DNA from: Anaerolineae bacterium
GTDB taxonomy: Bacteria; Chloroflexota; Anaerolineae; UBA4142; SHND01
Reading direction: 5' to 3'
Length of the DNA: 64,000 nucleotides
Assembly: GCA_021463195.1 (NCBI GenBank)
Contig: JAJTXZ010000002.1
Coordinates: forward strand, 1-64,000
Notes under the pieces: model-generated
What the model was told of the DNA's origin: nothing
What the model saw: only the letters and a program-made list of their open reading frames with translations
Databases searched by the model: none
In this document: in pieces, positions 1 through 64,000 of the stretch
Layout: each line of letters starts with the position of its first letter
Position numbering within the stretch: position 1 is the stretch's first letter
Made by a program: the position numbers and the translations under genes

Positions 1-285
1 CATATCTTGGCCAAACAGCGCCAAGTCGCCGGTCATTGCCGCGCTAAATGACGCTTTGATGGTGTCGCCTTTTTTGACGACGACATCGCCCCATTCGTCA
101 GCGGCGGTGGTGGCAGCCGTGGGTTGCGCTGGCGCGGCGGTGGGTTGCGCTGGCGCGGCAGTGGGCTGCGCTGGCGCGGCAGTGGGTTGCGCCGGAACAG
201 CAGTAGGCGCGGGCGCAGGCGCGCAAGCGCCAATCGCAAGGACCAGCGCCAATACTGTCAAGCCGTAAACTAACGTGCGTTTCAT
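1..285 (-). CDS. ABC transporter substrate-binding lipoprotein, N-terminal part (probably branched-chain amino acid type)
   Basis: The 5' 95 codons of a gene that runs off the left edge. The start ATG at 285 follows a strong Shine-Dalgarno stretch (GAGGAGGAG). The product begins with a lipoprotein signal peptide (MKRTLVYGLTVLALVLAIGA, then Cys), so it should be lipid-anchored outside the membrane. A linker of four AQPTAAP units follows, then the start of a mature domain (DEWGDVVVKKGDTIKASFSA) typical of type 1 periplasmic binding proteins. It lies downstream of livH and livM on the same strand, which supports the solute-binding subunit of that transporter. The substrate cannot be read from this fragment. 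Confidence 0.78.
   Translation of the reverse strand, partial: MKRTLVYGLTVLALVLAIGACAPAPAPTAVPAQPTAAPAQPTAAPAQPTAAPAQPTAATTAADEWGDVVVKKGDTIKASFSAAMTGDLALFGQDM
120..202 (-). repeat. 21-bp tandem repeat (4 units) coding an AQPTAAP linker
   Basis: Four nearly identical 21-bp units, differing at one or a few bases, encode the flexible linker between the lipid-anchored Cys and the ligand-binding domain of the substrate-binding protein. Each unit is a whole number of codons, so slippage would change tether length without shifting frame. Confidence 0.85.
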
Positions 286-658
286 TCGGTTCTCCTCCTC
301 CGAGAACTGCGGAAAATTTTCCGCAAATTGGACGCGACTGTATTGCGTTGGGGTTTATCGAATTGCCAAGCGCTTGGGCAATGCGTCAGCCAGCGGACAT
401 GGCAAAGCGCAGAGCTCGTGGCGTAGGGTTGTTGAACAATATCGCGTCAGGTTGTTCAACAGTCGGTTACACTTGCTTGGCTACAAGTTGTCCAAGGTAT
501 TAGCGTGCGAGTATATCCCACTTGAATACGCGTGTCAAAGATTTTGCGCTCGCGGGTATAGTTCGCTTTGAGGTCAGTTTGCGAATCAAATTCGCGCCAA
601 AAGCGAACTGCGCGCGCGCTTGGCGTCATCACAGCGTCAGACCAAAAATTTCGCGCGC
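286..658. other. Intergenic stretch between livM and the substrate-binding gene
   Basis: No ORF here has a plausible ribosome-binding site or recognisable product. The one structure seen is an inverted repeat at 431-460 (arms GTTGAACAA and TTGTTCAAC, 12-nt loop). It has no T-run, so it is more likely an operator or mRNA processing or stability hairpin than a terminator. Such structures between permease and binding-protein genes often let the binding protein be made in excess; that role is inference. Confidence 0.5.
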
Positions 659-2194
659 TCAACTCGATTCAATAATCTCTAATTCCGTATCGTCTTTATG
701 AAATTCCAATTTGCGGCGCGCCGAAGGAATTAGACCTTCAGGTCGCACGAGCATCATTACGATTAACAGCGCCGCATACGCCAAGAGACGATAATCCGCA
801 ATCGGACGCAAGATTTCGGGCAAGCCAATTAGAACGACGGAACCGATGATGACGCCGGGGATGGAACCCAAGCCGCCGATGATGATGAGCGCCAACGCGT
901 TAATCGAGACGAGCAGCGTAAAGTCGTCGGGAAAAATATGTTGTTGGCGCGAGGCATAGATGGCGCCGCCCAAGCCCGCAAAGAACGCGCCCGTGCCGAA
1001 TGCCAACAATTTGGCGCGCGTCGTGTCCACGCCCATCGCTTCAGAGGCGTCTTCATCTTCGCGCATCGCCATCCACGCGCGCCCGGTGCGCGAATCATTC
1101 AAGCGCAGCGCGATAAAGGCGATAATGATACAGGTGAAAAAAATCAAATACCAAAATGGCGTGGAGGAATTGAATTCGACGGTGTGTCCGATAAAGGGAA
1201 TGGTAAAAGTAGGCGCCGCCACATTCAAAATGCCTTGCGGCCCGCCGGTCACCGGAATAAATTTAAAAATGATGCGAATGATTTCGCCAAAGCCGAGCGT
1301 GACGATAGCTAAATAATCGCCGCGCAAGCGGAGGACTGGAATGCCGAGCAGTGTTCCCGCGAATGCCGCCATAATCATCGCGGCGGGCAGCGCGAGCCAA
1401 AAAGTCCAGCCGAACGGATAATTGGGCGACGTTAACACCGCGATGGTGTATGCGCCAATCGCGAAAAAGCCGACATAGCCCAAATCGAGCAAGCCCGCAA
1501 AACCGACGACGATATTCAAACCGAGTCCGAGCAGCACATACAACCCAATCGAACCCAGCACTTGGTTCCAATAAACGCCGATGAATAACGGCGCGACCAA
1601 GAGAAAGATGCCCACGCCGAGCAATGCGCCGATTTGGACGCGCCGCGTCGTATTGCGCGCGCCGGAAGGAGGCGCGTTAAGGGGGCGCGGTTTATGGAGC
1701 GCGCGCCAGCCGAGCTCCAAGAGCGCGCCTAGAAAACCAAAACCCGCCATGATGACAACCCAAATGGCGGCGCCGATGAACGGCGGTTGATTAAACAATA
1801 ATGCTTGAACGGTTGGCGCTTTGACCTTTTCAAAAACGAATGCGACATTGAAACCTGCGCCGTACAGCGCGTTGATAATGATCAAAAACAATCCCACCAT
1901 CGCGGCGGCGAGCGCGCTGGCAGTCACCGCGCGCAAAAACATTTCAATTGGCCGCGCCGCGCGCCGCGCCGCAAGCAGCCCAATGATGAGGGCGGCGGCT
2001 GCGGTCACAATCCGCGAAAATTGCGGATTGAACGTAGTGGGGACCTGCGCGGCAATTTCGCTCGCCGTTGCGCCTTGAATGTTGAGCCACACCCCGCCCA
2101 GGGTCAATGCCTCGAACGTAGTGTACACGCCAATCAGGATAAAGAACAAGAGGACGAATCCGGAATTTAATCCGATGTGAATGGCTGCGCGCAT
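659..2194 (-). CDS. livM: Branched-chain amino acid ABC transporter permease LivM
   Basis: Integral membrane permease of a high-affinity branched-chain amino acid (or related amide) importer, pairing with LivH. The product is about 511 aa. The C-terminal ~310 residues hold the LivM fold: GLGLNIVVGFAGLLDLGYVG, then the cytoplasmic coupling loop near RTGRAWMAMREDEDASEAMG. The N-terminal ~190 residues carry extra hydrophobic segments, making it longer than E. coli LivM (~425 aa). I take ATG 2194 as the start, although a TTG six bases upstream is also possible. livH ends 12 bp upstream, so the two are surely one operon. No livF or livG ATPase genes are in view; they may lie left of the window. 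Confidence 0.92.
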   Translation of the reverse strand: MRAAIHIGLNSGFVLLFFILIGVYTTFEALTLGGVWLNIQGATASEIAAQVPTTFNPQFSRIVTAAAALIIGLLAARRAARPIEMFLRAVTASALAAAMVGLFLIIINALYGAGFNVAFVFEKVKAPTVQALLFNQPPFIGAAIWVVIMAGFGFLGALLELGWRALHKPRPLNAPPSGARNTTRRVQIGALLGVGIFLLVAPLFIGVYWNQVLGSIGLYVLLGLGLNIVVGFAGLLDLGYVGFFAIGAYTIAVLTSPNYPFGWTFWLALPAAMIMAAFAGTLLGIPVLRLRGDYLAIVTLGFGEIIRIIFKFIPVTGGPQGILNVAAPTFTIPFIGHTVEFNSSTPFWYLIFFTCIIIAFIALRLNDSRTGRAWMAMREDEDASEAMGVDTTRAKLLAFGTGAFFAGLGGAIYASRQQHIFPDDFTLLVSINALALIIIGGLGSIPGVIIGSVVLIGLPEILRPIADYRLLAYAALLIVMMLVRPEGLIPSARRKLEFHKDDTELEIIESS

Positions 2195-2206
2195 ATGCAA
2201 AATTGG

Positions 2207-3307
2207 TTATGCCTTTTCGGCGCCGAGATGCTCGCCCAAAATGCCTTGTGGACGGAAAATGAGAACCAACACGAGCAGAGTAAACGCAATCACGTCTTTG
2301 TATTGCGAAGGGATACCCAATAAACTTGGACCCAACGCTTCGGCTAAACCCAAAATCAAGCCCCCCAGCATGGCGCCGGGAATATTGCCGATGCCGCCCA
2401 GCACGGCGGCGGTGAATGCTTTGATGCCGGGGAAAAAGCCCATCGTCGAATTGATTTGACTGTTGTGAAAACCGAGCATGACGCCCGCCGCGCCCGCCAG
2501 AATAGAGCCGATGGCAAATGTTATGACGATGATGCGGTCAACGCTCACGCCCATTAGCGCGGCGGCTTCTTTATTCGTCGCGACGGCGCGCATGGCGCGC
2601 CCGGTCGTGGTGCGCTGCACTAACCAATATAACAAGACCATGAGGACGAGCGATGAAAGGATAACAAAGACGCCGGTCGTGGGGATGGAAATATTGCCGG
2701 GCAAAGTGAACGCGCCTTGCAGCAAAGGCGGTTTGACATAGACGCGGATGGGCGCGCCAAAAATCAAGCGTGAGGTCTCTTGCAAAAAGACGGACGCGCC
2801 AATGGCGGTGATGAGCGGCACAAGCCGCGGCGCGTTGCGCAAGGGGCGATAGGCGATGCGTTCCAAGCCAACGCCCATGAGCATCGAGACCAACATACCC
2901 GCGCCAAAGACCAATAGCAAGGTTGCCACCTGATTGGATTTGGTGAATCCCAGCGCGTCGCATGCCGCCAGCACAAAAAATCCGGCGTACGCGCCAAACA
3001 TGACAATTTCACCGTGCGCGAAATTAATCATGAACAAGATGCCATACACCAGCGTATAGCCCAACGCAATCAACGCATATACGCCGCCTAGCACTAGACC
3101 GTTGCTAAATTGCAACGCCCAATAAGTGGGCGGGTACGCTTTGCCGGCTTGCGCCAGATCCACTTGCACCCGAATCATTTGCAAGAGCAAGAGCAAAACG
3201 AAAATGGCTGCGACGACGGCAATCCAATTGACGCGAGAATACCAAGGACGTTGTTTGCGGACAAAGGCGGATGGCTGATCGCCGCTATGTTCCGATGTTG
3301 CAGACAC
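2207..3307 (-). CDS. livH: Branched-chain amino acid ABC transporter permease LivH
   Basis: Second permease of the Liv-type importer. The characteristic opening ALQFSNGLVLGGVYALIALG and LVYGILFMINFAHGEIVMFG is followed by the coupling loop TTTGRAMRAVATNKEAAALMG. I choose GTG 3307, because AGGAG lies 5 nt before it. A TTG at 3355 would add 16 residues but has no ribosome-binding site. Even so the protein (366 aa) has about 65 more N-terminal residues than E. coli LivH (~308 aa), including a charged segment and one additional hydrophobic helix (IAVVAAIFVLLLLLQM). It is the first gene of the visible operon, downstream of the tRNA on the same strand. Confidence 0.92.
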   Translation of the reverse strand: MSATSEHSGDQPSAFVRKQRPWYSRVNWIAVVAAIFVLLLLLQMIRVQVDLAQAGKAYPPTYWALQFSNGLVLGGVYALIALGYTLVYGILFMINFAHGEIVMFGAYAGFFVLAACDALGFTKSNQVATLLLVFGAGMLVSMLMGVGLERIAYRPLRNAPRLVPLITAIGASVFLQETSRLIFGAPIRVYVKPPLLQGAFTLPGNISIPTTGVFVILSSLVLMVLLYWLVQRTTTGRAMRAVATNKEAAALMGVSVDRIIVITFAIGSILAGAAGVMLGFHNSQINSTMGFFPGIKAFTAAVLGGIGNIPGAMLGGLILGLAEALGPSLLGIPSQYKDVIAFTLLVLVLIFRPQGILGEHLGAEKA

Positions 3308-3430
3308 ATCTGCTCCTAAAGGGGGATGGATTCGCCGCAGAGTGGCGATGTGCAAACGTGCAAATAAATTACGCGTGCCAAGTGTTGCGGTTTATAAAAA
3401 TTCCTTTGCCGCAGAATCAACAAAGGAAAA

Positions 3431-3502
3431 AGCGGGAGACGGGATTTGAACCCGCGGTCCTTTGCTTGGGAAGCAAATGCTTTACCGCTAAGCTACTCCC
3501 GC
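3431..3502 (-). tRNA. tRNA-Gly, anticodon CCC
   Basis: The minus strand folds into a full 72-nt cloverleaf. It has a 7-bp acceptor stem GCGGGAG/CTCCCGC, a D arm with AGCGGTA loop, anticodon stem TTTGC/GCAAA with loop TTCCCAA (anticodon CCC, reading GGG), a 5-nt variable loop, and a T arm with TTCAAAT. The discriminator base is T. The CCA end is not encoded. Loop and stem sizes are all standard. Confidence 0.95.
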
Positions 3503-3512
3503 GTTCGTTTCG

Positions 3513-3540
3513 ATTATAGCGCGGGATTGGCGCTTGTCAA
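3513..3540 (-). promoter_or_regulatory. Sigma70-type promoter of the tRNA-Gly gene
   Basis: On the minus strand TTGACA (3540-3535) and TATAAT (3518-3513) are separated by 16 bp, and the tRNA 5' end is 11 nt further on. Both hexamers match consensus. Confidence 0.8.
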
Positions 3541-3563
3541 GGGCAATTTGAATTTGTTATAAT
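3534..3563 (+). promoter_or_regulatory. Candidate promoter of the hydrolase gene at 3703, back-to-back with the tRNA promoter
   Basis: TTGTCA (3534-3539) and TATAAT (3558-3563), 18 bp apart. The -35 box physically overlaps the -35 box of the divergent tRNA promoter. It would leave a leader of about 130 nt before the ATG at 3703. Confidence 0.55.
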
Positions 3564-3702
3564 CAACGCGCGTTCAAAAAAATCCGAATTCGGCTGACGC
3601 AGGTCATTTCAATGTAAAGCATCTCGGTTTAGCGCATGAGATTATTTTACGAATACGATTCGCGATGACTGCGGAGGCATAACCTGAATTAGGGGGTTAA
3701 AG

Positions 3703-4326
3703 ATGGACCCGAAAATCGAATGGTTGGGCCATGACAGTTTTCGATTGCGCGGCGAAAAAATAATTTATATAGATCCGTGGAAAATTGAAACGACGCCGCA
3801 CGATGCGGACGTTGTGTTGATTACGCATGACCATTTTGACCATTTCGTCGTCGAAGATATTGACCGCGTGCGTAACGCCAACACCATCGTTGTTGGACCC
3901 GCGCAGCTGCGCGGCAAAATTGACGGCAATGTCATGCTTGTTAATCGGGGCGATACGATTACGGCGCACGGGACGCCAATCCAAGTGACGCCCGCGTACA
4001 ATCTGCATCCTGACCGCCAAAATTTCCATCCCAATCAATACGGCGGCGTCGGTTACATTGTCACGCTCAATGGGAAACGCATTTATCACACCGGCGATAC
4101 CGACCCGATTCCCGAAATGAAAGAGCTGCGCTGCGACATTTTGCTCGTGCCGGTAAGCGGCACTTATGTCTGCACCGCCGACGAAGCCGTTGAGGTGACG
4201 CAAATGGTCAAGCCCGCTCTGACGATTCCCATGCACTGGGACACGATTGTGGGTTCTTGGGAAGACGCGAACACGTTCAAACAAAAAGCGGGTGTGCCGG
4301 TCGAGATTTTGGGCAAGTCATCATAA
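3703..4326 (+). CDS. Metal-dependent hydrolase, metallo-beta-lactamase fold (UPF0173/UlaG-like)
   Basis: A 207-residue single-domain hydrolase. It opens with IEWLGHDSFRL, typical of the UlaG/UPF0173 branch, and carries the metal motif THDHFDHF (HxHxDH) near residue 46. Further ligands appear to be in HTGDTD and in the C-terminal PMHWDT. The family includes L-ascorbate-6-phosphate lactonase and many uncharacterised members, so the substrate cannot be assigned. It stands alone, with a long leader and its own terminator. The ATG follows a purine run (agggggttaaag). Confidence 0.85.
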   Translation: MDPKIEWLGHDSFRLRGEKIIYIDPWKIETTPHDADVVLITHDHFDHFVVEDIDRVRNANTIVVGPAQLRGKIDGNVMLVNRGDTITAHGTPIQVTPAYNLHPDRQNFHPNQYGGVGYIVTLNGKRIYHTGDTDPIPEMKELRCDILLVPVSGTYVCTADEAVEVTQMVKPALTIPMHWDTIVGSWEDANTFKQKAGVPVEILGKSS

Positions 4327-4356
4327 AAAAATCGCCGCAATCATTGCGGCGATTTT
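4327..4356. terminator. Rho-independent terminator
   Basis: Stem AAAATCGCCGCAA/TTGCGGCGATTTT with a short loop directly after the hydrolase stop codon. A-run and T-run on the two sides would let it work in both directions, serving lgt's 3' side as well. Confidence 0.85.
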
Positions 4357-4393
4357 CTAGTTCAAGGTATGACTTGTTGTTCGAAACGTCGGT

Positions 4394-5290
4394 CTAGCGC
4401 GGGGTGACGGCGCGGCGCGTGCCAGTGCCGCGCGGCGCGCTCTGCGGCCCAGTATGCCGATACAAAAACCAAATGCCGCAGATTACAAAGGTCACGACCG
4501 AAATCACTTGCGCGGTAGGAATGCCGGTATTGGCGAGAATCCACGCATCGGGACGCTGCATCTCGGTGAAAAAGCGCACGAGTGGATAAAAAATCCCATA
4601 CAGCAAAAGCATGTCGCCGGACTTTAATGTTTTATCCCACCGACGCCCGATATACAACAACAAGCCAGTTACGATGAGCATGCCGATGGATTCGTACAAA
4701 AAGGTCGGATGAAAACGCGCTGTGTCCGGCAACTGCGCGAATTGCGGCAGACGATGATTCAGCGCAATTGGAATACCCCACGGCAAGTCAGTTGGATAGC
4801 CGTACAATTCTTGATTAAAGAAATTGCCCCAACGTCCGATAGCTTGACCGAGCGCCAAACCGGGAATCGCGATGTCTACGAGGGGCCAGAAGCGGACTTT
4901 GACAAAGCGCGTATACAGCCAAATTCCAAATACCCCGCCGACCACCGCGCCGAAAATGCCCAACCCGCCCGCGCGCGGATTCAAGACATTGATGAGATTA
5001 GTGGTGAAATCTCCGGCAAAATAACCGTTCGGGTCGCCGAGCGCGACATCGGAAAGCACGTGATAAAGTCGCGCGCCCAGCACGCCAAAGAGCAGCGCAA
5101 AGAGCAATCCATTCCAAACGTGGTCCGGGTCAATCCCTTTGCGTTTGGCTTCGTGCGCCGCCAAGAACGCGCCGGCAATCGCGCCAGCGACGATGATAAT
5201 GCCATACCAATAAATCGGAAGACTGGTTTGCCCCAACACCGCAAAGGGCAGGGGAATCGTAAAAGCTACCGGGTCCGGATTAAAATTCAT
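4394..5290 (-). CDS. lgt: Prolipoprotein diacylglyceryl transferase
   Basis: Membrane enzyme that attaches diacylglycerol from phosphatidylglycerol to the lipobox cysteine of prolipoproteins, the first step of lipoprotein maturation. Length is 298 aa, with about seven hydrophobic helices. The family signature GRWGNFFNQELYG is present, as are HPTFLYES and the N-terminal region PIYWYG. The ATG follows GAGGAAG. It is relevant to this genome because the window encodes at least seven probable lipoproteins. It is a single gene, facing the hydrolase across a shared terminator. Confidence 0.95.
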   Translation of the reverse strand: MNFNPDPVAFTIPLPFAVLGQTSLPIYWYGIIIVAGAIAGAFLAAHEAKRKGIDPDHVWNGLLFALLFGVLGARLYHVLSDVALGDPNGYFAGDFTTNLINVLNPRAGGLGIFGAVVGGVFGIWLYTRFVKVRFWPLVDIAIPGLALGQAIGRWGNFFNQELYGYPTDLPWGIPIALNHRLPQFAQLPDTARFHPTFLYESIGMLIVTGLLLYIGRRWDKTLKSGDMLLLYGIFYPLVRFFTEMQRPDAWILANTGIPTAQVISVVTFVICGIWFLYRHTGPQSAPRGTGTRRAVTPR

Positions 5291-5347
5291 AACTTCCTCG
5301 TGTTAGCGCAACGAATTGCGCGATGGTTGATTTTTTGGATGGCGAAA

Positions 5348-5376
5348 ATTATAGCACACTCATTCGACGATGAAAA
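5348..5376 (-). promoter_or_regulatory. Candidate lgt promoter
   Basis: A consensus -10 TATAAT on the minus strand (5353-5348) lies 17 bp from a weak -35 TTTTCA (5376-5371). Start would be ~60 nt before the lgt ATG. Confidence 0.45.
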
Positions 5377-5414
5377 TTTTAACGTCAGTTTGAAGCGAAT
5401 CGAATTCGCGCCAA

Positions 5415-5453
5415 CAAAAACACGAAACGTCCCTGCGGACGTTTTCGCGTGTT
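5415..5453 (-). terminator. Rho-independent terminator after the PPOX gene
   Basis: A GC-rich stem (AACACGCGAAAACGTCC paired with GGACGTTTCGTGTT on the minus strand, one bulge) is followed on that strand by TTTTTG. It lies 35 nt past the stop of the gene at 5488. Confidence 0.75.
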
Positions 5454-5487
5454 AGTTTGCGTTGACTGATTCGCGTTCAACGTCGCG

Positions 5488-5847
5488 TTAACGCACGATT
5501 CGTCGCGGAAGCAACTCAATCACGATATCGTACGTCGAGTCAGCTGTGATATTCCAATTATATTTCGCGCTAAATTCCTGGATGATGGCGGACGGCGGCG
5601 TTTGAAGAATTTTCGCATCGGCTTGGATGATTAGCGGGTCATTGCCGTCCTCCAGCGCGAAAACGACATGCGGATTGGCGGCGATATTGCGCGCCTTGAC
5701 CGACTGCTGTCCGGTGCAGAGATACGCTTTTTCGGCGTGCCATACAAACCAAATCGGAACGAGATGCGGTGTTTGATTCGGGCGCACGGTGGCGAGCCAC
5801 AGATTGCGCGCTTGCGCCAGGCGCGCCAGAGTTTTTGGGTCGAACAT
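5488..5847 (-). CDS. Pyridoxamine 5'-phosphate oxidase-like (PPOX) flavin/F420-binding protein
   Basis: A small split-barrel protein of 119 aa. The pattern ARNLWLATVRPNQTPHLVPI, WFVWHAEKAYLCTGQQSVKA and RNIAANPHVVFALEDG is typical of PPOX proteins that bind FMN or F420, where the first strand pair and Arg/Lys residues contact the cofactor phosphate. The family includes oxidoreductases of unknown substrate, so no reaction is assigned. No clear ribosome-binding site precedes ATG 5847. A terminator separates it from the HU gene upstream, so it must have its own promoter or rely on readthrough. Confidence 0.8.
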   Translation of the reverse strand: MFDPKTLARLAQARNLWLATVRPNQTPHLVPIWFVWHAEKAYLCTGQQSVKARNIAANPHVVFALEDGNDPLIIQADAKILQTPPSAIIQEFSAKYNWNITADSTYDIVIELLPRRIVR

Positions 5848-5861
5848 TGGCTAAAAAAAAG

Positions 5862-5894
5862 AAAAAAGCGCACGGCTTTAAACCGCGCGCTTTT
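5862..5894 (-). terminator. Rho-independent terminator after the HU-like gene
   Basis: Minus-strand stem AAAAGCGCGCGG/CCGTGCGCTTTT with a short loop, then TTTTC and TTTTTTTT. It lies between the HU stop (5906) and the PPOX start (5847). Confidence 0.8.
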
Positions 5895-5905
5895 GCCATA
5901 TCGAG

Positions 5906-6220
5906 CTAGCCCATCTCGCCGCTGCCGCTATGACCGCTGCCAGCGATAGCGTCTTTGGCTGCTTTGGCAACCGTGAATTTCACTTTCTTTTTCGCGGGCA
6001 CCCAATATTTTTCGCCTTTGCGCGGACCGAACGGCATGGTCGCTTCGCGCGCGGGGGATTCTTTGAGCGAAAGCTTGCCGATGCCCGGAATCACAAACGT
6101 ATTCTTGGCTTCTTGATATGCGAGCTCCGCCAACGCTTCGAGAAAAGCATCACTCTGTTTTTTGGTGATGCCCACCTTGTCGGCGAGATGGCGCGAGATT
6201 TCACTTTTTGTCATTGACAT
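5906..6220 (-). CDS. HU-family DNA-binding protein
   Basis: Nucleoid-associated protein of 104 aa. The N-terminal helical part (MTKSEISRHLADKVGITKKQ, then SDAFLEALAELAYQE) and the GIGKLSLKESPAREATMPFG arm region match the HU/IHF fold. The beta-arm segment GEKYWVPAKKKVKFTVAKAAKDAI is the variant seen in bacterial HU-like proteins, where the tip differs from the E. coli RNPxTG. The tail is Gly/Ser-rich (GSGHSGSGEMG). The start is well supported by AAGGAGG 8 nt upstream. It has its own consensus promoter and terminator, so it is monocistronic. Confidence 0.9.
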   Translation of the reverse strand: MSMTKSEISRHLADKVGITKKQSDAFLEALAELAYQEAKNTFVIPGIGKLSLKESPAREATMPFGPRKGEKYWVPAKKKVKFTVAKAAKDAIAGSGHSGSGEMG

Positions 6221-6290
6221 TCGAATTGCCTCCTTGGCATATCTAGTAGGCGATGTGTTAATTATTCACAACGCTTGTTAATATGCCCCT

Positions 6291-6320
6291 ATTATAGGGC
6301 GAAAAACGCCTATATGTCAA
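6291..6320 (-). promoter_or_regulatory. Sigma70-type promoter of the HU-like gene
   Basis: Minus-strand TTGACA (6320-6315) and TATAAT (6296-6291), 18 bp apart, about 65 nt before the start codon. The spacer itself contains an inverted repeat (GGCGTTTTTCGCC). Confidence 0.8.
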
Positions 6321-6561
6321 GCCAAAACGCGCGATGAAAATTGGCGCTTTATGGCAACTACTATGTCGCAATGATTGGGCTTTGACATAATATTTTATCG
6401 TTTTAGAATTCTGATAGAGCTGTAGATGCTTGGATAAAACGCTATTTGCGAAAATATGCCGGCGGAAACACGCTGTCAAAACATGCTGACGCGAATAATC
6501 CAACGCGTCAAATGAAAAATTTTTCGCGCCCGCCAAAGAATTTTTCAATTTTCTAAAAAAA
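6321..6561. other. Non-coding stretch, nothing recognised
   Basis: AT-richer than its surroundings. An open frame crosses it on the minus strand, but it has no ribosome-binding site, runs through the HU promoter and resembles nothing I know. I treat it as non-coding. Confidence 0.5.
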
Positions 6562-6637
6562 CTGGTGATTACCTGAATTTCCAAACCCCAAGGGTTTTCG
6601 AAAACCCTTGGGGTTTGGAACTCGGGGTAATCACCAG
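6562..6637. repeat. Palindromic intergenic element, copy 1
   Basis: Ends are perfect 12-bp inverted repeats (CTGGTGATTACC ... GGTAATCACCAG). Inside is a near-perfect palindrome centred on GGGTTTTCGAAAACCC. Total ~76 bp, with no coding capacity. Related copies lie at 45694-45787 (same ends and core) and 63692-63756 (same core, different ends). The size and terminal repeats suggest a MITE- or REP-like mobile repeat. Confidence 0.8.
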
Positions 6638-6647
6638 AAAAAAACTA

Positions 6648-6676
6648 TTGACACGCGCCCGAAAGCATGTTATATT
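6648..6676 (+). promoter_or_regulatory. Strong sigma70-type promoter of the small transcription unit
   Basis: TTGACA (6648-6653) and TATATT (6671-6676) with an exact 17-bp spacer, starting 11 bp after palindromic element copy 1. Predicted transcription start is about 6683. Confidence 0.85.
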
Positions 6677-6691
6677 TTCCATCGTTCTGGC

Positions 6692-6707
6692 GACAAACTT
6701 GTTTGTC
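6692..6707. promoter_or_regulatory. Operator-like perfect palindrome in the 5' leader
   Basis: A 16-bp perfect palindrome (GACAAAC, two bases, GTTTGTC) placed ~10 bp after the predicted transcription start and just before the ribosome-binding site. It could be a repressor site or a short RNA hairpin. The half-site GACAAA recurs in the inverted repeat at 6929-6977. Confidence 0.5.
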
Positions 6708-6724
6708 AACCGGAGGCACACTGA

Positions 6725-6826
6725 ATGGTAATGAACACCCTTTTTCTCGACAGCATCAACTTTCGCCCCGCAACGGGCGGGGATGGCGCGTTACCTTGTA
6801 CCAGTGTGCCTGTTGACTATCGCTAG
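6725..6826 (+). CDS. Small ORF, 33 aa, possible leader peptide
   Basis: Starts MVMNTLFLDSINFRP and ends VPVDYR. GGAGG lies 8 nt before the ATG. The ORF sits inside a complete mini-transcription unit: consensus promoter at 6648, two terminators at 6851 and 6898. The peptide is not obviously a membrane segment or a run of one amino acid. It could be a leader peptide controlling read-through into the GNAT gene 168 nt downstream, an independent small protein, or an accidental frame in a small RNA. No family is recognised. Confidence 0.55.
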   Translation: MVMNTLFLDSINFRPATGGDGALPCTSVPVDYR

Positions 6827-6850
6827 ATTTTTCCGCGATTGATTTTTTTG

Positions 6851-6884
6851 ACCACGGGCGACACTGAACGCTCGTGGTTTTTTG
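6851..6884 (+). terminator. Rho-independent terminator 1 of the small transcription unit
   Basis: Stem ACCACGGGCG paired with CGCTCGTGGT (one mismatch), then TTTTTT. It starts 25 nt after the small ORF stop. Confidence 0.8.
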
Positions 6885-6897
6885 TTTGCCTGTTTCC

Positions 6898-6924
6898 ACC
6901 ACGAGCCGCGCTCGTGGTTTTTTT
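6898..6924 (+). terminator. Rho-independent terminator 2 of the small transcription unit
   Basis: Perfect stem ACCACGAG/CTCGTGGT with loop CCGCG, then TTTTTTT. The stem is almost the same sequence as terminator 1, so the two may be a duplication or alternative pairing partners. Confidence 0.85.
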
Positions 6925-6928
6925 GTTG

Positions 6929-6977
6929 GACAAATTTGTAATTTGTCCGCTGGGCAGAGACAAATCACAAATTTGTC
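6929..6977. repeat. Long inverted repeat upstream of the first GNAT gene
   Basis: 19-nt arms at 6929-6947 and 6959-6977, 18 of 19 positions complementary, with an 11-nt loop; each arm is itself nearly palindromic (GACAAATT...TTTGTC). A related palindrome followed by the same GTATC bases occurs at 42491-42509. It ends 16 nt before the GNAT start and could affect its translation. Confidence 0.7.
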
Positions 6978-6993
6978 GTATCAAGGGAGCAAA

Positions 6994-7563
6994 ATGGTTC
7001 TCCAACTTTTTGAAGGCGAAAAAATTCGGCTTGCCGCGTTCGACGCGGACAAGGACGCTGAAATTTTTTCCAAATGGACGCATGACCCCGAATATCTGCG
7101 TCTCACCGAATACGAAGCCGCGCGTCCGCTTGCGCCGTTTCACATCAAGAAAAAATTTGAAGAGATGGAAAAAGACGCGCACGGCGATTTTTATTATTTC
7201 GTGATTCGAGCCAAAGAGGATGACCGCGCGCTCGGTTTCGCGCACATTCGTTGGGTGGAATGGAATCACGGCAACGCGCACTTTAATATGGCGCTTGGTT
7301 CGCCCGACGACCGTCGCAAAGGGTTGGGCAGTGAAGCATTGCAGATGATGCTGCGGTATGCGTTCGAAGAATTGAATTTGTATCGCATGACGGTTCACAC
7401 TTTCGAATACAACGACGGCGCGCGAAAATTTTTAGAGAAACGCGGCTTTCAACTCGAAGTGCGCCGCCGCGAAGCGATTTATCGCGATGGACGTTATTGG
7501 GACGCGCTGTCGTATGGAATTTTGGCGGAAGAGTGGAACAACCAAGTAGCAAGGAGCAAGTAG
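6994..7563 (+). CDS. GNAT family N-acetyltransferase (RimJ/RimL-like)
   Basis: A 189-aa acetyl-CoA-dependent acetyltransferase. The conserved core is visible: FNMALGSPDDRRKGLGSEAL (beta4 and the pyrophosphate-binding loop), then LQMMLRYAFEELNLYRMTVH and FEYNDGARKFLEKRGFQLE. I start at ATG 6994 (AAGGGAG upstream). The open frame extends to 6874, but that part crosses two terminators and a hairpin. The last codons (NNQVARSK) and the stop lie inside a repeat. First of three similar tandem genes. The substrate is unknown; the family covers ribosomal-protein N-termini, antibiotics and small amines. Confidence 0.85.
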   Translation: MVLQLFEGEKIRLAAFDADKDAEIFSKWTHDPEYLRLTEYEAARPLAPFHIKKKFEEMEKDAHGDFYYFVIRAKEDDRALGFAHIRWVEWNHGNAHFNMALGSPDDRRKGLGSEALQMMLRYAFEELNLYRMTVHTFEYNDGARKFLEKRGFQLEVRRREAIYRDGRYWDALSYGILAEEWNNQVARSK

Positions 7564-7597
7564 CAGGTTGCAAAAACTTGCTACCTGCTACCTACTA
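7542..7597. repeat. GTAGCA-type repeats and hairpin overlapping the end of the first GNAT gene
   Basis: Direct copies of AAGTAGCA/AGGAGCA are followed by an inverted repeat (GTAGCAGGT at 7560-7568, ACCTGCTAC at 7583-7591). The stop codon of the GNAT gene lies within it. There is no T-run, so it is not a standard terminator. Confidence 0.65.
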
Positions 7598-7612
7598 CTC
7601 GCCACCTAAAAC

Positions 7613-8173
7613 ATGAACAATCTTTTCACCGGCAAACTCACGCGACTCGTCGCCGAAGACGTTGAGAAAATGGGCGAGGTCATTGAACGATGGTCGCGTG
7701 ATTCCGAATTTTATCAACTGTTCGACAGTGACCCGACGCTGCCGCGCAATGCGAAACGCGCCACTGAACGAATGCGCGAACACGCGGAAAAAAATCGTCC
7801 GGGCAATTTTCCGTTTGATGTAGCGCGCTTGGAAGATGAACGCATCATCGGCGAAGGCGGTTTGTTTGACGCGTTTTCGTCGCATCGCAACGCGTGGCTC
7901 GCCATCGGCATCGGCGAACGCGAACTGTGGAGCAAGGGCTATGGCACCGACGCAGTGAACATCTTGCTGCGCTTTGCGTTTCAAGAATTGAATTTGCATC
8001 GCGTCAATCTCAACACTTTTGAATACAACGCGCGCGCGATTCGCGCGTACGAAAAAATTGGTTTTGTCCACGAAGGCAAAATGCGCGGCGCGCTGCGACG
8101 AGACGGCAGGCGTTGGGACATGATTTTTATGGGCATTCTGCGAACGGAATGGGAAGCGAAACAAAATGGATAA
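7613..8173 (+). CDS. GNAT family N-acetyltransferase (RimJ/RimL-like)
   Basis: 186 aa, clearly a paralogue of both neighbours. It shares the start xNxxFTGKLxRL, the acetyl-CoA loop region (AIGIGERELWSKGYGTDAVN), FAFQELNLHRVNLNTFEYNA and the C-terminal RRDGRRWDMIFMGILRTEWE. The C-terminal eight bases overlap the start of the next gene, so translation is coupled. No clear Shine-Dalgarno sequence precedes ATG 7613. Tandem duplication followed by divergence is the simple explanation. The target is unknown. Confidence 0.87.
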   Translation: MNNLFTGKLTRLVAEDVEKMGEVIERWSRDSEFYQLFDSDPTLPRNAKRATERMREHAEKNRPGNFPFDVARLEDERIIGEGGLFDAFSSHRNAWLAIGIGERELWSKGYGTDAVNILLRFAFQELNLHRVNLNTFEYNARAIRAYEKIGFVHEGKMRGALRRDGRRWDMIFMGILRTEWEAKQNG

Positions 8174-8723
8174 TCAAATCTTTACAGGCAAGCTCGTTCG
8201 ACTCGCCGCGCAAGACCCGGAAAAGGACGCAACGACGATTGCGGGATGGGACAAGGATACAGAATACACGCGTCTTTTGGAAGTAGATCCGGTGACACCC
8301 CCGCAGCTAAAGAACAAGCGCGAAAGATTGGAGCGCATGCCGAATCCGCATTTTTATCCCTTTGGCGTCCGCACGCTTACCGACGACATATTGATTGGCT
8401 TTTGTGTCTTGATGCGTGTCAATCATGTTCATGGTGACGCATTTGTGGGAATTGGTATGGGCGATCCCGCGTATCGCGGGAAAGGATACGGCACGGACGC
8501 CATGAATCTCATTTTGAGATTCGCGTTTCAAGAATTGAATTTGCATCGCGTTTCGCTCGATGCTGTCGCCACCAACGCGCGCGCAGTCCGTTCCTATGAA
8601 AAATGTGGTTTTGTCTTGGAAGGTCAAACGCGCGGTACGGAATTTCGCAGCGGCATTCGCGACAATATCGTCTCGATGGGGATTACGCGGCGAGAATGGG
8701 AAGGGATGAAGGTTGAAGGATGA
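8166..8723 (+). CDS. GNAT family N-acetyltransferase (RimJ/RimL-like)
   Basis: 185 aa, overlapping the previous gene by 8 bp. Core motifs are VGIGMGDPAYRGKGYGTDAM (acetyl-CoA pyrophosphate loop RGKGYG), LRFAFQELNLHRVSLDAVAT and RSYEKCGFVLEGQTRG. The near-identical FAFQELNLHRV stretch with the preceding gene shows recent common ancestry. The end (GMKVEG) is a short tail right before the stop. No substrate can be inferred beyond the family. Confidence 0.87.
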   Translation: MDNQIFTGKLVRLAAQDPEKDATTIAGWDKDTEYTRLLEVDPVTPPQLKNKRERLERMPNPHFYPFGVRTLTDDILIGFCVLMRVNHVHGDAFVGIGMGDPAYRGKGYGTDAMNLILRFAFQELNLHRVSLDAVATNARAVRSYEKCGFVLEGQTRGTEFRSGIRDNIVSMGITRREWEGMKVEG

Positions 8724-8767
8724 AACACGCGTAGGAGGCGTTCGCAAGTGAACTCCACTTGATAACG

Positions 8768-8838
8768 CCGAGAAGCGAGAAACGAGAAACGTCAAACGTC
8801 AAACGTCAGTCTCCAATCTCCAATCTCCAATCTCCAAT
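8768..8838. repeat. Composite short tandem repeat: GAGAAAC, ACGTCAA and CTCCAAT units
   Basis: Three adjacent tandem arrays: (GAGAA)(AC)G units from ~8768, three copies of AAACGTC, then four perfect copies of the heptamer CTCCAAT (8811-8838). It fills the gap before the GNAT gene at 8861. CTCCAAT arrays recur at five other places in the window. Confidence 0.85.
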
Positions 8839-8860
8839 CTCAACAAAACGAGGAAAACCA

Positions 8861-9883
8861 ATGTTAGCAACTCTTGAATCAACCACAACCTTTGCGCCCG
8901 AACTGGGTATCGAAGGATTAACCTTAAGGAATTGGCGCGATGAATCCGATTACGCCAAAATGCTGCCAATCTTGTACGCCGACCGACTCGCGCAAGGTTT
9001 GGAGGAAAGCGTTACGCTGCCCGATTACAAAACATCGTTCGAAACGATGCCGGGCATGGATGTTCGCACAGGCGTTTTCTTGCTCGAACGCTATGGCGAG
9101 CCGATTGCGTACAAGACGGTACGCGCCGTCCCCGAAGCGGATGGTTCTTTTCGTTACGCGCATTATGGCTCTGTGTTGCCTGAATGGAAAGGGCGCGGCA
9201 TCGGGCGCGCAATGATTCGTCACAGCGAAAATGTTTTGCGCGCATTGGCGAAAACGCATCCCGCCGACGCGCCGAAATTTTTTCAAACCTTTTTGCAAAG
9301 CACGCAAACGCAACTCATCCAATTGCTCGAGCAGGAAGGATACGCGCCGACGCGCTATTTTTTTGAAATGCTGCGCGAAATGTTGGACGATATTCCTGAA
9401 CATGATTTGCCGCACGGAATCGAGGCGCGTCCTGTTGAACCACAACACTATCGCAAAATTTGGGATGCGATGCTCGAAGCGTTCAAGGAACATTGGGGCG
9501 AAGAGGAGCACACCGACGCGGATTTTGAAAACTGGCTCAAGCGTTCGCATTTTGACCCGACGTTGTGGCATATCGCGTGGGATGGTGACCGCGTCGTTGC
9601 CGTCGTCATCAATCAGATTGATGAGAATGATAACGCACATTACAACCGTCAACGCGGGTTCACCGAAGACATTGCAACCTTAAAGGAATATCGCGGGCGC
9701 GGCATCGCGCAGGCATTGATCGCGCGCGGCTTGCGCCAATTCCGCCAACGCGGCATGAACGCGGCGGGGCTTGACGTGGACGGCGAAAACGCGACGGGCG
9801 CGCTGCGCTTGTACGAAAAACTGGGCTATCACCCAATTCGCACCGTGATGGCGTATCGGAAAGGATTAGAGACTGGAGACTAG
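8861..9883 (+). CDS. Tandem-domain GNAT acetyltransferase
   Basis: 340 aa with two GNAT domains. The N-terminal domain (residues ~15-165) has YGSVLPEWKGRGIGRAMIRH. The C-terminal one (~185-338) has FTEDIATLKEYRGRGIAQAL, then LDVDGENATGALRLYEKLGY. Both keep the R/Q-x-x-G-x-G/A acetyl-CoA loop. I start at ATG 8861 (GAGGAA 6 nt upstream); the open frame upstream encodes the CTCCAAT repeats (as SNLQSPISN) and is not credible. Double-GNAT proteins of this layout include mycothiol synthase-like enzymes, but residues for that activity cannot be judged here. The C-terminus (LETGD) is encoded by repeat sequence. Confidence 0.85.
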   Translation: MLATLESTTTFAPELGIEGLTLRNWRDESDYAKMLPILYADRLAQGLEESVTLPDYKTSFETMPGMDVRTGVFLLERYGEPIAYKTVRAVPEADGSFRYAHYGSVLPEWKGRGIGRAMIRHSENVLRALAKTHPADAPKFFQTFLQSTQTQLIQLLEQEGYAPTRYFFEMLREMLDDIPEHDLPHGIEARPVEPQHYRKIWDAMLEAFKEHWGEEEHTDADFENWLKRSHFDPTLWHIAWDGDRVVAVVINQIDENDNAHYNRQRGFTEDIATLKEYRGRGIAQALIARGLRQFRQRGMNAAGLDVDGENATGALRLYEKLGYHPIRTVMAYRKGLETGD

Positions 9884-9960
9884 AGACGAAAACCAGAGAC
9901 TTGGGACTGGAGCATAAAATCTCCAATCTCCAATCTCTAACCTCTAATCTTCAATCTCCA
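9866..9960. repeat. CTCCAAT-type repeats with inverted partner
   Basis: GAGACTGGAGACTAGAGAC at the end of the preceding gene is nearly the reverse complement of the following CTCCAATCTCCAATCTCTAACC array, so the transcript could fold back on itself. The stop codon of the GNAT gene at 9883 is inside it. Confidence 0.75.
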
Positions 9961-9970
9961 GATTTTCAGC

Positions 9971-10984
9971 ATGCCTATTTCAGTTGCAGCGCCAACGTTA
10001 AAGAAAAAACAAGAATATACCGCGCGCGAATTGGAGCGTCGCGATTTACCGGACATTTTGGAATTGCTCCACATCGTCAATCGAGCGGACGACAACGATT
10101 ATTATCAAGCGCTCGATGATTTGGAACGCGAGTATGCGGATCCGCGCAGCAATCCCAATACCGACGCGCGCATTTTCCGAAACGCGTTGGGGAAACTCGT
10201 CGCGTTCGCGCGTGTCTTTGTCGAACCCAAACCGACCAAAGAGAACATCGCATATTTGTCTTGTGAAATCGCGCCCGAAGCGCGTGAGCAAGGATTGGAA
10301 GAGGAATGTATCGAATGGATGCAAGAACGCGCGGCGGAATGTCTCGCCGAAACGGCGCGGGTGGATGACGTGGACGCGTTGCCGCGCGCCATGCGCGTTG
10401 ATTTCCCCGAGACTTCGCCGTTCCGCCCGTTTTATCAAGCGCGCGGTTTTGAATCTGCGCGCGCGTCGTACAGCATGGAGCGCGCTTTGCATGAACCCAT
10501 TCCCGAAAATTCATTGCCTCCCGACTTGGTTCTCGTTGAATACACAAAAGATTTGGACGATGCGGTTCGGCTCGCGTGCAACGAAGCGTTTCGTGACCAT
10601 TGGGGGCATCAAGACGCTTTGCCGGAAACATGGGAAACGGGTGTCTCGGAAGTTTCTGATTTGCGCCGCGACCTTTCTCTCGTCGTGATGGATGGAAATG
10701 AAATCGCGGCGTTTTGCGTTAATTTTGAAAATACGGCGGATAATGAAATGCGCGGCACGCGACGCGGTTGGATTGGCGTTTTGGGCACGCGGCGCCCTTG
10801 GCGCAAACGCGGCATCGCGTCCGCGCTGCTCGCGGAATCTATGCGGCGTTTTCACGCCATCGGTTTCGATTCAGTTGCGCTTGGAGTGGATACCGAAAAT
10901 CGTTCCGGCGCGCTCAGGCTGTACGAGAATTTGGGTTTCAAACCGTACATGACGCGGGTGATTTTGGAAAAAAGCGTGCGATAG
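9971..10984 (+). CDS. Tandem-domain GNAT acetyltransferase
   Basis: 337 aa, same double-GNAT layout as the gene before it. The N-terminal domain is degenerate: LSCEIAPEAREQGLEEECIE stands where the acetyl-CoA loop should be, and it lacks the R-x-x-G-x-G pattern. The C-terminal domain is intact (GVLGTRRPWRKRGIASALLA, then LGVDTENRSGALRLYENLGF). The N-terminal half is therefore probably structural. It starts at ATG 9971 with no clear Shine-Dalgarno sequence, right after repeat DNA. The two double-GNAT genes and the one at 16778 are related to each other. Confidence 0.85.
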   Translation: MPISVAAPTLKKKQEYTARELERRDLPDILELLHIVNRADDNDYYQALDDLEREYADPRSNPNTDARIFRNALGKLVAFARVFVEPKPTKENIAYLSCEIAPEAREQGLEEECIEWMQERAAECLAETARVDDVDALPRAMRVDFPETSPFRPFYQARGFESARASYSMERALHEPIPENSLPPDLVLVEYTKDLDDAVRLACNEAFRDHWGHQDALPETWETGVSEVSDLRRDLSLVVMDGNEIAAFCVNFENTADNEMRGTRRGWIGVLGTRRPWRKRGIASALLAESMRRFHAIGFDSVALGVDTENRSGALRLYENLGFKPYMTRVILEKSVR

Positions 10985-11015
10985 CGCAATCGTAGGGTAG
11001 TGCGGTAATGATAAC

Positions 11016-11051
11016 TGCACTATCGCACGCTTGCACTATCGCATTATCGCA
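11016..11051. repeat. TGCACTATCGCA direct repeats before the ABC-F gene
   Basis: Two exact copies of the 12-mer TGCACTATCGCA (11016-11027, 11032-11043) and a partial third (TTATCGCA). A different repeat family from CTCCAAT but in the same position, directly between genes. Confidence 0.75.
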
Positions 11052-11053
11052 CT

Positions 11054-12745
11054 TTGTTACACCTCTCTCATCTCTCCAAATCCTACGGCGTTACAACGAT
11101 TCTCGACGATGTTTCATTCGTTTTGAATCGCGGCGAACGCGCGGGACTCGTTGGCGTGAACGGCGCGGGGAAAACGACGCTGCTGCGAATCATCGCGGGC
11201 ATCGAACAATCCGACGCGGGCTTTGCGCGCCTCGACGCGCACGCAACATTCGGCTATTTGCCGCAGGGCTTGAATCTGGATGAAGCGCTCACGCTCGAAC
11301 AGTTGATTCGGCAGGGCGTCAGCGCGTGGGATGAGGCGCAAAATAAAATGGACGCGCTCGCGGAAAAATTGGAACGCGACGCGGCGAATGAAAATTTGCT
11401 CGCGGAATATGGCGACGCGTGCGCGCGGTTTGAAGAATTGGGCGGGTACGATGTCGAGGCGCGCCTCGAAAATGTTTTGCGCGGCTTGAGCTTGGAAAAT
11501 GTGCCGCGCGATTTGGCGATTGCGAAATTGAGCGGGGGACAACGCACGCGCGCGGGGCTCGCGCGATTGTTGATTTCCGAACCGAGCGTGTTGTTGCTCG
11601 ATGAGCCGACGAATCATCTCGACGTGGACGCGTTGGAATGGCTCGAACAGTTTATCCAAAATTATGCGGGCGCGGCGTTGATTGTTTCGCATGACCGCGT
11701 ATTTCTCGACAACACCGTTTCGCAGATTCTCGAACTCGACGACATGACGCATCGCGTCACAATGTATCACGGCGATTATTCGGCTTACGAAATGGCGAAA
11801 GCGCGCGAACTCGAACAGCAGTGGGGAATGTACAAAGACCAACAAATCGAACTCGCGCGTTTGTCCAATGCGGCGCGGCATTTGCGCGGCATCGCCAAAT
11901 TCCGCAAAGGCGGCAAAGCGGACACGAACGACAAATTCGCCAAAGCATTTTTTGCGAATCGCGGCAAAGCGACGGTGGCGCGCGCGAAAAGCATCGAAAA
12001 ACGAATCGAACATTTACAAACCGACGAAAAAATTTTCAAGCCCAAAGCGGGTTACGCGCTCAAATTGGATTTTGGCGAAATGCCGCGTTCGGGGCAGATG
12101 GTTTTGGGTTTGGAAGCGATAGGTTTCAAGTATCAGGTAGCAGGTATCACGTCACACGTCGCCCCTCTCCAGTCCCCAATCTCCTCTCTCCACTCTTTTT
12201 TGTTTCGGAATTTGAACGCCACCCTCCGTCACGGCGAACGCGTCGCGCTCATCGGCGCGAATGGGACGGGGAAATCTACGTTGTTGAAAATCATCGTGGG
12301 CGAATTGCAGCCGACAGAAGGAAATGTGCGATTGGGCGCGAATGTGCGCATCGGTTACATGTCACAAGAACAAGAAACGTTCGACGCGTCGCAAACGCCG
12401 CTCGCGCTGATTCGTTCGCTAATGCCCGTTGATGAAACGGACGCGCGTCATTTTTTGCATTACTTTATGTTTGAGCAGGACGAGGTTTTCACGCCCATCG
12501 GCAAATTGAGTTACGGCGAGCGCGCGCGTTTGATTTTGGCAAAACTCGTCGCGGAAAAAGCGAACGTTTTGATTTTGGATGAACCGATAAATCATTTGGA
12601 TATTCCGTCGCGCGAAAATTTTCAAACCGCGCTCGACGCGTTTCCCGGCACAATTCTCGTCGCCGTGCATGACCGCGCGTTTATTCAGAAATTTGCGACG
12701 CGCGTATGGGAGATGAAAGAGGGGAGACTGGAGATTCGAGATTAG
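11054..12745 (+). CDS. ABC-F family ATP-binding protein with an in-frame repeat-derived insert
   Basis: Cytosolic ABC-F protein of 563 aa with two ATPase domains and no membrane part. The family acts on the ribosome as translation factors or antibiotic-protection proteins. Domain 1: Walker A GVNGAGKTT (~residue 35), LSGGQRTRAGLARLL, Walker B VLLLDEPTNHLD. Domain 2: Walker A GANGTGKST, LSYGERARLILAKLV, LILDEPINHLD. The charged inter-domain linker is at ~240-345. The only sensible start is TTG 11054. Between the first strand of domain 2 and the next (residues ~360-384) about 20 residues are encoded by intergenic-type repeats. The C-terminus (RLEIRD) also comes from repeat sequence. Resistance versus housekeeping role cannot be told apart by sequence alone. 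Confidence 0.9.
   Translation: MLHLSHLSKSYGVTTILDDVSFVLNRGERAGLVGVNGAGKTTLLRIIAGIEQSDAGFARLDAHATFGYLPQGLNLDEALTLEQLIRQGVSAWDEAQNKMDALAEKLERDAANENLLAEYGDACARFEELGGYDVEARLENVLRGLSLENVPRDLAIAKLSGGQRTRAGLARLLISEPSVLLLDEPTNHLDVDALEWLEQFIQNYAGAALIVSHDRVFLDNTVSQILELDDMTHRVTMYHGDYSAYEMAKARELEQQWGMYKDQQIELARLSNAARHLRGIAKFRKGGKADTNDKFAKAFFANRGKATVARAKSIEKRIEHLQTDEKIFKPKAGYALKLDFGEMPRSGQMVLGLEAIGFKYQVAGITSHVAPLQSPISSLHSFLFRNLNATLRHGERVALIGANGTGKSTLLKIIVGELQPTEGNVRLGANVRIGYMSQEQETFDASQTPLALIRSLMPVDETDARHFLHYFMFEQDEVFTPIGKLSYGERARLILAKLVAEKANVLILDEPINHLDIPSRENFQTALDAFPGTILVAVHDRAFIQKFATRVWEMKEGRLEIRD
12131..12206 (+). repeat. Intergenic-type composite repeat inside the ABC-F coding region
   Basis: AGGTAGCAGGTATCAC, then ACGTCACACGTC, then a degraded CTCCAGTCCCCAATCTCC array: the same building blocks, and in part the same order, as the intergenic array at 8768-8838. 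It keeps the reading frame and encodes YQVAGITSHVAPLQSPISS in the second ATPase domain. Confidence 0.75.
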
Positions 12746-12790
12746 AGACTGGAGATTGCAGATTTTTGAATTTCGATTTTCGATTTCGGT
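12726..12790. repeat. GAGATT-type repeats at the end of the ABC-F gene
   Basis: GGAGACTGGAGATTCGAGATTAGAGACTGG is the reverse-complement orientation of the CTCCAAT family and includes the ABC-F stop codon. It is followed by GATTTTNGATTTCGGTTT-like direct repeats. Confidence 0.65.
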
Positions 12791-12843
12791 TTGCCGTTTG
12801 AGTAACCGCAAGCTGCGATCTGCACTCTGCCATCTGTAATAGT

Positions 12844-14190
12844 ATGGACATTCTAAAAACTTTACCCAATGGTCTTGTGATTCGTCGCGCGGCAATCGCC
12901 GACACTGACGCTCTGGTGGATTTGCAGATTCACGCGTTCGCAAATCCCGACACGGGCGAACTCGATCATTATCTCGGCGGCTGGACGCGCGATTTGATGA
13001 GCTGCAAACATCCGACCTTTCGCCCGGAAGATTTTCTCGTCGTTCAAGATACCAAAATGGGCGCGCTCGTTTCGTGTACCTGTTTGATTTCGCAAGTCTG
13101 GACTATGGATGGGATTTCGATTCGCGTAGGACGCCCGGAAATTGTGGGAACGTTAGCGGATTATCGGCGACGCGGTTTGATTCGCGAACAATTTAAAATC
13201 TTGCATGAATGGTCGCACGCGCGCGGCGAAATGGCGCAAGCGATTACGGGGATTCCGCATTACTATCGTCAATTCGGTTACGAGTTTGCGCTTGAACTCG
13301 TCGCGCCGCGTCAAACCTTTGTGCCGCAGCAAATTCCTGAATTGAAAGAGGGCGAACAGGAAAAATTCCGATTGCGCCGCGCGGAGCAAAATGATTTGTC
13401 CTTTATCGCGGAACTGTACAAACAATCGTGCGCGCGTTCATACGTTTCTTGTACGCGCGATGAAACGATGTTCGAGTACGAAAATTTTCTCGAAAACAAT
13501 TCGCTCAACGGTAACGCGTCGTGGTGGGATGTAATTGAGACGCAGGATGGTATGCGCGCGGGAATTGTGATGCACCGCCGCTATGTGTATCAAGGGCGCC
13601 ATTCGTCGCATTGTTTCGAGATTCTGCCACAATTCGCGTGGACTGAGGTGACGCCGTGTGTGTTGCGCGCGTTGACGCAACAAGCGAACGCGATGGAAAT
13701 AGAAGACAAGCAGCCGCTCGCAAAACTCGGTTGGTTCTTGCAATCTAATCATCCGTTTTATGAGATGTTTCCCGAACGCATTGCGACATGGTTTGGCGGC
13801 TATGCGTGGTATATCCGCGTTCCTGACATTCCCGCGTTTCTCCAACACATCGCGCCCATTTTAGAAAAACGTCTCGCGACATCAAATTTTCGCGGACTGA
13901 CCGAAGCGCTGCGTTTGAATTTTTATCGCGACGGCGTCGAGATGATTCTTGAAAATGGAAAAATGAAAGCCGCGCAAGCATGGCGCGCGACAGCGAATGA
14001 TTTTGGACAAAGCGGTTTTGGTAATGCCGCGTTTCCCGAATTAACGTTTCTCAAAATCTTGTTCGGCTATTGTTCACGTGCCGAACTGCAAGCGATGTTT
14101 CCCGATTGCCTCACGGATGGGGAGAAAACGTCCGCGCTGCTTGACGTTCTCTTTCCAAAGCAAATCTCGCACATCATGCCGATTCATTAA
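12844..14190 (+). CDS. Eis-like GNAT acetyltransferase
   Basis: 448 aa. The N-terminal GNAT domain (~10-160) has VGRPEIVGTLADYRRRGLIR (acetyl-CoA loop RRRGLI) and then AITGIPHYYRQFGYEFAL, close to the Eis-family pattern of a self-contained 'IYxRFGYG' strand. The rest is a larger C-terminal region with a second degenerate GNAT-like fold and an SCP2-like end, as in Eis. Eis enzymes acetylate aminoglycosides and protein lysines; sharing the fold does not prove that substrate here. It follows the ABC-F gene across a repeat-filled gap, with no clear Shine-Dalgarno sequence. Confidence 0.75.
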   Translation: MDILKTLPNGLVIRRAAIADTDALVDLQIHAFANPDTGELDHYLGGWTRDLMSCKHPTFRPEDFLVVQDTKMGALVSCTCLISQVWTMDGISIRVGRPEIVGTLADYRRRGLIREQFKILHEWSHARGEMAQAITGIPHYYRQFGYEFALELVAPRQTFVPQQIPELKEGEQEKFRLRRAEQNDLSFIAELYKQSCARSYVSCTRDETMFEYENFLENNSLNGNASWWDVIETQDGMRAGIVMHRRYVYQGRHSSHCFEILPQFAWTEVTPCVLRALTQQANAMEIEDKQPLAKLGWFLQSNHPFYEMFPERIATWFGGYAWYIRVPDIPAFLQHIAPILEKRLATSNFRGLTEALRLNFYRDGVEMILENGKMKAAQAWRATANDFGQSGFGNAAFPELTFLKILFGYCSRAELQAMFPDCLTDGEKTSALLDVLFPKQISHIMPIH

Positions 14191-14204
14191 TCAGTCGCCA
14201 TTCG

Positions 14205-14233
14205 CCAATCTCCAATCTCCAATCTCTAATCTC
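14205..14233. repeat. CTCCAAT heptamer array
   Basis: Several units of (C)CAATCTC/CTCCAAT between the Eis-like gene and rsgA, the same family as at 8811 and 9919. Confidence 0.75.
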
Positions 14234-14255
14234 AAATTCATCAAGGAGGTGTTTT

Positions 14256-14372
14256 ATGCACAAACAATTTCAATTCTCCCCAAACACAAATCATTTATTC
14301 GATTCAAGGAGAATCCATGTCTCTCGAACGAAACACCTCCGTTACAGAGGTTACACAAGGCGTTGTATATAA
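14256..14372 (+). CDS. Small upstream ORF (38 aa) overlapping the rsgA start
   Basis: ATG 14256 has the best Shine-Dalgarno sequence in the region (AAGGAGGT, 5 nt spacing). The frame encodes a basic peptide beginning MHKQFQFSPNTNHLF. It ends 56 nt inside rsgA in another frame. A strong ribosome site here means ribosomes translating it would cross the rsgA start, so a regulatory upstream ORF is plausible. It may equally be a remnant of a lost gene. Confidence 0.4.
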   Translation: MHKQFQFSPNTNHLFDSRRIHVSRTKHLRYRGYTRRCI

Positions 14373-15312
14373 AAAATCGCAAGGACATTACGGCGTGCGC
14401 GTCAATGGGCATTTGCTCGACTGCGAAATTTCGTCGCGCTTACGCAAGCATCTCGAATACCCAATCGCCGCGCCTACCTCGCGCCGTCACCGCGTTCTCG
14501 CCGTACACGAAATCCGCGTCGTTGACCCGATAGCGATTGGCGATGTCGTGCAGTTTTTACGCGCGGGCGATGACGCGGGCATCATCACAAATGTCTTGCC
14601 GCGTCGCAATCAAATCGCGCGCCAAGACCCGGGTCCGCGCCCGACAGAACAAATCATCGCCGCAAACATTGATTATCTCGTGCATGTGATTGCGTGCGCG
14701 CAGCCCGCGCCGCGTTGGGAATTGCTTGACCGCTATCTCGCGTCGGCAGAGAAAGCGGAAATTCCTTCACTCATCATTTTTACGAAAAGCGATTTGCTGC
14801 AGGATGAGGCGCTCGAACGCGAAATGGAAAATTATCGCGCCATCGGTTATCCCGTGATATTCACGAGCGCGACGACAGGGCAGGGGATTGCGGAATTGCG
14901 CGACGCGCTGCGCGACAAAACATGTGTGTTCGTTGGCATGTCAGGCGTGGGCAAATCAACATTGTTGAACGCGTTACAGCCCGAACTCGCGCTGCGCGTA
15001 AAGGAAATCAGCCGCGCGTCGGGCAAGGGCAAACACACGACGACGCATCTCGAAATGTTTGATTTTGATTTCGGCGGGCGTGTGATTGATACGCCGGGGT
15101 TGAAATATCTGACGCTGTGGGAAATGAACGGCGCGCAAATCGCGGAATACTTTGTCGAGATGCAGCCGTATCTCGGCAAATGCAAATTCGGCGCGGACTG
15201 TTCGCATGACCACGAACCCGATTGCGCGATAAAACGCGCGGTGAACGCGGGCGCGATTTCGGAACGACGTTATGCGAGTTATTTGCGGATAAAGGATAAA
15301 ACGTCCGTGTAA
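14317..15312 (+). CDS. rsgA: Ribosome small subunit-dependent GTPase A
   Basis: Circularly permuted GTPase (331 aa) that acts in late 30S ribosome maturation. Order of parts: OB-fold (~1-100, ending GDVVQFLRAGDD), then G4 TKSDLL (~158), then G1 GMSGVGKSTLL (~208), then G3 DTPGLKYL, then the zinc knuckle CKFGADCSHDHEPDC. This permuted motif order is diagnostic. It starts at ATG 14317 with CAAGGAG upstream. The stop codon is part of a 21-bp hairpin shared with the following MFS gene. It is the only clear housekeeping gene inside the acetyltransferase island. Confidence 0.95.
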   Translation: MSLERNTSVTEVTQGVVYKKSQGHYGVRVNGHLLDCEISSRLRKHLEYPIAAPTSRRHRVLAVHEIRVVDPIAIGDVVQFLRAGDDAGIITNVLPRRNQIARQDPGPRPTEQIIAANIDYLVHVIACAQPAPRWELLDRYLASAEKAEIPSLIIFTKSDLLQDEALEREMENYRAIGYPVIFTSATTGQGIAELRDALRDKTCVFVGMSGVGKSTLLNALQPELALRVKEISRASGKGKHTTTHLEMFDFDFGGRVIDTPGLKYLTLWEMNGAQIAEYFVEMQPYLGKCKFGADCSHDHEPDCAIKRAVNAGAISERRYASYLRIKDKTSV

Positions 15313-15351
15313 AAAATTATTGGTTACAGAGTAACCAATAATTTTTTACAC
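15307..15351. terminator. Perfect 21-bp hairpin, bidirectional terminator-like
   Basis: Arms 15307-15327 and 15331-15351 are exact reverse complements with a 3-nt loop (AGA). Each arm has a 6-nt A/T run, so it can act as a terminator on either strand. It contains the rsgA stop codon and ends only 8 nt before the MFS start, so it would also shape translation of the next gene. Confidence 0.8.
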
Positions 15352-15359
15352 TCTCATCC

Positions 15360-16592
15360 ATGAAGCGCCTTGACGGCTATACCGTTTTTCTGTTTCAAGA
15401 ATTTACGGGTTCGCTTTTGTTCGCCGTAATTTTCACTGCCAACATTCTGTACCAAGTGCAGACGGTTGGCTTGAATCCGTTTCAACTCGTGCTGGTCGGC
15501 ACGGTGTTAGAGTTGACCGCGTTCATTGCCGAAGTGCCGACGGGCATTATCGCGGATGTGTACAGTCGGCGGCTCTCGATCATCATCGGTTACGTGGTGG
15601 TGGGCATCGGGCTGATGCTCGAAGGTTCGATTCCGCAATTTTGGGCGGTGCTGCTCGCGCAAGTGATTTGGGGCATCGGCATCACGTTTCAAAGCGGCGC
15701 GCTCGAAGCATGGGTCGCAGATGAAGTGGGGCAAGAAAACGCGGGCAAAGCATTTTTGCGCGGCGCGCAGTTCGGCAAAGCGGGCGCGCTCGTCGGAATT
15801 GGCGTCAGTGTGTTGTTGGGCAGTATCGCGTTGAACGTGCCGATTGTGGTCGGCGCCGCGCTGCTGATTGTCTTGGGCATTGTGCTGGCTTTCATCATGC
15901 CCGAAACAGGATTCAAGCCGACGCCGCGCGAAGATCGCAATACGTTTCAACACATGGGACACACTTTCCGCGCAGGCACCGCGCTCGTGCGAAAAAATCG
16001 AATTCTCATTTCGCTGCTGCTCGCCGCCGCGTTCTTTGGCGCGTTCAGCGAAGGGTTTGACCGCTTGTGGCTGCCGCATTTGGTTCAATTTACACTGCCG
16101 TATTTTGAACCGATTGTGTGGGTGGGCATCATTGATGCAGTCTCGCTCGGGTTGGGAATTGTTGCGACGGAATTTGTGACGCGCCGTGTGGATACGAACA
16201 ATCAATTCATCGTCGCGCGCGCGTTGCAAATTGTCATCGCGCTGATTATGGCGTTGATGTTCGTGTACGGACTCGCGTGGGAGTTTAGCGTTGCGCTCAT
16301 TGCGCTGCTTGCGCTCAACCCGCTGCGCGGGATGAATTATCCGCTCGCGACGGCGTGGATGAATCTGCATGTCGAATCGTCGGTGCGCGCGACAGTGTTT
16401 TCGATTCGCAATCAAGCCGACGCGTTCGGACAAATGCTTGGCGGTCCGATACTTGGCGCGATTGCGACGCTGGTTTCGCTGCGCGCGGAAATGGTTGTCG
16501 CCGCGTTGTTTCTGATTCCCACGTTGTACTTGTATTCGCGCAAGTTTGATGCGAATGAAATGTCGAATGTACAAGCAGAACTGAATATGTAA
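15360..16592 (+). CDS. MFS transporter (drug-efflux-like)
   Basis: 410 aa with about 12 hydrophobic helices. The segment between helices 2 and 3 reads GIIADVYSRRLSIIIG, the D-x-x-S/G-R-R signature of the major facilitator superfamily; EVPTG before it is typical of DHA3-like multidrug or macrolide exporters. A central loop rich in charged residues (ETGFKPTPREDRNTFQH) divides the two halves. There is no Shine-Dalgarno sequence; the ATG sits 8 nt after a perfect hairpin. The neighbourhood (ABC-F, Eis-like) makes antibiotic efflux an attractive idea, but the substrate is unproven. Confidence 0.85.
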   Translation: MKRLDGYTVFLFQEFTGSLLFAVIFTANILYQVQTVGLNPFQLVLVGTVLELTAFIAEVPTGIIADVYSRRLSIIIGYVVVGIGLMLEGSIPQFWAVLLAQVIWGIGITFQSGALEAWVADEVGQENAGKAFLRGAQFGKAGALVGIGVSVLLGSIALNVPIVVGAALLIVLGIVLAFIMPETGFKPTPREDRNTFQHMGHTFRAGTALVRKNRILISLLLAAAFFGAFSEGFDRLWLPHLVQFTLPYFEPIVWVGIIDAVSLGLGIVATEFVTRRVDTNNQFIVARALQIVIALIMALMFVYGLAWEFSVALIALLALNPLRGMNYPLATAWMNLHVESSVRATVFSIRNQADAFGQMLGGPILGAIATLVSLRAEMVVAALFLIPTLYLYSRKFDANEMSNVQAELNM

Positions 16593-16599
16593 ATAGAAT

Positions 16600-16650
16600 C
16601 GCGGATAACGCGGATTCTACGGATTGCAAAATAAATCCGCGTCATCCGTG
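16600..16650. repeat. Inverted repeat of ATCCGCG units
   Basis: Left arm CGCGGATAACGCGGATT (16600-16616) and right arm AATCCGCGTCATCCGTG (16634-16650) pair at 15 of 17 positions. More degenerate units extend to ~16665. It follows the MFS stop with no T-run. Confidence 0.7.
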
Positions 16651-16700
16651 CTATCTGCGGTTTATAAAATGAATCACGAATCGGAATAGCGATTAAAGTA

Positions 16701-16766
16701 GGGGCGAAGCATTGACATTGACAACCGCGCGTCGAGTCACAAACGCGACTGTCAATGCTTTGCCCC
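16701..16766. repeat. Palindromic element with GGGGCGAAGCATTGACA ends
   Basis: Terminal inverted repeats of 17 bp (16701-16717 and 16750-16766, 16 of 17 match) enclose 32 bp that contains its own inner inverted repeat (CGCG...CGCG). Size and shape are those of a small MITE-like repeat. It lies just before the GNAT start at 16778. Confidence 0.7.
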
Positions 16767-16777
16767 AACAAACGAAA

Positions 16778-17710
16778 ATGAAAAACGAATTACTCTCGGG
16801 TTTTACATGGCGCGCGCCGACGCCCGATGACGCGCAAGCCGTGACCGATTTTCTCGCGGTGTGCGATACGTTTGATTATGGCGAACCCGATTTTTCGCTG
16901 GAAGATGTGCGCGCGGATTGGCGGCGCGATGGGTTTCAGTTGGAACGCGACGCGTGGTTAATTTTTGCGAAGGATGGAACGCTCGCGGCGTATGGTTTCG
17001 TTTGGGACACGGACGAACGCGCGCGCGTGGAGCCGACAACGTGTGTGCATCCAAATTTTCGCGCACAGGGGCTGGAGGATTTTCACATCGCGCAGGTGGA
17101 GGCGCACACGCGCGCGCAACTGGAAACAAAAATTATTCAGTGGATTGTCAACAGCGCGCAACATTCTTGGACGGAACGCTTTGAGCAGCGCGGCTATCAC
17201 ATCGCGCGTCACGATTACGTGATGGAAATTGTGTTGGATGAAAAACCGAATCCCCCGACTCTCGCCAATGGTTTTGTGATGCGTTCGTTTGAGCGCGGAC
17301 GCGATGACCGCGCGGTGTGGGCGTGTTTGCAAGAAGCGTTTCGTGACCATCGCGGACACAGCGATAGGGAATACGAGGAATGGGCGTCAAGTTTTTTCGA
17401 GCACCCCGAGTGGTCGTCGGAATTGTCAACGGTTGTGACACAGGGCGAAGAGGTGGTCGCGGCGGCGATGGTGTTTCATTCGTTCGCGGGCGGCTGGATT
17501 CGCGCGCTCGGCGTGCGGCGTCCGTGGCGCAAACACGGGATTGGGCTTGCAATGCTGCATCGAATTTTTGGCGAATGTTACGCGCGCGGAATTCATAAAG
17601 TGGGACTCGGCGTAGACGCGGAGAGTTTAACTGGCGCGACGCGTTTGTATAAACGCGCGGGGATGAAGGTAAAAGTTCATTTTGTGAGATATGAAAAAGA
17701 AATTGTGTAA
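16778..17710 (+). CDS. Tandem-domain GNAT acetyltransferase
   Basis: 310 aa, related to the double-GNAT genes at 8861 and 9971. The N-terminal domain carries VHPNFRAQGLEDFHIAQ (degenerate acetyl-CoA loop). The C-terminal domain is intact: ALGVRRPWRKHGIGLAMLHR and LGVDAESLTGATRLYKRAGM. I use ATG 16778; the open frame continues up to 16712, but that start lies inside a palindromic repeat. It ends with a strong terminator shared with the convergent TA module. The target is unknown. Confidence 0.84.
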   Translation: MKNELLSGFTWRAPTPDDAQAVTDFLAVCDTFDYGEPDFSLEDVRADWRRDGFQLERDAWLIFAKDGTLAAYGFVWDTDERARVEPTTCVHPNFRAQGLEDFHIAQVEAHTRAQLETKIIQWIVNSAQHSWTERFEQRGYHIARHDYVMEIVLDEKPNPPTLANGFVMRSFERGRDDRAVWACLQEAFRDHRGHSDREYEEWASSFFEHPEWSSELSTVVTQGEEVVAAAMVFHSFAGGWIRALGVRRPWRKHGIGLAMLHRIFGECYARGIHKVGLGVDAESLTGATRLYKRAGMKVKVHFVRYEKEIV

Positions 17711-17713
17711 ATC

Positions 17714-17745
17714 AAAACCGCAGAGTTTTATACTCTGCGGTTTTT
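17714..17745. terminator. Bidirectional rho-independent terminator
   Basis: Stem AAAACCGCAGAGT/ACTCTGCGGTTTT with a 5-nt loop and trailing T-run. It closes the acetyltransferase island on the plus strand and the PIN toxin gene on the minus strand. Confidence 0.85.
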
Positions 17746-17778
17746 CACATTGAGAGGGAAAATGAACACGACGGGAGC

Positions 17779-18213
17779 TTATATGCCAATAATTTTTTGA
17801 AAATCAGTCAGGTCGATGATTTGCGTCCCGTAGAAATGTTTGATATTGCGGAGGTGTGCGTCTTCGCTGATGAGATAGTCCGCGTGCGTTTCAAGTGAGC
17901 ATGCCAGAAAGACATTATCCGTTGGGTCTTGTTCGACGCGCGACACCTGATACAGATCATCTGCTAACAAGGCGATGTCAAGCAGTTGGTTCAGAAAACT
18001 CTGAATGGAAGATTCCGTCAAACGATTTTTCTCTTTGATACGAGGATAGTTCAAGACGCGCTCGAGTTCCTGCATGATCGCGTGCGACATTCCCAAGAGA
18101 AACTCGCCTGTTTTGATCCGCTCCAGCATTTTTCGGCTTGCAGGTGATTTGCTCAATGCAAGGCGAACGAGAATATTTGCGTCAAAGATGGCGACAACGC
18201 GTGATTTTGCCAT
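17779..18213 (-). CDS. PIN-domain toxin (putative RNase), TA module 1
   Basis: 144 aa. PIN-domain acids are all in place: FDANILVRLAL (Asp ~9), QELERVL (Glu), DPTDNVFLACS (Asp) and LISEDAHLRNI (Asp). It belongs to the family annotated as 'putative toxin-antitoxin system toxin component, PIN family', expected to cleave RNA in a metal-dependent way. It sits 12 bp after its putative antitoxin. It is homologous to the PIN toxin at 18773 (shared end HLRNIKxFYGTQI), so the two modules are duplicates that diverged. Confidence 0.85.
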   Translation of the reverse strand: MAKSRVVAIFDANILVRLALSKSPASRKMLERIKTGEFLLGMSHAIMQELERVLNYPRIKEKNRLTESSIQSFLNQLLDIALLADDLYQVSRVEQDPTDNVFLACSLETHADYLISEDAHLRNIKHFYGTQIIDLTDFQKIIGI

Positions 18214-18225
18214 GGGTAGGTTGAT

Positions 18226-18537
18226 CTATTGATTGCGTTTGTTCTCGGCGCGCACGGCTTGGACGGCTTGATCAATATCGCGAATCAATTCCTCCTCGGG
18301 AATATCAGGAAGCTGTTCGCGCAGCGCCTCAAATTTCTTCCACGCGCTCTCCCATTCCGGGCGCGCGCGCTTGCGTTCAAATTCTACCTCTATCAGTCTT
18401 CGCACGCGGCGGCGTTCGATTTCACGTTCCGCCATTTCGAGTAACGCCTGTTCGGGTTTCAGATTTTCGAGCGCTGCGATTTCATCTATCGCGCGGAATG
18501 TCCTTTCAGAAAGTTCGACCATCAAAAAGTGCGACAT
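18226..18537 (-). CDS. Putative antitoxin, TA module 1
   Basis: 103 aa from ATG 18537, which has AAGGAAGGAG just upstream (a longer TTG start would swallow it). The N-terminus (MSHFLMVELSERTFRAIDEI) resembles a short strand-helix DNA-binding start, followed by charged helices. The C-terminal end (PEWESAWKKFEALREQLPDI, PEEELIRDIDQAV) is shared with the antitoxin of module 2. Role as antitoxin is inferred from position and pairing. Confidence 0.75.
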   Translation of the reverse strand: MSHFLMVELSERTFRAIDEIAALENLKPEQALLEMAEREIERRRVRRLIEVEFERKRARPEWESAWKKFEALREQLPDIPEEELIRDIDQAVQAVRAENKRNQ

Positions 18538-18556
18538 GTTTCGCTCCTTCCTTGAC

Positions 18557-18767
18557 AAATGCCTGTGATGCTCAATTGCATCACAGGCATTTTATCACCA
18601 ATCTTTTCTACGCGGCGACTTTATCTTTTCTCTTTTTCCCATCATTCCGCGTTTGCGGTTCTTCTTGCAGAAAAATCAACTTGCCATTTTCCACATCCGC
18701 TACAACATGGTCGCCGTCGCGGATGTGTCCGTTTAACACATCCAGCGCGAGTGGGTCGAGGACGCGG
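18557..18767. repeat. Direct repeat L: displaced copy of the clpB 3' end and terminator
   Basis: This ~210 bp matches 19560-19771, which holds the hairpin after clpB (AATGCCTG...CAGGCATTTT) and its last ~53 codons. The match ends sharply at 18767, six bases before the stop codon of the PIN gene of module 2. The stop-proximal 30 bp is the most diverged part. Together the two copies bracket TA module 2. Confidence 0.88.
18608..18767 (-). pseudogene. Fragment of clpB 3' end
   Basis: Encodes [40 protein letters not shown] and a Lys-rich tail up to TAG 18608, matching the end of the full ClpB at 19612. No start, and no upstream part: it is cut exactly where TA module 2 begins. Substitutions relative to the full gene are mostly synonymous or conservative (HIRDGD for RIRDGD), so it diverged while still coding or comes from a related strain. 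Confidence 0.88.
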
Positions 18768-18772
18768 AAATT

Positions 18773-19213
18773 CTATTTCTTGAGTCCCATCTCCTTTTCG
18801 AATTGCTCCAGCCCCACAATCTGTGTTCCGTAAAAGTATTTGATATTGCGAAGATGCGGGTCTTCGCTGACAAGGTAATCGGCTTTGACCTCGTAAGCAA
18901 CCGCAAGAAAAATGTCGTCAGTTGGATCATCTTTTACGACGGAGACTTCGTACAAATCCTCCGCTTCAAAACCAGCGTCGCGGAGCGCGTCCAAAAATTC
19001 GCCAAAATACTTGCGCGCTTCGGGTTGCTTGCGCGCAATGCGCCGATAACCCAGCACGCGCTCGAGTTCGGAAAGAATTTTTGCTGAAACGACGAGACGG
19101 AATCGTCCCTGCAAAACCGTCTGCCACATTTGGCGAATGGCTTCAGTTCGAGCCAACGCGATCCGCACGAGTTCATTTGTATCAAAGACGGCAACCAAGA
19201 TTTCCTCATCCAT
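18773..19213 (-). CDS. PIN-domain toxin (putative RNase), TA module 2
   Basis: 146 aa, homologous to the toxin of module 1. Catalytic acids: VFDTNELVRIAL (Asp), SELERVLGY (Glu), DPTDDIFLAVA (Asp), LVSEDPHLRNI (Asp). Start ATG 19213 follows GGAGAG. Its stop codon abuts the clpB 3' fragment. It lies 23 bp after its antitoxin. Presumed RNase activity follows from the PIN family, not from this sequence alone. Confidence 0.85.
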   Translation of the reverse strand: MDEEILVAVFDTNELVRIALARTEAIRQMWQTVLQGRFRLVVSAKILSELERVLGYRRIARKQPEARKYFGEFLDALRDAGFEAEDLYEVSVVKDDPTDDIFLAVAYEVKADYLVSEDPHLRNIKYFYGTQIVGLEQFEKEMGLKK

Positions 19214-19236
19214 ATTCTCTCCAATATGGTAGTGAG

Positions 19237-19545
19237 TTATTTCTGTGTTTTCTTTCGTACTGCGCGAATAGCCGCTTCAATATCAGCATCTAGCTCCGCT
19301 TCAGGAATGGGTCGAACTTTTGCGCGAAATTTTTCGATACGCTCAAACGTCTTGCTCCATTCAGGGCTGGCTTGTCGACGCGCCATCTCTTGCAAAACAT
19401 ATTCATGCTTACTCTCACGCCGCAAAGCCTCGCGGAAAATTGCGCGCGCTGCTTGCTGGCGCTTGAGCTTTTTATTCATGGCTAGTCGTTCTAGCTCGCG
19501 CGCTTCGCGCTTTGTCAATCGGAAAGAGACCGTCAAATTCTCCAT
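19237..19545 (-). CDS. Putative antitoxin, TA module 2
   Basis: 102 aa from ATG 19545 (GGAGG 5 nt upstream; a longer frame reaches into the clpB terminator repeat). The N-terminus (MENLTVSFRLTKREARELER) looks like a ribbon-helix-helix type DNA-binding segment. The C-terminal PEWSKTFERIEKF and IPEAELDADIEAAIRAVR match the antitoxin of module 1. Position directly before the PIN gene supports the role. Confidence 0.77.
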   Translation of the reverse strand: MENLTVSFRLTKREARELERLAMNKKLKRQQAARAIFREALRRESKHEYVLQEMARRQASPEWSKTFERIEKFRAKVRPIPEAELDADIEAAIRAVRKKTQK

Positions 19546-19559
19546 CGCAACCTCCATAA

Positions 19560-19771
19560 AAAATGCCTGCAACGCAATCTCGCATCACAGGCATTTTATC
19601 ACCAATCTTTTCTACGTCACCATTTTTTCTTTCTTCTTTCGTCCATCATCCCGCGTCTGCGGCTCTTCTTGCAGAAAAATCAACTTGCCATTTTCCACAT
19701 CCGCCACAACATGGTCGCCGTCGCGGATGCGACCGTTCAATACGTCTAGCGCGAGCGGGTCGAGGACGCGG
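19560..19771. repeat. Direct repeat R: clpB 3' end and terminator
   Basis: Native copy of the repeat at 18557-18767. It includes the hairpin AATGCCTG...CAGGCATTTT after the clpB stop and the last ~53 clpB codons. Confidence 0.88.
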
Positions 19772-22266
19772 CGTTGGATGGTGCGTTTCAACGGGCGCGC
19801 GCCGTATTTCGGGTCATAGCCCTCGTTCACCAGAAACTCTTTTGCCTGGTCGCTCAACTCGATGCTGATGTGACGGTCTTCCAAACGCCGCGCCACTTGC
19901 TTGAGCAGAATCTCGACAATGTTTTTCAAGTTCTCCATCGTGAGACCATGAAAGACTACAATGTCGTCCACACGATTCAAAAATTCGGGACGGAAATGTT
20001 TTCGCATTTCTTCGGTGACGCGATTTTTCACATTCTCCCATTCGCTCTCGTTCATTTCGCGCCCCGCGTACATGCCCAAAAATTCACTGCCGATGTTTGA
20101 CGTCATAATCACGACGACGTTTTTGAAATCCACAACGCGTCCTTGTCCGTCGGTCAAACGTCCGTCGTCGAGAATTTGCAGCATCACGTTGAACACATCG
20201 GGCGCGGCTTTTTCGATTTCGTCAAAGAGGACGACAGAGTACGGTTTGCGGCGCACGGCTTCGGTGAGTTGTCCGCCTTCGTCGTAGCCGATGTATCCGG
20301 GCGGCGCGCCAATCAAACGCGCGACCGTGTGCTTTTCTTGATATTCGCTCATGTCAATCCGAATCATCGCGTTCTCGTCGTCGAACAAAAATTCCGCGAG
20401 CGCGCGCGCAAGTTCCGTTTTGCCGACGCCCGTGGGTCCGAGAAAGATGAATGAGCCGACGGGGCGCTGCGGGTCTTTTAATCCCGCGCGCGCGCGTCGT
20501 ACCGCGTTCGCCACCACCGTAATCGCTTCGTCTTGCCCGACAACGCGCTCGTGCAAACGTGTTTCCATTTGAATCAATTTTTGCACTTCGCCTTCCATCA
20601 AGCGCGAAACGGGAATGCCCGTCCATTTTGCGACGACTTCGGCGATGTTGTCTTCGGTCACTTCTTCATTTAACAGCGCGCCCGATTTTTTCAGTTCCGC
20701 AAGTTTTTGCGCGCTCTCCTCGATTTTTTTGTCCAGCGCAACCATCTTGCCGTATTGAATTTCGGCGGCTTTTTGATAATCGCCTTGCCGCGTTGCCTGG
20801 TCCAAATCGTTGACGAGTTGGTCGCGTTCTTTTTTCAGCGTCAGTTCCGAATCCATCAACTCTTTTTCTTGTTTCCAACGCGCGGTCAACGCGGTGGATT
20901 GTTCTTGCAAATTCGCCAACTCTTTTTCTAAATTTTTGAGCCGTTCGCGCGACGCGGAATCTTTTTCGTTTTTCAACGCGACGCGTTCAATTTCCAACTG
21001 ACTGATGCGCCGTTGAATTTCGTCCAACTCGGCAGGCATCGAATCCAACTGCAAACGCAAACGCGAACTCGCTTCGTCCACGAGGTCAATCGCCTTGTCG
21101 GGCAAAAAGCGGTCGCTGATGTAACGATGGCTCAACACCGCCGCGGCGACGAGCGCGCTGTCGCGGATTTCGACGCCGTGATGGCGTTGATACGCGTCGC
21201 GCAAGCCGCGTAAAATGCTGATGGTGTCTTCGACGCTCGGCTCTTCCACCAAGACAGGTTGGAAACGCCGTTCGAGCGCCGCGTCCTTTTCGATATACTT
21301 GCGATATTCGTTCAACGTCGTCGCGCCAATCGCGTGCAGTTCGCCGCGCGCGAGCATCGGTTTAATCATGTTGCCCGCATCCATCGAACCTTCCGCCGCG
21401 CCCGCGCCGACGATGGTGTGAATCTCGTCAATGAAAACGATGATTTGACCTTCCGCGCTCGTGACCTCTTTCAGCACTGCCTTCAAACGTTCTTCAAATT
21501 CGCCGCGAAATTTCGCGCCCGCAATCATCGCGCCAAAATCCAAGGCGATCACTTTTTTGTCTTTCAAGGGTTCAGGCACATCGCCGCGCACAATGCGCTG
21601 CGCGAGTCCTTCGACAATCGCGGTTTTGCCGACGCCCGGTTCGCCAATCAACACCGGATTATTTTTCGTGCGCCGCGAAAGAATTTGCATCACGCGCCGC
21701 ACCTCTTCGTCGCGTCCGATCACGGGGTCGAGTTTTCCTTTACGCGCGAGCTCGGTGAGGTCGCGCCCGTATTTTTTCAATGCCTCGTAGGTGGCTTCAG
21801 GATTTTGTGTCGTGACGCGTTGATTGCCGCGCACGGATTGCAATGCCGCGAGAATTTTGTCGCGCGTGACGCCCGCGCGATTCAAAATTTGACTCGCCTT
21901 GCTTTCGACGTTTGCGAGCGCGATAAGCATTGCTTCGGTTGAGACAAAATCGTCTTTCAATCCATCTGCAACCGTTTGCGATTCATCCAACGCGCGCTGC
22001 GTTTGCCGCGCGAGTCCGACTTGGACCGCGCCGCCATACGCTTTGGCGAGTTTGTCAATTTCACTTTTTGCTTGCTGCGCGAGCGTTTCGGGATTTGCGC
22101 CCACTGCGCGCACAACTTGCGGCGCCACGCCGTCGGTCTGATTTAACAGCGCGAGCAAAAGATGTTCGGGTTCTACCGTGCTGTTTGCATTTTCTTGCGC
22201 CAGCGCAATCGCCGCTTGCAACGCTTCGGCTGCTTTTTCAGTTAGTTTTTGCATGTTTAGTGCCAT
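19612..22266 (-). CDS. clpB: ATP-dependent chaperone ClpB
   Basis: Hexameric disaggregase (884 aa) that works with DnaK/DnaJ to rescue aggregated proteins. Order: N-terminal Clp_N repeats (1-150), AAA+ 1 with Walker A GEPGVGKT (~204) and FIDEIHTI, the long coiled-coil middle domain (~400-525, [15 protein letters not shown]), AAA+ 2 with GPTGVGKT (~605) and LFDEIEKA, then the small C-terminal domain. Start ATG 22266 follows AGAGGAAA; MQKLTEK four codons later aligns with usual ClpB starts. It appears complete. Both ends are duplicated next to TA modules, yet the gene itself is intact. Confidence 0.97.
22232..22259. repeat. 28-bp direct repeat, inner copy (clpB first codons)
   Basis: Exact 28-bp match to 23035-23062. 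It covers the MQKLTEKA start region of clpB and four bases upstream. The two copies bracket the TumE-like module. Confidence 0.9.
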
Positions 22267-22268
22267 AT

Positions 22269-22664
22269 TTATTTCCTCTTGTTTGCTAATTCAACTTCAA
22301 TTTCCAGAATTACCTGTAAGATATTTAACGGATTGCTTATTTCTGATACGGTTCCATCAGCCCAATGCACATGATGAGTGCTAGAAAACTCTTTGTAGTG
22401 TGCAGCGTTATCCCATCGCTTGATTAGCTTGCCGTCTTGATCTTGCCAATGAAAACTATACTTGCGAATTTTGATTTCTGAATTTGTCTCTATCACATTC
22501 TCGAAAAATTCACCTTGACTCGCATCTATCAACTTGGCTTTCACGCGAAAAATGCCGTCTATGTCGGATACATCGCGGCGCAAGATTTGAAAAGTGGTAA
22601 TTGCCGGACTGGCGATAAAACGCGCCTCGATTTCATCAAAGTAGGATGCGATACGCGAGTTCAC
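22269..22664 (-). CDS. TumE-like (DUF6516) putative toxin
   Basis: 131 aa. The pattern [33 protein letters not shown] and the end [13 protein letters not shown] fits the TumE/DUF6516 toxin family (RWDNxPHH...HVH in typical members). The first His of the usual HH pair is replaced here (AAHYKEF), which might affect activity. Start is GTG 22664 with AGGAG 7 nt upstream, overlapping the ribosome site with the antitoxin stop. The stop is 2 bp before the clpB start, so clpB may be transcribed from this module. Confidence 0.65.
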
Positions 22665-22666
22665 TG

Positions 22667-22984
22667 TTAATCTCCTATTTCAAGCAAAGAGATGCGCCTT
22701 TCGAGATTTTGCAGCATTTCATACGTCGCGGACCATTCAAAAAAATCCATCGCATCACCCAATGCGCCATCTTCAAAGCGCGGATAAAATTCGCGCGTCG
22801 GCATGTGGTATTGGTTTTCAAACGCGGCGATTCGTGCTGCGAGTGTTGTCTTGAGCGTCTCCAAGCGCGTTGATTCTCTTTCCAAGAGTTTATCAAGTGT
22901 TTGTTCTACGACATGGTCAATAGCATTTTCATCAGCCGCCACATATTGCTCAAGTCGTTTTACTTTTTCGAGTACGGTTGACAT
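22667..22984 (-). CDS. Putative antitoxin partner of the TumE-like protein
   Basis: 105 aa, helical and charged (LEKVKRLEQYVAADENAIDH, LDKLLERESTRLETLKTTL). A coiled-coil N-terminal half is followed by a segment FEWSATYEMLQNLERRISLL. Start ATG 22984 has GAGGAG upstream. It sits 2 bp before the toxin gene, the usual arrangement. Family recognised only by context. Confidence 0.6.
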   Translation of the reverse strand: MSTVLEKVKRLEQYVAADENAIDHVVEQTLDKLLERESTRLETLKTTLAARIAAFENQYHMPTREFYPRFEDGALGDAMDFFEWSATYEMLQNLERRISLLEIGD

Positions 22985-23000
22985 GGATTATTTCTCCTCG

Positions 23001-23141
23001 TTAAATACATTGCGTGCCGATGAGCGCCTCTTGTGCTTTTTCAGTTAGTTTTTGCATGTTTATCAGGGCGATTCCGCCAATAATTGCCGCGATGATTGCT
23101 GCATTTCCTTGTGGTACGCCGCGATGGTCGGTGGATGACAT
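23001..23141 (-). CDS. Small chimeric ORF: hydrophobic segment fused to the clpB start
   Basis: 46 codons. The first half is MSSTDHRGVPQGNAAIIAAI and IGGIALIN, a possible membrane helix. The second half is [18 protein letters not shown], the beginning of ClpB including AQEAL, which is closer to typical ClpB than the present gene's AAEAL. It is probably a junction product, not a functional protein, but it records where clpB once started. AGGTCACTC lies upstream of the ATG. Confidence 0.45.
   Translation of the reverse strand: MSSTDHRGVPQGNAAIIAAIIGGIALINMQKLTEKAQEALIGTQCI
23035..23062. repeat. 28-bp direct repeat, outer copy (displaced clpB start)
   Basis: Identical to 22232-22259. The clpB homology continues for about five more codons on one side (AQEAL), so the outer copy is a remnant of an earlier clpB 5' end. 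Confidence 0.9.
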
Positions 23142-23188
23142 GAGTGACCTCGCTTACAATGCTTTTATCTCGGTGCCGACTTCCCGTC

Positions 23189-23428
23189 TTAATCCTTTGA
23201 GCGTTGCTTAACCATTTGATTGTAAATGTCTTGCGCGCTCGTATCACCCCACAACTCGCGGAAATGCTTGACCGCATCTCCTGACCCCTTATCAATCAAC
23301 ATGATAAAGCGCGTGGCATCGGCGTAGCCCAAGTTTTCTACTAGCACATTCCAACCGCGCGAGACTAGGACCGTATTCGTTGACTCAGCGCCGCGTCCTG
23401 TTCCGAGGGATGATGTTTGAATTGCCAT
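23189..23428 (-). CDS. Small protein of unknown function in the TA cluster
   Basis: 79 aa from ATG 23428 (AGGAG 10 nt upstream, overlapping the stop of the preceding PIN gene). Sequence parts: TNTVLVSRGWNVLVENLGYA, ATRFIMLIDKGSGDAVKHFR, TSAQDIYNQMVKQ. I recall similar short proteins next to toxin genes in Chloroflexota and cyanobacteria, but cannot name the family. Being immediately downstream of a PIN gene, it may be an antitoxin or a third component. Confidence 0.6.
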   Translation of the reverse strand: MAIQTSSLGTGRGAESTNTVLVSRGWNVLVENLGYADATRFIMLIDKGSGDAVKHFRELWGDTSAQDIYNQMVKQRSKD

Positions 23429-23441
23429 CTTGGTTTTTCTC

Positions 23442-23900
23442 CTAATTCTCTGCTTGCGCAGCAAATTCTTCGAGGCGAATCAGTTTCACCCGAAAGCCAT
23501 GCTCGCTCGTAATCCGTTCACAGCAGTCTGCATGTCTAATCATGCGGCCATCGCAGGTAACGCAAAAAACCGCTTCTCCAAAGCACGCCGCCGCGACATG
23601 AAGAGCATCGCGGCCCTTAAATCCGCAGTCATGTTCTAGCTGTTGCGCTAATTTCAATTGCCTCTCATCAGCGCGTAGCGAGTGCGCGCAAAGTTTCAAG
23701 TACGTTTCAACTTTATTTTTAAGTCCGCATCGCTGACCTGCTCAATTTCAAATTCCAGTATTTCCGATTTGAGCAATTCAATCTCACCTTCTTCGACTTT
23801 CTAAAATCTTAACAAACGCTTCTGCCTCTTGCCGAATACGCGTCTGTGTTTGGTCATTGAATGGGCGAAAATACACGTTGGTGTCCAAATAGATTATCAT
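23442..23900 (-). pseudogene. PIN-domain toxin gene broken by frameshifts
   Basis: Reading starts MIIYLDTNVYFRPFNDQTQT, a perfect PIN opening with the first Asp. The frame breaks near ...KILESRRR, and homology continues as VEEGEIELLKSEILEFEIEQ in a second frame. It ends in a third frame as TYLKLCAHSLRADERQ, RDALHVAAACFG and CVTCDGRMIRHAD. All four catalytic acids survive across the three frames, so the damage is recent. ATG 23900 directly follows the TAA of the partner gene. Confidence 0.8.
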
Positions 23901-24158
23901 TTAATCCATCCGAACACTTGTGAAATGTTGTAACACGCGCATATTTATTTCCCCGCGAGTTTCATTTGGAAATTGCAACGCAAATTCTTCGCACTTGATT
24001 GCCCGCGCCTTCTCCGAGTCGCGCATACCTTCCAAAATCCGCTCAGCGTTGGTCAAGCTCGCGAGGTATCTCATTCGTTCCCAATCAATGGACGGAATTC
24101 CATGCACAATTTCCGCGATTTCTTCGCGCGTCAGTTCTTTTCTCTGTGGCGTTTCCAT
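23901..24158 (-). CDS. Putative antitoxin of the broken PIN module
   Basis: 85 aa, acidic and helical: KELTREEIAEIVHGIPSIDW, ERMRYLASLTNAERILEGMR, FALQFPNETRGEINMRVLQH. Stop and the next start are adjacent (TAAATG), so the two were co-translated. It remains open although its partner is broken, as expected when the toxin is lost first. No clear ribosome-binding site. The family is not recognised. Confidence 0.6.
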   Translation of the reverse strand: METPQRKELTREEIAEIVHGIPSIDWERMRYLASLTNAERILEGMRDSEKARAIKCEEFALQFPNETRGEINMRVLQHFTSVRMD

Positions 24159-24177
24159 CAATCTTTGTTCAAAACAA

Positions 24178-24240
24178 CAGCGTTTGCTTTCTCACGCTCC
24201 TGGCCTCAAGAAAATCGCGCGAATGAAAAAGCAAACGCTG
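24178..24240. terminator. Inverted repeat after the BON gene
   Basis: Perfect 13-bp arms CAGCGTTTGCTTT (24178-24190) and its complement (24228-24240), with a 37-nt loop. It lies between the BON-protein stop and the TA cluster and may end transcription on the minus strand. Confidence 0.5.
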
Positions 24241-24268
24241 TGTATTTCAATGTATCGAACGAAAAAAA

Positions 24269-24841
24269 TTATTCGTCCGCAGGCGTTTCCTCTTCGCCCT
24301 CTTCCGCTTTTGGCGCGGGTTTTGGCGCAGGTTTGGCGACGGGTTTTGCCCCCGCCGCCGGTTTTGCCGCGGCGGGCGCGGCTGGTTTCGGCGGCTCGGG
24401 CGCTTCGAGCGCGTTCACCACGTTGCGCACGCCGTCCACTTTTGCCGCGATTTCTCCTGCCGCTTTTTTGATGTCTTGTGAAGCGACATTCCCCTTGAGA
24501 TAAATTTCGCCGAACGCGCTGCCGACGAGAATGCCGGGAAAGCTGCCGCGTGTGCGCGCGTCCTTGCCCAGCGCTTGCGCGACAGCTATTTCCAAATCGG
24601 TGTCCACATACAATTTATTGATGACATCTTTGACATTGTTAACCTGAATGATGACATCTTCCGTCACAATTTTTTCGGCATGCGTGCGAACGTGTCCGCT
24701 AATTTCAATAATGCCTTTGCGCGCTGTAAAAACGAGCGCGTCCGTCCATACGCGCACGCCGGGATAGCTGTTTAGCGCGTCTGCGGCGGCGAGGATGAGC
24801 GCGTTATCTTGCGCCGATAGCGTTGTTGGGGTTTCTGCCAT
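24269..24841 (-). CDS. BON-domain protein with Ala/Pro/Lys-rich tail
   Basis: 190 aa. Two BON domains in a row: ~10-80 (ALNSYPGVRVWTDALVFTAR, GIIEISGHVRTHAEKI, VNNVKDVINKLYVDTDLEIA) and ~82-145 (GEIYLKGNVASQDIKKAAGE, VDGVRNVVNAL). A low-complexity tail follows (KPAPKPAPKAEEGEEETPAD). No signal peptide, so it is cytoplasmic, unlike OsmY. Its start overlaps the end of hspR by 38 bp, so it belongs to the heat-shock regulator transcript. BON domains bind membranes or ligands; its role here is unknown. Confidence 0.85.
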   Translation of the reverse strand: MAETPTTLSAQDNALILAAADALNSYPGVRVWTDALVFTARKGIIEISGHVRTHAEKIVTEDVIIQVNNVKDVINKLYVDTDLEIAVAQALGKDARTRGSFPGILVGSAFGEIYLKGNVASQDIKKAAGEIAAKVDGVRNVVNALEAPEPPKPAAPAAAKPAAGAKPVAKPAPKPAPKAEEGEEETPADE

Positions 24842-25289
24842 TGCGAGTGCTCCTTTTGGATGTTTGCGTTTCGATGTCCTGCGCCTGACCGCGCGGGCGC
24901 CGCACTTTAATTTTGCGTGACGCCGCGCGTGGCGTTAACTCATCCGTTTCATTGGAATCGTCCAACTCTTCCGGCTGCGCCAAGGTAATCTGATTTTGTT
25001 CCAAAATTTTTTGCAAGGATTCCACTTTGGCGGTGAGATTCAAAATGACTTCGACGCCCGCGAGATTCACGCCCAAATCATCCACCAGCCGCGCGATTTT
25101 TCGCAGCCGCTCAATGTCATGCTGTGAATATAAACGGATGCTCCCGCGCGAACGTTTAGGTTTGACCAAACCCGCGCGTTCGTAATAGCGCAGCGTCTGC
25201 GGATGCATTTCAACCAGCCGCGCGGCGACGCTGATGACAAACATCGGTTCGTCTGCTGCCACAGTGGATTCAATAAAATAGACCGACAT
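24804..25289 (-). CDS. hspR: MerR-family heat-shock regulator HspR
   Basis: 161 aa. Winged-helix MerR N-terminus: FVISVAARLVEMHPQTLRYY, then ERAGLVKPKRSRGSIRLYS, the near-diagnostic HspR pattern. HspR represses chaperone genes by binding HAIR inverted repeats and is released under heat stress. A helical dimerisation segment follows (AKVESLQKILEQNQ), then a disordered basic tail. It is followed by dnaJ upstream on the same strand, and a HAIR-like site stands at 26449. Starting ATG 25289; GAAAGGTG lies upstream. Confidence 0.9.
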   Translation of the reverse strand: MSVYFIESTVAADEPMFVISVAARLVEMHPQTLRYYERAGLVKPKRSRGSIRLYSQHDIERLRKIARLVDDLGVNLAGVEVILNLTAKVESLQKILEQNQITLAQPEELDDSNETDELTPRAASRKIKVRRPRGQAQDIETQTSKRSTRNGRNPNNAIGAR

Positions 25290-25349
25290 ACTATAACACC
25301 TTTCTCGCCCAATTCAATTTTTCAGCGCGCGGGTCGCGCGCAGCGAAAT

Positions 25350-26336
25350 TTATTTTTTACGCAGCGCGGCGAGGTCTTGAAATAATTCTTGCTCGCGTTT
25401 GCTCAGCTTGTCCGGCAGCACGACTTTGACGCGCGCATACAAATTACCGAACGCGTTGGGCTCGTTCAATTTGGGCATCCCTTTGCTAGCCAGCCGAAAG
25501 GATTTGCCGTTTTGCGTTTCGGGCGGAACCTTAAGCATCAAGCTGACGCCTTTGGGCGTCGGCACGGCGACTTCGCCGCCGAGCAAGGCGGTGTACAAAT
25601 CTATTGGCACCTCGACGGTCAAATCGTCGCCATTACGTTCGTACCGCGCGTCGGGCAGGACTTGAATGTTGAGATACAAATCGCCTGCGGCGCCGCCGCC
25701 CGCGCCCGTGCCGCCCTGTTTTGCCAGACGGATGCGCGAGCCGGTGCGGACGCCCGGTTTGATATCCACTTCGATTTTCTTGCCGTCTTTTTGCAAAAGA
25801 CGCTTTGTGCCGCTATACGCTTCTTCCATTGTGATTTGCACGGGCTGTTCAATATCATGTCCGCGCAAATTCGCGCCCGAGCCGCCGCGTCCGCCGAAAC
25901 CGCCCGCGCCGCCCAACCCGCCCGCGCCGCCCAACCCGCCAAAAAAGGTGCGAAAGAAATCGGATGCGCCGCCCAAATCGCCAAAGATTTGTTCGTATTC
26001 TTCGGGCGAGACGGTGCGATAGCTGCCGCTGCTTGTGCGCCCGCCGCCCGCGCCGCCGGCCTCGCCCCAGGTGAATGGCTCGGCGTTGCCCGCGCGTTGA
26101 TACTGTTCGTATTCTTTCCAATTCGCGCCGAGCGAATCATATTTTTTGCGTTTTTCGGGATCGCCCAAAACTTCGTACGCCTCATTCACTTCTTTGAACT
26201 GCTGTTCAGAGTTCTTGTCATTCGGATTTACATCCGGATGCAGCTTGCGCGCCAATTTACGGTACGCCGCTTTGATGTCCTTGTCGGCGGCGTCTTTGGA
26301 GATGCCCAAAACCTTGTAATAATCCTTGTATTCCAT
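25350..26336 (-). CDS. DnaJ-type co-chaperone (CbpA-like, no zinc domain)
   Basis: 328 aa. J domain 1-70 with HPD (ARKLHPDVNPNDK) and QQFKEVNEAYEVLGDPEKRK. A Gly/Phe-rich region (~90-155, FFGGLGGAGGLGGAGGFGG) is followed directly by the two C-terminal beta domains (KKIEVDIKPGVRTGSRIRLA, GDLYLNIQVLP). The cysteine-rich zinc domain of DnaJ is absent, so it is a class B J-protein. It stimulates DnaK ATPase. It is the first gene of the dnaJ-hspR-BON operon, transcribed divergently from hsp20. Confidence 0.93.
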   Translation of the reverse strand: MEYKDYYKVLGISKDAADKDIKAAYRKLARKLHPDVNPNDKNSEQQFKEVNEAYEVLGDPEKRKKYDSLGANWKEYEQYQRAGNAEPFTWGEAGGAGGGRTSSGSYRTVSPEEYEQIFGDLGGASDFFRTFFGGLGGAGGLGGAGGFGGRGGSGANLRGHDIEQPVQITMEEAYSGTKRLLQKDGKKIEVDIKPGVRTGSRIRLAKQGGTGAGGGAAGDLYLNIQVLPDARYERNGDDLTVEVPIDLYTALLGGEVAVPTPKGVSLMLKVPPETQNGKSFRLASKGMPKLNEPNAFGNLYARVKVVLPDKLSKREQELFQDLAALRKK

Positions 26337-26392
26337 GTAAGCGCCTTTCGCAAAAAATAGGCGGGCTGAAACGCCCGCGCCACTCTACGACC

Positions 26393-26421
26393 ATTATAGC
26401 GCTTGCTATATTCTACGTCAA
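26393..26421 (-). promoter_or_regulatory. dnaJ operon promoter
   Basis: Minus-strand TTGACG (26421-26416) and TATAAT (26398-26393) with a 17-bp spacer, ~55 nt before the dnaJ ATG. It faces the HAIR-like site. Confidence 0.75.
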
Positions 26422-26448
26422 TAGAATTATACATAACTTTAACAGAAA

Positions 26449-26469
26449 CTTGATAATGATATTATCAAG
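26449..26469. promoter_or_regulatory. HAIR-like HspR operator
   Basis: Perfect inverted repeat: 9-bp arms CTTGATAAT and ATTATCAAG around GAT. The total of 21 bp with CTTGA/TCAAG ends is the same spacing as the known HAIR consensus (CTTGAGT-N7-ACTCAAG), the target of HspR. It lies between the divergent dnaJ and hsp20 promoters, 5 bp before the hsp20 -35 box, so one site could control both. Confidence 0.8.
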
Positions 26470-26473
26470 TCTA

Positions 26474-26502
26474 TTGACAAATAGACCAGTATTCTGTATA
26501 AT
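26474..26502 (+). promoter_or_regulatory. hsp20 promoter
   Basis: TTGACA (26474-26479) and TATAAT (26497-26502), both perfect consensus with a 17-bp spacer, right next to the HAIR-like site. Confidence 0.85.
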
Positions 26503-26553
26503 GGCGTTGTCTAAAGTTTAAAGACGAGATTCGGTGATGCAGGAGGTAACCTT

Positions 26554-27027
26554 ATGAGCAAAATAGTACGTTGGCAGCCCGCCGGCGATTTGATGTCATT
26601 GCGCGAGGCGATGGACCGTTTGTTTGAAGATTCGTGGGTTGGCGCGCGCGGATGGAATTTTCCGTCGCCGTGGACCGAGCCGACGCTCGATGTGTTCGAG
26701 ACCGCCGACCATGTGACTGTCAAAGCCGCGATTCCGGGCGTCAAACCCGAAGACGTGGAAATCACTATTACGGGGAATATGCTGGCGCTTTCGGGCGAGA
26801 CAAAAACCGAAAGTGAAACGCAAGAAAAGAATTATCTGCGCCGCGAGACGCGTATGGGCGCCTTTAGTCGGATGCTCGAATTGCCCGCCGGTCTGGAAAC
26901 CGACCGCGCGGACGCCAAATTTGAAAATGGCATTTTGACCATCGAATTTCCAAAAGCGGAAGAGGTCAAACCCAAGAGCATCAAAGTCAAACCTGTGACG
27001 AATGGCAACGCGCCATCCAAAAATTAA
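26554..27027 (+). CDS. Small heat shock protein, Hsp20/alpha-crystallin family
   Basis: 157 aa. ATP-independent holdase that binds unfolding proteins. Short N-terminal arm (MSLREAMDRLFEDSWV), then the alpha-crystallin domain ~45-140 (TEPTLDVFETADHVTVKAAI, VEITITGNMLALSGE, ETRMGAFSRMLELPAGLE, FENGILTIEFPKAEEVKPKS). The usual C-terminal I-x-I motif seems to be replaced by IKVKPV. Ribosome site AGGAGG precedes ATG 26554. Divergent from dnaJ under a shared HspR-type site. Confidence 0.95.
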   Translation: MSKIVRWQPAGDLMSLREAMDRLFEDSWVGARGWNFPSPWTEPTLDVFETADHVTVKAAIPGVKPEDVEITITGNMLALSGETKTESETQEKNYLRRETRMGAFSRMLELPAGLETDRADAKFENGILTIEFPKAEEVKPKSIKVKPVTNGNAPSKN

Positions 27028-27037
27028 ACGCGAAAAA

Positions 27038-27067
27038 AACAAGACCGCCGATTTCGGCGGTCTTGTT
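27038..27067. terminator. Bidirectional terminator between hsp20 and a small membrane protein gene
   Basis: Perfect 14-bp stem AACAAGACCGCCGA/TCGGCGGTCTTGTT with a 2-nt loop, preceded by an A-run. Serves both convergent genes. Confidence 0.85.
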
Positions 27068-27069
27068 CG

Positions 27070-27264
27070 TTATGGCACGAGCGTAGTTGTAGGAATGGCT
27101 TGGACTGGCGCAGACGGTTGGGGTGGCACGGTAAAGATACTAGAGACGACCATACTTAGCGCAACCAACACACCCAAGATTACAAATAACGCGCTGGCAA
27201 TTTTCAAACCGCGATTCGAGCTTTGCGTGGTTTTCTTTTGAGTCGCTTTGCGAGCCTTTGTCAT
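27070..27264 (-). CDS. Small single-pass membrane protein, unknown function
   Basis: 64 aa. Basic N-terminus (MTKARKATQKKTTQSSNRG) then one hydrophobic helix (LKIASALFVILGVLVALSMV) and a Pro/Thr tail (TVPPQPSAPVQAIPTTTLVP). Positive-inside rule puts the N-terminus in the cytoplasm. Start ATG 27264 has AAGGAGGG upstream, which supports a real gene. It sits alone between hsp20 and FTR1. No family recognised. Confidence 0.75.
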   Translation of the reverse strand: MTKARKATQKKTTQSSNRGLKIASALFVILGVLVALSMVVSSIFTVPPQPSAPVQAIPTTTLVP

Positions 27265-27334
27265 ATCTATCCCTCCTTCAGAATGCGGCGGAATTATAGC
27301 GCCAAGCCAAAGGGTATCCTAATTTCCGCGCGCG

Positions 27335-27369
27335 AAAAAAAACGCCGCGCAAAAAATTGCGCGGCGTTT
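27335..27369 (-). terminator. Rho-independent terminator after the FTR1 gene
   Basis: Stem AAACGCCGCGCAA/TTGCGCGGCGTTT followed on the minus strand by TTTTTT. Confidence 0.8.
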
Positions 27370-27377
27370 AAATTGCG

Positions 27378-28214
27378 TCAAGCGTTCGCTTGTCGCGCTG
27401 TCAAATTTAGACTGAGGCGATGGGTCCACCACCGAATGCCGACCAAAATAACCACCCAATAGAACACGTACGCGACCACTTCCAAGACGCTGGGCGAATC
27501 ATTATAGCCCACCAGCGCGCGTAAAATCGAGCCGACTGTGGAATTGTTGGGCAGGACAGCCGACAAATCCCACGCTTGTTGCGTCAAGAAAGGCAGCCAG
27601 CCGATTTCCTGAAATTCATGCACCGCATGCGCGAACAAGCCGGCGGCGAAAAAGAGCAAGAGGATGCTCGTCACATCAAAAAACCGCTTTACGTCGAGGC
27701 GCATAGACATGGCATAAATAGCATAGCCGACTCCAACCGCCAACGCCAAGCCGATGAGACTGCCGATGAGCGTCGCGGTCGCGTCGGTGGCAAACGCGCT
27801 GGCGGATAAAAAGAGCGCGGTCTCGATGCCTTCGCGAAATACCGCGACAAAAGTCAACGCAAAAATGCCCCACGACATATTTTGCGACAAAGTGGCTTGC
27901 ACTTGATGTTCCAAATCGCGTTTCATGTAACGCCCTTGATAACGCATCCAAAAGATCATCCAAGTCAAAATCAAAACCGCCAACAACATCATGCTGCCTT
28001 CAAAAATCTGTTCGTAGGGTTCTTCCAAACTCATGCCGATAAATTGCAACCCTACCGCCGCGAGAATGCTCGCCGCGATGGCGGCAATGACGCCGAGCCA
28101 GGCGGTGCGCGTATGATGCGCTTGGCCGATTTTGACGAGATAACTGAGGACGATGCCGACAATGAGCGCGGCTTCCAGTCCTTCGCGAAAAGTAACAAGT
28201 CCTGCTGCGAGCAT
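27378..28214 (-). CDS. FTR1-family high-affinity iron permease
   Basis: 278 aa, seven hydrophobic segments. The two R-E-x-L-E type motifs that mark iron permeases are at residues ~10 (FREGLEAALIV) and ~128 (FREGIETALFL), the Glu residues lining the Fe(III) path. No ferroxidase is fused. Its cotranscribed upstream neighbour is a cupredoxin lipoprotein (27 bp gap), consistent with EfeUO-like iron uptake in which a copper or periplasmic partner prepares iron. A DtxR-type regulator lies divergently next door. Confidence 0.92.
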   Translation of the reverse strand: MLAAGLVTFREGLEAALIVGIVLSYLVKIGQAHHTRTAWLGVIAAIAASILAAVGLQFIGMSLEEPYEQIFEGSMMLLAVLILTWMIFWMRYQGRYMKRDLEHQVQATLSQNMSWGIFALTFVAVFREGIETALFLSASAFATDATATLIGSLIGLALAVGVGYAIYAMSMRLDVKRFFDVTSILLLFFAAGLFAHAVHEFQEIGWLPFLTQQAWDLSAVLPNNSTVGSILRALVGYNDSPSVLEVVAYVFYWVVILVGIRWWTHRLSLNLTARQANA

Positions 28215-28241
28215 AATGAAATAAATCCTTTGCGCGTTAAA

Positions 28242-28664
28242 TTATTGCACGATGAGCGTGCCCTCCATGCCTTGTTCGAGATGCCCCGGCAGCCCACAGA
28301 CGATGCGGTACGTGCCGGCTTGCGCGGGCGCGGTGAAAAAACTCACTTTGGCGCTGCCCGGTTCGACTTCGGATTCAAACGCAATGCGCGCTTCGTCGTC
28401 CGCGTCAAAGGGCATTGTCACCTCCGCGCCTTGCTGAAGCAAAACCCACTCATGCTCGGTATTGCTTTCATTCATCATCCGCAAGGTTACGCGTTCGCCC
28501 GCGCGCACGTTCCAGACGTTTGGCGTAAAACTAAAATCCGTCGTGTTTGTGCTGATTGTTTGCGCGTTGTTTTGTCCGCACCCCGCGACAAGCGTCGCAA
28601 ACATCAATAGGATCATTCCGCCGCGCCAAGTTTTGCTTGGATGACGCAGCTGTTTGGCATTCAT
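28242..28664 (-). CDS. Cupredoxin-domain lipoprotein (iron-uptake associated)
   Basis: 140 aa from ATG 28664 (an upstream start would add an unlikely hydrophilic leader). Signal peptide with lipobox FATLVAGCGQ. The mature domain is a cupredoxin fold with type 1 copper ligands: His in NTEHEW, then C-x4-H-x4-M (CGLPGHLEQGM). It lies just before the FTR1 permease gene, so it probably acts as an electron-transfer or metal-binding partner, similar in idea to EfeO's cupredoxin domain. That role is inferred. Confidence 0.85.
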   Translation of the reverse strand: MNAKQLRHPSKTWRGGMILLMFATLVAGCGQNNAQTISTNTTDFSFTPNVWNVRAGERVTLRMMNESNTEHEWVLLQQGAEVTMPFDADDEARIAFESEVEPGSAKVSFFTAPAQAGTYRIVCGLPGHLEQGMEGTLIVQ

Positions 28665-28737
28665 TTGGATTCGCGTTACAATCGGCACGCACTCTCCAAT
28701 CTTTAAATTATTTTGTAATCCCATACGAATAACGCTT

Positions 28738-28753
28738 GTTAGTATAGCATAAC
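28738..28753. promoter_or_regulatory. Possible DtxR/IdeR-type operator
   Basis: GTTAGTATAGCATAAC is an imperfect palindrome with the TTAG...TAA spacing of iron-box sites, between the divergent FTR1/cupredoxin and DtxR-family genes. Match to consensus is partial. Confidence 0.35.
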
Positions 28754-28793
28754 GATTTACGCATGAGCATTAGACTTGTGTAAAAATTAAGCC

Positions 28794-29477
28794 ATGCCGC
28801 ATTCCACGCGTCCCGACACCACGCCGACAACTGAAGAATATTTGGAAATCATTTACATGATGGCGGCTGAGGACCGTATCGTCAAAGGCGCGCGGCTTGC
28901 TGAAATCATTGGCGTTTCGCGTCCGACGGTGACTGCCACCTTGCGCCGTATGTTGCGCGATGATTTAATCGCGCTGGATGCCAAGAAACAAATCACGCTC
29001 ACGCCAAAGGGTTATGCCATCGCTGATATGTTGCAACGGCGCCATCGCATCATCGAGCGTTGGTTGACTGATACGCTTGGTTTAGATTGGGCGGAATCGG
29101 ACGCGGAATCGCATCGGCTCGAACATGTTTTTTCGGATCAGGTGGTAGAACGACTCAACGAACTTTTGGGTTTTCCCGAAACATGTCCGCACGGCAATCC
29201 GATTCCGGGCAATCAACGCGGTGAGCCAAGCGCGGCGGCGTTTCCATTGAGCCAGGCGCCAGAGGGCGCGCGTTTGCTTGTCGCGCGGATTTCGGAATAT
29301 GTCGAAAATTCCGGCGAGATGTTGAAACATTTGGGTGGACGCGGCCTTGTGCCCGGAGCCCAAGTCACGGTAGTGGAGCATTCGCCTTTGAACCAAGCGT
29401 TGACGCTGCGCGTGAACGATAAACATTTTGCGCTGGCGCTTGAGATCGCCAACGCGCTGTGGGTGACGAAAGGTTAA
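28794..29477 (+). CDS. DtxR/MntR-family metal-dependent transcriptional regulator
   Basis: 227 aa. Winged helix-turn-helix ~10-75 (TTEEYLEIIYMMAAEDRIVK, AEIIGVSRPTVTATLRRML), metal-binding and dimerisation helices (~75-140, RRHRIIERWLTDTLGLDWAE, SHRLEHVFSDQVVERL, and the CPHGNPIPG signature of the family), and a C-terminal FeoA/SH3-like domain. Such proteins repress metal uptake genes when Fe2+ or Mn2+ is plentiful. Divergent from the FTR1 iron uptake genes, its probable targets. No clear ribosome site at 28794. Confidence 0.92.
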   Translation: MPHSTRPDTTPTTEEYLEIIYMMAAEDRIVKGARLAEIIGVSRPTVTATLRRMLRDDLIALDAKKQITLTPKGYAIADMLQRRHRIIERWLTDTLGLDWAESDAESHRLEHVFSDQVVERLNELLGFPETCPHGNPIPGNQRGEPSAAAFPLSQAPEGARLLVARISEYVENSGEMLKHLGGRGLVPGAQVTVVEHSPLNQALTLRVNDKHFALALEIANALWVTKG

Positions 29478-29528
29478 GTCTGTGACGCAGGTCATTTTTG
29501 GACAGTGACTGGCGCGCATCGTGTATTT

Positions 29529-30938
29529 ATGTTACGCACACGCATTGTTTGCACGCTTGGGCCTGCTTCGGAAGAGGCGGAGCGCGTCCGCGCGTTGATT
29601 CGCGCGGGCATGAATGTGGCGCGCATCAATTTTTCGCATGGCGCTTTAGAGGACCACCAGCGCCGCGTGGACACGCTGCGCGCGATGGCGGCGCAAGAAA
29701 ACGCGGTAGTGGCGTTGCTGGGCGATTTATCCGGCCCGAAATTGCGCGTCGGTATTTTGCCCAACAATTCTTTTATGCTGCGCGCGGGCGAGACCGTCAC
29801 GTTTGCTTTAACCAAGCAAGCTGCGCCGCCGGCGATCCCGCTCGATTTTCCTTTTTTGGGCGCGGCGCTGCAGCGCGACGCTCAAATTCTATTGGATGAT
29901 GGCGCGTTTGAATTGCGCGTGGTGAGCGCTGACCCGCATAAAATCACGGCGCGCGTGATTACCGGCGGCGAATTGAAATCGCGCAAAGGCGTCAATTTGC
30001 CGAACGTGACGCTGCCGATTCCAAGTCTGACCGACGCGGACCGCGCCAATGCGCTTTGGGCGATTCAAAATGAATTTGATTATTTGGCGTTGTCGTTCGT
30101 GCGCCGCGCCGCGGACATGACGGAATTGCGCGAGTTGTTGCGCGCAAACAACGCGCAAATTCCGATCATTGCCAAAATCGAAAAGCCCCAAGCGGTGCAG
30201 GACATGGATGCGATTTTGCGACAAAGCGATGGCGTGATGGTCGCGCGCGGCGATTTGGGAGTCGAGATGCCCGCCGAGCAAGTGCCAATCACCCAAAAGT
30301 TGATTATTCGCAAAGCGAACGCGCTCGGTATTCCGGTGATTACGGCGACGCAGATGCTCGAATCCATGATGGAAAATCCGCGCCCGACGCGCGCCGAAGC
30401 GAGCGACGTGGCGAACGCGGTTTTGGATGGCAGCGACGCGGTGATGCTTTCCGGCGAAACGGCAGTGGGGCAGCATCCGATTGAAGCGGTTCAGGCGATG
30501 GCGCGGATTGCGGAATATACCGAACAGTTCATGCGCCAAGAATACGTGAATCGCCCGGCGCTTTTGCTGCAAGGACAGACCATCACAGATGCGATTGGCG
30601 AAAGCACGGTCGCGCTCGCAATGGACTTGGCTGCGAAACTGATCATCACGCTCACCTCGTCGGGCTATACTGCGCGGATGGTGGCGCGACATCGCCCGCG
30701 CATTCCAATTTTGGCGGTGACGGTGGAAGAACGCGTGCGCCGTCGCCTTGCGTTGGTGTGGGGCATTCAATCCGCATGCACGCAAGAACATGCGGACATG
30801 GAGCATTTGGTGCGCGACGCGCTCGCGCTGGCTTTGGAATTAAAATTGGCGACACCCGGCGACCGCGTGATTATTACGGCAGGCGTGCCGACAGGCATCA
30901 GCGGCGCGACGAACATGGTGCAGGTGCGCACCGTGTAG
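29529..30938 (+). CDS. pyk: Pyruvate kinase
   Basis: 469 aa. Converts phosphoenolpyruvate and ADP to pyruvate and ATP, the last step of glycolysis. TKIVCTxGPAS-type opening (RTRIVCTLGPASEEAERVRA), NFSHG, then IIAKIEKPQAVQDMDAIL, the active-site MVARGDLGVEMPAEQVP and ATQMLESMMENPRPTRAEAS. The C-terminal allosteric domain is present but short. I start at ATG 29529; a GTG at 29505 would add 8 residues. Follows the regulator gene by 51 bp on the same strand. Confidence 0.95.
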   Translation: MLRTRIVCTLGPASEEAERVRALIRAGMNVARINFSHGALEDHQRRVDTLRAMAAQENAVVALLGDLSGPKLRVGILPNNSFMLRAGETVTFALTKQAAPPAIPLDFPFLGAALQRDAQILLDDGAFELRVVSADPHKITARVITGGELKSRKGVNLPNVTLPIPSLTDADRANALWAIQNEFDYLALSFVRRAADMTELRELLRANNAQIPIIAKIEKPQAVQDMDAILRQSDGVMVARGDLGVEMPAEQVPITQKLIIRKANALGIPVITATQMLESMMENPRPTRAEASDVANAVLDGSDAVMLSGETAVGQHPIEAVQAMARIAEYTEQFMRQEYVNRPALLLQGQTITDAIGESTVALAMDLAAKLIITLTSSGYTARMVARHRPRIPILAVTVEERVRRRLALVWGIQSACTQEHADMEHLVRDALALALELKLATPGDRVIITAGVPTGISGATNMVQVRTV

Positions 30939-30963
30939 TTTGCAAGACCAAGTTTGTCAGAAA

Positions 30964-30996
30964 AGAAAACCCGTCAAAAGACGGGTTTCTTTTTTT
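30964..30996. terminator. Rho-independent terminator between pyk and the zinc-ribbon gene
   Basis: Stem AAACCCGTC/GACGGGTTT with an AAAA loop, then TTTTTTT on the plus strand. The stop codon of the convergent gene lies in the T-run. Confidence 0.85.
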
Positions 30997-31576
30997 AACT
31001 TGGTCCTTCCGCCGGTTGCGCGCTGGTAGGCAATGGTTTGGGCGTTTCGGGCGAGGGTAATGGCGGCGCTTCGTGTCGTGGCAAGCGCGCGGGGGGTGGC
31101 GGCGGCGGAGTTGTGATGCGCCCGACGACCGGCGTGCCTTGCGTTTCGCCGCAGTATGGGCAAACATTCCATTTCAAATTCAAAATGCGCGCGCAGTGGT
31201 CGCACTTTTTATGCAGTTTGGTATGACAATTTGGACAAACCAAAAAATCGCGCGCGATTTTATGATGGCAGACCGGACACACTTGGCGCTCTTCGATGTC
31301 TTGGAGCATCGCTTCACCCGCGAGCTCGCGTTCGTATTTTTCCGCGAGCGTTTCGCGCGGACGCAAAATCATGTACAACAAGAGACCGGGCAGATTGAAA
31401 ATGACGACGAGGGCGACCGAGAGGATTTGGGTAAAGATGTCGCGCGACCGCGAACGCGCATCGCGAAACGTCCATACAATCATGGCAATCCACACGGCAA
31501 ACAGATACGCGCCAATGCAGGCGACGAGAAATTGCAGCGCCGAAGTCAAGCCGGAAAGATCGGGCAGTTGAGGCAT
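30995..31576 (-). CDS. Double zinc-ribbon membrane protein, unknown function
   Basis: 193 aa. Two hydrophobic helices at the N-terminus (~15-35 and ~48-70), then two zinc ribbons: CPVCHHKIARDFLVCPNC and CDHCARILNLKWNVCPYC (four CxxC pairs, DZANK-like). A Pro-rich tail ends the protein. Architecture suggests a membrane-anchored adaptor with a cytoplasmic zinc-binding part. Common in Chloroflexota-type genomes but of unknown role, as far as I know. Confidence 0.8.
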   Translation of the reverse strand: MPQLPDLSGLTSALQFLVACIGAYLFAVWIAMIVWTFRDARSRSRDIFTQILSVALVVIFNLPGLLLYMILRPRETLAEKYERELAGEAMLQDIEERQVCPVCHHKIARDFLVCPNCHTKLHKKCDHCARILNLKWNVCPYCGETQGTPVVGRITTPPPPPPARLPRHEAPPLPSPETPKPLPTSAQPAEGPS

Positions 31577-31812
31577 TACGGTTCCTTACACAGATGAATC
31601 TGACGCGGCGCGCTGGGCGTGACAAATTAAACGCCGCGCGCGCGCGTGTTGCAAGTTCAAGACAACATGCCGATTATAGCATTATCCGCGTTGAAATCGA
31701 AAAATCACGCGCGTCGCCGCGCCGCGTGCGTGCGCGCTTTGTGGTATAATCGTTGCACGCAGCGGTGTCGCGGGGCAGAGCGCGATGGCGCTTTGCGCGG
31801 AGGTTTCACGGT

Positions 31813-32337
31813 ATGGACATGGTAGAAGTTTCGATTGACAGCATTCGGGTAAGTCTCGTTTCGCATCATCGCATCGTCGTGCTCAAAGATACCGAGGAGC
31901 GTTTTCTGCCGATTTGGATTGGGCCATTTGAAGCGGATGCAATAACCATCGCCTTGCAGGGCGGCGATGTGGCGCGGCCCTTGACGCATGATTTGATGCG
32001 TAATCTGATTTCAGAGACTGGCGCCAGCGCGCAGCATATTTTGGTGAGCGAACTGCGCGACGAGATTTTTTTCGCGCGAATTGTGCTAGATGTGGGCGGA
32101 CGGCATGTCGAAGTGGATTCGCGACCCAGTGACGCGATTGCGCTTGCGGTGCGTCTCAAATGTCCGATTTTTGTTTCCGACAGCGTGATGGAAAAAGCGT
32201 CCATTACGCCGAGCGTCAGTATGGAAACCGTGACGTTCGAAGAAGTCGAAAAGTTTTCCGCGTTCCGTGATTTGATCGAAGACCTCGATTTGTCCGATCT
32301 CGACTCCGAGTCGGATCATCCCAAGCTGGAAGATTAA
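31813..32337 (+). CDS. Bifunctional nuclease family protein (DUF151)
   Basis: 174 aa from ATG 31813 (GGAGG 10 nt upstream; a longer frame has no such site). Family features: IRVSLVSHHRIVVLKDTEER, LPIWIGPFEADAITIALQG, RPLTHDLMRNLI, and VDSRPSDAIALAVRLKCPIF. DUF151 proteins have DNase/RNase activity in the plant homologue and are common in Chloroflexota and Actinobacteria. The acidic tail (DLIEDLDLSDLDSESDHPKL) is an addition. A -10-like TATAAT is at 31745. Precedes dnaB. Confidence 0.9.
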   Translation: MDMVEVSIDSIRVSLVSHHRIVVLKDTEERFLPIWIGPFEADAITIALQGGDVARPLTHDLMRNLISETGASAQHILVSELRDEIFFARIVLDVGGRHVEVDSRPSDAIALAVRLKCPIFVSDSVMEKASITPSVSMETVTFEEVEKFSAFRDLIEDLDLSDLDSESDHPKLED

Positions 32338-32414
32338 ATTTTTTACGTCTTGGCGCCATGCTTGCGCGTCCTTTTTGTGTTTACACAACAGAACAAACAT
32401 TCTAATTTACGCGT

Positions 32415-33863
32415 ATGTTGGATACTCTTTCGCGTCAACGCTTGGAGACGCCGCAAACGATTGAACGACAAATGCCGTCGAATGTCGAAGCCGAGCAAGC
32501 GGTCTTGGGTTCGCTGCTGTTGGACGGCGAAGCCATCACGCGCATTCTCGGTTTTTTGCGCGCCTCGGATTTTTATCTCGAAAAGCATCGCTGGATCTTT
32601 CAAGTAATGCTTGATTTGCATGACCATCGCGAGCCGCTGGATATTCTCAGCGTGAGCTCGGCGTTGGATTTGCAGGGACATCTGGCGGGCGCGGGCGGAT
32701 TGGCTTATCTCACTGCGCTGCTCAATGCTGTGCCAACCGCCGCGCATGTGGAACATTATGCGCATTTGGTTGAACACACGGCGCTGGAACGGCGTTTGAT
32801 TCATGTCTCGACCGAAATCGCAGAGTTGGCGTATGATGGTGAAATCGAGGTCAAGGATAAAATTGAACGCGCGGAAAAATTGGTGTACGATATTGCGCAG
32901 CAGCGCCAAGCGCGCGATTTGATTCCGATTCATAAAGCGGTGGATACGTGGGCGGATCGGATCGAGCGATTGCGCGAACACGAAGCTGATTTGTTGGGAG
33001 TGGGGAGCGGCTTTGCGGATTTGGACAAGGTGCTGGGCGGTTTGCAGAAAAGCGATTTGATTATTGTGGCGGGACGCCCTGGCACGGGCAAGACAAGTTT
33101 TGGTCTTTCGATTGCATACAATGTCGCGGTCAAGAGTCACAAGCGTATCGCGATTTTTACGCTGGAAATGTCCGCGGCGCAGTTGGTCGAGCGGCTGATT
33201 TCGCAAGTCGCGGACACCATCGCAAGCGAATTTCCGGGACGCTTTGAAGCGTTACGCGTGGATTCGCAGCGTTTACGCACCGGCGATGTGACCGAAGAGC
33301 AATATGTGATTCTGGCAAAAGCGATGGGCGAATTGGCGCAGGCGCATATTTACATTGACGAATCGTCGTTGGTGACGCCGATTGAAATGCGAAGCAAAGC
33401 GCGGCGTCTTTCGGCTGAATTGAACGGACTGGATCTTATCATTGTAGATTACATGCAGTTGATGAATGATCGCGGGCGGACGGAAAATCGCGTGCAGGAA
33501 ATGTCCAACATTTCGCGACAGTTAAAATTTCTCGCGCGCGAAATGGATGTGCCAGTGATTGCCATGTCGCAGCTTTCGCGCGCGGTGGAGAATCGCACCG
33601 ACAAACGTCCGCAGTTGTCAGATTTGCGCGAATCCGGTTCGATTGAACAGGACGCGGATGTGGTTGTGATGTTGCATCGCGAAAAAACGTATTATCCCAC
33701 GCCCGAAGCGTGGCAGCGCGCGTTTCCCAATAAAGAGTATCCCGAAAACATCGCCGATATTATTATCGCGAAACATCGGCACGGTCCAACCGGCGAATTC
33801 AAAATGTTTTTTGACGAAAAGCGCGCCAAGTACGCCGATTTGGCGGTGATGCCGGGCGGATGA
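32415..33863 (+). CDS. dnaB: Replicative DNA helicase DnaB
   Basis: 482 aa. Hexameric 5'-3' helicase that unwinds DNA at the replication fork. N-terminal domain (MPSNVEAEQAVLGSLLLDGE, ~15-115) and RecA-like C-terminal domain: Walker A GRPGTGKTSFGLSIAYNVA (~217), FTLEMSAAQLVERL, DLIIVDYMQLM (Walker B), and the H4 region LRESGSIEQDADVVVMLHRE. No intein: the Walker A and later motifs are continuous. First of three replication genes (dnaB, DnaD-domain, loader). Confidence 0.97.
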   Translation: MLDTLSRQRLETPQTIERQMPSNVEAEQAVLGSLLLDGEAITRILGFLRASDFYLEKHRWIFQVMLDLHDHREPLDILSVSSALDLQGHLAGAGGLAYLTALLNAVPTAAHVEHYAHLVEHTALERRLIHVSTEIAELAYDGEIEVKDKIERAEKLVYDIAQQRQARDLIPIHKAVDTWADRIERLREHEADLLGVGSGFADLDKVLGGLQKSDLIIVAGRPGTGKTSFGLSIAYNVAVKSHKRIAIFTLEMSAAQLVERLISQVADTIASEFPGRFEALRVDSQRLRTGDVTEEQYVILAKAMGELAQAHIYIDESSLVTPIEMRSKARRLSAELNGLDLIIVDYMQLMNDRGRTENRVQEMSNISRQLKFLAREMDVPVIAMSQLSRAVENRTDKRPQLSDLRESGSIEQDADVVVMLHREKTYYPTPEAWQRAFPNKEYPENIADIIIAKHRHGPTGEFKMFFDEKRAKYADLAVMPGG

Positions 33864-33926
33864 TTTTGGCTTGTGATTTTAGATTTATGATTTCAGATTT
33901 TTCACGCGTTCAGCAAAGTATAAACC
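33864..33926. other. Short AT-rich repeat-like gap after dnaB
   Basis: GATTTNNGATTT-type direct repeats (TTTTAGATTTATGATTTCAGATTTTTC), similar in style to the repeat at 12760. No gene; no clear Shine-Dalgarno sequence for the next start. Confidence 0.45.
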
Positions 33927-34625
33927 ATGAATCAAAAATCAGAGATGAAATTTCAAGGCGTTCCGACCGGGCAGCTCTTGTTCACTTCCGTCCCCAACGT
34001 TATTTTCAGCGAGCTGTTGCCGCTGCTCGATGACGCGGCGGCGCTGCATGTGACGCTGCATATTTTTTATTTGCTGTCGCAAAAAAAGGGCAGTCCGCGT
34101 TACGTGACGTTTGACGAATTGCGCGCGGATGAAACGTTAATGCGCGCGTTAGAATACAAAGCGCAGCATTTGACGCGCGGTTTAGAAAAGGCGACCGCGC
34201 AGGGCGCGCTGCTGCAAGCGGAAACCGATGGCGCGGCGTGGTATTTTTTCAACACGCCCGAGGGACGGAAAAATATCGCGCAAATCGAGCGCGGCGAATG
34301 GAGCGCCATGACGCGCCGCGCGCCGCCGCCCGCCGAGCTGACGCCGAATATTTATAAATTGTACGAACAATACATTGGCTCATTGAATCCCATCATCGCC
34401 GAAACTTTGCAAGAGGCGGAGCAAGAATATCCGCCAGACATTATTTTGGACGCGTTCAGAATTGCCGCCGAAAACAATGCGCGGTCGTGGAACTATGTGA
34501 ACAAGCTGTTGGTAGCTTGGACGCGGAACGCGCGGAGTATGCGTGATGAAACGGCTCGCAGACCTGCTTCAAAACGGCGACCTGTCGTTACCGGAAAATT
34601 GGCAGACATCGCCAAACCCAAATAA
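33927..34625 (+). CDS. DnaD-domain primosome-like protein
   Basis: 232 aa. Winged-helix-like N-terminal half (FTSVPNVIFSELLPLLDDAA, LHVTLHIFYLLSQKKGSPRY) and a C-terminal DnaD domain: TPNIYKLYEQYIGSLNPIIA, EAEQEYPPDIILDAFRIAAE, RSWNYVNKLLVAW. DnaD-type proteins act in primosome assembly with the helicase and loader. Its end overlaps the start of the loader gene by 80 bp. Name kept generic because the family is diverse in Chloroflexota. Confidence 0.85.
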   Translation: MNQKSEMKFQGVPTGQLLFTSVPNVIFSELLPLLDDAAALHVTLHIFYLLSQKKGSPRYVTFDELRADETLMRALEYKAQHLTRGLEKATAQGALLQAETDGAAWYFFNTPEGRKNIAQIERGEWSAMTRRAPPPAELTPNIYKLYEQYIGSLNPIIAETLQEAEQEYPPDIILDAFRIAAENNARSWNYVNKLLVAWTRNARSMRDETARRPASKRRPVVTGKLADIAKPK

Positions 34626-35946
34626 CGTTTGCCCTTTGTGCGGCGGTCCTGCGCTCTGCGGCGGTGTCGGTTTTGTGCGCAAAGATGTGCCGCTCGGACA
34701 TCCCGATTTTGGCAAGGCGTTTCCATGCCCCGCGCGTCCGACATCCAACTCGCCAGCGGCTGCCGGCGGCCTCACTGAATCGTCCAGCATTTATCTGCTG
34801 GGACATTTGACGTTTGACCAGTTTATTCCGCAAGGGCTTGGCCTTGCGCCGGAACGTCAAAAGAACTTGCAACGCGCGTACGATTTGGCGTTTGAATTCG
34901 CGCAGAATCCGCAGGGTTGGCTTTTGCTCAAAGGCGGTTTTGGCGCGGGCAAAACGCATCTCGCCGCCGCGATCGCGAATTTCCGCTTGCAAATTGGGCA
35001 GCCCGCGTTATTTATTGTCGTGCCGGATTTACTCGATTATTTACGCGCGACCTATTCGCCCAATAGCGCGGTGACGTATGACGAACGTTTTGAAGCGTTG
35101 CGCGGCGCGCCCTTGCTGTTGCTCGACGATTATGGCGCGCACAGCGCGACGCCGTGGGCGCAAGAGAAATTATTTCAACTGTTGAACTTTCGCTACAACG
35201 CGCAGCTGCCGACCGTAATCACCACGAATCAAGAACTCGAAGAAATTGATTTGCGACTGCGTTCGCGTCTTGCCGATGTGACGCTGTGTCAAATTGTCCA
35301 TATCAACGCGCCTGACTTTCGTCAAAGCGGCGCGAATCGCGTCGAATCGGAACTGTCAACGTTGCATTTGCATCGCGACCAGCGCTTTGATAATTTCGAT
35401 TTGCGCGAGCGCGAAATGACGCGCGAGGCGCGCGACGCGTTACGCATGGCGTACGAGACGTGCAAACATTACGCCGACGCGCCCGAAGGTTGGCTTGTGT
35501 TGACGGGCGGATATGGCAGCGGTAAAACGCATCTCGCGGCGGCGATTACGAATTATCGCGAAGAAAAAGGCGACCAACCGTTATTTATTGTCGTGCCAGA
35601 TTTGTTGGATCATTTGCGCGCGACGTACAATCCACACAGTCCTGTTTCCTACGACCGCCGCTTTGATGAAATTCGCAGCGCGCCGTTTTTGACGCTGGAC
35701 GATTTGGGCACCGAAAGCGCGACGCCGTGGGCAAAAGAGAAATTATTTCAAATCGTGAATTACCGATACGCCGCGCGCTTGCCCACTGTTTTTACAACGT
35801 TGTATCCGCTTGAAGAAATCGAACCGCGTTTGCGTTCGCGTATGATTGATTTGCGGCGCTGCACGATTATTTCCGATTTTGCGCCAAGTTATCGCGGTGA
35901 AATCAAAATAACGCGGAGTGAAAAAAAGGGACGGAATCGAAAATGA
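34546..35946 (+). CDS. DnaC/DnaI-like helicase loader with two ATPase domains
   Basis: 466 aa, about twice the usual length of a loader. N-terminal zinc-binding part (CPLCGG ... FPCPARP). ATPase 1 at ~100-240: Walker A GGFGAGKTHLAAAIANF and Walker B PLLLLDDYGAHS. ATPase 2 at ~305-450: GGYGSGKTHLAAAITNYRE and PFLTLDDLGTES. Both end in the R-finger region LRSRLADVTLCQI / LRSRMIDLRRCTI. The two domains are clear duplicates, with many shared stretches (PLFIVVPDLLDHLRATYNPH). Start ATG 34546 follows CGGAG. It presumably loads DnaB; a fused pair of loader domains is unusual. Confidence 0.88.
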   Translation: MKRLADLLQNGDLSLPENWQTSPNPNNVCPLCGGPALCGGVGFVRKDVPLGHPDFGKAFPCPARPTSNSPAAAGGLTESSSIYLLGHLTFDQFIPQGLGLAPERQKNLQRAYDLAFEFAQNPQGWLLLKGGFGAGKTHLAAAIANFRLQIGQPALFIVVPDLLDYLRATYSPNSAVTYDERFEALRGAPLLLLDDYGAHSATPWAQEKLFQLLNFRYNAQLPTVITTNQELEEIDLRLRSRLADVTLCQIVHINAPDFRQSGANRVESELSTLHLHRDQRFDNFDLREREMTREARDALRMAYETCKHYADAPEGWLVLTGGYGSGKTHLAAAITNYREEKGDQPLFIVVPDLLDHLRATYNPHSPVSYDRRFDEIRSAPFLTLDDLGTESATPWAKEKLFQIVNYRYAARLPTVFTTLYPLEEIEPRLRSRMIDLRRCTIISDFAPSYRGEIKITRSEKKGRNRK

Positions 35947-36136
35947 AAATTGAAATTATTTTCGAGATTTGCCAAGCCCTTGTATAATTGCCCCTGTTTG
36001 TGACGCTATCACCCCGCACGCGTCTGCCTGCTCAATTTTTGCCAGCGCGATGAGGCGCTTGGTCGTTTGCGCCGCGCGCGTTCTCCGCATTCTTGTCTGT
36101 CCAAACTGTGAAACTTATTGGAGGTATGTTCGTCGC

Positions 36137-36847
36137 ATGAAGTTGAAACGCACCGTTTCGATGACGCTGTTGTGCGCCGCCGCGTTAGCGGTATCGTTAG
36201 CCTGCAGCGTCAGCACAAATCTGCCCTTTGCCTCGCAAGCTGCGCCGACCTCGACTCGCCGCTCGACGCGCGTCGCGCGCGCGACATTCACGCCGCTGCC
36301 GGAAGCGACCGAGATTCCGACGCTTGAACCGACCGAGGAACCCACCGAAGCGCCGCCGACCGAAGAACCCACCGAAGCGCCGCCGACCAAAAAACCGGCA
36401 GTCAAAGCGACCAAGCCGCCGCAGCCGACCGCGCCGCCGCAGCCGACCGCGCCGCCGCCGCCGGCAGCTACCGAAGCCCCAAAATTTCCATACAAAGCAT
36501 CCATCGTCACTTGCACGCACGCGGGCAACGCGTATATCAAGGGTTCGGTCTGCAACGACAACAAATGTAATGCCAAAATGTCAGGCATGATTGTGGTCAT
36601 GTCGGACGCGCCGCATGGCACGATTTTGGACAAAGTGAAAACCGATGTCAGCGGCGATTTTACCTTTACGCGCAGCGGCAGCGGTCCGGTCAAGGATGAA
36701 ACCTGGTATTTCTGGGTGGTGAATGGCCAAGACCAACCTTTATCCGACGCCGGGGGCCCTGTGCATTTGGATATGGGACACAATGAGGACGATCTGATTA
36801 ATAAATGTCCGAATACGGCTGCGTTCATCTCATTCTTTAAACCGTAA
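36137..36847 (+). CDS. Pro/Thr-linker lipoprotein, paralogue 1
   Basis: 236 aa from ATG 36137 (GGAGGT upstream). The open frame runs further back without a start signal. Lipobox LAVSLACSVS. A long linker of PTEEPTEAPPTE and QPTAPPQPTAPP repeats follows. The C-terminal ~100 residues form a small Cys-containing domain (VTCTHAGNAYIKGSVCNDNK, VSGDFTFTRSGSG, ETWYFWVVNGQ) with a CarboxypepD_reg-like look. A TATAAT box stands at 35983. First of five related lipoproteins. Function unknown; exposure at the surface is inferred. Confidence 0.8.
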   Translation: MKLKRTVSMTLLCAAALAVSLACSVSTNLPFASQAAPTSTRRSTRVARATFTPLPEATEIPTLEPTEEPTEAPPTEEPTEAPPTKKPAVKATKPPQPTAPPQPTAPPPPAATEAPKFPYKASIVTCTHAGNAYIKGSVCNDNKCNAKMSGMIVVMSDAPHGTILDKVKTDVSGDFTFTRSGSGPVKDETWYFWVVNGQDQPLSDAGGPVHLDMGHNEDDLINKCPNTAAFISFFKP

Positions 36848-36864
36848 TAAATTTAATTCGCGCC

Positions 36865-37398
36865 ATGTCAGATTCCGCGTCTCCGTTGGTTATGCTCGCG
36901 CGATATTCGATAGCTGAATATGCGCGACGTGGGCAACGCGCGTCTATTCCGGATATTCCCGAATTGGCGCCGTATCTGATGCTGCGCGCGGGCGTGTTTG
37001 TTTCGCTGCATAAAAGGGACGGCGCTTTGCGCGGCTGTGTCGGAACTTTTGCGCCGACGCGCGCGAATGTCGCGGCGGAAGTCATTGAAAACGCGATTGC
37101 TTCTGCCACACGCGACCCGCGCTTTTCTCCCATCCAAGTGTGGGAATTGGATGACTTGGATATTTCGGTGGATGTGTTGAGCGAGCCGGAAGCCATTCAA
37201 TCGGTGGCGGAATTGGACCCGCAAGTGTATGGCGTCATCGTAGCCGACCGCGCGGGAACGCGGCGCGGTTTGCTTTTGCCCATGTTGGAACAGGTCAAGA
37301 CCGCTGAACAGCAAGTCGCGATTGCCAAGCAAAAAGCGTTTATCGGCGCGGAGGAACCGACGCAGCTGTGGCGGTTCCGTGTGCAGCGTTATCATTAA
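36865..37398 (+). CDS. AMMECR1-domain protein
   Basis: 177 aa. The AMMECR1 core is clear: LARYSIAEYARRG, LMLRAGVFVSLHKRDGALRG, CVGTFAPTRANVAAEVIENA, ATRDPRFSPIQVWELDDLDI, VDVLSEPE. The LRGC(V/I)G signature is present (ALRGCVGTF). This domain is part A of the 'AmmeMemoRadiSam' group, whose function is not established; the MEMO and radical-SAM partners are not in this window. It sits among five lipoproteins, 17 bp after the first. Confidence 0.9.
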   Translation: MSDSASPLVMLARYSIAEYARRGQRASIPDIPELAPYLMLRAGVFVSLHKRDGALRGCVGTFAPTRANVAAEVIENAIASATRDPRFSPIQVWELDDLDISVDVLSEPEAIQSVAELDPQVYGVIVADRAGTRRGLLLPMLEQVKTAEQQVAIAKQKAFIGAEEPTQLWRFRVQRYH

Positions 37399-37411
37399 GA
37401 GCGAGCCGTTT

Positions 37412-38161
37412 TTGAAAATACGTTCATTGCGAATTTGGTTGTTGGTGTTGAGTGTGAGTGGCGCGCTCTTGGCATGTCGCACCGCTGACTTGCTTTCCAA
37501 CGCGTGGACGCCGCGCGTCGCGCAAAATGACCCCGCGGCGTCCGCGCCGCAAGATGCCACCGCCACATTACGCGCGCCGACGCACACACGTCCCACGCGC
37601 GTGCCAACCCAAACTCCGACGGAATTTATTCCCACCGAAGCGCCGCCGCCCACTGAAATTCCCGCGACCGAAGCGCCGCCGCCGACGGACACGCGACGGC
37701 CCGCGCCGACGAAAAAACCATTGCCGACCGAACCGCCCACGCCGACGGGACCGACCGCGACGCCCGCGCCCACACGCTGCCCGCAACAATATTGCGTCGT
37801 GTATCGCGGCTGCCAGCCGGACGCGGGGAACACAATGGTTGAAGGCATCGTCTATAACAATGGCGTCCCTGAAAACGGCGTCGCGGTGCGCGTGGCTAAA
37901 GCGCAAGGCGCCTATCCGATGGTGGATGATTTTATCAGCGGCACTGACTCCATCAATCCGGGTCAACCCGACCCAAACAATCCGGGACGTTATATTCTAC
38001 AAATCGTGGCTGGTGCGCCGCGTGAGGGGAACTGGTGGATTTTTGTCGTAGACCGCGCGAACGGAACCAAGCAAATTTCCGAAGCGAAACTCATTCATAC
38101 CAACGACGACCCGAACAATCCCGCAAATTGTCAACACGCCTTTGTGGATTTCGTACGCTGA
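37412..38161 (+). CDS. Pro/Thr-linker lipoprotein, paralogue 2
   Basis: 249 aa from TTG 37412, the first start after the preceding stop that leaves a good signal peptide (LKIRSLRIWLLVLSVSGALL, then lipobox ALLACR). The linker has PTEAPPPTE and TPTGPTATPAPT units. The C-terminal domain CPQQYCVVYRGCQPDAGNTM, GVPENGVAVRVAKAQG, DFISGTDSINPGQPDPNNPG and NWWIFVVD matches paralogue 3 closely. Its stop overlaps the next gene's start (CTGA), so the two are translationally coupled. Confidence 0.78.
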   Translation: MKIRSLRIWLLVLSVSGALLACRTADLLSNAWTPRVAQNDPAASAPQDATATLRAPTHTRPTRVPTQTPTEFIPTEAPPPTEIPATEAPPPTDTRRPAPTKKPLPTEPPTPTGPTATPAPTRCPQQYCVVYRGCQPDAGNTMVEGIVYNNGVPENGVAVRVAKAQGAYPMVDDFISGTDSINPGQPDPNNPGRYILQIVAGAPREGNWWIFVVDRANGTKQISEAKLIHTNDDPNNPANCQHAFVDFVR

Positions 38162-39006
38162 ACCGCGCGCTCTGGTTGTGCGGCGCGGTGATTTTTTCTT
38201 TGAGCTGCAGTCTTTCATTGAATGTTTCGGGCCCCGGCGATAATGCCACTCCAACCGTCGTGACGGACGCGGTGAATCTCGCTGTAGAGCGCACGCTCAC
38301 CGCGCTCGCGCGCGATAATCAAACCAATCCCGACAATCCGCAGCCAACGCTCAATGCGACTGAAATGGCGCAGCTCGTGCCGACTTTGGTGGCGCAGGCA
38401 TTGTTGACGATGCAACCGACCGATGCGCCGCCGACGGACACGCGCGTGCCGCCGCGCGCAACGCGTACGCCGATTCCCGCGACGGTAGAAATCATTGCGC
38501 CGACTGAAGCGCCATTGCCGACCGATACGCCATTGCCGACCGATACGCCTATTCCAACTGATACCCCGCTGCCGACGGCGACCTATACACCGACCCCGAC
38601 CAATACCTATACGCCGACGCGCATTCCGACACATTGTCCACAACAATTTTGCGTCATCATGCAGCGCTGCGAACCCGGCGAGAATACGCGCGCGGTCGGA
38701 ACGATTTACGAAAATGATAAACCGAAAAATGGAGTGCGCGTGCGCGTTTCGTACGCAATGGGCGGTCCGCCGGTGATTCCCGATTTTATTTCGGGGAACG
38801 ATCCCAACAACCCGAATCAAGCCGATCCGTTGCGTCCCGGCTATTATCAACTGGGGCTGCTTGAAGGCGCGGCGCTCGCGGGTAACTGGTGGGTCTTTAT
38901 CGTAGACGGCAGAAATCAAGTATTGTCCGAGGGCCGTTTTTTTAATACGCAGGAACAGATGACTGCGACCTCGTGTCAGGTAGGCATCACCGATTTCTAT
39001 CGTTGA
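38158..39006 (+). CDS. Pro/Thr-linker lipoprotein, paralogue 3
   Basis: 282 aa if it starts at CTG 38158, overlapping the previous stop by 4 nt; a nearby TTG is possible. Signal peptide LNRALWLCGAVIFSLSC, then the lipid-anchored Cys region. A linker of PLPTDTPLPTDTPIPT and TPTNTYTPT units precedes the domain CPQQFCVIMQRCEPGENTRA, DFISGNDPNNPNQADP and NWWVFIVDGRN. The domain is ~45% like paralogue 2 by eye. A hydrophilic ~80-residue segment with NATPTVVTDAVNLAVERTLT precedes the linker, which the others lack. Confidence 0.75.
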   Translation: MNRALWLCGAVIFSLSCSLSLNVSGPGDNATPTVVTDAVNLAVERTLTALARDNQTNPDNPQPTLNATEMAQLVPTLVAQALLTMQPTDAPPTDTRVPPRATRTPIPATVEIIAPTEAPLPTDTPLPTDTPIPTDTPLPTATYTPTPTNTYTPTRIPTHCPQQFCVIMQRCEPGENTRAVGTIYENDKPKNGVRVRVSYAMGGPPVIPDFISGNDPNNPNQADPLRPGYYQLGLLEGAALAGNWWVFIVDGRNQVLSEGRFFNTQEQMTATSCQVGITDFYR

Positions 39007-39009
39007 GTA

Positions 39010-39040
39010 GGCGCGCCTTGATTCAGCGCGCCGGATTTTT
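39010..39040 (+). terminator. Rho-independent terminator
   Basis: Stem GGCGCG/CGCGCC with an 11-nt loop, then ATTTTT, right after paralogue 3. A TATAAT at 39065 follows, so the last two lipoproteins have their own promoter. Confidence 0.7.
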
Positions 39041-39096
39041 AATGATGTCGCAATCGTGTGATAATATAATTTGTTCTGCGTAGAATAAATTTGTTC

Positions 39097-39603
39097 ATGC
39101 CAAACCATACGCGTTTTGTCTTTGGGTGCGTTCTTTTGACAATCGGATTATTGTTGGCGTGCCGCACCACTGAACTTTTGACCGGCGGCGCGCGTTCCGC
39201 GCGCGTGACGCCAACGCGAAAAACAAGCGTTTCGGCGGCGACGCAGGCGACCGAGGACCCGAATGCCGGTTTGGAATTTTTGCCCGAGGGAACGCCGCAT
39301 TGTGGTGTGGGCGATAATAGCGCGTCGGTGGTGCGTGGGCGCATTCTCGAAAATGGCGCGCCATTGGAAGGGCAGCGCGTGACCGCTTCCGCTGGCCCCG
39401 GCGCGGAACCTATCAGCGATGAACCCGCTGTCTCGAACGCGCAAGGTAATTATCAAGTTACGTTCGTGTGCGACAACAAAGCGTGCGATGGCGCGTTTTG
39501 GGTGTGGACGGTGGACGCCGAGATGCGCCAGACATCGCCATTCGTAAAATTTATTTTCGACAATCAATGTCGTCGCGGCGCGCTCGATTTTAATAAACGT
39601 TAA
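39097..39603 (+). CDS. Lipoprotein, paralogue 4 (short linker)
   Basis: 168 aa from ATG 39097 (a TTG six bases upstream is possible). Signal peptide with lipobox GLLLACRT. It has only a short linker, not the long Pro/Thr repeats of its relatives. The C-terminal domain HCGVGDNSASVVRGRILENG, QRVTASAGPGAEPISDEPAV, NYQVTFVCDNKACDGAFWVW and FVKFIFDNQCRRGALDF matches paralogue 5 throughout. The conserved Cys positions suggest one or two disulfides. Confidence 0.8.
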   Translation: MPNHTRFVFGCVLLTIGLLLACRTTELLTGGARSARVTPTRKTSVSAATQATEDPNAGLEFLPEGTPHCGVGDNSASVVRGRILENGAPLEGQRVTASAGPGAEPISDEPAVSNAQGNYQVTFVCDNKACDGAFWVWTVDAEMRQTSPFVKFIFDNQCRRGALDFNKR

Positions 39604-39604
39604 A

Positions 39605-40282
39605 ATGATTTCTATCTCGCATCGGCGCTCTTTGGCGCTGCTGATGATTGTCAGCGCGCTCTTTTTACTTGCGTGTCGGACCGCCAATCTCTTGGGGGGC
39701 GCGGAACCGACGATAACGCGCGCGCACACCACGCGCGCCGCGCAGCGTCCAACCTTTACGCCCATTCCTTTGGCGACTCAAACGCCGCCGCCCACCGAAA
39801 CGCCCGAACCCACCGAAGCGCCGCCGCCCACCGACGAGCCGACCGAACCGCCGCCGACTAAACGTCCGCCGACCAAACGTCCGCCGACCGCTGTGCCGCC
39901 AACTCAACCGCCGCCGCCGCCGACCGCGCAACCGAGTCCGACAGTATTTTTTATGTGGACCACCGCGGGCAATGCGTCATGTGATGGCGGCTCGGATACG
40001 GAATCTTCAGTCTCGGGTAAAATCACCGCCAACAATAAAGGCGCTGTTGGGCAACGTGTGCAAGCCTCGTCAGGCGCGGGCGGGTCGCCCATTAGCGATA
40101 ATCCGGCGGAATCGAACAAGGATGGCAATTATAAAGTCACGTTCATTTGCGGGAATAAAGCGTGCAATGGCGATTTTTGGATTTGGATGGTGGATCCAAA
40201 CGGACGGCAAATTTCACCGTTTGTGAAATTTCATTTTGACGGGGGCTGTCGCAAAGGGACGCAGAATTTTCAAAAGCGCTAG
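39605..40282 (+). CDS. Pro/Thr-linker lipoprotein, paralogue 5
   Basis: 225 aa; ATG one base after the previous TAA, so they are coupled. Lipobox LFLLACRT. A linker of PPPTETPEPTEAPPPTDEPT and TKRPPTKRPP units leads to the same domain as paralogue 4 (AGNASCDGGSDTESSVSGKI, SSGAGGSPISDNPAESNKDG, VTFICGNKACNGDFWIW, FVKFHFDGGCRKGTQNF). Function unknown; likely a cell-surface protein of a monoderm-like or simple envelope. Confidence 0.8.
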   Translation: MISISHRRSLALLMIVSALFLLACRTANLLGGAEPTITRAHTTRAAQRPTFTPIPLATQTPPPTETPEPTEAPPPTDEPTEPPPTKRPPTKRPPTAVPPTQPPPPPTAQPSPTVFFMWTTAGNASCDGGSDTESSVSGKITANNKGAVGQRVQASSGAGGSPISDNPAESNKDGNYKVTFICGNKACNGDFWIWMVDPNGRQISPFVKFHFDGGCRKGTQNFQKR

Positions 40283-40336
40283 AAAGGCCAGTCTGAATTC
40301 GCCGCGCGCAATATTCCGCGTCCATTGCCGCATGTG

Positions 40337-40858
40337 ATGAAAATAGCCATTGGTTCGACCAATCCCACCAAAACGCGCGCCGTTGAAAATACGCTGCGCG
40401 TTTTATATGCCGATTTGGAAATTGTCACGCTGGATGTTTTTTCCGGCGTTGCCGCGCAACCCATTGGCGACCCGGAGACGCGACGCGGCGCAGCGAATCG
40501 CGCGCGCGCCGCGTTGGAATTGACAAATGCTGAATGGGGTTTCGGTTTAGAGGGCGGCATCATCGAAACCGAGTTTGGCGTAATGACGAATGCGTGGTGC
40601 GTGATTATGGCGCGGGATGGACGCGTCAGCGTCGGCGGCTCGGCGAATATGCTGCTGCCGCAAACGATTGCGCAGCGGGTCTTGCGCGATGGGCGCGAAT
40701 TGGGCGAAGCGATGGACGAGTACGCGCAAACGCAAGATGTAAAACGCGGGCAAGGCGCGATTGGCATTTTGACGCGCGGCTTGTTGAATCGGCAAGGCGC
40801 GTATGAGTATATTGTCAAACTCGCGCTGGCGCGTTTTATGTGGGAGGATAAAACATGA
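40337..40858 (+). CDS. Inosine/xanthosine triphosphatase (DUF84, YjjX-like)
   Basis: 173 aa from ATG 40337 (KIAIGSTNPTKTRAVENTLR). House-cleaning NTPase that removes non-canonical purine nucleotides. Family motifs: GSTNPTKTRAVE, ETRRGAANRARAALE, FGLEGGI, MTNAWCVIMARDG. The spacing of GLEGG and the RRGAxNRA block agrees with YjjX/DUF84 (usually ~170-180 aa). A TTG 12 bases upstream is an alternative start. Its end runs directly into a promoterless 100-bp gap. Confidence 0.88.
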   Translation: MKIAIGSTNPTKTRAVENTLRVLYADLEIVTLDVFSGVAAQPIGDPETRRGAANRARAALELTNAEWGFGLEGGIIETEFGVMTNAWCVIMARDGRVSVGGSANMLLPQTIAQRVLRDGRELGEAMDEYAQTQDVKRGQGAIGILTRGLLNRQGAYEYIVKLALARFMWEDKT

Positions 40859-40960
40859 GCAAGGTCAGGCGTATTGAAAATAACGCGTTGCCGCGTGCGC
40901 GCAGCTCATGTTTTGGGAAACTCGAAAGATTTTTTACGCTAGACCAAATAAGAATCTGCT

Positions 40961-41422
40961 CTAATTTGCGGTCAATTCTTTGACAACCTCGTTCACCAAT
41001 TTTCCGTCGGCGCGCCCGCGTGTACGCGCGGCAGCTTCCTTCATGACTTTGGGAAATTCGCGCGTCCCTAATTCGTCTATCACTTGCTGCGCGACCGCGC
41101 GAATTTCTTGACGCGTCATTGGCGGCGGCATGTATTTACTCAACGCTTCCAATTCCGCTTGTTCGTTTGCCGCGAGATCGGGACGATTGCCGCGTGTGTA
41201 CAGCTCGATCGCTTCGCGCCGTTGTTTGATTTGATTTTCCACCACGCGCAGCAGGTCGTTCTCGCTCACCGGTTCGTTGTAATCGGGATTTTTCGCGTCG
41301 GTGCGGGTATATTCTAATTGCGTAATCGCCGCTTTGAGCATTCGAATCGCGCTCAGGCGTGTCGCCTCTTTATTGCGCAGCGCCTCTTTCAAGTCGGCGT
41401 TCAGTTGTTCTACGAGTCCCAT
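40961..41422 (-). CDS. GatB/YqeY-domain protein
   Basis: 153 aa from ATG 41422 (MGLVEQLNADLKEALRNKEA). The longer frame upstream runs through CTCCAAT repeats. YqeY domain: LSAIRMLKAAITQLEYTRTD, VENQIKQRREAIELYTRGNR, EQAELEALSKYMPPPMTRQE and FPKVMKEAAARTRGRADGKL. The domain resembles the tail of the GatB amidotransferase subunit and is thought to bind tRNA; the role of stand-alone YqeY proteins is not settled. Confidence 0.9.
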   Translation of the reverse strand: MGLVEQLNADLKEALRNKEATRLSAIRMLKAAITQLEYTRTDAKNPDYNEPVSENDLLRVVENQIKQRREAIELYTRGNRPDLAANEQAELEALSKYMPPPMTRQEIRAVAQQVIDELGTREFPKVMKEAAARTRGRADGKLVNEVVKELTAN

Positions 41423-41458
41423 ATTTTCAAGAGATTCGAAAATAAAGTTTGCGGCTCC

Positions 41459-41483
41459 ACTTTCCAATCTCCAATCTCCAATC
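41459..41483. repeat. CTCCAAT heptamer array
   Basis: ACTTTCCAATCTCCAATCTCC, about three units, just upstream of YqeY and downstream of the quinone reductase. Same family as in the acetyltransferase island 25-30 kb away. Confidence 0.7.
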
Positions 41484-41498
41484 TTCCAGCTCCGCGTG

Positions 41499-42467
41499 CT
41501 ACGGGATGAGTAATATTTTGCCCATCGCGGCGCGGCTGGCGAGATAACGATGCGCGTCCGCCGCGTCGCGCAAAGAAAATTGTTTGTCAATTCGCACGCG
41601 TAATTTTCCTTCCGCCATCCATTGAAATAAATCGTTCGCGCGCGCCGCGTATTCCGCGCGGGTCGCGATGTAATGTCCAAGCGTCGGGCGCGTGAGATAC
41701 AATGAACCTTTGTTCATCAAGAGCAGCGGGTCAATCGGCGGGACCGCGCCCGAAGCGTTGCCCCATAATACTAACATGCCGCGCGGCGCGAGACAATTTA
41801 GACTGCCCTGCCAAGTATCCTTGCCGACGGAATCATAGACGACGGGCAATCCTTGGCCGGCGGTGATTCGCCGCGTTTCTGCCACAAAATCTGTTTGCGA
41901 ATATAGGATCACTTCATCGCAACCGGCTGCGCGTGCGACGCGCGCTTTTTCCTCCGTCGAAACGGTGCCGATGACGCGCGCGCCGCGAATTTTCGCGACT
42001 TGGACGGCTAGTTGTCCCGCGCCACCCGCCGCCGCGTGAATCAGACACCATTCATTGGGCTTGAGCGGATATGTGTTGAAACATAAATAATGCGCGGTGA
42101 GACCTTGCAACAACGCCGCCGCCGCGTCTTTGAATGAAACCGCGTCGGGAACGCGCACGATGCGCTGCGCGGACACTAGCGCGTATTCCGCGTACGATGG
42201 CGCGTCCAAGACAAACGCGACGCGTTCGCCAATTTTAGCGTCAGTTACATTTGCGCCCACCGCGTCAATCACGCCCGCGCCTTCGCGCCCAAGAATCGCG
42301 GGCAGCGGCAGCGGATACAAACCCACGCGATGATAAACGTCAATGTAATTGATGCCAATCGCGTTCAATTTCACGCGCACCTGATTCTCGCCGGGCGCAG
42401 GCGTGTCAATCTCGTCATAACGTAAAACGTCGGGTTCGCCAGTTTCGTGAATGCGTACTGCGCGCAT
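41499..42467 (-). CDS. NADPH:quinone reductase-like zinc-independent oxidoreductase
   Basis: 322 aa, medium-chain dehydrogenase/reductase family. GroES-like N-terminal domain (MRAVRIHETGEPDVLRYDEI, NAIGINYIDVYHRVGLY, ILGREGAGVIDAVG), then the Rossmann fold with HAAAGGAGQLAVQVAKIRGA as nucleotide-binding loop, and GCDEVILYSQ. The zinc-ligand cysteines of alcohol dehydrogenases are absent, as in QOR. Start ATG 42467 has GAGGAG upstream. Single gene; cofactor NADPH is the family default. Confidence 0.9.
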   Translation of the reverse strand: MRAVRIHETGEPDVLRYDEIDTPAPGENQVRVKLNAIGINYIDVYHRVGLYPLPLPAILGREGAGVIDAVGANVTDAKIGERVAFVLDAPSYAEYALVSAQRIVRVPDAVSFKDAAAALLQGLTAHYLCFNTYPLKPNEWCLIHAAAGGAGQLAVQVAKIRGARVIGTVSTEEKARVARAAGCDEVILYSQTDFVAETRRITAGQGLPVVYDSVGKDTWQGSLNCLAPRGMLVLWGNASGAVPPIDPLLLMNKGSLYLTRPTLGHYIATRAEYAARANDLFQWMAEGKLRVRIDKQFSLRDAADAHRYLASRAAMGKILLIP

Positions 42468-42490
42468 GATTTCTCCTCTTGCAAATGCGC

Positions 42491-42509
42491 GACAAATTTT
42501 AAATTTGTC
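42491..42509. repeat. Palindrome related to the 6929 inverted repeat
   Basis: 19-bp perfect palindrome GACAAATTT-T-AAATTTGTC, followed by GTATC as at 6977. It lies upstream of the quinone reductase and downstream of the MFS gene. Confidence 0.6.
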
Positions 42510-42585
42510 GTATCCGCTTTTATTTTTATTCGCTGCGGACGGGCGATTGAAAATGGAATGTGGCGAGCGATTTTTATTGTTCGCT

Positions 42586-43923
42586 TTAGCGCACCTTGCG
42601 AATTCGTCGCACCAAGACCGTGCCTAAAATGAAATAGAGTGTCGCTAGCGCAAAGATAACGGTATAGCCAAAAGTCGGCGGCACGCGGCCGGTCTCGGCG
42701 CCGACGCGATTAAAGTAATCGAGCAGCACGCCCGCAATCGGCACTGCAATCACTTGGGGCAGCGTCATGGCGATATGCCATACGCCCATATCTTTGGCGT
42801 AATCATCTTCCGACGGCAAAACTTGGCTCGCCATTGCCCAATCCACCGATTGATACGCGCCATAACCGATGCCAAAAATCAGGCCGAGCGTTGCCGCGAA
42901 CGTAAAACTGGGCGCGTAGAGCACAAAAATAATTGGCACAAACGCTTGAAAGGCGCTCGAAATGTACACCATCAATTTGCGCCCGTACTTGTCCGAAAGA
43001 ATGCCGGCGGTGATGGAGCTTGGCAGCGCGCCCACTAAAAAGAGAATTAAAAAGACGCTGGTCGCCTCAATCGCGTTGGACGCGGTAAAGCGATTGAGAA
43101 AATTAAATTCTTTGATAACGTCGTTCATATAATATTGCAAAAATTGTTGGACAGTGAATGTGCCCATGACCATGAGAAAGCGCGTCATAAAGACCCAGCG
43201 AAAATCGTGGTCGCGCAGCGGCGAAAATAAATGACGCGCAAAATGTCCGAAATCAAATGGCGGCGGTTGTTTGGTCACTGGAGGTTCGCGCGTAAAGAGG
43301 ATAGTGCCGAGCGTGGTTAAAATCAAAATCGCCGCGACGAACCAATACAAAGCTGTGAGATCGGTGACGCCGCCGCGGGTAAATAAAAATGGCGCGAGCG
43401 CGCCGACGAATGTGCCCAAGATATTCATCAAGCCGTACCAACCCGACGCGCTGCCGCGTTGTTCCGCTGGCACAAGGTCGGGAATCAACGCCGAATAGGG
43501 CGCCGTGGCGACATTATTCCAAAACTCGACCCACATGAACGCGAAAATATATAAAGGCAGCGTGGACAAATCATTTGCGCGCGGCACGTACGCCAGCGCA
43601 AACAAGCCGATGACATTCAGCGTTGTGCCGAGCGCCATCCACGGATGCCGTCTGCCAAAACGCGTAATGATGCGGTCACTCAACGCGCCAAAAACGGGCG
43701 CGACAATCATTGAAACAAACGCGCCAAAGCCCAACACGATCCCGAGCGTTTGGCCCTTGACCGCGCCGCCGCCAATCAATTCGGCTTGCGCGGGCAAAGT
43801 GGTAATTAAAATAATCGTCCAATGCACGCCGTTGCCGAACCAATAGAGCGAGAGCATCGCTTGGCGAAAGGTGGAAAGACGCGGTCGTTCGGCGGTTGCG
43901 GTATATAGAGCCATCGGCGGCAA
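42586..43923 (-). CDS. MFS transporter (sugar-type, GPH-like)
   Basis: 445 aa, 12 predicted helices. N-terminal half: MLSLYWFGNGVHWTIILITT, FGAFVSMIVAPVFGALSDRI, TRFGRRHPWMALGTTLNVIG. The motif GALSDRITRFGRRHPW is typical of the sugar (glycoside) branch, with D/R-rich loop 2-3. Second half: GILSDKYGRKLMVYIS, a further RxGRR-type motif. Substrate not predictable. Followed closely by mogA on the same strand. Confidence 0.87.
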   Translation of the reverse strand: MPPMALYTATAERPRLSTFRQAMLSLYWFGNGVHWTIILITTLPAQAELIGGGAVKGQTLGIVLGFGAFVSMIVAPVFGALSDRIITRFGRRHPWMALGTTLNVIGLFALAYVPRANDLSTLPLYIFAFMWVEFWNNVATAPYSALIPDLVPAEQRGSASGWYGLMNILGTFVGALAPFLFTRGGVTDLTALYWFVAAILILTTLGTILFTREPPVTKQPPPFDFGHFARHLFSPLRDHDFRWVFMTRFLMVMGTFTVQQFLQYYMNDVIKEFNFLNRFTASNAIEATSVFLILFLVGALPSSITAGILSDKYGRKLMVYISSAFQAFVPIIFVLYAPSFTFAATLGLIFGIGYGAYQSVDWAMASQVLPSEDDYAKDMGVWHIAMTLPQVIAVPIAGVLLDYFNRVGAETGRVPPTFGYTVIFALATLYFILGTVLVRRIRKVR

Positions 43924-43966
43924 TAGCGATTAGGGGATAACGGACTGGAAATAAAAAATCAAAAAC

Positions 43967-44512
43967 TTAATCCTGCATGTTTCGTTCTTGCAGTTCGCGT
44001 TCGGCGGTGTCAAGCGGATGTTCCAACGCGTGCGAAGCGTCGCCTTGGCCGCGCAGCAACTCCAACGCGTGCGGGAGCGCGGGCAGAATCGCGAGCAAAT
44101 TTTCGCGCGCGGCTTTGGGGCTGCCGGGCAAATTGACAATCAGCGTTTGTCCACGAATGCCGGCGACGGCGCGCGATAACATCGCGTGCGGCGTCTTTTG
44201 CAGACTCGCCGCGAGCATCGCGTAAATAATGCCCGGCGCCTCGCGTTCCAACGTCGCGCGCGTGGCTTCGGGCGTCACATCGCGCGGCGCAAAACCAGTG
44301 CCGCCGGTTGTCAAAATCAAATCCATGTGCGCGTCGTCGCACCATTTTTCCAACGCGCGCTTGATTTCCATGAAATCATCGGGCGCAATATGATACAAGT
44401 CATGCAGCTGTTGAAAATGTTCTTGGACCAATTCAATCAACGCGGGACCTGATTCGTCTTCGTACACGCCTTGATAGGCGCGGTCGGAAATTGTCAAAAT
44501 GCCAATACGCAT
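43967..44512 (-). CDS. mogA: Molybdopterin adenylyltransferase MogA
   Basis: 181 aa. Activates molybdopterin by adenylation for molybdenum insertion. MoaB/MogA motifs: GILTISDRAYQGVYEDESGP, LILTTGGTGFAPRDVTPEAT, NLPGSPKAARENLLAILPAL. It ends 43 bp before the MFS start and overlaps nothing. The genes for other molybdopterin steps are not in the window. Confidence 0.92.
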   Translation of the reverse strand: MRIGILTISDRAYQGVYEDESGPALIELVQEHFQQLHDLYHIAPDDFMEIKRALEKWCDDAHMDLILTTGGTGFAPRDVTPEATRATLEREAPGIIYAMLAASLQKTPHAMLSRAVAGIRGQTLIVNLPGSPKAARENLLAILPALPHALELLRGQGDASHALEHPLDTAERELQERNMQD

Positions 44513-44521
44513 GTTAGTTGG

Positions 44522-45646
44522 TTACTTGATAGGATACCCGTGCCGTTTCATAATTTCCATTGTCTCTTGAATGGGCAGCGCATGGATGATACGATTATCG
44601 CGTCCGCGCATTGTTTCGGCTTTGAACAAGGAATTGAGTACCGCTTCTTCGGTCGCTTCGACCACTGCCTCGAACAATTTGTTAATGACCGCCGAATCTT
44701 CGACGACTTGGGGCAGCTGCAGCGTGGGCATGGTGGAATGATGCGGACGATTGCGCGTGGTGGAAAAGCAAATGGCAAAATCGCCGCTCGTGTTGCCGCC
44801 TTGCGTGCCGGTGCGCGCGAGGCCAAAAGTCACGCGCATGCCCAACCGTTTTAATTGGCGCGAAGACATGGGGGCGTCGGTGGCAATGACGACAATGACG
44901 CTGCCTTGCGATTCGCGTTGGATGCGTTCATCGTAATCCGTCAGCGCGCGCCCGACTGGCACACCGTCAATACGCAGTTTCGCGCGCGAACCGAAATTTG
45001 TTTGCGCCAGCGCGCCGACGACAAAACCGCCCGCGTCCGGCGGCAAGACGCGCGAAGCTGTGCCGATGCCGCCTTTAAAATCGTAACAAATCATGCCGGT
45101 GCCACCGCCCACCGCGCCTTCGGTGACGATGCCGTCGCGCGCGCTGGCAATGGCTTCAAAGACATGTTCGCGCCGCACGTGGCGTCCACGCGCGTCGTTC
45201 AAATAGCTGTCGCTGGTTTCGGCGACGATGGGCGAAATGCCCCATGTCGTCACGCTCATATCGTTAGAATGTTCAAATGCCCAATCAATCACCGCGTCGG
45301 CGACGCGCGGCACATTCATCGTGTTGGTGAGCATAATGGGGCCTTCCATCACGCCCATCTCGTCAATCTGTTGGGTGTTGGTGACTTCGCCAAAGCCATT
45401 GATGCGGACGACGGCGCCCGTGATTTTTTCTAAAAACAAATCGCCGGGATGCGGAATGATTGCGGTGACGCCGGTGCGAATCGGACCTTGGCTAGGCATT
45501 AACGCGCCGTTGCCTTGAATGATGGTGCTGTGTCCAACGCGCACGCCCGGCACATCGGTGATAGCATTATACGCGCCGGGCGGTAATACGCCGATGACGA
45601 TGCCCAGATCGCGCGCGCGGGGACGATTGCCAAATCCGTTATTCAT
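44522..45646 (-). CDS. P1 family peptidase (DmpA/BapA-like)
   Basis: 374 aa. Self-processing N-terminal-nucleophile peptidase family. Motifs: ITDVPGVRVGHSTIIQGNG, TEGAVGGGTGMICYDFKGG, and the processing site GSVIVVIATDAPMSSRQLKR, where the Ser after Gly becomes the new N-terminus and nucleophile. The C-terminal part has FGLARTGTQGGNTSGDFAIC. Such enzymes release N-terminal residues from peptides, amides or beta-peptides. Directly upstream of mogA (9 bp gap), possibly cotranscribed. Confidence 0.93.
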   Translation of the reverse strand: MNNGFGNRPRARDLGIVIGVLPPGAYNAITDVPGVRVGHSTIIQGNGALMPSQGPIRTGVTAIIPHPGDLFLEKITGAVVRINGFGEVTNTQQIDEMGVMEGPIMLTNTMNVPRVADAVIDWAFEHSNDMSVTTWGISPIVAETSDSYLNDARGRHVRREHVFEAIASARDGIVTEGAVGGGTGMICYDFKGGIGTASRVLPPDAGGFVVGALAQTNFGSRAKLRIDGVPVGRALTDYDERIQRESQGSVIVVIATDAPMSSRQLKRLGMRVTFGLARTGTQGGNTSGDFAICFSTTRNRPHHSTMPTLQLPQVVEDSAVINKLFEAVVEATEEAVLNSLFKAETMRGRDNRIIHALPIQETMEIMKRHGYPIK

Positions 45647-45693
45647 GGGTAAAGATGATAGCGGCGCAGCGCGGCATTGTCAATGGGGGGTTA

Positions 45694-45787
45694 CTGGTGA
45701 TTACCTGGATTTCCAGACCCTAAGGGTTTTCGAAAACCCTTTGGGTCTGGAAATCCGCTATGTTTTCGAGATGTGGATAATCACCAG
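45694..45787. repeat. Palindromic intergenic element, copy 2
   Basis: Ends CTGGTGATTACC and GGATAATCACCAG, core GGGTTTTCGAAAACCC inside a ~37-bp palindrome (AGACCCTAAGGG.../...CCCTTTGGGTCT). The right part has an extra ~18 bp compared with copy 1. It lies between two minus-strand genes. Confidence 0.8.
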
Positions 45788-45843
45788 CCAAGTGAATTGG
45801 CGGAATAAGATTTTTCAAACGCTTGCGTCAAAGCAAGCCCGCG

Positions 45844-47178
45844 CTAGTACACCACCAACGCCATATTATTGAAATAGCCCGATGTGCGCTGATGATTTGC
45901 CCAACTGGTAAAGCGCACGCTGCCGTCGTATGGGTCATGGTAGGTGATGCCTTGCGCGTTGGCGGCGACAATTAAAACGGCGTGTTCGTAGGGTGTCAAA
46001 CGAACTTGGTCGCCGTTAGCGAGAGTGAGCTCGCGCGGCGTTTGGTACGATTCGCGCCACGTCGTCCACCAAATCACCGGACGCCCTTGCCGCAGATTTT
46101 CGAGGATGCTTGCTTTGAAGTTTTCGTACGGTTGTCCGTAATAGACCGTTGACGCGCGCCCCAATTTAGTCAACCCCTTTTTTAACCCTTGCGCGTACGT
46201 GCCGTAATGGGTCAAACCGCCATACAATTCAAAATTAGTTTTGCCGCGAATTCCCTCGAATGGATTTTCGCTAAACTCCATCGCGGCGACGATTTGATTT
46301 TCCGAGAGCGCGCCCCCAGTCGCCATCGCGGCTGCCGCTTCTTCGCACGTCAAAGTTTGTTGCTGCCGATACAACGGCACGCCCGAAATTTTCAACGCGC
46401 TGGCATCGCTCAAGAGCGCATTGTTAGCGGATGGCGCGTCTGCGTTAACCGGCGGCGCATTCGTCGTCGCGCCCGGAATCGTCAAACGCTGTCCGACATA
46501 GACAAAATAGGTTGGCAAAGTATTGGCAATCGTGATCGCCTGAATCGTCACGCCATGCCGAACCGCAATGCGGAATAGGGTATCGCCGGGCTGGACAATG
46601 TACGAGACAGCGGTGGTGTTGACGGGCGCGACGCTGGCGTTGGGTGACGCGCCGTTTGAGCTGGCGGACGCGTTATTTTGCGGCAATGCTTGCGCCGGCG
46701 GATTATTTGGCGGCGCGGCGGACGCGTTCGTTGGATTGTTTGTAGAAGGGGCTGAGTTTGGCGCCGCGGCGGCGGGAATTTTTATCGTCCAACCGGTGTA
46801 CAAAAAACCGTTCGGTGGAATGTCATTCGCGTCAGCAATGGCTTGCGCTGAAATGCCGAATTGGCGCGCGACGGAATATAACGTATCGCCTGCGCGGACG
46901 AGATAACTTTTGCCCGGCGTAATTTGGCTTGGCGTGTCGGGCGCGTTGGGCGCGGCGGCGCTGTCGCTGGGGATGACCAAACGTTGTCCCGCGTACACCC
47001 AACTTGATAAGGTTAGCCCATTCGCGTTGGCGAGCGTTTGCGGCGCGACGTCGTACTTGCGCGCGATAGAGAACAGCGTTTCGCCGTACGCGACCAGATG
47101 CGAGGGCGAATCCGCGCGCGCGGTCAATGGCAATGTCGCGCTTACGAGCCATAGCAATAGCAAGCTCAATCGTTTCAT
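45844..47178 (-). CDS. Secreted LysM and C39-like peptidase protein
   Basis: 444 aa. Signal peptide MKRLSLLLLWLVSATLPLTA. Three LysM repeats at ~25-70, ~88-130 and ~190-235 (VAYGETLFSIARKYDVAPQT, VRAGDTLYSVARQFGISAQA, VQPGDTLFRIAVRHGVTIQA). Ala/Pro/Asn linkers separate them. The C-terminal ~200 residues form a papain-like/C39 domain: Cys in QTLTCEEAAAAMATGG, the loop FEGIRGKTNFELYGGLTHYG, His in PYEHAVLIVAAN and Asp in YHDPYDGSVRF. It probably binds peptidoglycan and cuts peptides outside the cell. Confidence 0.88.
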   Translation of the reverse strand: MKRLSLLLLWLVSATLPLTARADSPSHLVAYGETLFSIARKYDVAPQTLANANGLTLSSWVYAGQRLVIPSDSAAAPNAPDTPSQITPGKSYLVRAGDTLYSVARQFGISAQAIADANDIPPNGFLYTGWTIKIPAAAAPNSAPSTNNPTNASAAPPNNPPAQALPQNNASASSNGASPNASVAPVNTTAVSYIVQPGDTLFRIAVRHGVTIQAITIANTLPTYFVYVGQRLTIPGATTNAPPVNADAPSANNALLSDASALKISGVPLYRQQQTLTCEEAAAAMATGGALSENQIVAAMEFSENPFEGIRGKTNFELYGGLTHYGTYAQGLKKGLTKLGRASTVYYGQPYENFKASILENLRQGRPVIWWTTWRESYQTPRELTLANGDQVRLTPYEHAVLIVAANAQGITYHDPYDGSVRFTSWANHQRTSGYFNNMALVVY

Positions 47179-47278
47179 GGATGACGCTATTGTATCAAAA
47201 AAGCGCGCCGCGCGCGAGTTTGAAAAAAAAAGCGAACGGGAAATTTTCCGTTCGCTTTTGGCTATCGCGTTGTCCGAG

Positions 47279-49783
47279 TTATTGCTCAGTTTCAGAACTC
47301 GCGGATTCGTCCGTGCGCGTGATGATAAATTGGTCTGGGAGATTGACGTCTATCGTCGGTGGAGTCAAATCCGCTGCGTTGTTTGGAATTTCCACAATCG
47401 GCGCAAGCGTTTGGCCCGAGACAATTTCGACCGGCGTAAAAACCGCATATGTCGTTGGCGCATCCGGGATTTCGAGCGCGAAAGGCAGTTCGACGTTTGA
47501 CGCGTCCAAATGCGGCGATTCCGAAATTATTTCGGGCGCGGTTTTGACAGCAATCTCTGCGGCTGCCGCGGGTTCGGAAGAATTCGCTTCCGCAAACGTA
47601 AATGGCGGCGGCGCGGTTGACTCGCTGCGCGCGTCGAACGCGATCGGCGTTGGCTCGTCGCGCGCGATGGATACATCATCTGTCTCGGACGTAGAGGGCG
47701 TCAAATCGTAATCGGGCGGCGGAAACAAACTGCGCCCGGGCGTGATGAGGAGCGCTGGAATTATTGGAAATGGCGCGGCGTCCGTTGCCGATTCGGCGGC
47801 GGCGGACAAAAGCATTTCGTCGGGCGCGGAATCGGTGACGGCATCTGCCGGGGCGCGAGTTGTTGCCAGGTCTGCTTCGGTGACGGCATCTATCGCGGCG
47901 CGAGTTGTTGCCAGGTCTGCTTCGGCGGCTCCAAGCTCATCGGTCATTATGGCAGGAGCGGTAACGGTTTCGTCTTCGTCAGATTCGATCGCCAGTGGCG
48001 TGGTGATACTCTCGACCAAATCTTTCCAAATGCCGTGAATGCCGTCATCGGTGACGCCATAATATACATGCAGCGCGCCCGTCGAATCGCGCTGCGCCAA
48101 ATCGTAACGCACCTTGCCCGCGCGTTCGCTGGCTTTCAAGACGCCGACTTGGCCGAGCCAATGGATATCCGCTTTTTCCGCCGCCTTGTTATCGTACTCG
48201 CCGATGGCGTATTGCCATAATTTGCGCGCGCTGGAACGCGTAACATTGTGAATGATGCGATTGTTGCGCAAGTCGCGCATCGTATATTGCAGGTCGCCTT
48301 TGGCGCGCGTTTTCGAGGCGACGATTTCAACGCCGGTGCGAGGGAGCGGATTGGCGAGTTTTGGCGCGGCGGCTTCGCTTTTCTCTTGGGCTTGGGCGAA
48401 CGCTTCCACTGATTCAACGGCGGCGACGGCTTCCAGGGGCGCGTTTTCCACGCGCGCCGCGAATTCAACCGCCACCGCGTCGCGCACGAGATTGACGATT
48501 TCATCGCGCACGGCGAGCGAAGTTTCATTTTCCGAACGCACAAAGATTTGCGTTGAATCCAACGCATAAGGCACGTCGCTGCCGCGCGGCACAATCATTT
48601 GCAAAATTATTTTGCCCGCTGTTTTCAGCGTATCAATTTGCGCGTCGAGTGGCGGCACGATATGTTTATTGATTTCATTCCGCAGATGATTCGCGGTCTC
48701 GAGCGGTTTTGGCACGCCTTGAATCGGCTGCCGAATGTTGGCGGATGCGCCGATATAAATTGTGCCGCCATTGGTGTTGGCGAGCGCGACGACATCTTGC
48801 AAAATGCGTCGGTCCACGCCGTGCTTGCCGATGCTTTCGTGAAACGCTTGCACCAATGAATCGCCTTCTTCGCGCGCGGCGTACAACGGGTCGAATTCAT
48901 GTAGCGCGGCGGGGATATACGGACGTGTCTTGGAAAAATCGCGTCCGAGAAAAACATCCAAAATAGCGTCAAACGCGAGTTCGGGTAACAAGATTTCAGT
49001 GGGACGGTCGCCGACGCCGAGTTCCTGATTGTTGCTTGGAATGCCGTTCAAGCGATGCGCGTCGCTGCCTTGAATGCAGTGCATTTTGCGCGGATATTCC
49101 GGTTTTGTGCCGCTAAAGAACATCTGCGTGCGGCGGCGCGATTTGGAAGTGAGGTCAGTCACTTCGAGCGCGTGCAAATTTTCGTCTTGGGTATAGGCGA
49201 TGCGCGTTTGGCCGCCAAAATCAAAACCGGGCATCGCGACGCCGTGCGAAGAGTTGGCGTGCGCGGCGATGGCCAAGCCGCCCGCTTCGTTAATGAGCCG
49301 ATACGCGGTCAGCACATCGCTCGTGGCGCCGACTTCGCCGGAACCAACATCCAATTTTTCCGGCGGCACATGCAAATTCAAGAGCAAGTGTTCAAGTTCG
49401 CGGACGGTGGTCTCGGGCGGAAAAATTCCCAGCACATGAAAGCCGAGCGTGCAAGTGAGTTCAAAACCGGGGAGGACGAGAATTTTTTCGCGCAAGCGGC
49501 GGAATTCCGCGAGCTGCGCTTTTTCTTCGTCGGTGAGTCGTTTGCGGCGTTCGAGCAATTCGAGGTCGTCAATTTCATCTTGATAACGTCGAAAGCCCGC
49601 GGCGGTATTATGGTCCGTGATGGCGATAATATCGAGACCCTTTTGCTCCGCCTTTTTTAAAATATCGAGATAAGTTACGCCCGTCTCGCGATAATCCGCC
49701 GATGCGGGGGTATGCAGATGCAAATCCATGCGGCGCCATTGCGGCGCCGCGCTTTTATTTGATTGTTTCTTGCGTTGTGGCAC
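47279..49783 (-). CDS. PHP-domain phosphoesterase with Schlafen-like AlbA_2 domain
   Basis: 834 aa from GTG 49783 (AAGGAAGGG upstream). PHP domain ~20-290: MDLHLHTPASADYRETG, DIIAITDHNTAAGF, IQGSDAHRLNGIPSNN. Then an AlbA_2/Schlafen-type domain ~330-460 (VALANTNGGTIYIGASANIR and a winged tail), then a small DUF-like part with YTMRDLRNNRIIHNVTRSSA. The last ~200 residues are low-complexity, acidic Ala/Thr/Ser/Glu. PHP domains hydrolyse phosphoesters, and AlbA_2 binds nucleic acid, so a DNA- or RNA-directed role fits. Confidence 0.87.
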   Translation of the reverse strand: MPQRKKQSNKSAAPQWRRMDLHLHTPASADYRETGVTYLDILKKAEQKGLDIIAITDHNTAAGFRRYQDEIDDLELLERRKRLTDEEKAQLAEFRRLREKILVLPGFELTCTLGFHVLGIFPPETTVRELEHLLLNLHVPPEKLDVGSGEVGATSDVLTAYRLINEAGGLAIAAHANSSHGVAMPGFDFGGQTRIAYTQDENLHALEVTDLTSKSRRRTQMFFSGTKPEYPRKMHCIQGSDAHRLNGIPSNNQELGVGDRPTEILLPELAFDAILDVFLGRDFSKTRPYIPAALHEFDPLYAAREEGDSLVQAFHESIGKHGVDRRILQDVVALANTNGGTIYIGASANIRQPIQGVPKPLETANHLRNEINKHIVPPLDAQIDTLKTAGKIILQMIVPRGSDVPYALDSTQIFVRSENETSLAVRDEIVNLVRDAVAVEFAARVENAPLEAVAAVESVEAFAQAQEKSEAAAPKLANPLPRTGVEIVASKTRAKGDLQYTMRDLRNNRIIHNVTRSSARKLWQYAIGEYDNKAAEKADIHWLGQVGVLKASERAGKVRYDLAQRDSTGALHVYYGVTDDGIHGIWKDLVESITTPLAIESDEDETVTAPAIMTDELGAAEADLATTRAAIDAVTEADLATTRAPADAVTDSAPDEMLLSAAAESATDAAPFPIIPALLITPGRSLFPPPDYDLTPSTSETDDVSIARDEPTPIAFDARSESTAPPPFTFAEANSSEPAAAAEIAVKTAPEIISESPHLDASNVELPFALEIPDAPTTYAVFTPVEIVSGQTLAPIVEIPNNAADLTPPTIDVNLPDQFIITRTDESASSETEQ
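47834..47923 (-). repeat. 45-bp tandem repeat (2 units) in the PHP protein tail
   Basis: Two 45-bp units differing at a handful of bases encode EADLATTRAAIDAVT and its twin (15 residues). In-frame expansion of a disordered tail. Confidence 0.85.
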
Positions 49784-49967
49784 GTGAACCCTTCCTTGGG
49801 TGGAACAACCGCATGACGGCTCGCGCGATCAGACGCGCAAGCACGCGTCGCGCCTGCGCGTGAAAACGCGCGCTCGAAAACGGTCATGGATTGTTCAAAT
49901 GGACGAAGGAGGGGCAGGGTCTTTTTTGCGACAGTCAAATGCAAAATTCTGACAGAGGAGCGTTCCT

Positions 49968-50117
49968 ATGGCTCGGTGTAAATCAGAGTACCGCGCCGGG
50001 CGAAACCAAAATAGAGAAATGCGCGCGCAGCCGAAAAAATTTCTAGCCAACGCTAAACACTATAAAGATGGTTTCTGGCGTCAAATTGAACGCGCGCCCA
50101 AAGGGGCGCCTCAATAG
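49968..50117 (+). CDS. Small basic ORF, 49 aa
   Basis: Begins MARCKSEYRAGRNQNREMRA and continues QPKKFLANAKHYKDGFWRQI, then ERAPKGAPQ. GAGGAG 7 nt upstream is a good ribosome-binding site. About 12 Lys/Arg and few acids point to nucleic-acid binding, or simply to high-GC frame bias. It stands alone between the divergent PHP gene and the HPF terminator. No family recognised; either a genuine small protein or chance. Confidence 0.4.
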   Translation: MARCKSEYRAGRNQNREMRAQPKKFLANAKHYKDGFWRQIERAPKGAPQ

Positions 50118-50383
50118 GGAAGCGCTCACACGCAGTTTGCCGAGAACAATTTCTCGCATCAGCGGAAAAAAAGGATCCGCCGAACACAACCAAGAGTCCA
50201 AAAAATAACGCGCTGCTGCTCGCCTCGTTTTGATTCGGGCAAACCAATGAATGCCCTTGTTTTGTTAAACGCTTTCGTCAAATATTACGAAAGTGGGCGG
50301 GCGCTGCCTGACGACTCGTCCGCAAACGTCCCGCCCTACCGAGTTATCATATAACAAATCGCTTATTTTGTCACTTTTAATTT
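50118..50383. other. Non-coding stretch with GC-rich hairpin
   Basis: No ORF. A segment around 50294-50338 pairs GGGCGGG with CCCGCCC over a loop and looks structured. I cannot match it to a known riboswitch or ribozyme. Confidence 0.4.
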
Positions 50384-50416
50384 AAAAAAATGGTGGCAGA
50401 ATGAAACTGCCACCAT
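50384..50416 (-). terminator. Rho-independent terminator after hpf
   Basis: Stem ATGGTGGCAG/CTGCCACCAT, 7-nt loop, then TTTTTTT on the minus strand. Confidence 0.87.
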
Positions 50417-50423
50417 TGGGATT

Positions 50424-50969
50424 TCAATCGAGCTGCGGCTCTAGCACGCCATAATTTCCATCGCTGCGACGATAGACGAGATTCACCTCGCCCGAGCGTT
50501 GATTTAGGAACAGATAAAACGAATGTCCCAACAATTCCATCTGGTCTATGGCTTCGGGCGGACTCATGGGCAGAGTTTTGAAACGCTTGGTGCGCACAAT
50601 CAGCGGCTCGGATTCAAATGACTCGGTATGTTCCGCGACCGCTTCGCCCAAGCCCACCGGCGCGCGGCGTTTGCGTTCGCGCTTGCCTTTGTAGCGGCGG
50701 ATTTGTTTGTCCAGTTTATCAACCACCGCGTCCACCGCCGCGCGTAAATCAGCCGAGCGTTCTTCGGCGCGAATAATCGTGCCATTTTTATAAAGGGTCA
50801 CTTGAACGATTTGGCGTTGGTGAACATTTCTTGTGTTTTCGGTAGCGAGTTCGACCCGCGCCTCCACCGGTTCGCTCAAATGCCGATCCAGCCGTTCGAG
50901 CTTTTCACGCACATAACTTTCGGTGCGCTCCGTGATATTCATATTCTTGCCCGTAATATGCAGCTGCAT
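50424..50969 (-). CDS. hpf: Ribosome hibernation promoting factor, long form
   Basis: 181 aa from ATG 50969 (AGGAGG 6 nt upstream; upstream codons in frame have no such site). N-terminal S30AE domain (MQLHITGKNMNITERTESYV, LYKNGTIIRAEERSADLRAA, VDKLDKQIRRYKGKRERKRR). Basic/acidic linker, then the C-terminal dimerisation domain (FKTLPMSPPEAIDQMELLGH, SFYLFLNQRSGEVNLVYRRS, DGNYGVLEPQ). Long HPF dimerises 70S ribosomes into 100S in stationary phase. Single gene with its own terminator. Confidence 0.95.
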   Translation of the reverse strand: MQLHITGKNMNITERTESYVREKLERLDRHLSEPVEARVELATENTRNVHQRQIVQVTLYKNGTIIRAEERSADLRAAVDAVVDKLDKQIRRYKGKRERKRRAPVGLGEAVAEHTESFESEPLIVRTKRFKTLPMSPPEAIDQMELLGHSFYLFLNQRSGEVNLVYRRSDGNYGVLEPQLD

Positions 50970-51065
50970 CTTTGCCTCCTCGACCGGGCGTCCCCCGCGT
51001 AAAATTTGGCTTGCGCCATGAACGCGCCGGTCCAACAATATTTATTTTGGTAAAGGACAATCGAA

Positions 51066-51788
51066 TTAACGCGGGCGCGCGACGGTCACGCCATAGACCG
51101 CGCTTGCGCCGCGCGCGAATAATGCCGCGGCGCAGGCGTCCAATGTCGCGCCCGTCGTGTATACATCGTCAATCAATACAATTTGCTTGCCTTGTAGCTG
51201 GATAGACGCATTGACCCGAAACGCGTCGCGCACATTCGCGTGCCGTTCTTGCGCGTTTAAACCGATTTGGTCGGCGGTCGCGCGGGTGCGTTCCAACAAT
51301 CGCGCATATGTGCCGCCACTGCGCCGCGCGGTTTGTTTGGCGAGCTCTTCCGCTTGATTATAACCGCGTTCGCGTTGTCGTTCGGGATGCAGTGGCACGC
51401 TCGTAAGCAAATCCGGTTTTGATTCAGTGTTGAGACACAATGGCGCGAGGAGCGTCGCCAAGGGCGCGGCGACATCGCGCCGCCGATTATATTTCAACGC
51501 GTGAATAGCTTGACGGATCGCGCCTTCGTGCCATGCCGCGGCGCGCACGCGCGTAATGAGACGCGGCTGCGCGCGGCAAGCGGGGCAGGGCGCGTTCGCG
51601 GAAACAAGCCAATGCGAACAGCGCGGACAAAATGGGGGTTGAATGAATTGAATGCTGCCGAAACATTGCGGACAAAATGCGCCGCCGACTTGCTTGCAGT
51701 TTACGCAGCGCGGCGGAAAAAGAAGGTCGAGCAATCTGCCGCCCAGCGCAAACCTTGCCGCATTGAGACGTTCCGGCATCGGGGTCAT
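51066..51788 (-). CDS. ComF-like phosphoribosyltransferase-domain protein
   Basis: 240 aa. Two zinc-finger-like Cys pairs in the N-terminus (CVNCKQVGGAFCPQC and FCPRCSHWLV), then a type I phosphoribosyltransferase fold ending VLIDDVYTTGATLDACAAAL (PRPP loop). This is the ComF/GntX architecture; ComF helps DNA uptake in naturally competent bacteria, though many homologues have no proven role. Its start overlaps the DUF192 stop (ATGA), so they are coupled. Confidence 0.88.
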   Translation of the reverse strand: MTPMPERLNAARFALGGRLLDLLFPPRCVNCKQVGGAFCPQCFGSIQFIQPPFCPRCSHWLVSANAPCPACRAQPRLITRVRAAAWHEGAIRQAIHALKYNRRRDVAAPLATLLAPLCLNTESKPDLLTSVPLHPERQRERGYNQAEELAKQTARRSGGTYARLLERTRATADQIGLNAQERHANVRDAFRVNASIQLQGKQIVLIDDVYTTGATLDACAAALFARGASAVYGVTVARPR

Positions 51789-52144
51789 AGCAATTTTATT
51801 TCCAGAAAATCGCCGACGCGCGTTTCAGTGCGCTCCAGCGTTCCTACGGGTAATTCTAGCACATCTCGCGCCCCGCGCACAAGGGGCCCTAGACGCAAAG
51901 GTCGCATGACATTTGTCAGGTGTACGACTCGACACGCGCGGTCGAGATACACCACGTCAATGGCGATCCGCATACCAAAGGTGTGAATGGCGGATTCGCG
52001 CGGAAAGTACAAACCGTATCCTTCCGGCAGCGCGCGGCGTCCCATCAAGCCGCGGAAACGTGTCCAGAGATTATCCGCGATTTCGCCGCGCGTCACCAAG
52101 ACTGTATGGCGCGTGCGATTTGTGATTTGCACAGAGCGCGACAT
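51785..52144 (-). CDS. DUF192 protein
   Basis: 119 aa, cytoplasmic. DUF192 signatures: IADNLWTRFRGLMGRRALPE, YGLYFPRESAIHTFGMRIAI, DVVYLDRACRVVHLTNVMRP, VLELPVGTLERTETRVGDFL. Usually exported in other bacteria, but this one has no signal peptide and begins directly at the domain (MSRSVQITNRTRHTVLVTRG). The function of the family is unknown. Starts at ATG 52144; no clear Shine-Dalgarno sequence. Confidence 0.9.
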   Translation of the reverse strand: MSRSVQITNRTRHTVLVTRGEIADNLWTRFRGLMGRRALPEGYGLYFPRESAIHTFGMRIAIDVVYLDRACRVVHLTNVMRPLRLGPLVRGARDVLELPVGTLERTETRVGDFLEIKLL

Positions 52145-52147
52145 GTT

Positions 52148-52187
52148 AAAAAAAGGGCGCGGCGAAAATTGATTGTTTTGCCGCGCC
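52148..52187 (-). terminator. Terminator at the end of the Tad operon
   Basis: GC-rich stem GGCGCGGCAAAA/TTTTCGCCGCGCC with T-run on the minus strand, 12 bp after the TadC stop. Confidence 0.8.
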
Positions 52188-52198
52188 GCGCGAGCGGT

Positions 52199-53128
52199 TC
52201 AAGGGATGTTAAAGCCGCCCGTCATAAAGATAACAACGGTGGGGCCCAATAACACGATAAAGATGGAGGGAAAGACTAAAAAGGCGAGCGGAATCAACAT
52301 CTTGATTGGCGCTTGATTCGCTTTTTCTTCGGCGCGTTGGCGGCGCTTGACGCGCATTTGTTCGGATTGGATCCGCAGTACTTTGCCGATGCTGACGCCC
52401 AGTTGGTCGGCTTGGATGATAGCGGCGATGAAATTTGTAAAATCGGGCACTTCGATGCGCGCGGCCATATCACGCAGCGCTTCGCGGCGCAATTTGCCTA
52501 CGCGCATTTCGCTGAGCGCGCGTCCGAACGCATGACTCAATTCATTATCCCATTTGTCCGCCACTTTGCCCATTGCCGCATCGAAACCCAGTCCAGATTC
52601 GACGCTGATGGTCAATAAATCCATCGCGTCGGGCAGCTGCTTTTGAATCTTGTGTTGGCGCGCGCGGATAACGCGATTAAGCCACAGCAGCGGAAAATAG
52701 AAACCTAAAATGCCGCCGATGCCCAAAAATAGCAAAATCATGCCCGGCTGCATTCCAAGCACAAAAGCGAGCGCGGTGCCAAGTCCCGCGATAGAAATGG
52801 CTGCTAGTCCGCGCAAGCCGACAAAATCCGCCGGCGCCCAATTATTCGGATTGCCCGCCAAATCGAGTTTGTGCCGAATTTGTTCTACATTGCGCTGTGG
52901 CGTAGTGCGCGACAAGAGGCGCGCCAAGCCGCGCATTAACGGCAAAAGGGCGCGCTCGGTAAAGGGCTGCTGCAGTTCAATTTCTTCGAGCGTGCGCGGT
53001 TGCACGCCGTACATTTGCAAGCGTTCTTGGGCGGGGCTGGGCGTCTGCGCGTTGCGCGAGATGCCCAGAAATAGAATGATTATCGCAACCGCCATTAAAC
53101 CTGCGACGAGCAATGGAAGCAGTGGCAT
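52199..53128 (-). CDS. tadC: Tad pilus inner-membrane platform protein TadC (GspF family)
   Basis: 309 aa, T2SF (PilC/GspF) membrane protein with helices at ~5-25, ~110-150 and ~275-305. Central T2SF domain: IQKQLPDAMDLLTISVESGL, GFDAAMGKVADKWDNELSHA, GRALSEMRVGKLRREALRDM, PDFTNFIAAIIQADQLG. Works with TadB to form the pilus assembly platform above the TadA ATPase. Last gene of the operon, 7 bp from TadB. Confidence 0.92.
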   Translation of the reverse strand: MPLLPLLVAGLMAVAIIILFLGISRNAQTPSPAQERLQMYGVQPRTLEEIELQQPFTERALLPLMRGLARLLSRTTPQRNVEQIRHKLDLAGNPNNWAPADFVGLRGLAAISIAGLGTALAFVLGMQPGMILLFLGIGGILGFYFPLLWLNRVIRARQHKIQKQLPDAMDLLTISVESGLGFDAAMGKVADKWDNELSHAFGRALSEMRVGKLRREALRDMAARIEVPDFTNFIAAIIQADQLGVSIGKVLRIQSEQMRVKRRQRAEEKANQAPIKMLIPLAFLVFPSIFIVLLGPTVVIFMTGGFNIP

Positions 53129-53135
53129 ACCTCAC

Positions 53136-54113
53136 CTACACTTCGATATTCGTGATTTTGCGAATGACTAGAAAGCCGATGACAATCATGATAAAGCCGA
53201 CGGCGAGCATGAGCAAGCCGCAGTTGCTGGTCCACAAGCGCGAAATGTATTGCGGGTTCAATGTAAAAATGAGAAGCCCTAAAATGATGGGCAGCGCGGC
53301 GAGAATATAACCCGAAAGACGCTGCTGCGCCGTGATGGTGCGAATTTCGCCCAAGATGCGAATGCGTTCGCGGATGGTATGCGCGATATTGTCGAGAATT
53401 TCGGCTAGATTGCCGCCGACTTCGTGTTGCACGTTGATTGCCGTAATTAACAAATCCAAATCATCGCTCGGCACGCGCCGATACATGTTTGCCAAGGCGG
53501 TTTGTGTGGTCAAACCCAAGCCGATTTCGCGCGTCACGCGCTGCAATTCGGTTGACATGGGCGGCGGCAATTCTTTGGAGGCGGTCTCCATAGATTGGAG
53601 CAGACTATAGCCCGAGCGCATCGAGTTCGCCAATAGGACAATGGTATCGCCGAGTTGATTATTGAACGCGTTCAGGCGGCGGTCTTGCAAAAAGCGCACA
53701 TACATTCGCGGTCCGTAAAAACCGACTAGCGCTCCAACCAAAGCTAAAACAAAGCCCGAAGTCGTCGTGCCGCCGCCCAATATGAGCCCCAGAAATGCGC
53801 CCAGCGCGACGGCGCCGAGATTCAACATGACATATTCGCCGGGGGTCAAGCGCAAATCCGCGCGCGCGAGTTCGGCGGAAATCGAACTGCTGCGCTCTTC
53901 ATTGACCAATCCCTCAAAGCGTTCGCCGCGTCCTTTTTTGGGTTGGGTCTCAGCGGGCGCGGCGGACCGCGCGGCATAGCGATCGAGACGCGTTTCGATG
54001 ATTTCATTGCGTCCGGACAGCACGCGCGCGAGTCCCAAGAATAAAATCAGAATGGCGCCGGCAAACACCGCTGCCATAATGATTGGAAGTGAAATAAACC
54101 CGTCTAAACCCAT
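53136..54113 (-). CDS. tadB: Tad pilus inner-membrane platform protein TadB (GspF family)
   Basis: 325 aa. Helices at ~10-30, ~100-150 and ~265-320; T2SF domain FNNQLGDTIVLLANSMRSGY, SLLQSMETASKELPPPMSTE, LQRVTREIGLGLTTQTALAN. Paralogous partner of TadC. In this family TadB is the larger, first of the two. 66 bp after the TadA stop. Confidence 0.92.
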   Translation of the reverse strand: MGLDGFISLPIIMAAVFAGAILILFLGLARVLSGRNEIIETRLDRYAARSAAPAETQPKKGRGERFEGLVNEERSSSISAELARADLRLTPGEYVMLNLGAVALGAFLGLILGGGTTTSGFVLALVGALVGFYGPRMYVRFLQDRRLNAFNNQLGDTIVLLANSMRSGYSLLQSMETASKELPPPMSTELQRVTREIGLGLTTQTALANMYRRVPSDDLDLLITAINVQHEVGGNLAEILDNIAHTIRERIRILGEIRTITAQQRLSGYILAALPIILGLLIFTLNPQYISRLWTSNCGLLMLAVGFIMIVIGFLVIRKITNIEV

Positions 54114-54179
54114 TCCGATTTTACCTCCCGCTACGAATTATTTTTCGTATGAATCGCGCTTTGATTGGCGTCGCGCAGG

Positions 54180-55583
54180 TTATTGATAAAAGCGCGGGTC
54201 CAAACCAAAAATGCTTGGCGGCAGAAAAATGCCGGCGGCTTCGATGCGTTCAATAAATTTTGGACGAATGCCGGTGGCTTTGAGGGCGCCGAGAACTTTG
54301 CCGTCTTTGACGCCTGCATTTTCCCAGCGAAAGACTTCTTGCGAGATAATGACATCGCCTTCCATGCCTTGAATTTCCGCGAGATTGACAATTTTGCGCG
54401 TGCCATCGCGCATACGCTCCAGCTGCACAATGACATCAACGGCGCTGGCGATTTGTTCGCGAATCGCTTTGAGCGGCAGGTCAAAGCCCGCCATCAAAAC
54501 CATTGTTTCGAGACGATGCAGCGCGTCGCGCGGCGTGTTGGCATGGACGGTGGTCATGGAACCTTCGTGACCGGTATTCATCGCTTGGAGCATGTCTAGC
54601 GCTTCGCCGGAACGACATTCGCCGACGATAATGCGGTCGGGGCGCATACGCAGCGCATTGATGACAAGGTCGCCGCGCGTGACTTCGCCGCGCCCTTCAA
54701 TATTTTTAGAGCGCGATTCCAGCGAGACCACATGCTCTTGGCGCAGCTGCAATTCCGCCGCGTCTTCGATGGTGATGATGCGCTCGTCGTTGGGAATGTA
54801 ACTTGAAAAAATATTGAGCATGGTGGTCTTGCCGGTGCCAGTGCCGCCCGAGACCACCATGTTGAGACGCGCCTTGACGCACGCCTTGACAAATTCGTCA
54901 AACTCTTTGGTGAACGCGCCGCGTTGAATCAGGTCATCCGAAGTCAATGGGATTTTGGCGAATTTGCGGATGGTGATGGTCGGGCCGTTGAGCGCGAGCG
55001 GCGGAATGATAATGTTAACGCGCGAGCCATCGGGGAGACGCGCATCCACAAAAGGTTGTCCTTCATCTACGCGCCGACCCAGCGGCGCGACAATGCGATC
55101 AATGATACGCATAATGTGCATATCGCTGTCAAAACGCGCAGACACGCGTTCGATTTTGCCGTTGCGCTCAATGTAAATCATGTTGGGACCATTAACCATG
55201 ACTTCAGAGATAGTATTGTCGCGCAAGAGCGGTTCAAGGGGGCCAAAGCCCATGATTTCGGCGGTCAACTGATCGAGCAAGCGTTGACGTTCTACCCGAC
55301 CCAATACCACGTCCGATTCTTCGGCGAGAAATTGATTGAAAAGTTCTTCGACGTTGCGGCGCAAATCATCCGAGCGTCCAATATCGAGTTTGGGGTCTAA
55401 TTCGGCGATGATTTTGCTCAAGAGCCGCGCGCGCAGTTCGACCATCTTGTCCACCGGCGGCGCGGGAGTTTGACGCTGCCGTGACATTGATTCGACGGGC
55501 GGCGGCATACTGTTGCCGCCAACGCTGGCGGGCGGCGCAGTTTGCGCTGGCTCTTTTTTCTCAATACGTTTTAAAAGCGACAT
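54180..55583 (-). CDS. tadA: Tad pilus assembly ATPase TadA (CpaF)
   Basis: 467 aa hexameric secretion ATPase. N-terminal part disordered (PPASVGGNSMPPPVESMSRQ), then the CpaF domain: LLRDNTISEVMVNGPNMIYI, Walker A VVSGGTGTGKTTMLNIFSSY (~260), IITIEDAAELQLRQEHVVSL (Walker B / Asp box), and His box NTGHEGSMTTVHANTPRDAL. Powers pilus assembly on the cytoplasmic face, using TadB/TadC. 21 bp after the TadZ stop. Confidence 0.96.
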   Translation of the reverse strand: MSLLKRIEKKEPAQTAPPASVGGNSMPPPVESMSRQRQTPAPPVDKMVELRARLLSKIIAELDPKLDIGRSDDLRRNVEELFNQFLAEESDVVLGRVERQRLLDQLTAEIMGFGPLEPLLRDNTISEVMVNGPNMIYIERNGKIERVSARFDSDMHIMRIIDRIVAPLGRRVDEGQPFVDARLPDGSRVNIIIPPLALNGPTITIRKFAKIPLTSDDLIQRGAFTKEFDEFVKACVKARLNMVVSGGTGTGKTTMLNIFSSYIPNDERIITIEDAAELQLRQEHVVSLESRSKNIEGRGEVTRGDLVINALRMRPDRIIVGECRSGEALDMLQAMNTGHEGSMTTVHANTPRDALHRLETMVLMAGFDLPLKAIREQIASAVDVIVQLERMRDGTRKIVNLAEIQGMEGDVIISQEVFRWENAGVKDGKVLGALKATGIRPKFIERIEAAGIFLPPSIFGLDPRFYQ

Positions 55584-55604
55584 GGTAGGTTCCTCGTGGT
55601 CTTG

Positions 55605-56918
55605 TTAACTGCGTCCGAATAGCGCAAAACGTTTCTTGGGTTTAGCTGTTTTAGTTGGCAAAGCCGCCGCCGCGGCGTTCTTGGCATTGGACGAAGACGC
55701 TTCAGCCGGAATGGGTTCGCGCTTGAGCATTCGCGCCATCGAGAACAACGCCTGACTAAATGGAATCCCGCGCTGTGTAAGCACAACCGGGATGCCGCGC
55801 GTGAGCGCAAGCGCGGTGGCTTTGTCATCGCGCGGCACCAAGCCCGTAATCGGATGCTTGATGATGGCTTCAAGGTCGCGCGCGTTGAGATTGGATTTAT
55901 CGTGGCGATTTAAAATGAGCATCGTTTTAGCGGGCGGATATTCAAGTTTTTGCGTGACTTCAAAAAAGAGTTTGGCGTCTTTGAGCGCGCTCATTTCGCC
56001 AGTGGCAACCAGGACGATTTGTTCTGCTAAATCAAATACGGTCAGCAAGGGGTCGTTGAGCGCTTTGCCGGTGTCCACCACAATATAGTCAAACATTTTT
56101 TGTAACAGTTCAAGAATGGCGCGCAAATGGTCGGGCGTTACCAGTTCCGCCATTTCTGGCTGCGGCGGCGCGACCAATATTTTGACGCCGGAACTGTGTG
56201 TCACCAAGATGCCATTCATTAGAACTTCATCGGGGTCGCCTTTGGCTTCGATCACATCGGCGATGGTGCGGCTCGTCGGCAAATTTAGCAAGACGCCGAC
56301 ATCGCCAAATTGCAGGTTGGCGTCCACGATGGCGACGCGCGCGCGCGTTTCGCTTTGCAGCGCCAACGCCAGATTCACCGCGAGCGTGGAAACGCCGACG
56401 CCGCCTTTGGGCGAATAGAGCGCGATAATTTTTCCGACTTGGGGTTTACGCGGAATATATTGAATGTATTCGGCATCGGGGGGGGGGGCGAGTGGCGCGG
56501 GCGCGGGCATGGCGACGCGACGGGTGAGCGCGAGTTGATACACGCGGCGCAAACTATTGGCGAGCTCTTCGCTGGAAAACGGTTTAATTAAAAATTCGCG
56601 CGCGCCGGCGAGCATGGAACGGCGTAAATAATCGGCTTCGCCTTGCACCGACATCATGACGACTTGGATGTTGGGGTCTTGTTGTGAAATCAGTTCGCTA
56701 GCTTGAATGCCATCCATGCCCGGCATGTTAATATCCATTAACACAATGTCGGGTCGCAGCGCGGTAGCTTGTTCGACGCCTTCGCGTCCATTCGAGGCGG
56801 TGCCGATGATTTCAATATCATCCTCAAAATAGAGGAGTTTTTTCAAATTGTCGCGTGTTTCTTGAATGTCATCCACAATCAAGACGCGAATTTTTTTATT
56901 GTCACGCGAGACAGACAT
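55605..56918 (-). CDS. tadZ: Receiver-domain TadZ/CpaE-like polar localisation ATPase
   Basis: 437 aa. Residues ~8-125 are a true response-regulator receiver domain with the acidic pair (LIVDDIQE), phosphorylation site LMDINMPGMDG and Lys (KPFSSEEL). A Pro-rich linker (PAPAPLAPPPDAEYI) follows, then a MinD/ParA-like ATPase with deviant Walker A IALYSPKGGVGVSTLAVNLA (~168) and VVDTGKAL. TadZ places the pilus at a pole; here the receiver looks phosphorylatable, unlike the degenerate ones in many TadZ proteins. The linker contains an 11-C tract. Confidence 0.92.
   Translation of the reverse strand: MSVSRDNKKIRVLIVDDIQETRDNLKKLLYFEDDIEIIGTASNGREGVEQATALRPDIVLMDINMPGMDGIQASELISQQDPNIQVVMMSVQGEADYLRRSMLAGAREFLIKPFSSEELANSLRRVYQLALTRRVAMPAPAPLAPPPDAEYIQYIPRKPQVGKIIALYSPKGGVGVSTLAVNLALALQSETRARVAIVDANLQFGDVGVLLNLPTSRTIADVIEAKGDPDEVLMNGILVTHSSGVKILVAPPQPEMAELVTPDHLRAILELLQKMFDYIVVDTGKALNDPLLTVFDLAEQIVLVATGEMSALKDAKLFFEVTQKLEYPPAKTMLILNRHDKSNLNARDLEAIIKHPITGLVPRDDKATALALTRGIPVVLTQRGIPFSQALFSMARMLKREPIPAEASSSNAKNAAAAALPTKTAKPKKRFALFGRS
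56478..56488 (-). repeat. 11-base homopolymer tract in tadZ
   Basis: Eleven consecutive C on the coding strand (G on the plus strand) encode the PPP of the linker between receiver and ATPase domains. Long mononucleotide tracts in coding DNA are slippage-prone, and loss or gain of one base would abort the ATPase domain. Confidence 0.8.
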
Positions 56919-56941
56919 AGCAATATAGCCCCCCGTTGGTC

Positions 56942-57730
56942 TTATTGGCCCAAGCCCGGAATATTAAAGTTAAAGCGTTTATTTAAATATTCAAGCGTCA
57001 CTGGCTCGGTCGTAAAAATTTGTTCGTCATTCGCCGCGCGCAGGACAAAGGTGTAACTGCTCGCGGTGTTTTGCAAATGGCGCAAGGCGATGGCGTCCTG
57101 TTCGGTCATTTGCAGCGTGAGGACATTCACCGAACCGCCGCCTTGCGAAGATTGTTCGCCGACTTGACGGGGCCATGGTCCGACCTGAAGCACCAAGACG
57201 TTTTCAAGTGTTTTCTGCGAAACCTCGTATTGCGAGCTGCCTTGAATCGCGTTTTGGATTTGAGCGTTGTACGTCACAATGAGGTCAATGCGATCGCCGG
57301 CTTGGAGCGCTTCGGCAACGCTGCTGTCGAGTCCGACGCCGATGGCGACAGCCACTTGGCCTTTTTCAATAATCAATGCGGCGTTGCTGTGTTGCGCTTC
57401 GGCGTCGCCTTTGGAAATGACCATGTCCGTGTTAATGGTTTGACCCGGATAGATGGGATTCTTTGCGATTTTGCCTACGACATCGGCAGTAGTTCCGAAC
57501 GCGCCGGTTGGAGTGGGAACGGTTTGAGGCCATTCCACTTGGCCGATTTGGTCGGGCGAAATTTCGCTGCGCCCGGGAATTTGTTGAAAGGAAACGACTA
57601 GTTGCGTCGTTTGCACCGGTGTGGCTTGCGGCTCGGCGGTAGCAAGCACATAGAAAACGCCGACCCCTGAAATAAGCGCAAGCACCAAGCCAAGGAGAAC
57701 AAAGATACGACCGCTGCCGCTACGCTTCAT
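56942..57730 (-). CDS. cpaB: Tad pilus assembly protein CpaB
   Basis: 262 aa from ATG 57730 (GGAGG 9 nt upstream; upstream frame has no such site). N-terminal membrane anchor FVLLGLVLALISGVGVFYVL, SAF-like region (TTQLVVSFQQIPGRSEISPD), and RcpC/CpaB domain with VAIGVGLDSSVAEALQAGDR and LENVLVLQVG. In diderm Tad systems CpaB/RcpC interacts with the secretin; no secretin is visible here. 23 bp from tadZ. Confidence 0.88.
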   Translation of the reverse strand: MKRSGSGRIFVLLGLVLALISGVGVFYVLATAEPQATPVQTTQLVVSFQQIPGRSEISPDQIGQVEWPQTVPTPTGAFGTTADVVGKIAKNPIYPGQTINTDMVISKGDAEAQHSNAALIIEKGQVAVAIGVGLDSSVAEALQAGDRIDLIVTYNAQIQNAIQGSSQYEVSQKTLENVLVLQVGPWPRQVGEQSSQGGGSVNVLTLQMTEQDAIALRHLQNTASSYTFVLRAANDEQIFTTEPVTLEYLNKRFNFNIPGLGQ

Positions 57731-57857
57731 CTGTGAATTCCTCCGAAAAAATATCGCGAATGCCGGAACATCTATCGCATCGCGTGACACGCGCGTCTAT
57801 TGTATGGCAAAACCTATAATTTTGACAACAGGTAAAAGGTAAGGGCAACGCGCGAGA

Positions 57858-57899
57858 AAAAGCAAGAGCGGCGGGGTCTGCTTTGGTCAGCCCGCCGCC
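57858..57899 (-). terminator. Terminator-like hairpin after the kelch gene
   Basis: GCGGCGGG/CCCGCCGC stem, 15-nt loop, then CTTGCTTTTTC on the minus strand. It may set expression of the genes downstream (cpaB onward) relative to the upstream part. Confidence 0.55.
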
Positions 57900-57921
57900 C
57901 TTTGTGTTGAAATGCGGATTA

Positions 57922-59976
57922 TTATTTCGCTTTTTTAGCGACTTTGAAACTCCACCATTCGGACCATTTGCCGCAACCGGCGCTATTGCAAGCTTTTACT
58001 TTCCAAACATACGTACGTCCTTTAGCCAATTTGGCTGTGGTTACTGAATTGGTGATGATGTTGGTTTTCTTGAAGGCTTTGGCGCCCTTTTTGCTATCGT
58101 ACTTTACCATGATTTTGAATTTTTGCGCGCAGGGTTCGCCTTGCCACGCCAAAGGCACTTGGCGCACGAACAGGTTCGCGCCTTTGTTAGGCGAGACTTG
58201 ACTCTCGCGTCCGGGTTTGCCTTTGCAAGGTGTGTTGGTCACAGTGGGCGTAAGCGAAGGCAAACCTGTGCTTGTTGGCGTTGGCGATGGCGTCAACGAT
58301 GGTGTGACGGTCGGCGTAGCCGTTTGCGTTGCCTGCGTGGTCGCGGTCGGCGTCCAAGTCGGAGTGGGCGTATTGGCCGGTCCGGTGGTTGGCGTATTGG
58401 TCGGCGTCGGCGTCGGTGTCGGGTCTTGTTCAAAAACCAATTCGACGGCGTTCAGACGCGGCGATTTGTTAATGTAGGTTGTGGCAAAAACCGCTTGGTA
58501 TTGCAGATAACGCTGGTCTAGGCGCGTAGGAAAGGTTAGCGTGTTGGTAAAACCATTTGCGCTCTGCGCGGACGCGCCCGCCAGCGTCCAGCTCGCATTT
58601 TGGAGCGCGGTCAAATCGTTGGCGGCGCGATAATACAGTGTCAACGCCATTTTATTGTTGGACGTATCTTCGACGGCGGCGTTCCATTTGAGCGCCGTCA
58701 TGTGTTTATTCAGCCCGATATCAAACGGTTCGCCGATATATGTTCCATCGGGCGCATACGTTGATGCCGCGCCGGTGGTTGAACCGTGGTAAACGTTTTT
58801 CTTTGGTTGACCCTGTTTGTCATAACCGCCGACGATAAAAAGTTCGCCGCCGCTGTTTGCCGCGCTGCCGTGAAAAAAGCGCTCTTGCGGCAAGGGTTCT
58901 GTGACAATCCATTTGCCGGTCTGTGGACCCCAATCATGCAGCGAGCCGTCCGGCTCGATGAGCGCGGTCAATACTTTGGTGATCGCTTCGCTGTTGGCGA
59001 TGCCTTCTTTGCCGCCGACGACATAAATCGCGCCATTGTATTGAATGGTCCCGTGCGCGGTAAAGGCGTTCGTCAAACTGGTGTTGAGCCAATCGGGGTC
59101 GCCATTATCATGCAGCGAGCCGTCCTGATTAAAAGATGTATAGTATACGTCTGCGGATGCTTCCGACCAATCTTGGCCGCCTGTGATATAGAGAAAATCA
59201 TGCGCGGGGTCGTACCAAGTCACCGCGCCCAACGCGCTCAGCGCTTCCGGCAGCGGCATATCTTCAACGGCGTCGCTCAAACTTCCGTTGCTATCTTGAA
59301 TTGAGAGACGATAGACAATATCGCTGCCGCTTGCGCCGCCGCCAAGCACATATAGATTAGCGCCGCGCGCCACCGCGCCGGAATAGATCACTTCGGTCGG
59401 CAGATTTTTTACGTTCCATGATCCATTGAGCGCGCCGTTCGCGGCGATTTTTTTGTAATAGATTGTCTTGCTCGAGTTGCCATTCGCGCCGCCGCCAATG
59501 ACGTACAAAATGGGATCGGGATTGAACGCGATGACCGCCGCGGCGCCGGCGCGCGCGGCGGGCAGATTATCCGCCAAAGCCCAGCTCGAGGTGATATCTC
59601 CGACGGTGGAGGTTGTGGCGGAATAGATTGTGGTGTGATAGTTAACGCCGTCAAAGCCGCCGATAGCGTACAAAATATCGTTGTGAGAAACGAGCGCCAG
59701 TTCCGCGCGGTTGACGGGCAAACTGGTGGTGGCTTGCCATGGCGAACTTAGACCGACCGGCAAGAGCTGCACTTCGCCGTCATTCAGTTTGCGCAGCCCG
59801 GTCGCATAAAATTTCCCTTTGACAAAATCGTTTGTGGTAGTGTGTACGCTTTTGCACACCAAGCCGTTGCAATCTTGCGAATCGGCGCGCAAAGGGCGCA
59901 AGCCCAACATCAACAGAGTCGTCAGTAAAAATGCTGCCGCGCCGAGTCCGAGCAAAATTTGATTTCGTGTCGCCAT
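57922..59976 (-). CDS. Surface kelch-repeat beta-propeller protein with Pro/Thr stalk
   Basis: 684 aa. Signal or anchor helix at the start (ILLGLGAAAFLLTTLLMLGL). Residues ~60-400 are kelch-type repeats (ELALVSHNDILYAIGGFDGV, GAAAVIAFNPDPILYVIGGG, YSGAVARGANLYVLGGGASG, TIQYNGAIYVVGGKEGI). Then a beta-sandwich region, a Pro/Thr stalk (PTPTPTNTPTTGPANTPTPT), and a fibronectin-III-like end (KGRTYVWKVKACNSAGCGKW). No catalytic residues of galactose oxidase are seen. It lies inside the Tad operon, so a pilus-linked surface adhesin is possible. Confidence 0.85.
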   Translation of the reverse strand: MATRNQILLGLGAAAFLLTTLLMLGLRPLRADSQDCNGLVCKSVHTTTNDFVKGKFYATGLRKLNDGEVQLLPVGLSSPWQATTSLPVNRAELALVSHNDILYAIGGFDGVNYHTTIYSATTSTVGDITSSWALADNLPAARAGAAAVIAFNPDPILYVIGGGANGNSSKTIYYKKIAANGALNGSWNVKNLPTEVIYSGAVARGANLYVLGGGASGSDIVYRLSIQDSNGSLSDAVEDMPLPEALSALGAVTWYDPAHDFLYITGGQDWSEASADVYYTSFNQDGSLHDNGDPDWLNTSLTNAFTAHGTIQYNGAIYVVGGKEGIANSEAITKVLTALIEPDGSLHDWGPQTGKWIVTEPLPQERFFHGSAANSGGELFIVGGYDKQGQPKKNVYHGSTTGAASTYAPDGTYIGEPFDIGLNKHMTALKWNAAVEDTSNNKMALTLYYRAANDLTALQNASWTLAGASAQSANGFTNTLTFPTRLDQRYLQYQAVFATTYINKSPRLNAVELVFEQDPTPTPTPTNTPTTGPANTPTPTWTPTATTQATQTATPTVTPSLTPSPTPTSTGLPSLTPTVTNTPCKGKPGRESQVSPNKGANLFVRQVPLAWQGEPCAQKFKIMVKYDSKKGAKAFKKTNIITNSVTTAKLAKGRTYVWKVKACNSAGCGKWSEWWSFKVAKKAK

Positions 59977-60076
59977 AATGGAATCGTCCCGATAATCTCA
60001 CGCGCTGCCTTGCTCAATTTCGAGTGGGCAGCGCGTGAGTTCGTTCAATGTTCTGTGAAGCGGAGGCGTTCAGATC

Positions 60077-62350
60077 TTATTTCGATTGTTTACACACCAG
60101 ATCATCCGTCTTGAGCGAGAGGTTCTTTTCGTACGTCCCCGCCCCCGTCCCGATTTCAATGGATGGCGGGTCGCTCAGCACAGGACCGCCTACGCCATCG
60201 GTAAAGATATCATAAGTGAGTCCGCTGATATTGACGGTGATGGATTGGAACTCGTAGGTGCCCGGGGCAATATTGCTGAACGCAAAATAGCCGGTCGAGG
60301 TTGTGGTTGTGCTTAATGTGGCGCCGGTATCTTTGTTGCGCACCCGCACCGTCACATTCGGTCCGAAAATTTCTTTTTGATTGGTGAGACATGTCTCGCC
60401 GGCAATGACATCAGAAATATCGTCATAGATTTGCTGCATCGAGCTGGCGTCGCTGGCAGTGTAGAAATGGTCGTCCACCGGTTCCGATGCGATGGCTTTT
60501 AGCGTTTCCGGATTAAAATCCGTTCCGATAGCAATCGTAAAGACGATTGCATCCGGTTTACCGTCGCCGTTACTATCTGATTTGGCGAGATTGGCTTCCG
60601 TGATAGCGTCCTGATCCGCTTGGCTATTGCACGTTAACGGATTGTATGTCATGCCGCCAAAGCCGGTGTATTGACCATTAAGCTTTACATTCGCGAGACC
60701 GTCCGATGCCAAGATAATCACCGGCACATGGGATGGATTGTGGAAATTTGGGTCCAACACCATCGCACGTCCTACAGACAATCCACCTGCGATGGGTGTC
60801 TTGTTCCCTGGTGTGAGCGAATTAATTGTCGATCTTACGCCTGGTATATCCGCGGTCAGGTCAATGCGTTTTTGACCGAATAGATATTCCCTAGTTGAAC
60901 CTTTATTATCGCAGTTGTATGAATATGCGTCTCTCTGGGGGCGGTTTTCCACCCTTGGAAAGGTCGCTAACCCGACACGGTCTCCGTCCGATTGACCGCC
61001 AATGGTAGTTGAAAGCACATTGTTAAAGCTGATGAGCGCGTTTTTGGCGGCAGTCATTTTCTTGACGGCGGGTTTGCCAAAAGACGAGTCCATACTGCCC
61101 GAGATGTCGAGAACATGGATGACATCCACCGGGACTTGGGACAAATCCACATCTTCCAAGGGCAAAAGCTGATTGATTTTGACCACGCCAATCAACGAGC
61201 GGGTTTCGTCAACCGGCGGATGAATGGTGTTTGTTACGATGCCGTAATTCGGGCAAGTGCCTTCGCACAGCGAGGTGGACCAATTCTGAAATTTGCCTTG
61301 CACGTAGGGATCGCTATTGTTAAATTGCTCAATACCGCATTCCCCTTGCTGATTATTAAAGCGGCAATATCCCGTCACCTTGAAACGCGCAAAGCCGACG
61401 ATATTGTACGTCAAATTATTTCCTGTGCCGTTTGCGGTGTCGTAAATCGGAATTGTAATAGACTGTCCAATATGGTCAATCCATTGTTGGCGCACCGCGT
61501 TGCTGTTCGAGACGCCGGTCGAACCGGATACATCGTCATCCACATACCATTTGCCGCTGCGAGTCGGGTCCGCCATGTTAGCGGCAAGCGTTGTGGCGGA
61601 TGAATTGTCGTCGCGCCAGCGCAGGTATCCGAAATTACCGGGGCCTTCGTCGCCGTCGCGGTCCCAAATTTGATAGTTGTATCCCGGGTCATTCTGTTCA
61701 AAGTGCATATCGCGAATGCCGTCTTTATTTTCATCCGGAAAAGTGGTTTGCGGGATCGTCACGGGAAAGAGATTGTCCGCGCAGCATGTGCCATTGGTAA
61801 TAACCGGCGGCGGTGTATTGGGCGGATTGGGCGGCGGCGCGCCGTAACCGGTGGAGGGCGCGCCGACAGTCATGGTCTTGATGCCGACGATGCCGGCAAA
61901 GAACGAGTTAAATTCTTTATTCGCCGTGACGTAAACCCCGACGACCGGCAATCCGTCAAGCGTGACGGGCGCGACGCTGCCAGTGCCAAGACCGCCCGCG
62001 CCGATGAGTTCGTCGTCAATGACGGATTGGCCCGTGTTATTGCGCGTCACATAATATGCTTTAATTGCGACGGCTTCTACGCCGTTACGCACTGCGGCGG
62101 TTTGGATCGCGGTCAAAACTTGACCGTTGGTTGCGCGGCAAATTTGATTGTTGATGCAGCCGGTATTGGGCTGCGCCAACCGTTGTCCGCCGGCGTACGC
62201 GGCGGCATCCACCGCATTTTGCACTTGGCGGCGCTGGGCATAGACATTTCCGCCGTCTACTGCCAGAGCCATAAATGCCATCAAGGCAGCCAAGCCGAGC
62301 GCTATCAAAATCATGGATTGCCCATGTTCCTGAGAAACTGTTTTGTTCAT
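60077..62350 (-). CDS. TadG-like Flp pilus protein with VWA and CNA_B-type domains
   Basis: 757 aa. N-terminal Tad region: SMILIALGLAALMAFMALAV, then DGGNVYAQRRQVQNAVDAAA (the Tad motif). VWA domain ~415-640 with MIDAS start DVIHVLDISGSMDSSFGKPA and later TFPRV and VIILASDGLANVK. C-terminal beta domain VTVRVRNKDTGATLSTTTTS, GYFAFSNIAPGTYEFQSI, a CNA_B/carboxypeptidase-regulatory fold. Likely a surface adhesin anchored by the N-terminal helix. Upstream of the kelch gene, 100-bp gap. Confidence 0.9.
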   Translation of the reverse strand: MNKTVSQEHGQSMILIALGLAALMAFMALAVDGGNVYAQRRQVQNAVDAAAYAGGQRLAQPNTGCINNQICRATNGQVLTAIQTAAVRNGVEAVAIKAYYVTRNNTGQSVIDDELIGAGGLGTGSVAPVTLDGLPVVGVYVTANKEFNSFFAGIVGIKTMTVGAPSTGYGAPPPNPPNTPPPVITNGTCCADNLFPVTIPQTTFPDENKDGIRDMHFEQNDPGYNYQIWDRDGDEGPGNFGYLRWRDDNSSATTLAANMADPTRSGKWYVDDDVSGSTGVSNSNAVRQQWIDHIGQSITIPIYDTANGTGNNLTYNIVGFARFKVTGYCRFNNQQGECGIEQFNNSDPYVQGKFQNWSTSLCEGTCPNYGIVTNTIHPPVDETRSLIGVVKINQLLPLEDVDLSQVPVDVIHVLDISGSMDSSFGKPAVKKMTAAKNALISFNNVLSTTIGGQSDGDRVGLATFPRVENRPQRDAYSYNCDNKGSTREYLFGQKRIDLTADIPGVRSTINSLTPGNKTPIAGGLSVGRAMVLDPNFHNPSHVPVIILASDGLANVKLNGQYTGFGGMTYNPLTCNSQADQDAITEANLAKSDSNGDGKPDAIVFTIAIGTDFNPETLKAIASEPVDDHFYTASDASSMQQIYDDISDVIAGETCLTNQKEIFGPNVTVRVRNKDTGATLSTTTTSTGYFAFSNIAPGTYEFQSITVNISGLTYDIFTDGVGGPVLSDPPSIEIGTGAGTYEKNLSLKTDDLVCKQSK

Positions 62351-62367
62351 GTTCTCCCTACCTTTGC

Positions 62368-62907
62368 CTAAGGATCAATTCGCATTACCGCCTGGCTTGA
62401 TACCCATATCGGTCCCAAAAATGTCATACTACCGCCGTTAATCCAAGTAACACCTAAAGTAGGCACTGGCGCGCGGAATTCGACGCGCACCGAGATTTGA
62501 GCATTGGGGACTCGCTCCGCCACATTGGTCGGCTCAACCGTAATCTCCAGCCCATCGCTATCTATATTTTCATTCGCGTTTTTAGCCTTGCAAGCGGCAA
62601 CGCTGCCGCCCAACATTACGCTGCTAGAACAAATCGCATTTTGAATTTGAGAATACGAAGCCGTAGGGTTGCCAATAATAAATCGCGCTCCTTCGCGCGC
62701 CGCCGAAACTGTGGTCAGCCAAGCAAAAAAGACAACCGCGAAACCAAGAAAGCCAATAAAGAGCATAATAAAGATTGAAAAGGTCAACGCAAACTCGACC
62801 ATCGCTTGAGCGTTTTCTGCGGACGCCGCGGCGCGGCGGCTGGGCGTGCTACGCTGCCGCGCGCGCTGCCAAATTAAACCAACGAGTGTTTGACGCTTCA
62901 TGGACAT
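62368..62907 (-). CDS. TadE-family pseudopilin
   Basis: 179 aa. Basic N-terminus (MKRQTLVGLIWQRARQRSTP), then the TadE signature AQAMVEFALTFSIFIMLFIG with Glu at +5-like position, a long hydrophobic helix and SAAREGARFI. The remainder is a pseudopilin-like globular part with cysteines. Starts at ATG 62907 (a second ATG at 62901). It overlaps the upstream TadE gene by 10 bp. Confidence 0.9.
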   Translation of the reverse strand: MSMKRQTLVGLIWQRARQRSTPSRRAAASAENAQAMVEFALTFSIFIMLFIGFLGFAVVFFAWLTTVSAAREGARFIIGNPTASYSQIQNAICSSSVMLGGSVAACKAKNANENIDSDGLEITVEPTNVAERVPNAQISVRVEFRAPVPTLGVTWINGGSMTFLGPIWVSSQAVMRIDP

Positions 62908-63425
62908 GCTACCGGGTCATACGTATTCGCTTCGCGAATCGGCATCGAAACGCCATATTGAATCCGATAGGACGAAGGCAACCCAAACCTTCCGACGAGC
63001 GGCAGATTTATCCCGCTCGTAAAAGTCGTCAGCGAATAGGTAACAGTGGTGGTGATAGGGCAGTTCTTTCCCACGTCGTTGGGACGAATTGTCGGCGGCG
63101 TGATCGTCAAGTTGTCATCCACATCCAAACCCAAGGCGATCGCTTCCGCTTTGATACGGTCCACATAACTGGTGCAAATCTCTTGGTCAATGCTGCAATT
63201 CTTTAAATCAGCTTCATTACGCAGCTCTGGATGCAGCGTGGCATACACCGCGCCTTCGCGCGCGGCATTAATCATTCCAATATACACAGTGAACGCCTGC
63301 GCCAATTCAAACGCCGCAATCAGCAAGAGCAGCAGCAAGGGAAAAGTAATTGCCATCTCCGCCAAACTTTGCCCATGCTCTGATTTTGCCGCGCGCTGAT
63401 TTTTTTTCGCGAAACGCTTTATCAT
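62898..63425 (-). CDS. TadE-family pseudopilin
   Basis: 175 aa. Classical TadE start HGQSLAEMAITFPLLLLLLI, then AAFELAQAFTVYIGMINAAR and EGAVYATLHPELRNEADLKN. Cys-containing C-terminal part. First gene of the visible operon. The pre-pilin peptidase (TadV) and the major pilin (Flp) are not in the window. Confidence 0.92.
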   Translation of the reverse strand: MIKRFAKKNQRAAKSEHGQSLAEMAITFPLLLLLLIAAFELAQAFTVYIGMINAAREGAVYATLHPELRNEADLKNCSIDQEICTSYVDRIKAEAIALGLDVDDNLTITPPTIRPNDVGKNCPITTTVTYSLTTFTSGINLPLVGRFGLPSSYRIQYGVSMPIREANTYDPVACP

Positions 63426-63691
63426 TTACATAAAAAAAGAGTTAGGTGGAGACCCCGCGAATTTCCCCCCTAACCCGCTTGTCCGCCAGAGCTCTGTTCT
63501 CGAACAGTCAGGTTCTATCGCGCCGGTCGCTTGCGCCAAACTCTGATGGAATTTATCTACTTGCGCCAATTACATTATATGTACAATTCGCTGTACCGCA
63601 ATAAGAAAACGGTACTTGTGCCAAGCGCAACCTGCGCATCCTTGATTTTTAAATCCGCGTGTCGCGCGCCGCGTATTAGAGCGAATTCCTG
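63426..63691. other. Upstream region of the Tad operon, no gene
   Basis: No plausible ORF. AT-rich stretch near 63560-63610 (ACATTATATGTACAATT) could hold the operon promoter, but I find no pair of hexamers at proper spacing that I would trust. Confidence 0.4.
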
Positions 63692-63756
63692 TTTGGTCTA
63701 GGGTAAAAGACCCTTTGGGTTTCCGAAAACCCAAAGGGTCTGTCCCCTAAACCAAA
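63692..63756. repeat. Palindromic intergenic element, copy 3
   Basis: Ends TTTGGTCTAGGG / CCCCTAAACCAAA (11 of 12 paired), inner palindrome AGACCCTTTGGGTTT / AAAACCCAAAGGGTCT. Core matches copies 1 and 2 (ACCCTTTGGGT / GGGTTTTCGAAAACCC-like), the ends do not. Confidence 0.75.
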
Positions 63757-63768
63757 TCGGAAACTGGT

Positions 63769-64000
63769 CTAGTTTGATGGAATGACCACGCGCACGCGCG
63801 TCCCGCGTCCGGTGGCGCTCTGATAATTGATGGCGCCGCCGAGCATCTCGATGCGTTTTTCCAAAGTGACCAGACCGGTGCTGCCGCGCTCGCGCGCGCG
63901 CGCCAAAACCGACGCGGCGTCAAACCCGCTGCCGTCATCTTCTACAATCAACGTAATCGGTTCCGCATTCAAATCCAACGTCACCTGCACACGCGAAGCG
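63769..64000 (-). CDS. Sensor histidine kinase, C-terminal ATPase part (NarL-partner type)
   Basis: 77 codons visible of a gene continuing past the right edge. HATPase_c G-box pattern: ITLIVEDDGSGFD, then ARARERGSTGLVTLEKRIEM, LGGAINYQSATGRGTRVRVV. The short N-D-G-G-F and G-L-x-x-x-x-x-R-I/V pattern belongs to HisKA_3 (NarX/DegS-like) kinases. It ends with stop TAG 63769 at the edge of the palindromic element. Possibly it controls, or pairs with a regulator of, the neighbouring Tad operon; that is inference. Confidence 0.85.
   Translation of the reverse strand, partial: ASRVQVTLDLNAEPITLIVEDDGSGFDAASVLARARERGSTGLVTLEKRIEMLGGAINYQSATGRGTRVRVVIPSN

Follow-up and report, generated by a model that had tools for sequence, protein, structure and literature searches.

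We identified a self-contained leader unit (6648-6924) that very probably controls a resistance-type operon by ribosome-mediated transcription attenuation. It lies in a 64,000-nucleotide stretch of contig JAJTXZ010000002.1 from an Anaerolineae bacterium, referred to here as the window. The attenuator reading, already offered as one possibility in an earlier note on this DNA, draws its support from the retention of the unit before orthologous GNAT acetyltransferase genes, from mutually exclusive and conserved RNA pairings, and from the resistance-type character of the genes downstream. What computation shows is the make-up of the unit, how it is conserved, which alternative pairings it allows, and which genes follow it. 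Early ribosome stalling, an antibiotic trigger, and readthrough in vivo are inferred by analogy with known systems, and there are no transcript, ribosome, or induction data for these organisms.

Architecture of the leader and its operon

The unit begins with a sigma-70-type promoter (TTGACA-17-TATATT, 6648-6676, on the forward strand like all parts of the unit and its operon) that matches 11 of 12 consensus positions and carries an extended -10 TG; TTGACA and the -10 element are kept in five congeners. Close to the 5' end of the transcript is a short inverted repeat, GACAAACTTGTTTGTC (6692-6707). The earlier note had called this palindrome operator-like. The repeat is present, but its arms co-vary between species (GACAA/TTGTC, GACGA/TCGTC, and GATGA/TCATC among congeners, compared by eye), and a short hairpin at the start of the transcript is a more probable reading than an operator.

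The remainder of the unit can be divided into six segments. Segment 1, which we call B (6710-6724), consists of the Shine-Dalgarno GGAGG (6712-6716) and its 3' extension, GCACACTG, and pairs with segment 2, called D. It is followed by a leader ORF of 33 codons, MVMNTLFLDSINFRPATGGDGALPCTSVPVDYR-stop, running from an ATG at 6725 to a TAG (6725-6826). D, an anti-Shine-Dalgarno or antiterminator element around AGTGTGCCTG (6800-6818), lies within this ORF and has as its predicted partners either B or the 5' arm of the first intrinsic terminator, T1 (6850-6885, with a hairpin at 6850-6879 and a U tract). Segment 3 comprises the T1 5' arm and loop (6850-6868), in which ACGGGCGACACTG (6854-6866) is a mimic of segment 1 and a pairing partner of D, while segment 4 is the T1 3' arm, CGCTCGTGGTT (6869-6879), whose alternative partner is segment 5. 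The latter, ACCACGAGC (6898-6906), is the 5' arm of a second intrinsic terminator, T2, which is formed by segments 5 and 6 and also ends in a U tract (6898-6924, hairpin 6898-6918). T1 and T2 carry 20-nt repeats that are 90% identical. The near-consensus promoter, the good ribosome site with its 33-codon ORF, the two nearly identical terminators in a row, and the acetyltransferase as the next gene had all been recorded in the earlier note and are borne out here.

The fold of the leader RNA beats 200 of 200 shuffles (z = -4.8). A pairing between the extreme 5' end and the stop-codon region, seen in the fold, was dropped; by eye, it breaks in at least one congener. Rfam covariance models applied to the window at the gathering score gave no match except a distant tRNA, and at a relaxed threshold the best scores were hairpin look-alikes (microRNA models) on a palindrome at 6562-6637, outside the leader unit. 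This near-perfect 76-base palindrome, just upstream of the promoter, is a dispersed hairpin repeat that recurs dozens of times in the genome (83 matches, both strands counted). A 19-base inverted repeat (6929-6977) lies between T2 and the ribosome site of the first GNAT gene; short palindromes that differ from it occupy this position in three congeners (G002, G003, and G005). On the minus strand, a perfect 12/12 sigma-70 promoter (6291-6320) precedes a divergent HU/IHF-like gene (5906-6220).

The first gene after the leader encodes GNAT acetyltransferase 1 (6994-7563; PF13302, E 5e-19). Four more GNAT genes follow (7613-8173, 8166-8723, 8759-9883, and 9971-10984), and then a ribosomal-protection-like ABC-F (11054-12745; NF000355, 429.7 bits, above the curated cut-off of 380), an Eis-like GNAT (12844-14190; PF13527), an RsgA GTPase (14317-15312; PF03193), and a TetA(P)-like MFS transporter (15360-16592; NF000043, 319 bits, under the model's exact cut-off of 750). 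In a search of the genome, this RsgA, sitting inside a resistance-type operon, was the only one over the Pfam cut-off.

Conservation from genus to phylum

A DNA search of 99 relatives recovered one copy of the leader unit from each of the other five species in the genus and did not find it in the sister family. In all five congeners the same GNAT gene lies downstream (orthologs 74-86% identical), and the downstream gene order in one of them, G004, is largely as in the window. The upstream neighbor differs: it is the HU gene in the window but not in the other species, three of which have a beta-glucosidase there. The leader ORF has 33 codons in 6/6 species, with TAG, TAA, and TGA all used as stops. 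Its product ends in GGDxxxPCT[GS]APVDxR with small variations, and its N-terminal half is variable in sequence among the six species. In that half, codon-position counts revealed no excess of synonymous changes and no clear coding signal, so the case for translation rests on the ribosome site, the constant length, and the stop codons. The attenuator reading would have been refuted, according to the earlier note, by an unconserved ORF together with a GNAT gene that has its own promoter; the ORF is conserved, and a promoter scan from T2 to the GNAT start (6994) found no promoter-like site.

DNA and motif searches had suggested that the feature is restricted to the genus, a view overturned by reading upstream of the orthologs of GNAT acetyltransferase 1. 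When this protein was searched for in 150 genomes of the class, the regions ahead of its best orthologs showed the leader again in f29, a distant family, where the upstream ORFs (uORFs) end in RSAPxxR or similar. The leader, with the C-terminal motif of its peptide, is kept before orthologous GNAT genes in 5/5 congeners and in f29; the earlier note had proposed looking for conservation of the peptide and terminators upstream of GNAT genes. Homologous uORFs span about 18-35 codons across the class, and a second conserved-length group has 27 codons in 8/8 leaders, with varied stop codons. A pattern search for the Shine-Dalgarno region and its complement within the uORF matched 18 of 396 class genomes, against none with the reversed pattern as a control. 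Leader anatomy was present in 16 of the 18; the other two (L074 and L076) lack it and are false positives. A 20-base match in another genome (L015 in G017) lies in apparently unrelated coding sequence.

We then built a covariance model from 22 leaders with 17 base pairs, and it matched 160 of the 396 class genomes (about 40%) and 103 of 222 genera, often with two or three matches per genome. The model is not finely calibrated, and weak lone matches are individually untrustworthy. Among 400 genomes from across the phylum, 42 matched, six of them outside the class and with weaker scores; on inspection, five of these six (L157-L160 and L162) look real by their uORF or downstream gene. The window's own genome has a second copy (L117; G000:C60:41406-41570, minus strand) before an ABC exporter gene pair. 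It has no evident Shine-Dalgarno site or B:D pairing, and its second hairpin does not pair with T1; some other family members are likewise without a clear Shine-Dalgarno site and B:D. Judged by their sequences, the leaders form one RNA family with no Rfam match. We found no description of such an element in Anaerolineae in the open-access literature, subscription literature being outside the search.

Elsewhere in the family, the leaders are followed by GNATs, ABC exporter gene pairs, ABC-2 ATPase/permease pairs, an Eis-like GNAT with an ABC-F, RsgA with an MFS transporter, and PA4780-type RIO1-like kinases. A scan with a family library covered part of these genes, and several classes were recognized from translated sequence. 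By these predicted assignments, the downstream genes are resistance-type throughout the family, with products that act on the ribosome, protect against ribosome inhibitors, or export drugs. In two loci (L123 and L124), RsgA and a TetA(P)-like MFS transporter lie directly behind the attenuator. In four others, from several families (L121, L138, L149, and L150), RIO1-like kinases do so (PA4780 type where scanned), which suggests a role for these kinases in translation stress.

The range of these genes bears on another possibility, that the unit has nothing to do with the GNAT operon and is instead an independent gene, for a small protein or a small RNA, that ends in two terminators. Such a gene would, like the unit, have its own promoter and terminators, and transcription presumably stops at T1 or T2 most of the time. 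Yet the leader stands directly upstream of resistance-type genes of different families, the N-terminal half of its peptide is unconserved in sequence, and the terminator arms co-evolve with each other. We regard this explanation, which the earlier note had kept alongside the attenuator, as scarcely credible.

Mutually exclusive pairings and their controls

Since B is copied in the T1 loop, D has two possible partners, B itself and the T1 5' arm with its loop. In the window, the predicted duplexes reach -19.9 kcal/mol for B:D, -18.9 kcal/mol for D with the T1 5' arm (D:T1-5'), and -15.9 kcal/mol for segment 4 with segment 5. The earlier note had looked for an anti-terminator between the two near-identical stems; the T1 3' arm does pair with the T2 5' arm (T1-3':T2-5'), but the primary antiterminator is predicted to be D with the T1 5' arm. 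B:D (-13 to -24 kcal/mol) and D:T1-5' (-15 to -26 kcal/mol) were each present in 22/22 leaders, and T1-3':T2-5' (-15 to -25 kcal/mol) in 17/17 leaders with two terminators. A further 39 leaders all had D:T1-5' at or below -13 kcal/mol, and the D:T1 pairing was seen in all 61 leaders measured.

All three helices, T1, B:D, and T1-3':T2-5', exceed slid and shuffled controls for paired cells and covariation. Changes on both sides occur at 7/9 pairs of the T1 stem and at 5/9 cross pairs of T1-3':T2-5', and compensatory changes are found at 5/8 pairs of B:D across the family. The B:D variants include GGCACAC/GTGTGCC, GGACGCAC/GTGCGTCC, GGCGCAG/CTGCGCC, and GGCGCAT/ATGCGCC. The B:D test used 18 rows picked to show different variants, and its counts reflect diversity, not frequency. 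With one leader per lineage group (n=20), cognate T1-3':T2-5' pairs gave -16.9 kcal/mol versus -12.3 kcal/mol for non-cognate pairs (permutation p near 0), and within f29 the comparison of cognate with swapped arms gave p=0.00025. Some T2 picks in the cognate test (L117, L118, L136, and L140) were misassigned by the script, which weakens rather than strengthens the test. D:T1-5' stood at -18.5 kcal/mol in leaders versus -10.5 kcal/mol in 94 background terminators (p=1e-11), none of which reached the energy of the window (-18.9 kcal/mol); the background terminators were drawn from individual loci and not from the whole genome. Against shuffled D, the D:T1 signal was modest in single leaders (mean z -1.5). 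These p-values overstate independence because the leaders are related by descent, and the compensatory changes are firmer evidence. Tandem duplication and gene conversion could alternatively keep the arms of T1 and T2 complementary, although the T2 loops are without the Shine-Dalgarno mimic, which argues against simple recent copying of the terminators.

We also folded the leaders stepwise. With the Shine-Dalgarno region masked as if under a ribosome, D:T1-5' formed in 22/22 leaders, and with B masked and the T2 5' arm made, D:T1-5' and T1-3':T2-5' formed together in 16/17. When B was free, the full-length fold was mostly the OFF form. At equilibrium without B, the ON form usually remains less stable than T1 and T2 together, so the ON state would have to be kinetic, depending on the order of folding.

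A proposed switch and its relation to known attenuators

The pairings suggest the following mechanism. One strong promoter would transcribe a leader with the 33-codon ORF and two intrinsic terminators, in which the Shine-Dalgarno region of the ORF (B) and the T1 5' arm and loop would compete for D. Without an initiating ribosome, B:D would form as an anti-antiterminator, and T1 and T2 would end transcription. During free translation to the stop codon, the ribosome would cover D, and T1 and T2 would again form. A ribosome stalled early in the ORF would instead cover B and leave D free to capture the T1 5' arm. This would release the T1 3' arm to capture the T2 5' arm in turn, both terminators would collapse domino-like, and the operon would be transcribed. 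The cause of the stall is inferred to be a ribosome-targeting antibiotic, by analogy with the Bacillus systems described below: inhibitors that hold ribosomes in the first codons would keep B covered and D free.

In E. coli attenuators of the trp type, segments pair 1:2, 2:3, or 3:4, with the ribosome as the sensor. The Anaerolineae leader shares this segment logic and, by inference, this sensor, which is what an attenuator of the trp/his type, sensing charged tRNA during amino acid starvation, would also predict. It has no run of control codons in any leader, however, and its downstream genes are resistance-type and not biosynthetic, so that we consider starvation sensing very improbable. Segments 5 and 6 further extend the switch beyond that of the trp type. 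To our knowledge, the resistance genes described so far as under ribosome-mediated attenuation are single loci, most of them in Firmicutes and Actinobacteria.

Logic of the anti-antiterminator, antiterminator, and terminator kind has been demonstrated for vmlR (PMC9226507) and proposed for bmrB (PMC4191407), both in Bacillus subtilis. As in the Anaerolineae leader, the vmlR uORF lies inside the anti-antiterminator, stalling allows an antiterminator to block an intrinsic terminator, and an ARE ABC-F gene lies downstream (PMC9226507). The vmlR leader differs in its three-codon uORF (MIN) and in having one terminator plus a hairpin that sequesters the Shine-Dalgarno site of the gene, whereas the Anaerolineae leader has two terminators with cross-pairing arms and a Shine-Dalgarno mimic in the T1 loop. 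We saw no Rfam or sequence relation between the two leaders. The bmrB-bmrCD system likewise has a leader ORF with a predicted anti-anti-terminator, anti-terminator, and terminator, and controls a heterodimeric ABC multidrug exporter, just as many Anaerolineae leaders precede ABC exporter gene pairs; its single terminator is inside the bmrB coding region, and it is one locus and not a multi-operon family (PMC4191407). In E. coli, the toiL-topAI uORF is reported to respond to ribosome-targeting antibiotics of several classes, with stalls at different positions, but it acts on translation and Rho-dependent termination at a single locus (PMC12121999).

What appears new here, relative to the open-access literature searched, is an attenuator family common to several kinds of operon, a terminator loop that mimics a Shine-Dalgarno region, and the predicted coupling of tandem terminators. 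On balance, and with less assurance than for the single unit, we favor the view that the family is a transcription-factor-free translation-stress regulon of Anaerolineae and other Chloroflexota, in which the terminator loop copies the Shine-Dalgarno region of the leader and the tandem terminators work as a six-segment domino. One RNA family recognizable by covariance stands before resistance-type operons of several kinds in much of a class with few cultured members. If the regulon view is true, family membership marks RsgA, RIO1-like kinases, and GNAT arrays as unrecognized responders to ribosome-targeting antibiotics. The leaders provide a handle for predicting Chloroflexota genes that respond to ribosome inhibitors, including RsgA, RIO1-like kinases, and many GNATs without an assigned substrate. 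The model also offers a testable explanation for keeping two near-identical terminators in tandem.

A further question is whether selection acts on the leader RNA or on its peptide. The conserved C-terminal peptide motif coincides with D. Most leaders read D as S-A-P, but the script assigned it to a different frame in 7 of 39 further leaders (for example, L132, L138, L139, L141, and L156; two of the seven, L148 and L154, rest on uncertain ORF calls). Because D is found in other frames, the primary constraint appears, from the sequences compared, to be on the RNA and not on the peptide. This differs from the msrD leader, in which a leader peptide also governs an ARE ABC-F gene when macrolides are present, with stalling that is reportedly peptide- and drug-specific (PMC10314930); in Anaerolineae, conservation is stronger in the RNA segment than in the peptide.

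A comparable arrest could be imagined here, with the conserved C-terminus (..PCT[GS]APVDxR-stop or ..RSAPxxR-stop) responding to a specific ligand or drug and stalling the ribosome at or near the stop codon to control termination. The motif is kept within the genus and in f29, and the position of the stop codon is conserved, as such an arrest peptide would lead one to expect. However, the motif overlies an element that must pair with RNA and that is out of frame in the leaders just listed, and a ribosome parked at the stop codon would cover D, favoring termination in this geometry. We consider nascent-peptide arrest unlikely, and the constraint on the RNA speaks for a switch that senses early stalling of ribosomes in general rather than one built on a particular arrest peptide; a mixed RNA and peptide mechanism is not excluded. 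The early stalling that we infer shows no obvious tie to a particular codon, given how much the first half of the ORF varies. Many leader peptides do start with M-x-M, often M-x-M-N (MVMN, MIMN, MFMN, or MMMN), as in the window, L012, L036, L063, L066-L069, and L071-L073, and this recurring start might mark a stall site or a second start codon.

Follow-up and report, generated by a model that had tools for sequence, protein, structure and literature searches.

Heptamer arrays in an Anaerolineae genome as candidate arms of small palindromic, IVS-like elements

Introduction

The S23/IVP proteins (PF05635) form a family of four-helix bundles first known from the intervening sequences (IVS) of 23S rRNA. 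Rickettsia palindromic elements are palindromic selfish DNA that is also found in frame inside housekeeping genes. IVS carrying an S23p open reading frame (ORF), for example in Coxiella, have been treated as selfish (PMC4990558). Among described heptamer repeats, GGGAATC arrays of Xanthomonas show the same placement at stop and start codons as reported below and form paired convergent arrays, a purine-rich array (R) followed by a pyrimidine-rich one (Y) (Rehm et al., PMC4692102). TAACTGA direct repeats of Beggiatoaceae, Cyanobacteria, and Bacteroidetes have been seen as possible translational regulator sites (PMC4679880), and GATAGRA heptamer satellites are known from Chloroflexus aurantiacus (PMC6749651).

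Here, we describe CTCCAAT-type arrays in the genome of an uncultured Anaerolineae bacterium (Chloroflexota), which resemble each of these systems in part. Like the STRR of heterocystous cyanobacteria and the G-rich heptamers of Nostoc and Xanthomonas, they are built of 7-nt tandem units, occur genome-wide, and lie mostly in gaps between co-directional genes (PMC4692102). Unlike the Nostoc and Xanthomonas heptamers, their GGAGA[T/C]T strand is without GGG tracts, many unit families and a second period of 8 nt coexist in one genome, and copies lie in frame in housekeeping proteins; S23 is without mention in that work (PMC4692102). With TAACTGA repeats they share heptamer arrays in gaps near start codons, mixture with other heptamers, and 7-nt indels, though TAACTGA repeats were described without a palindromic partner or an IVP gene (PMC4679880). 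The stem-loop with an S23/IVP ORF in its loop, and the homologous protein family, recall the 23S rRNA IVS (PMC4990558), but our elements lie in operon gaps of protein genes, their stems are tandem 7/8-nt arrays, and gene-less copies far outnumber gene-bearing ones. Rickettsia palindromic elements resemble them in also entering housekeeping genes in frame; in contrast, the copies here are tandem 7/8-nt arrays of no fixed sequence, with units that vary by site and species, and most in-frame copies are single arrays. The GATAGRA satellites are likewise heptamer arrays scattered in a Chloroflexota genome, with a different unit, and no anatomy or mechanism was found described for them (PMC6749651).

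Results

Arrays in the window

The window is the whole 64,000-nt stretch analyzed, on contig C56 of a 4.72-Mb draft genome of 143 contigs (G000). A preliminary description had named CTCCAAT-type arrays at six places (8811, 9919, 12726 in inverted form, 14205, 41459, and 12131), and all six are real in the letters. Runs of (CTCCAAT)n occupy 8810-8841, 9918-9960, 14205-14237, and 41455-41484, with the inverted form at 12724-12764. With ≤2 mismatches allowed, the window contains 19 copies of the dimer CTCCAATCTCCAAT; 100 dinucleotide shuffles gave 0.39 on average and 2 at most.

Most of these arrays lie in an island of plus-strand genes (6994-17710) that comprises six acetyltransferase (GNAT) genes, an ABC-F ATPase, and an RsgA GTPase. 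The description of arrays as filling nearly every gap of this island is borne out in six of eight gaps in the interval 7564-16711 and does not extend to the window at large, where period 7/8 is present in just 8 of 53 gaps. Two of the island gaps carry units other than CTCCAAT. The first gap has a GTAGCAG-type palindrome at 7543-7598 that overlaps the 3′ end of the upstream acetyltransferase gene; its R unit is CAAGTAG/AAGTAGC and its Y unit GCTACTT/CTACCTG, in period-7 segments at 7543-7572 and 7576-7598. The other is the gap 10985-11122, where a period-8 unit, AGTGCGAT/ATCGCACT, forms an R-Y palindrome without a gene at approximately 10975-11053; this unit is the arm unit of an S23/IVP element elsewhere in the same genome (G000:C133:56442).

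The arrays are compound, with units that switch in register. Across 8769-8841, CGAGAAA gives way to CGTCAAA (8769-8809) and then to a Y-type array, (CTCCAAT)4.6, which ends 19 nt 5′ of the ATG at 8861. The gene that starts there (8861-9883) has its stop codon within an R-type array of GAGACTG/GAGACTA at 9864-9912, so that its protein ends in GLETGD; the Y-type array at 9918-9960, which pairs with it in the RNA fold (z −2.4), ends 10 nt 5′ of the ATG at 9971. The ABC-F gene contains an in-frame compound array at 12123-12196, in the linker 5′ of the second ABC domain, and an R-type array lies across its stop (12709-12764; protein end GRLEIRD). The rest of that gap, 12765-12841, is further period-7 DNA of TTCGATT type and then CTGCACT type (12723-12800 by period scan, the remainder by eye). 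A Y-type (CAATCTC)n array at 14192-14237 follows the stop at 14190 and lies 5′ of the gene at 14317. All of these are on the plus strand; on the minus strand, an array at 41455-41484 that is R-type in the coding sense lies between two genes, in the 31-nt gap 41468-41498 and over its left edge. A tRNA gene at 3431-3502 (minus strand) was the only family found when the window and four element loci were scanned with Rfam.

Period, extent, and distribution among relatives

We then examined the genome beyond the window, as the preliminary description had proposed. CTCCAAT-dimer matches (≤1 mismatch) numbered 354 in the whole genome, against none for the backwards control pattern, and thus the arrays are not the product of one local duplication. 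Restriction to the island and a single duplication event were the two findings named beforehand as speaking against a general phenomenon, and neither applies. The own-genome statistics that follow cover ~0.70-0.75 Mb (~15% of the genome) in stretches partly chosen for array matches, with genes called by a simple home-made codon-usage caller. The proposed comparison of intergenic with coding DNA gave 55.3 and 4.7 arrays per 100 kb, respectively, a roughly 12-fold higher density in gaps. As in STRR, head-to-tail 7-nt units are therefore dispersed over many loci and are mostly non-coding.

The period is specific. Within 0.70 Mb, the gaps (103 kb) contained 57 period-7 arrays and the coding DNA (599 kb) 28, against one in a Markov null. 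For period 8 the numbers were 13 and 3, and periods 5, 6, 9, and 10 gave zero or one array each in the gaps. Many units share these periods, among them GAGATTG, AATTTCG, CTTTTAA, CCAATTC, and TCGTCCG, with in-register changes within single arrays. The GAGA-type consensus is GAGA[T/C]T[G/A], and the commonest copy number is 4-7. The resemblance to STRR repeats noted beforehand is real in part. GGAGA[T/C]T is one base from the Nostoc heptamer GGGGA[C/T]T, and cyanobacterial IVP genes are framed by heptamer-type arrays (see below), but the STRR unit CCCCA[A/G]T is not matched exactly, as the consensus here is [C/T]A[A/G]TCTC with GGGGATT as a minor variant, and the identity of the heptamer turns out to be secondary.

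Relatives were represented by one genome per species, such that within-species dynamics are visible solely in a multi-copy cyanobacterial element. CTCCAAT-dimer matches ranged from 9 to 374 among congeners and were mostly in the tens to hundreds among relatives of the same order, whereas other families of the class had almost none. A period-7/8 excess, with partly different units, was also seen in the congener G005 and in G015, from another family, and was almost absent from 19 stretches of other families of the class. Matches to a 21-mer of the unit came chiefly from Chloroflexota MAGs, followed by cyanobacteria, Verrucomicrobia, Planctomycetes, and Bacteroidota. Many copies are present in each of several Chloroflexota genomes, among them those of Candidatus Viridilinea mediisalina and a Litorilinea MAG.

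Gap arrays follow an R-then-Y plan

Gap arrays in the own genome lay between co-directional genes in 62 cases, between divergent genes in one, and between convergent genes in none, against background gaps of 286, 48, and 42, respectively. Arrays that read GGAGATT/GAGATTG in the gene sense (R) were nearer the upstream stop codon in 31 of 32 cases, often with the stop inside the array, and those that read CTCCAAT/CAATCTC (Y) were nearer the next start in 26 of 30, ending ~15 nt before it. The G-rich strand is thus in sense after stops and antisense before starts, as in the G-rich heptamers of Nostoc and Xanthomonas (PMC4692102). Where two opposite arrays lay ≤80 nt apart, the order was R-then-Y in all 20 pairs of the own genome and all 26 from other Chloroflexota (46 of 46). 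The rule that ties polarity to the gap edge extended to divergent and convergent gaps for GAGA-type units (35:7 versus 11:40) and was absent for other units.

That placement, the 7-nt period, and the convergent pairs are shared with the G-quadruplex repeats of Xanthomonas (PMC4692102), and one could propose that our arrays are G-quadruplex repeats of the GGGAATC or GGGGAYT type. We consider this very improbable: GGAGATT has GG tracts only, as no unit of the GGAGAYT form includes a run of three or more G, copy number peaks at 4-7 with no clear preference for four, and further units within the same arrays are AT-rich.

The confinement to co-directional gaps and the stop-R-Y-start geometry could equally be what selection for a regulatory hairpin would produce, with an intercistronic mRNA stem that insulates translation, sets mRNA stability, or acts as an RNase III site. 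Strong hairpins are predicted for some of these gaps (z −6.7 and −7.8) and not for others. The gap 14191-14316, for instance, has kept one arm and folds with z −0.5, and many gaps are likewise single-armed. Nor do the arms covary, as similarity within a pair does not exceed that between pairs (p = 0.99); orthologous gaps of congeners are often free of arrays, and arrays also occur within coding sequence. Taken together, we regard selected hairpins as improbable.

The gene-less arrays of the own genome had no common flanks beyond array-like words, showed no defined ends, and did not share an order of units between loci. Since flanks and unit order are unshared and arms are not mirrored, these arrays are not fresh copies of one element. 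We accordingly rejected a single mobile element with fixed ends as their source and, because the arms are not mirrored, fold-back copying of one arm into the other.

S23/IVP genes are framed by inverted arrays

A link to S23/IVP genes emerged from comparing orthologous gaps and was later tested on newly gathered phylum, cyanobacterial, and plasmid sets. In the own genome, an IVP gene (PF05635) lies in the purF-purD gap with arms of GAGATTG/CTCCAAT type, in the order purF-R-Y-IVP-Y-purD. An S23/IVP ORF between complementary arms is a feature of IVP elements in this and other genomes, and the arrays of the window are without such an ORF. The own genome has just 6 IVP genes, against its 354 CTCCAAT-dimer matches. 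The S23p gene XCC0516 (2gsc) was the nearest match found among solved structures.

Arms were scored by local alignment of the upstream flank of each IVP gene against the reverse complement of its downstream flank, scores that are not phylogenetically independent. Inverted arrays surrounded IVP genes in several bacterial groups. The score was 24.6 for 22 IVP genes of the order set against 9.8 for 117 other short genes of the same genomes (p = 8e-13), and 16.7 for 29 IVP genes of the phylum set against 8.6 for 30 controls (p = 4e-7). Cyanobacterial chromosomes gave 22.9 (29 IVP genes) and plasmids, including those of Azospirillum and Gemmatirosa, 19.0 (18 IVP genes), each against 8.2 for shifted controls (p = 2e-12 and p = 7e-9). 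Direct repeats around IVP genes were not enriched in any set (p = 0.48 in the order set). Among the 59 elements with clear arms, the best period was 7 in 41 and 8 in 13, and the 5′ arm was purine-rich in 52, which is the polarity of the gene-less R-Y pairs. Elements whose neighbors were read lay between protein genes (purF-purD, nrdB-nrdA, and cas6-cas4), not in an rRNA gene.

Cyanobacterial IVP arms are of the heptamer/STRR type (GGGAGTA, AGTGCTG, and AGGAGTC); those of GGGAGTA flank an IVP gene between nrdB and nrdA of Nostoc edaphicum. TAACTGA, read as CAGTTAT, forms the arms of the IVP gene at locus L282 and also occurs in arrays of the congener G001. Arm similarity tracked IVP protein similarity (Mantel r = 0.46, 0 of 5,000 permutations), a correlation of arm unit with protein type that is partly vertical, as the loci L281 and L282 are orthologous. 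Over a set of 59 genomes, the density of IVP copies rose with that of arrays (rho 0.75; 0.52 within the order and 0.39 outside it), with phylogeny not removed. Gene-less arrays shared words with IVP arms of their own genome at 26.6 per Mb, against 12.2 for arms of other genomes (p = 0.003) and 2.4 for the class control; this sharing is enriched rather than exclusive, and several IVP arms had hardly any gene-less relatives in the sample. Our limited literature search found no report that joins S23/IVP proteins with heptamer repeats.

Two observations concern the neighbors and cargo of such palindromes. On three cyanobacterial plasmids (L324, L329, and L330), an IVP gene and its arms lie within a CRISPR operon: two genera have them between cas6 and cas4, each with its own arm unit, while in a third genus they separate cas10 from cmr3. 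Genes that resemble a GxxExxY-like protein occur at L243:15528-15998, L288:377-811, L206:9458-9922, and L059:164-541, and inverted repeats flanked them at the three loci tested (scores 15-20.5); they may be another cargo of palindromes.

We also asked whether stop codons might explain the period. R arms closed 1.68 reading frames on average against 1.30 when shuffled, and all three frames in 22 of the 59 elements. As this excess is mild, closure of all frames by the R arm was dropped as the reason for period 7/8 and is kept merely as an idea.

Arms and gene move together

One element consisting of arms plus gene is present at three unrelated sites. The loci L243a, L249, and L250, one in the own genome and two in G001, have only ~510-550 nt in common, comprising a AGTGCGAT array, an IVP gene, and a ATCGCACT array. 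Their neighbors differ, homology stops at the outer ends of the arms, and the two arms of this ~550-nt element fold as one stem in RNA (z = −8.0).

IVP genes are also carried by transposons. The cyanobacterium G277 has a pair of 576-nt copies, 99.8% identical over the element, with an 18-bp terminal inverted repeat and, at one copy, a 10-bp target-site duplication. A second cyanobacterium, G295 (L341-L354), has at least 11 near-identical copies of an IVP-bearing transposon with the 16-bp terminal inverted repeat TAACTGACGTTACGCA, in which a GTTTCAG array inside the transposon is either 3 or 4 units long, a difference of exactly one heptamer; these copies are a natural experiment for 7-nt slippage. 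As the IVP cassette lies inside an ordinary transposon in both genomes, something other than the IVP protein may be moving it. Two other candidates for a required mover were rejected because they are missing from some array-rich genomes. RAYT (Y1 transposase, PF01797) had no match in G011, which has 257 array matches, and reverse transcriptase (PF00078) had none in the array-rich G015 and G018, drafts that are 87% and 93% complete.

Arrays inside genes and turnover of units

In-frame arrays were found in PurH, PurD, PurQ, CarA, CarB, TilS, two MutS genes, the ABC-F gene, and others. In translation, a Y array reads LQSPISN and an R array RLEIGDW or RLETGD, the latter also as C-terminal tails, and the arrays in protein loops are mostly single arrays rather than palindromes. 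Housekeeping genes with in-frame arrays that were tested scored mostly far over their NCBIfam cut-offs. Array-encoded peptides (RLETGDWRLEIGD, LQSPISN) on or in housekeeping proteins can mislead annotation and alignments. A genome in 143 draft contigs might raise the suspicion of an assembly or binning artefact, a reading to which we give next to no weight given these mostly high-scoring genes, the recurrence of the pattern in many independent assemblies, and the same anatomy round IVP genes on complete plasmids.

Comparison of orthologous sites shows that the site and the 7-nt period persist between congeners while the unit turns over. At the ABC-F site, the units are GTATCAG/CTCTCCA in G000, CGTCAAA in G001, TCAAACG in G003, and CAGTCTC in G005, and G004 has no array. 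PurQ orthologues contain three different units, with lengths equal to that of the array-free G004 except for an additional 63 nt (9 units) in G001. Orthologous gaps in congeners are often without any array. Because units differ where period and site are kept, the identity of the heptamer is secondary. At two sites, other repeats stand in place of heptamers. Where G000 has its array in the PurH loop (L224), the in-frame tandem repeat of G003 is of another kind (GACCTCGCCGCACAGGGC-type, translated as DLAAQG), and in the purK-purF gap (L225 and L224), a GAGACTG palindrome in G000 is replaced by longer-period palindromes (CGCGAATCTA-like) in G001 and G003, so that this gap hosts unrelated hairpins in different congeners.

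Neighboring GAGA-type units were more alike than shuffled ones, at 0.318 against 0.250 ± 0.019 for lag 1 and 0.346 against 0.245 ± 0.025 for lag 2, which is the mark of tandem duplication in steps of 7 and 14 nt. A conditioned analysis had given no correlation between neighbors; this was an artefact of the search pattern, and the unconditioned analysis shows the correlation.

Such likeness between neighbors is what a plain STRR or microsatellite would leave, with polymerase slippage in place that prefers 7 nt, tolerance in gaps and loops, and homogenization through exchange among arrays, and with IVP genes as passengers that land or survive in the loops of palindromes. The different units at one site in congeners, the one-unit difference among G295 copies, and the unshared flanks of arrays fit this account as well, as do 7-nt indels between Cyanothece strains (PMC4679880) and the polymerase footprint suggested elsewhere (PMC4692102). 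Slippage alone, however, does not account for an R-Y order of 46:0, for the way arm units match IVP protein types across genomes, or for the joint movement of arms and gene as a ~550-nt unit, and we think this reading rather unlikely. Loss of mismatch repair was rejected as a cause, as mutS/mutL families matched in 60 of 60 relatives searched, whether array-rich or array-poor. The own genome has two MutS1 genes, at L235:6757-9546 (contig C104) and L168:2710-5355 (contig C17), both with in-frame heptamer arrays, and MutL matches lie near the C104 copy.

Discussion

The arrays occur genome-wide, are specific for periods 7 and 8, keep an R-Y order, and are placed in operon gaps and permissive protein loops. 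We favor the interpretation that there is a family of small palindromic, IVS-like elements and that CTCCAAT is one strand of their arms, and consider it reasonably probable. In such an element, units of 7 or 8 nt would form a purine-rich tandem array (R), followed by a loop and an inverted pyrimidine-rich array (Y). Complete elements have an S23/IVP gene in the loop, and the forms in the window have a short gene-less loop or a single remaining arm. Gene-less arrays may descend from IVP elements or have been spread by them; since they are not fresh copies of one element, the case for descent is built on the unit, polarity, and placement that they share. Slippage by 7 or 14 nt, together with exchange among arrays, would then alter how many units there are and which, with selection as a filter. 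Arrays would be tolerated in gaps and in the surface loops of proteins, and the two strands may be tolerated at different edges: the R strand, with its GGAG, TTG, and sometimes TAG, at stop codons, and the Y strand, which offers neither a start codon nor a Shine-Dalgarno sequence, before starts. The IVP protein probably recognizes its own stem, at the level of RNA or DNA. That gene-less arrays are mobile is inferred, as is any function they may have.

More tentatively, and as a possibility rather than an expectation, many bacterial repeats of period 7/8 (CTCCAAT, STRR-type, TAACTGA, and possibly GGGAATC) could be the arms of one class of palindromic elements defined by S23/IVP, in which each protein recognizes the arm unit of its element, and from which gene-less derivatives are seeded into operon gaps and in-frame protein loops. 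If true, heptamer repeats would gain an origin and S23/IVP proteins a role. The position of S23/IVP proteins between inverted heptamer arrays in Chloroflexota, Cyanobacteria, and other groups, with arm units matched to protein types, may link the preference of bacterial tandem repeats for 7 nt to the role of these proteins, and makes both approachable by simple binding and excision assays.

Follow-up and report, generated by a model that had tools for sequence, protein, structure and literature searches.

How can toxin-antitoxin (TA) modules enter a chaperone gene at both its 5′ and its 3′ end and leave the gene working? This is the question raised by the clpB locus of an Anaerolineae bacterium. 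The window, the whole 64,000-nucleotide stretch of DNA analysed here (contig JAJTXZ010000002.1, from the genome called G000 below), carries on its minus strand, in order, BON, orf86, an apparently frameshifted PIN gene, orf91, a stub of the clpB start, TumA, TumE, clpB, an antitoxin-like gene, PIN, a stub of the clpB 3′ end, another antitoxin-like gene, PIN and GNAT (Table 1). The original prediction described an exact 28-bp repeat of the clpB start around the TumE-like module. The repeat is there, but it is 29 bp long, with 89% identity over 38 bp, and encloses an insert of about 0.8 kb that includes a TumA-TumE module of about 0.73 kb. A chance origin was rejected: in 20 Markov shuffles of the window, exact repeats reached maximum lengths of 15-21 bp.

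Table 1. Features of the clpB locus, with positions in the window.
Feature	Position	Strand	Evidence
Further insertion: orf86 (23901-24161), PIN (about 23442-23900, looks frameshifted), orf91 (23189-23464)	23189-24161	-	Gene content and relatives
Outer copy of clpB start, in the ancestral position	23001-23062	-	29-bp exact repeat 23034-23062 and residual frame 23057-23001
TumA-like antitoxin gene, 105 aa	22667-22984	-	NCBIfam NF045776, 2.1e-9, below cut-off; gene order; 78% identical copy at the same place in G003
TumE-like toxin gene, 131 aa	22269-22664	-	PF20126, 2.8e-16
clpB, intact, 884 aa	19612-22266	-	Clp_N, AAA and ClpB_D2-small domains; 86% to G004 ClpB; inner repeat copy 22231-22259
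3′ target duplication, copy 1: clpB last codons, terminator and start of next gene	19545-19771	-	Repeat comparison
Inserted module: antitoxin-like gene (19237-19572) and PIN toxin (18773-19213)	18773-19572	-	PIN_3, 3.6e-16; TIGR00305
3′ target duplication, copy 2: orphan clpB 3′ end and terminator	18541-18767	-	84% identical over 227 nt
Second module: antitoxin-like gene (18226-18558) and PIN (17779-18213)	17779-18558	-	TIGR00305, 7.7e-12

The toxin of the 5′ module scores well above the gathering score of its Pfam family (59.7 bits against 23.4), but misses the cut-off of the NCBIfam TumE equivalog NF045777 (38.2 bits against 90). The antitoxin misses that of the TumA equivalog (37.4 bits against 100), a weak but specific match. 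The pair is like the TumE-TumA superfamily (PMC10584680) in having a TumE-domain toxin preceded by a TumA-like antitoxin gene, and unlike it in scoring under the equivalog cut-offs, as a divergent subfamily whose closest relatives in the order lie at clpB. Inspection of the genes, domains and repeats of the module showed that it carries neither a transposase nor an integrase and lacks terminal inverted repeats, and no inverted repeats bracket it. The stop codon of tumE lies 2 nt from the clpB ATG, and tumE ends in AGG AAA TAA, codons that correspond to the ribosome-binding site duplicated from clpB (AGGAAATAA in the outer copy of G003).

The ClpB search matched 39 of 40 relatives, with divergent paralogues counted in, and three members of the same genus proved informative. 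G003 has TumA-TumE directly before clpB, at 77-78% identity, bracketed by a 70-bp repeat of 94% identity (3584-3653 and 4388-4457 in L259), which covers the clpB ribosome-binding site and codons 1-19, with homology extending to codon 22. Its outer copy, a homologous full-length remnant of the clpB start (L034), reads MALNMQKITEKAQEALVGARAF and then stops; it is preceded, as at the G005 site, by the ribosome-binding site and upstream region native to clpB, and tumA begins a few bases after it. The inner copy, AGGAAATAA..ATG, supplies tumE with its last codons and clpB with its ribosome-binding site. In G005 (L032/L033) there is a single copy of the clpB start, and clpB is followed directly by the GNAT gene. 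TumAE is absent from clpB in both G004 and G005.

As the sequence upstream of the outer copy is still the native one of the empty site, TumAE and the inner copy are the newcomers, and the filled site of G003 beside the empty site of G005 gives BON-clpB as the ancestral state. Both copies share derived bases relative to G005 (CAA at codon 6, AAG at codon 11 and GCG at codon 19 in G003), which places the making of the duplication within this lineage. Within each of G000 and G003 the two copies also share private bases (ACT..AAA versus AAG), which could reflect later gene conversion or a different history. On these comparisons the TumAE insertion appears to be a single event inherited by G000 and G003, with a second, separate event at the 3′ end. 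An assembly error is unlikely, given that the layout recurs in two separate assemblies.

The observation behind the original prediction is thus confirmed, and more strongly than it was first put; its interpretation is partly borne out by these relatives, and neither of the outcomes that it had named as refuting was seen. It had called for an empty site with one copy of the repeat, and G005 has just this: a single clpB start and no TumAE. It had also set against itself a plain local duplication of TumAE and clpB, which would not yield an outer copy retaining its native upstream region. The proposal that clpB was invaded at both ends without loss of function agrees with the empty site in G005, the filled site with its 70-bp duplication in G003, and the intact clpB. 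The outer copy does continue in the usual ClpB sequence before its stop, as claimed; indeed the ClpB start of the genus (..KLTEKAQEALVGAQA.. in G003 and G005) is better matched by the stub than by the clpB of the window itself. The real ClpB N-terminus departs from the genus form at codons 12-22 (22201-22234), while the dead stub keeps it, and it is possible that the clpB start of this genome was replaced through recombination.

The predicted invasion of the 3′ end was also found, as a duplication of 227 nt of the clpB 3′ region, at 84%, around a module of an antitoxin-like gene and a PIN toxin; another module of this type lies further out. The clpB terminator within the duplication is a hairpin. 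The antitoxin-like gene of the first module had no family match above cut-off, and a module similar to the second sits directly 3′ of clpB in G004 and G006. The unit has a period of about 1,000 bp, and the two modules align with each other only in scattered stretches (65 nt at 77% and 32 nt at 75%).

Upstream of the outer copy is the further TA-like unit of orf86, PIN and orf91, absent from G003, G004 and G005; homologues of PIN-orf91 lie directly before clpB in G009, G012 and G018. A long inverted repeat also lies between BON and clpB, at 24168-24250 (AGCGTTTGCTTTTTCA..TGAGAAAGCAAACGCT, and of the AGTGCTTGCCCTCTC type in relatives, at loci L032, L034 and L031). It has changes on both arms and may be a terminator or a regulatory structure.

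Within the order, the genomes with TA-like genes 5′ of clpB are G000, G003, G009, G011, G012 and G018, and those with such genes 3′ of it are G000, G004 and G006. The suggested enrichment of TA genes next to clpB did not emerge from class-wide Pfam counts: the toxin domains at 30 clpB loci (five PIN, three PIN_3 and one TumE members) were not clearly above those in gyrA flanks (one each of HEPN, BrnT and UPF0175). The idea of clpB as a landing site for different toxin families holds in that both sides are used, but clpB is not unique, as other genes carry similar TA insertions. It is a repeatedly used site in this order of bacteria, but not a proven special one. G006 also has a stub of the clpB start (52 bp, 94%), a short palindromic element being all that separates the copies. 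Palindromic MITE-like elements of about 85 bp (ACAACGGAC..GTCCGTTGT) adjoin gene-end duplications in G006 and G009 (L043 before clpB, L091, L070), including this stub.

Our scan for direct repeats separated by 250-6000 bp covered 1.42 of the 4.72 Mb of G000 and 0.4 Mb of G009, and true gene-end duplications around an insert were few. Host genes are named from their translated sequence, except for the methyltransferase, which has a TPMT match. The start of this methyltransferase gene is duplicated around HicA-HicB (47 nt, 96%), and a toxin-centred look gave the start of a microcompartment-shell-like gene duplicated around HicB-HicA (55 nt, 82%). Gene 3′ ends are marked in the same way. That of a membrane-protein gene, also reached by starting from toxins, is repeated twice more over 54-94 nt, with PIN modules between the copies (G000:C106:6321-9323; L239, L241, L249); DUF433-DUF5615 is bracketed by the 3′ end of a gene whose product ends in EERLAGLG (50 nt, 88%); and that of leuC in G009 is duplicated around HicB-HicA (67 nt, 92.5%). 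The membrane-protein gene adjoins a paralogue with an 89% identical 3′ part. In both G009 and G006 the 3′ end of an enolase-superfamily-like gene is duplicated with PIN or TumA beside it and with a TA content that differs between the two genomes, cases that were reached through TumA/TumE matches and so are not unbiased. The scar is not specific to TA genes: an MFS transporter is inserted likewise at leuB, whose start is duplicated around it (64 nt, 87.5%; G000:C56:95218-96785, L108 11218-12785).

G000 has only 15 PIN (PF01850) and 6 HicA loci. By an automated criterion gene-end repeats bracket 3 of its 22 PIN/HicA matches, against 5 of 881 points placed every 1.5 kb; two of the five control positives are themselves TA insertions, two of the three toxin positives share one locus, the methyltransferase case was missed and the control sample is small. 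Among TumE loci of many phyla 8 of 80 were bracketed, against 6 of 239 control points, with repeat-rich loci, such as cyanobacterial ones, inflating both arms. Beyond this lineage the cleaner examples are L261, L293 and L319, and L277 by eye. We set aside the repeats at L110, L130, L131, L134, L144, L167, L170 and L124 as paralogues, RHS repeats, palindromes, low-complexity sequence or CRISPR-like arrays. L124 10490-12801 resembles a CRISPR array, with a repeat that contains GTTTCCTCTATCGGAACGAACGAACTGCAAC.

Taken as a whole, the arrival of TumA-TumE at clpB was probably an insertion with long target duplication, here carrying a TA cargo. The site has an empty counterpart with a single copy in G005, the direct target repeats vary in length (70 bp in G003, 29 bp exact and 227 bp in the window, 47-94 bp at other TA sites), and there are no mobility genes. 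The module, with no transposase or integrase, would have entered clpB after about codon 22 in an ancestor shared by G000 and G003. Some 70-75 bp, holding the ribosome-binding site and codons 1-22, would have been copied, placing an intact clpB with its own ribosome-binding site behind the module and leaving the original start upstream as a stub ending in a stop codon. The duplication may have arisen during illegitimate joining, most simply if a strand left clpB at codon 22, copied the module and re-entered about 75 nt behind. The survivors are presumably those insertions that left the host gene whole, and an event of the same type probably brought in the 3′ module, along with its 227-nt duplication. 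The repeats are old and diverged, with only 29 bp exact in the window and the real clpB N-terminus changed after codon 11, so the exact junctions are unreadable.

The same layout would result if the TumAE-clpB DNA of a close relative had recombined within clpB and been joined illegitimately at codon 22, turning the resident start into the stub. Such homology-facilitated illegitimate recombination is presented as established in competent bacteria in PMC3240628 and has been proposed for type VI immunity arrays (PMC5361080), and relatives of both TumAE and PIN-orf91 lie beside clpB in several sister-family genomes. We consider it a less likely alternative. It requires a donor that already had the junction, and with the inner and outer copies of G003 being sisters relative to G005, that donor would need to have been almost the same strain. 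It also leaves the first arrival at many unrelated genes unexplained. A distant donor, from the sister family, was rejected, the inner copy being unlike the NKLTEKAQEAV starts.

Alternatively, the module might have circularised with one copy of a host gene end and entered the same gene by a single crossover, with gene ends serving as docks of homology. This would give direct repeats and an intact gene at 5′ and 3′ sites alike, and would explain the serial insertions at the clpB 3′ end (two modules), the membrane-protein gene (two PIN modules) and the 3′ end of the enolase-superfamily gene (G006, G009). Repeats of 50-70 bp are short for efficient RecA recombination, however, and the first capture of a gene end would still need illegitimate joining; circles are rather unlikely. 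The wider form of the idea is speculative and doubtful: the ends of housekeeping genes would be recombination docks for TA cassettes, which would travel with a fragment of the gene end, move out of and back into that gene through homologous recombination, and accumulate there. If true, TA modules would be hidden behind essential genes by an integrase-free cassette system resembling integrons. As the origin of the duplication itself we prefer illegitimate joining, in which the strand re-enters behind the point where it left, to either circles or homology-facilitated recombination.

A tandem duplication of a pre-existing unit of TumAE and the clpB 5′ part, with the outer TumAE then lost, or an independent local duplication followed by insertion, seems improbable. 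Tandem duplication is a common bacterial rearrangement and the periodic unit on the 3′ side would suit it, but the outer copy of G003 follows the native region with no trace of TumAE between, and the 3′ modules align only patchily while the clpB remnant is 84% identical over its 227 nt. It is very improbable that an integrase acting in trans placed the module site-specifically at the clpB 5′ end: gene ends are common targets of integrase islands, with the gene end restored by the element, as by SXT at prfC, but here, unlike in such islands, the 0.8-kb insert has no integrase, the duplications vary from about 50 to 230 bp, differ in sequence and lie at many unrelated genes, and no common attachment core was seen among those at different host genes.

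The closest known parallel is the insertion with long target duplication of restriction-modification systems, for which long and variable duplications have been described (Nobusato et al. 2000 Gene 259:99; Furuta et al. 2010 NAR; as related in PMC3031569 and PMC3874152), of the order of 100 bp (PMC3874152). The clpB case is like these insertions, studied by Kobayashi, in its small self-preserving module, the lack of a transposase, the direct target duplications and the comparison with an empty site. It and the other cases found here are unlike them in their cargo, type II toxin-antitoxin genes (TumAE, HicAB, PIN and DUF433-DUF5615), in having duplications at gene ends with the gene kept whole, and in their host phylum, Chloroflexota. 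Type VI effector-immunity arrays (PMC5361080, and as presented in PMC3240628) likewise retain partial copies of the anchor gene after a toxin module is added alongside; there the anchor is the effector gene and is displaced, whereas here it is an unrelated housekeeping gene and is kept. No TA case of a long target duplication was found in the literature searched, which took in few subscription papers. Different TA families may use the same route as restriction-modification systems.

How chromosomal TA modules spread without mobility genes is a long-standing open question. The recurrence of the clpB signature at other TA modules of the lineage suggests how such genes settle without a transposase, and this general scar around TA modules is a more interesting result than the clpB site itself. 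The scar, a partial copy of the end of a neighbouring gene, lets insertions be dated, counted and compared across genomes. It further leads one to expect operons that place a toxin gene ahead of a chaperone or metabolic gene, and a module so placed may be hard to lose. With tumA-tumE between the native upstream region and clpB, and the tumE stop so close to the clpB start, transcription of clpB is probably part of the TA operon, and its translation is probably coupled to that of the toxin gene. Such coupling, if true, would make this module hard for the cell to lose.
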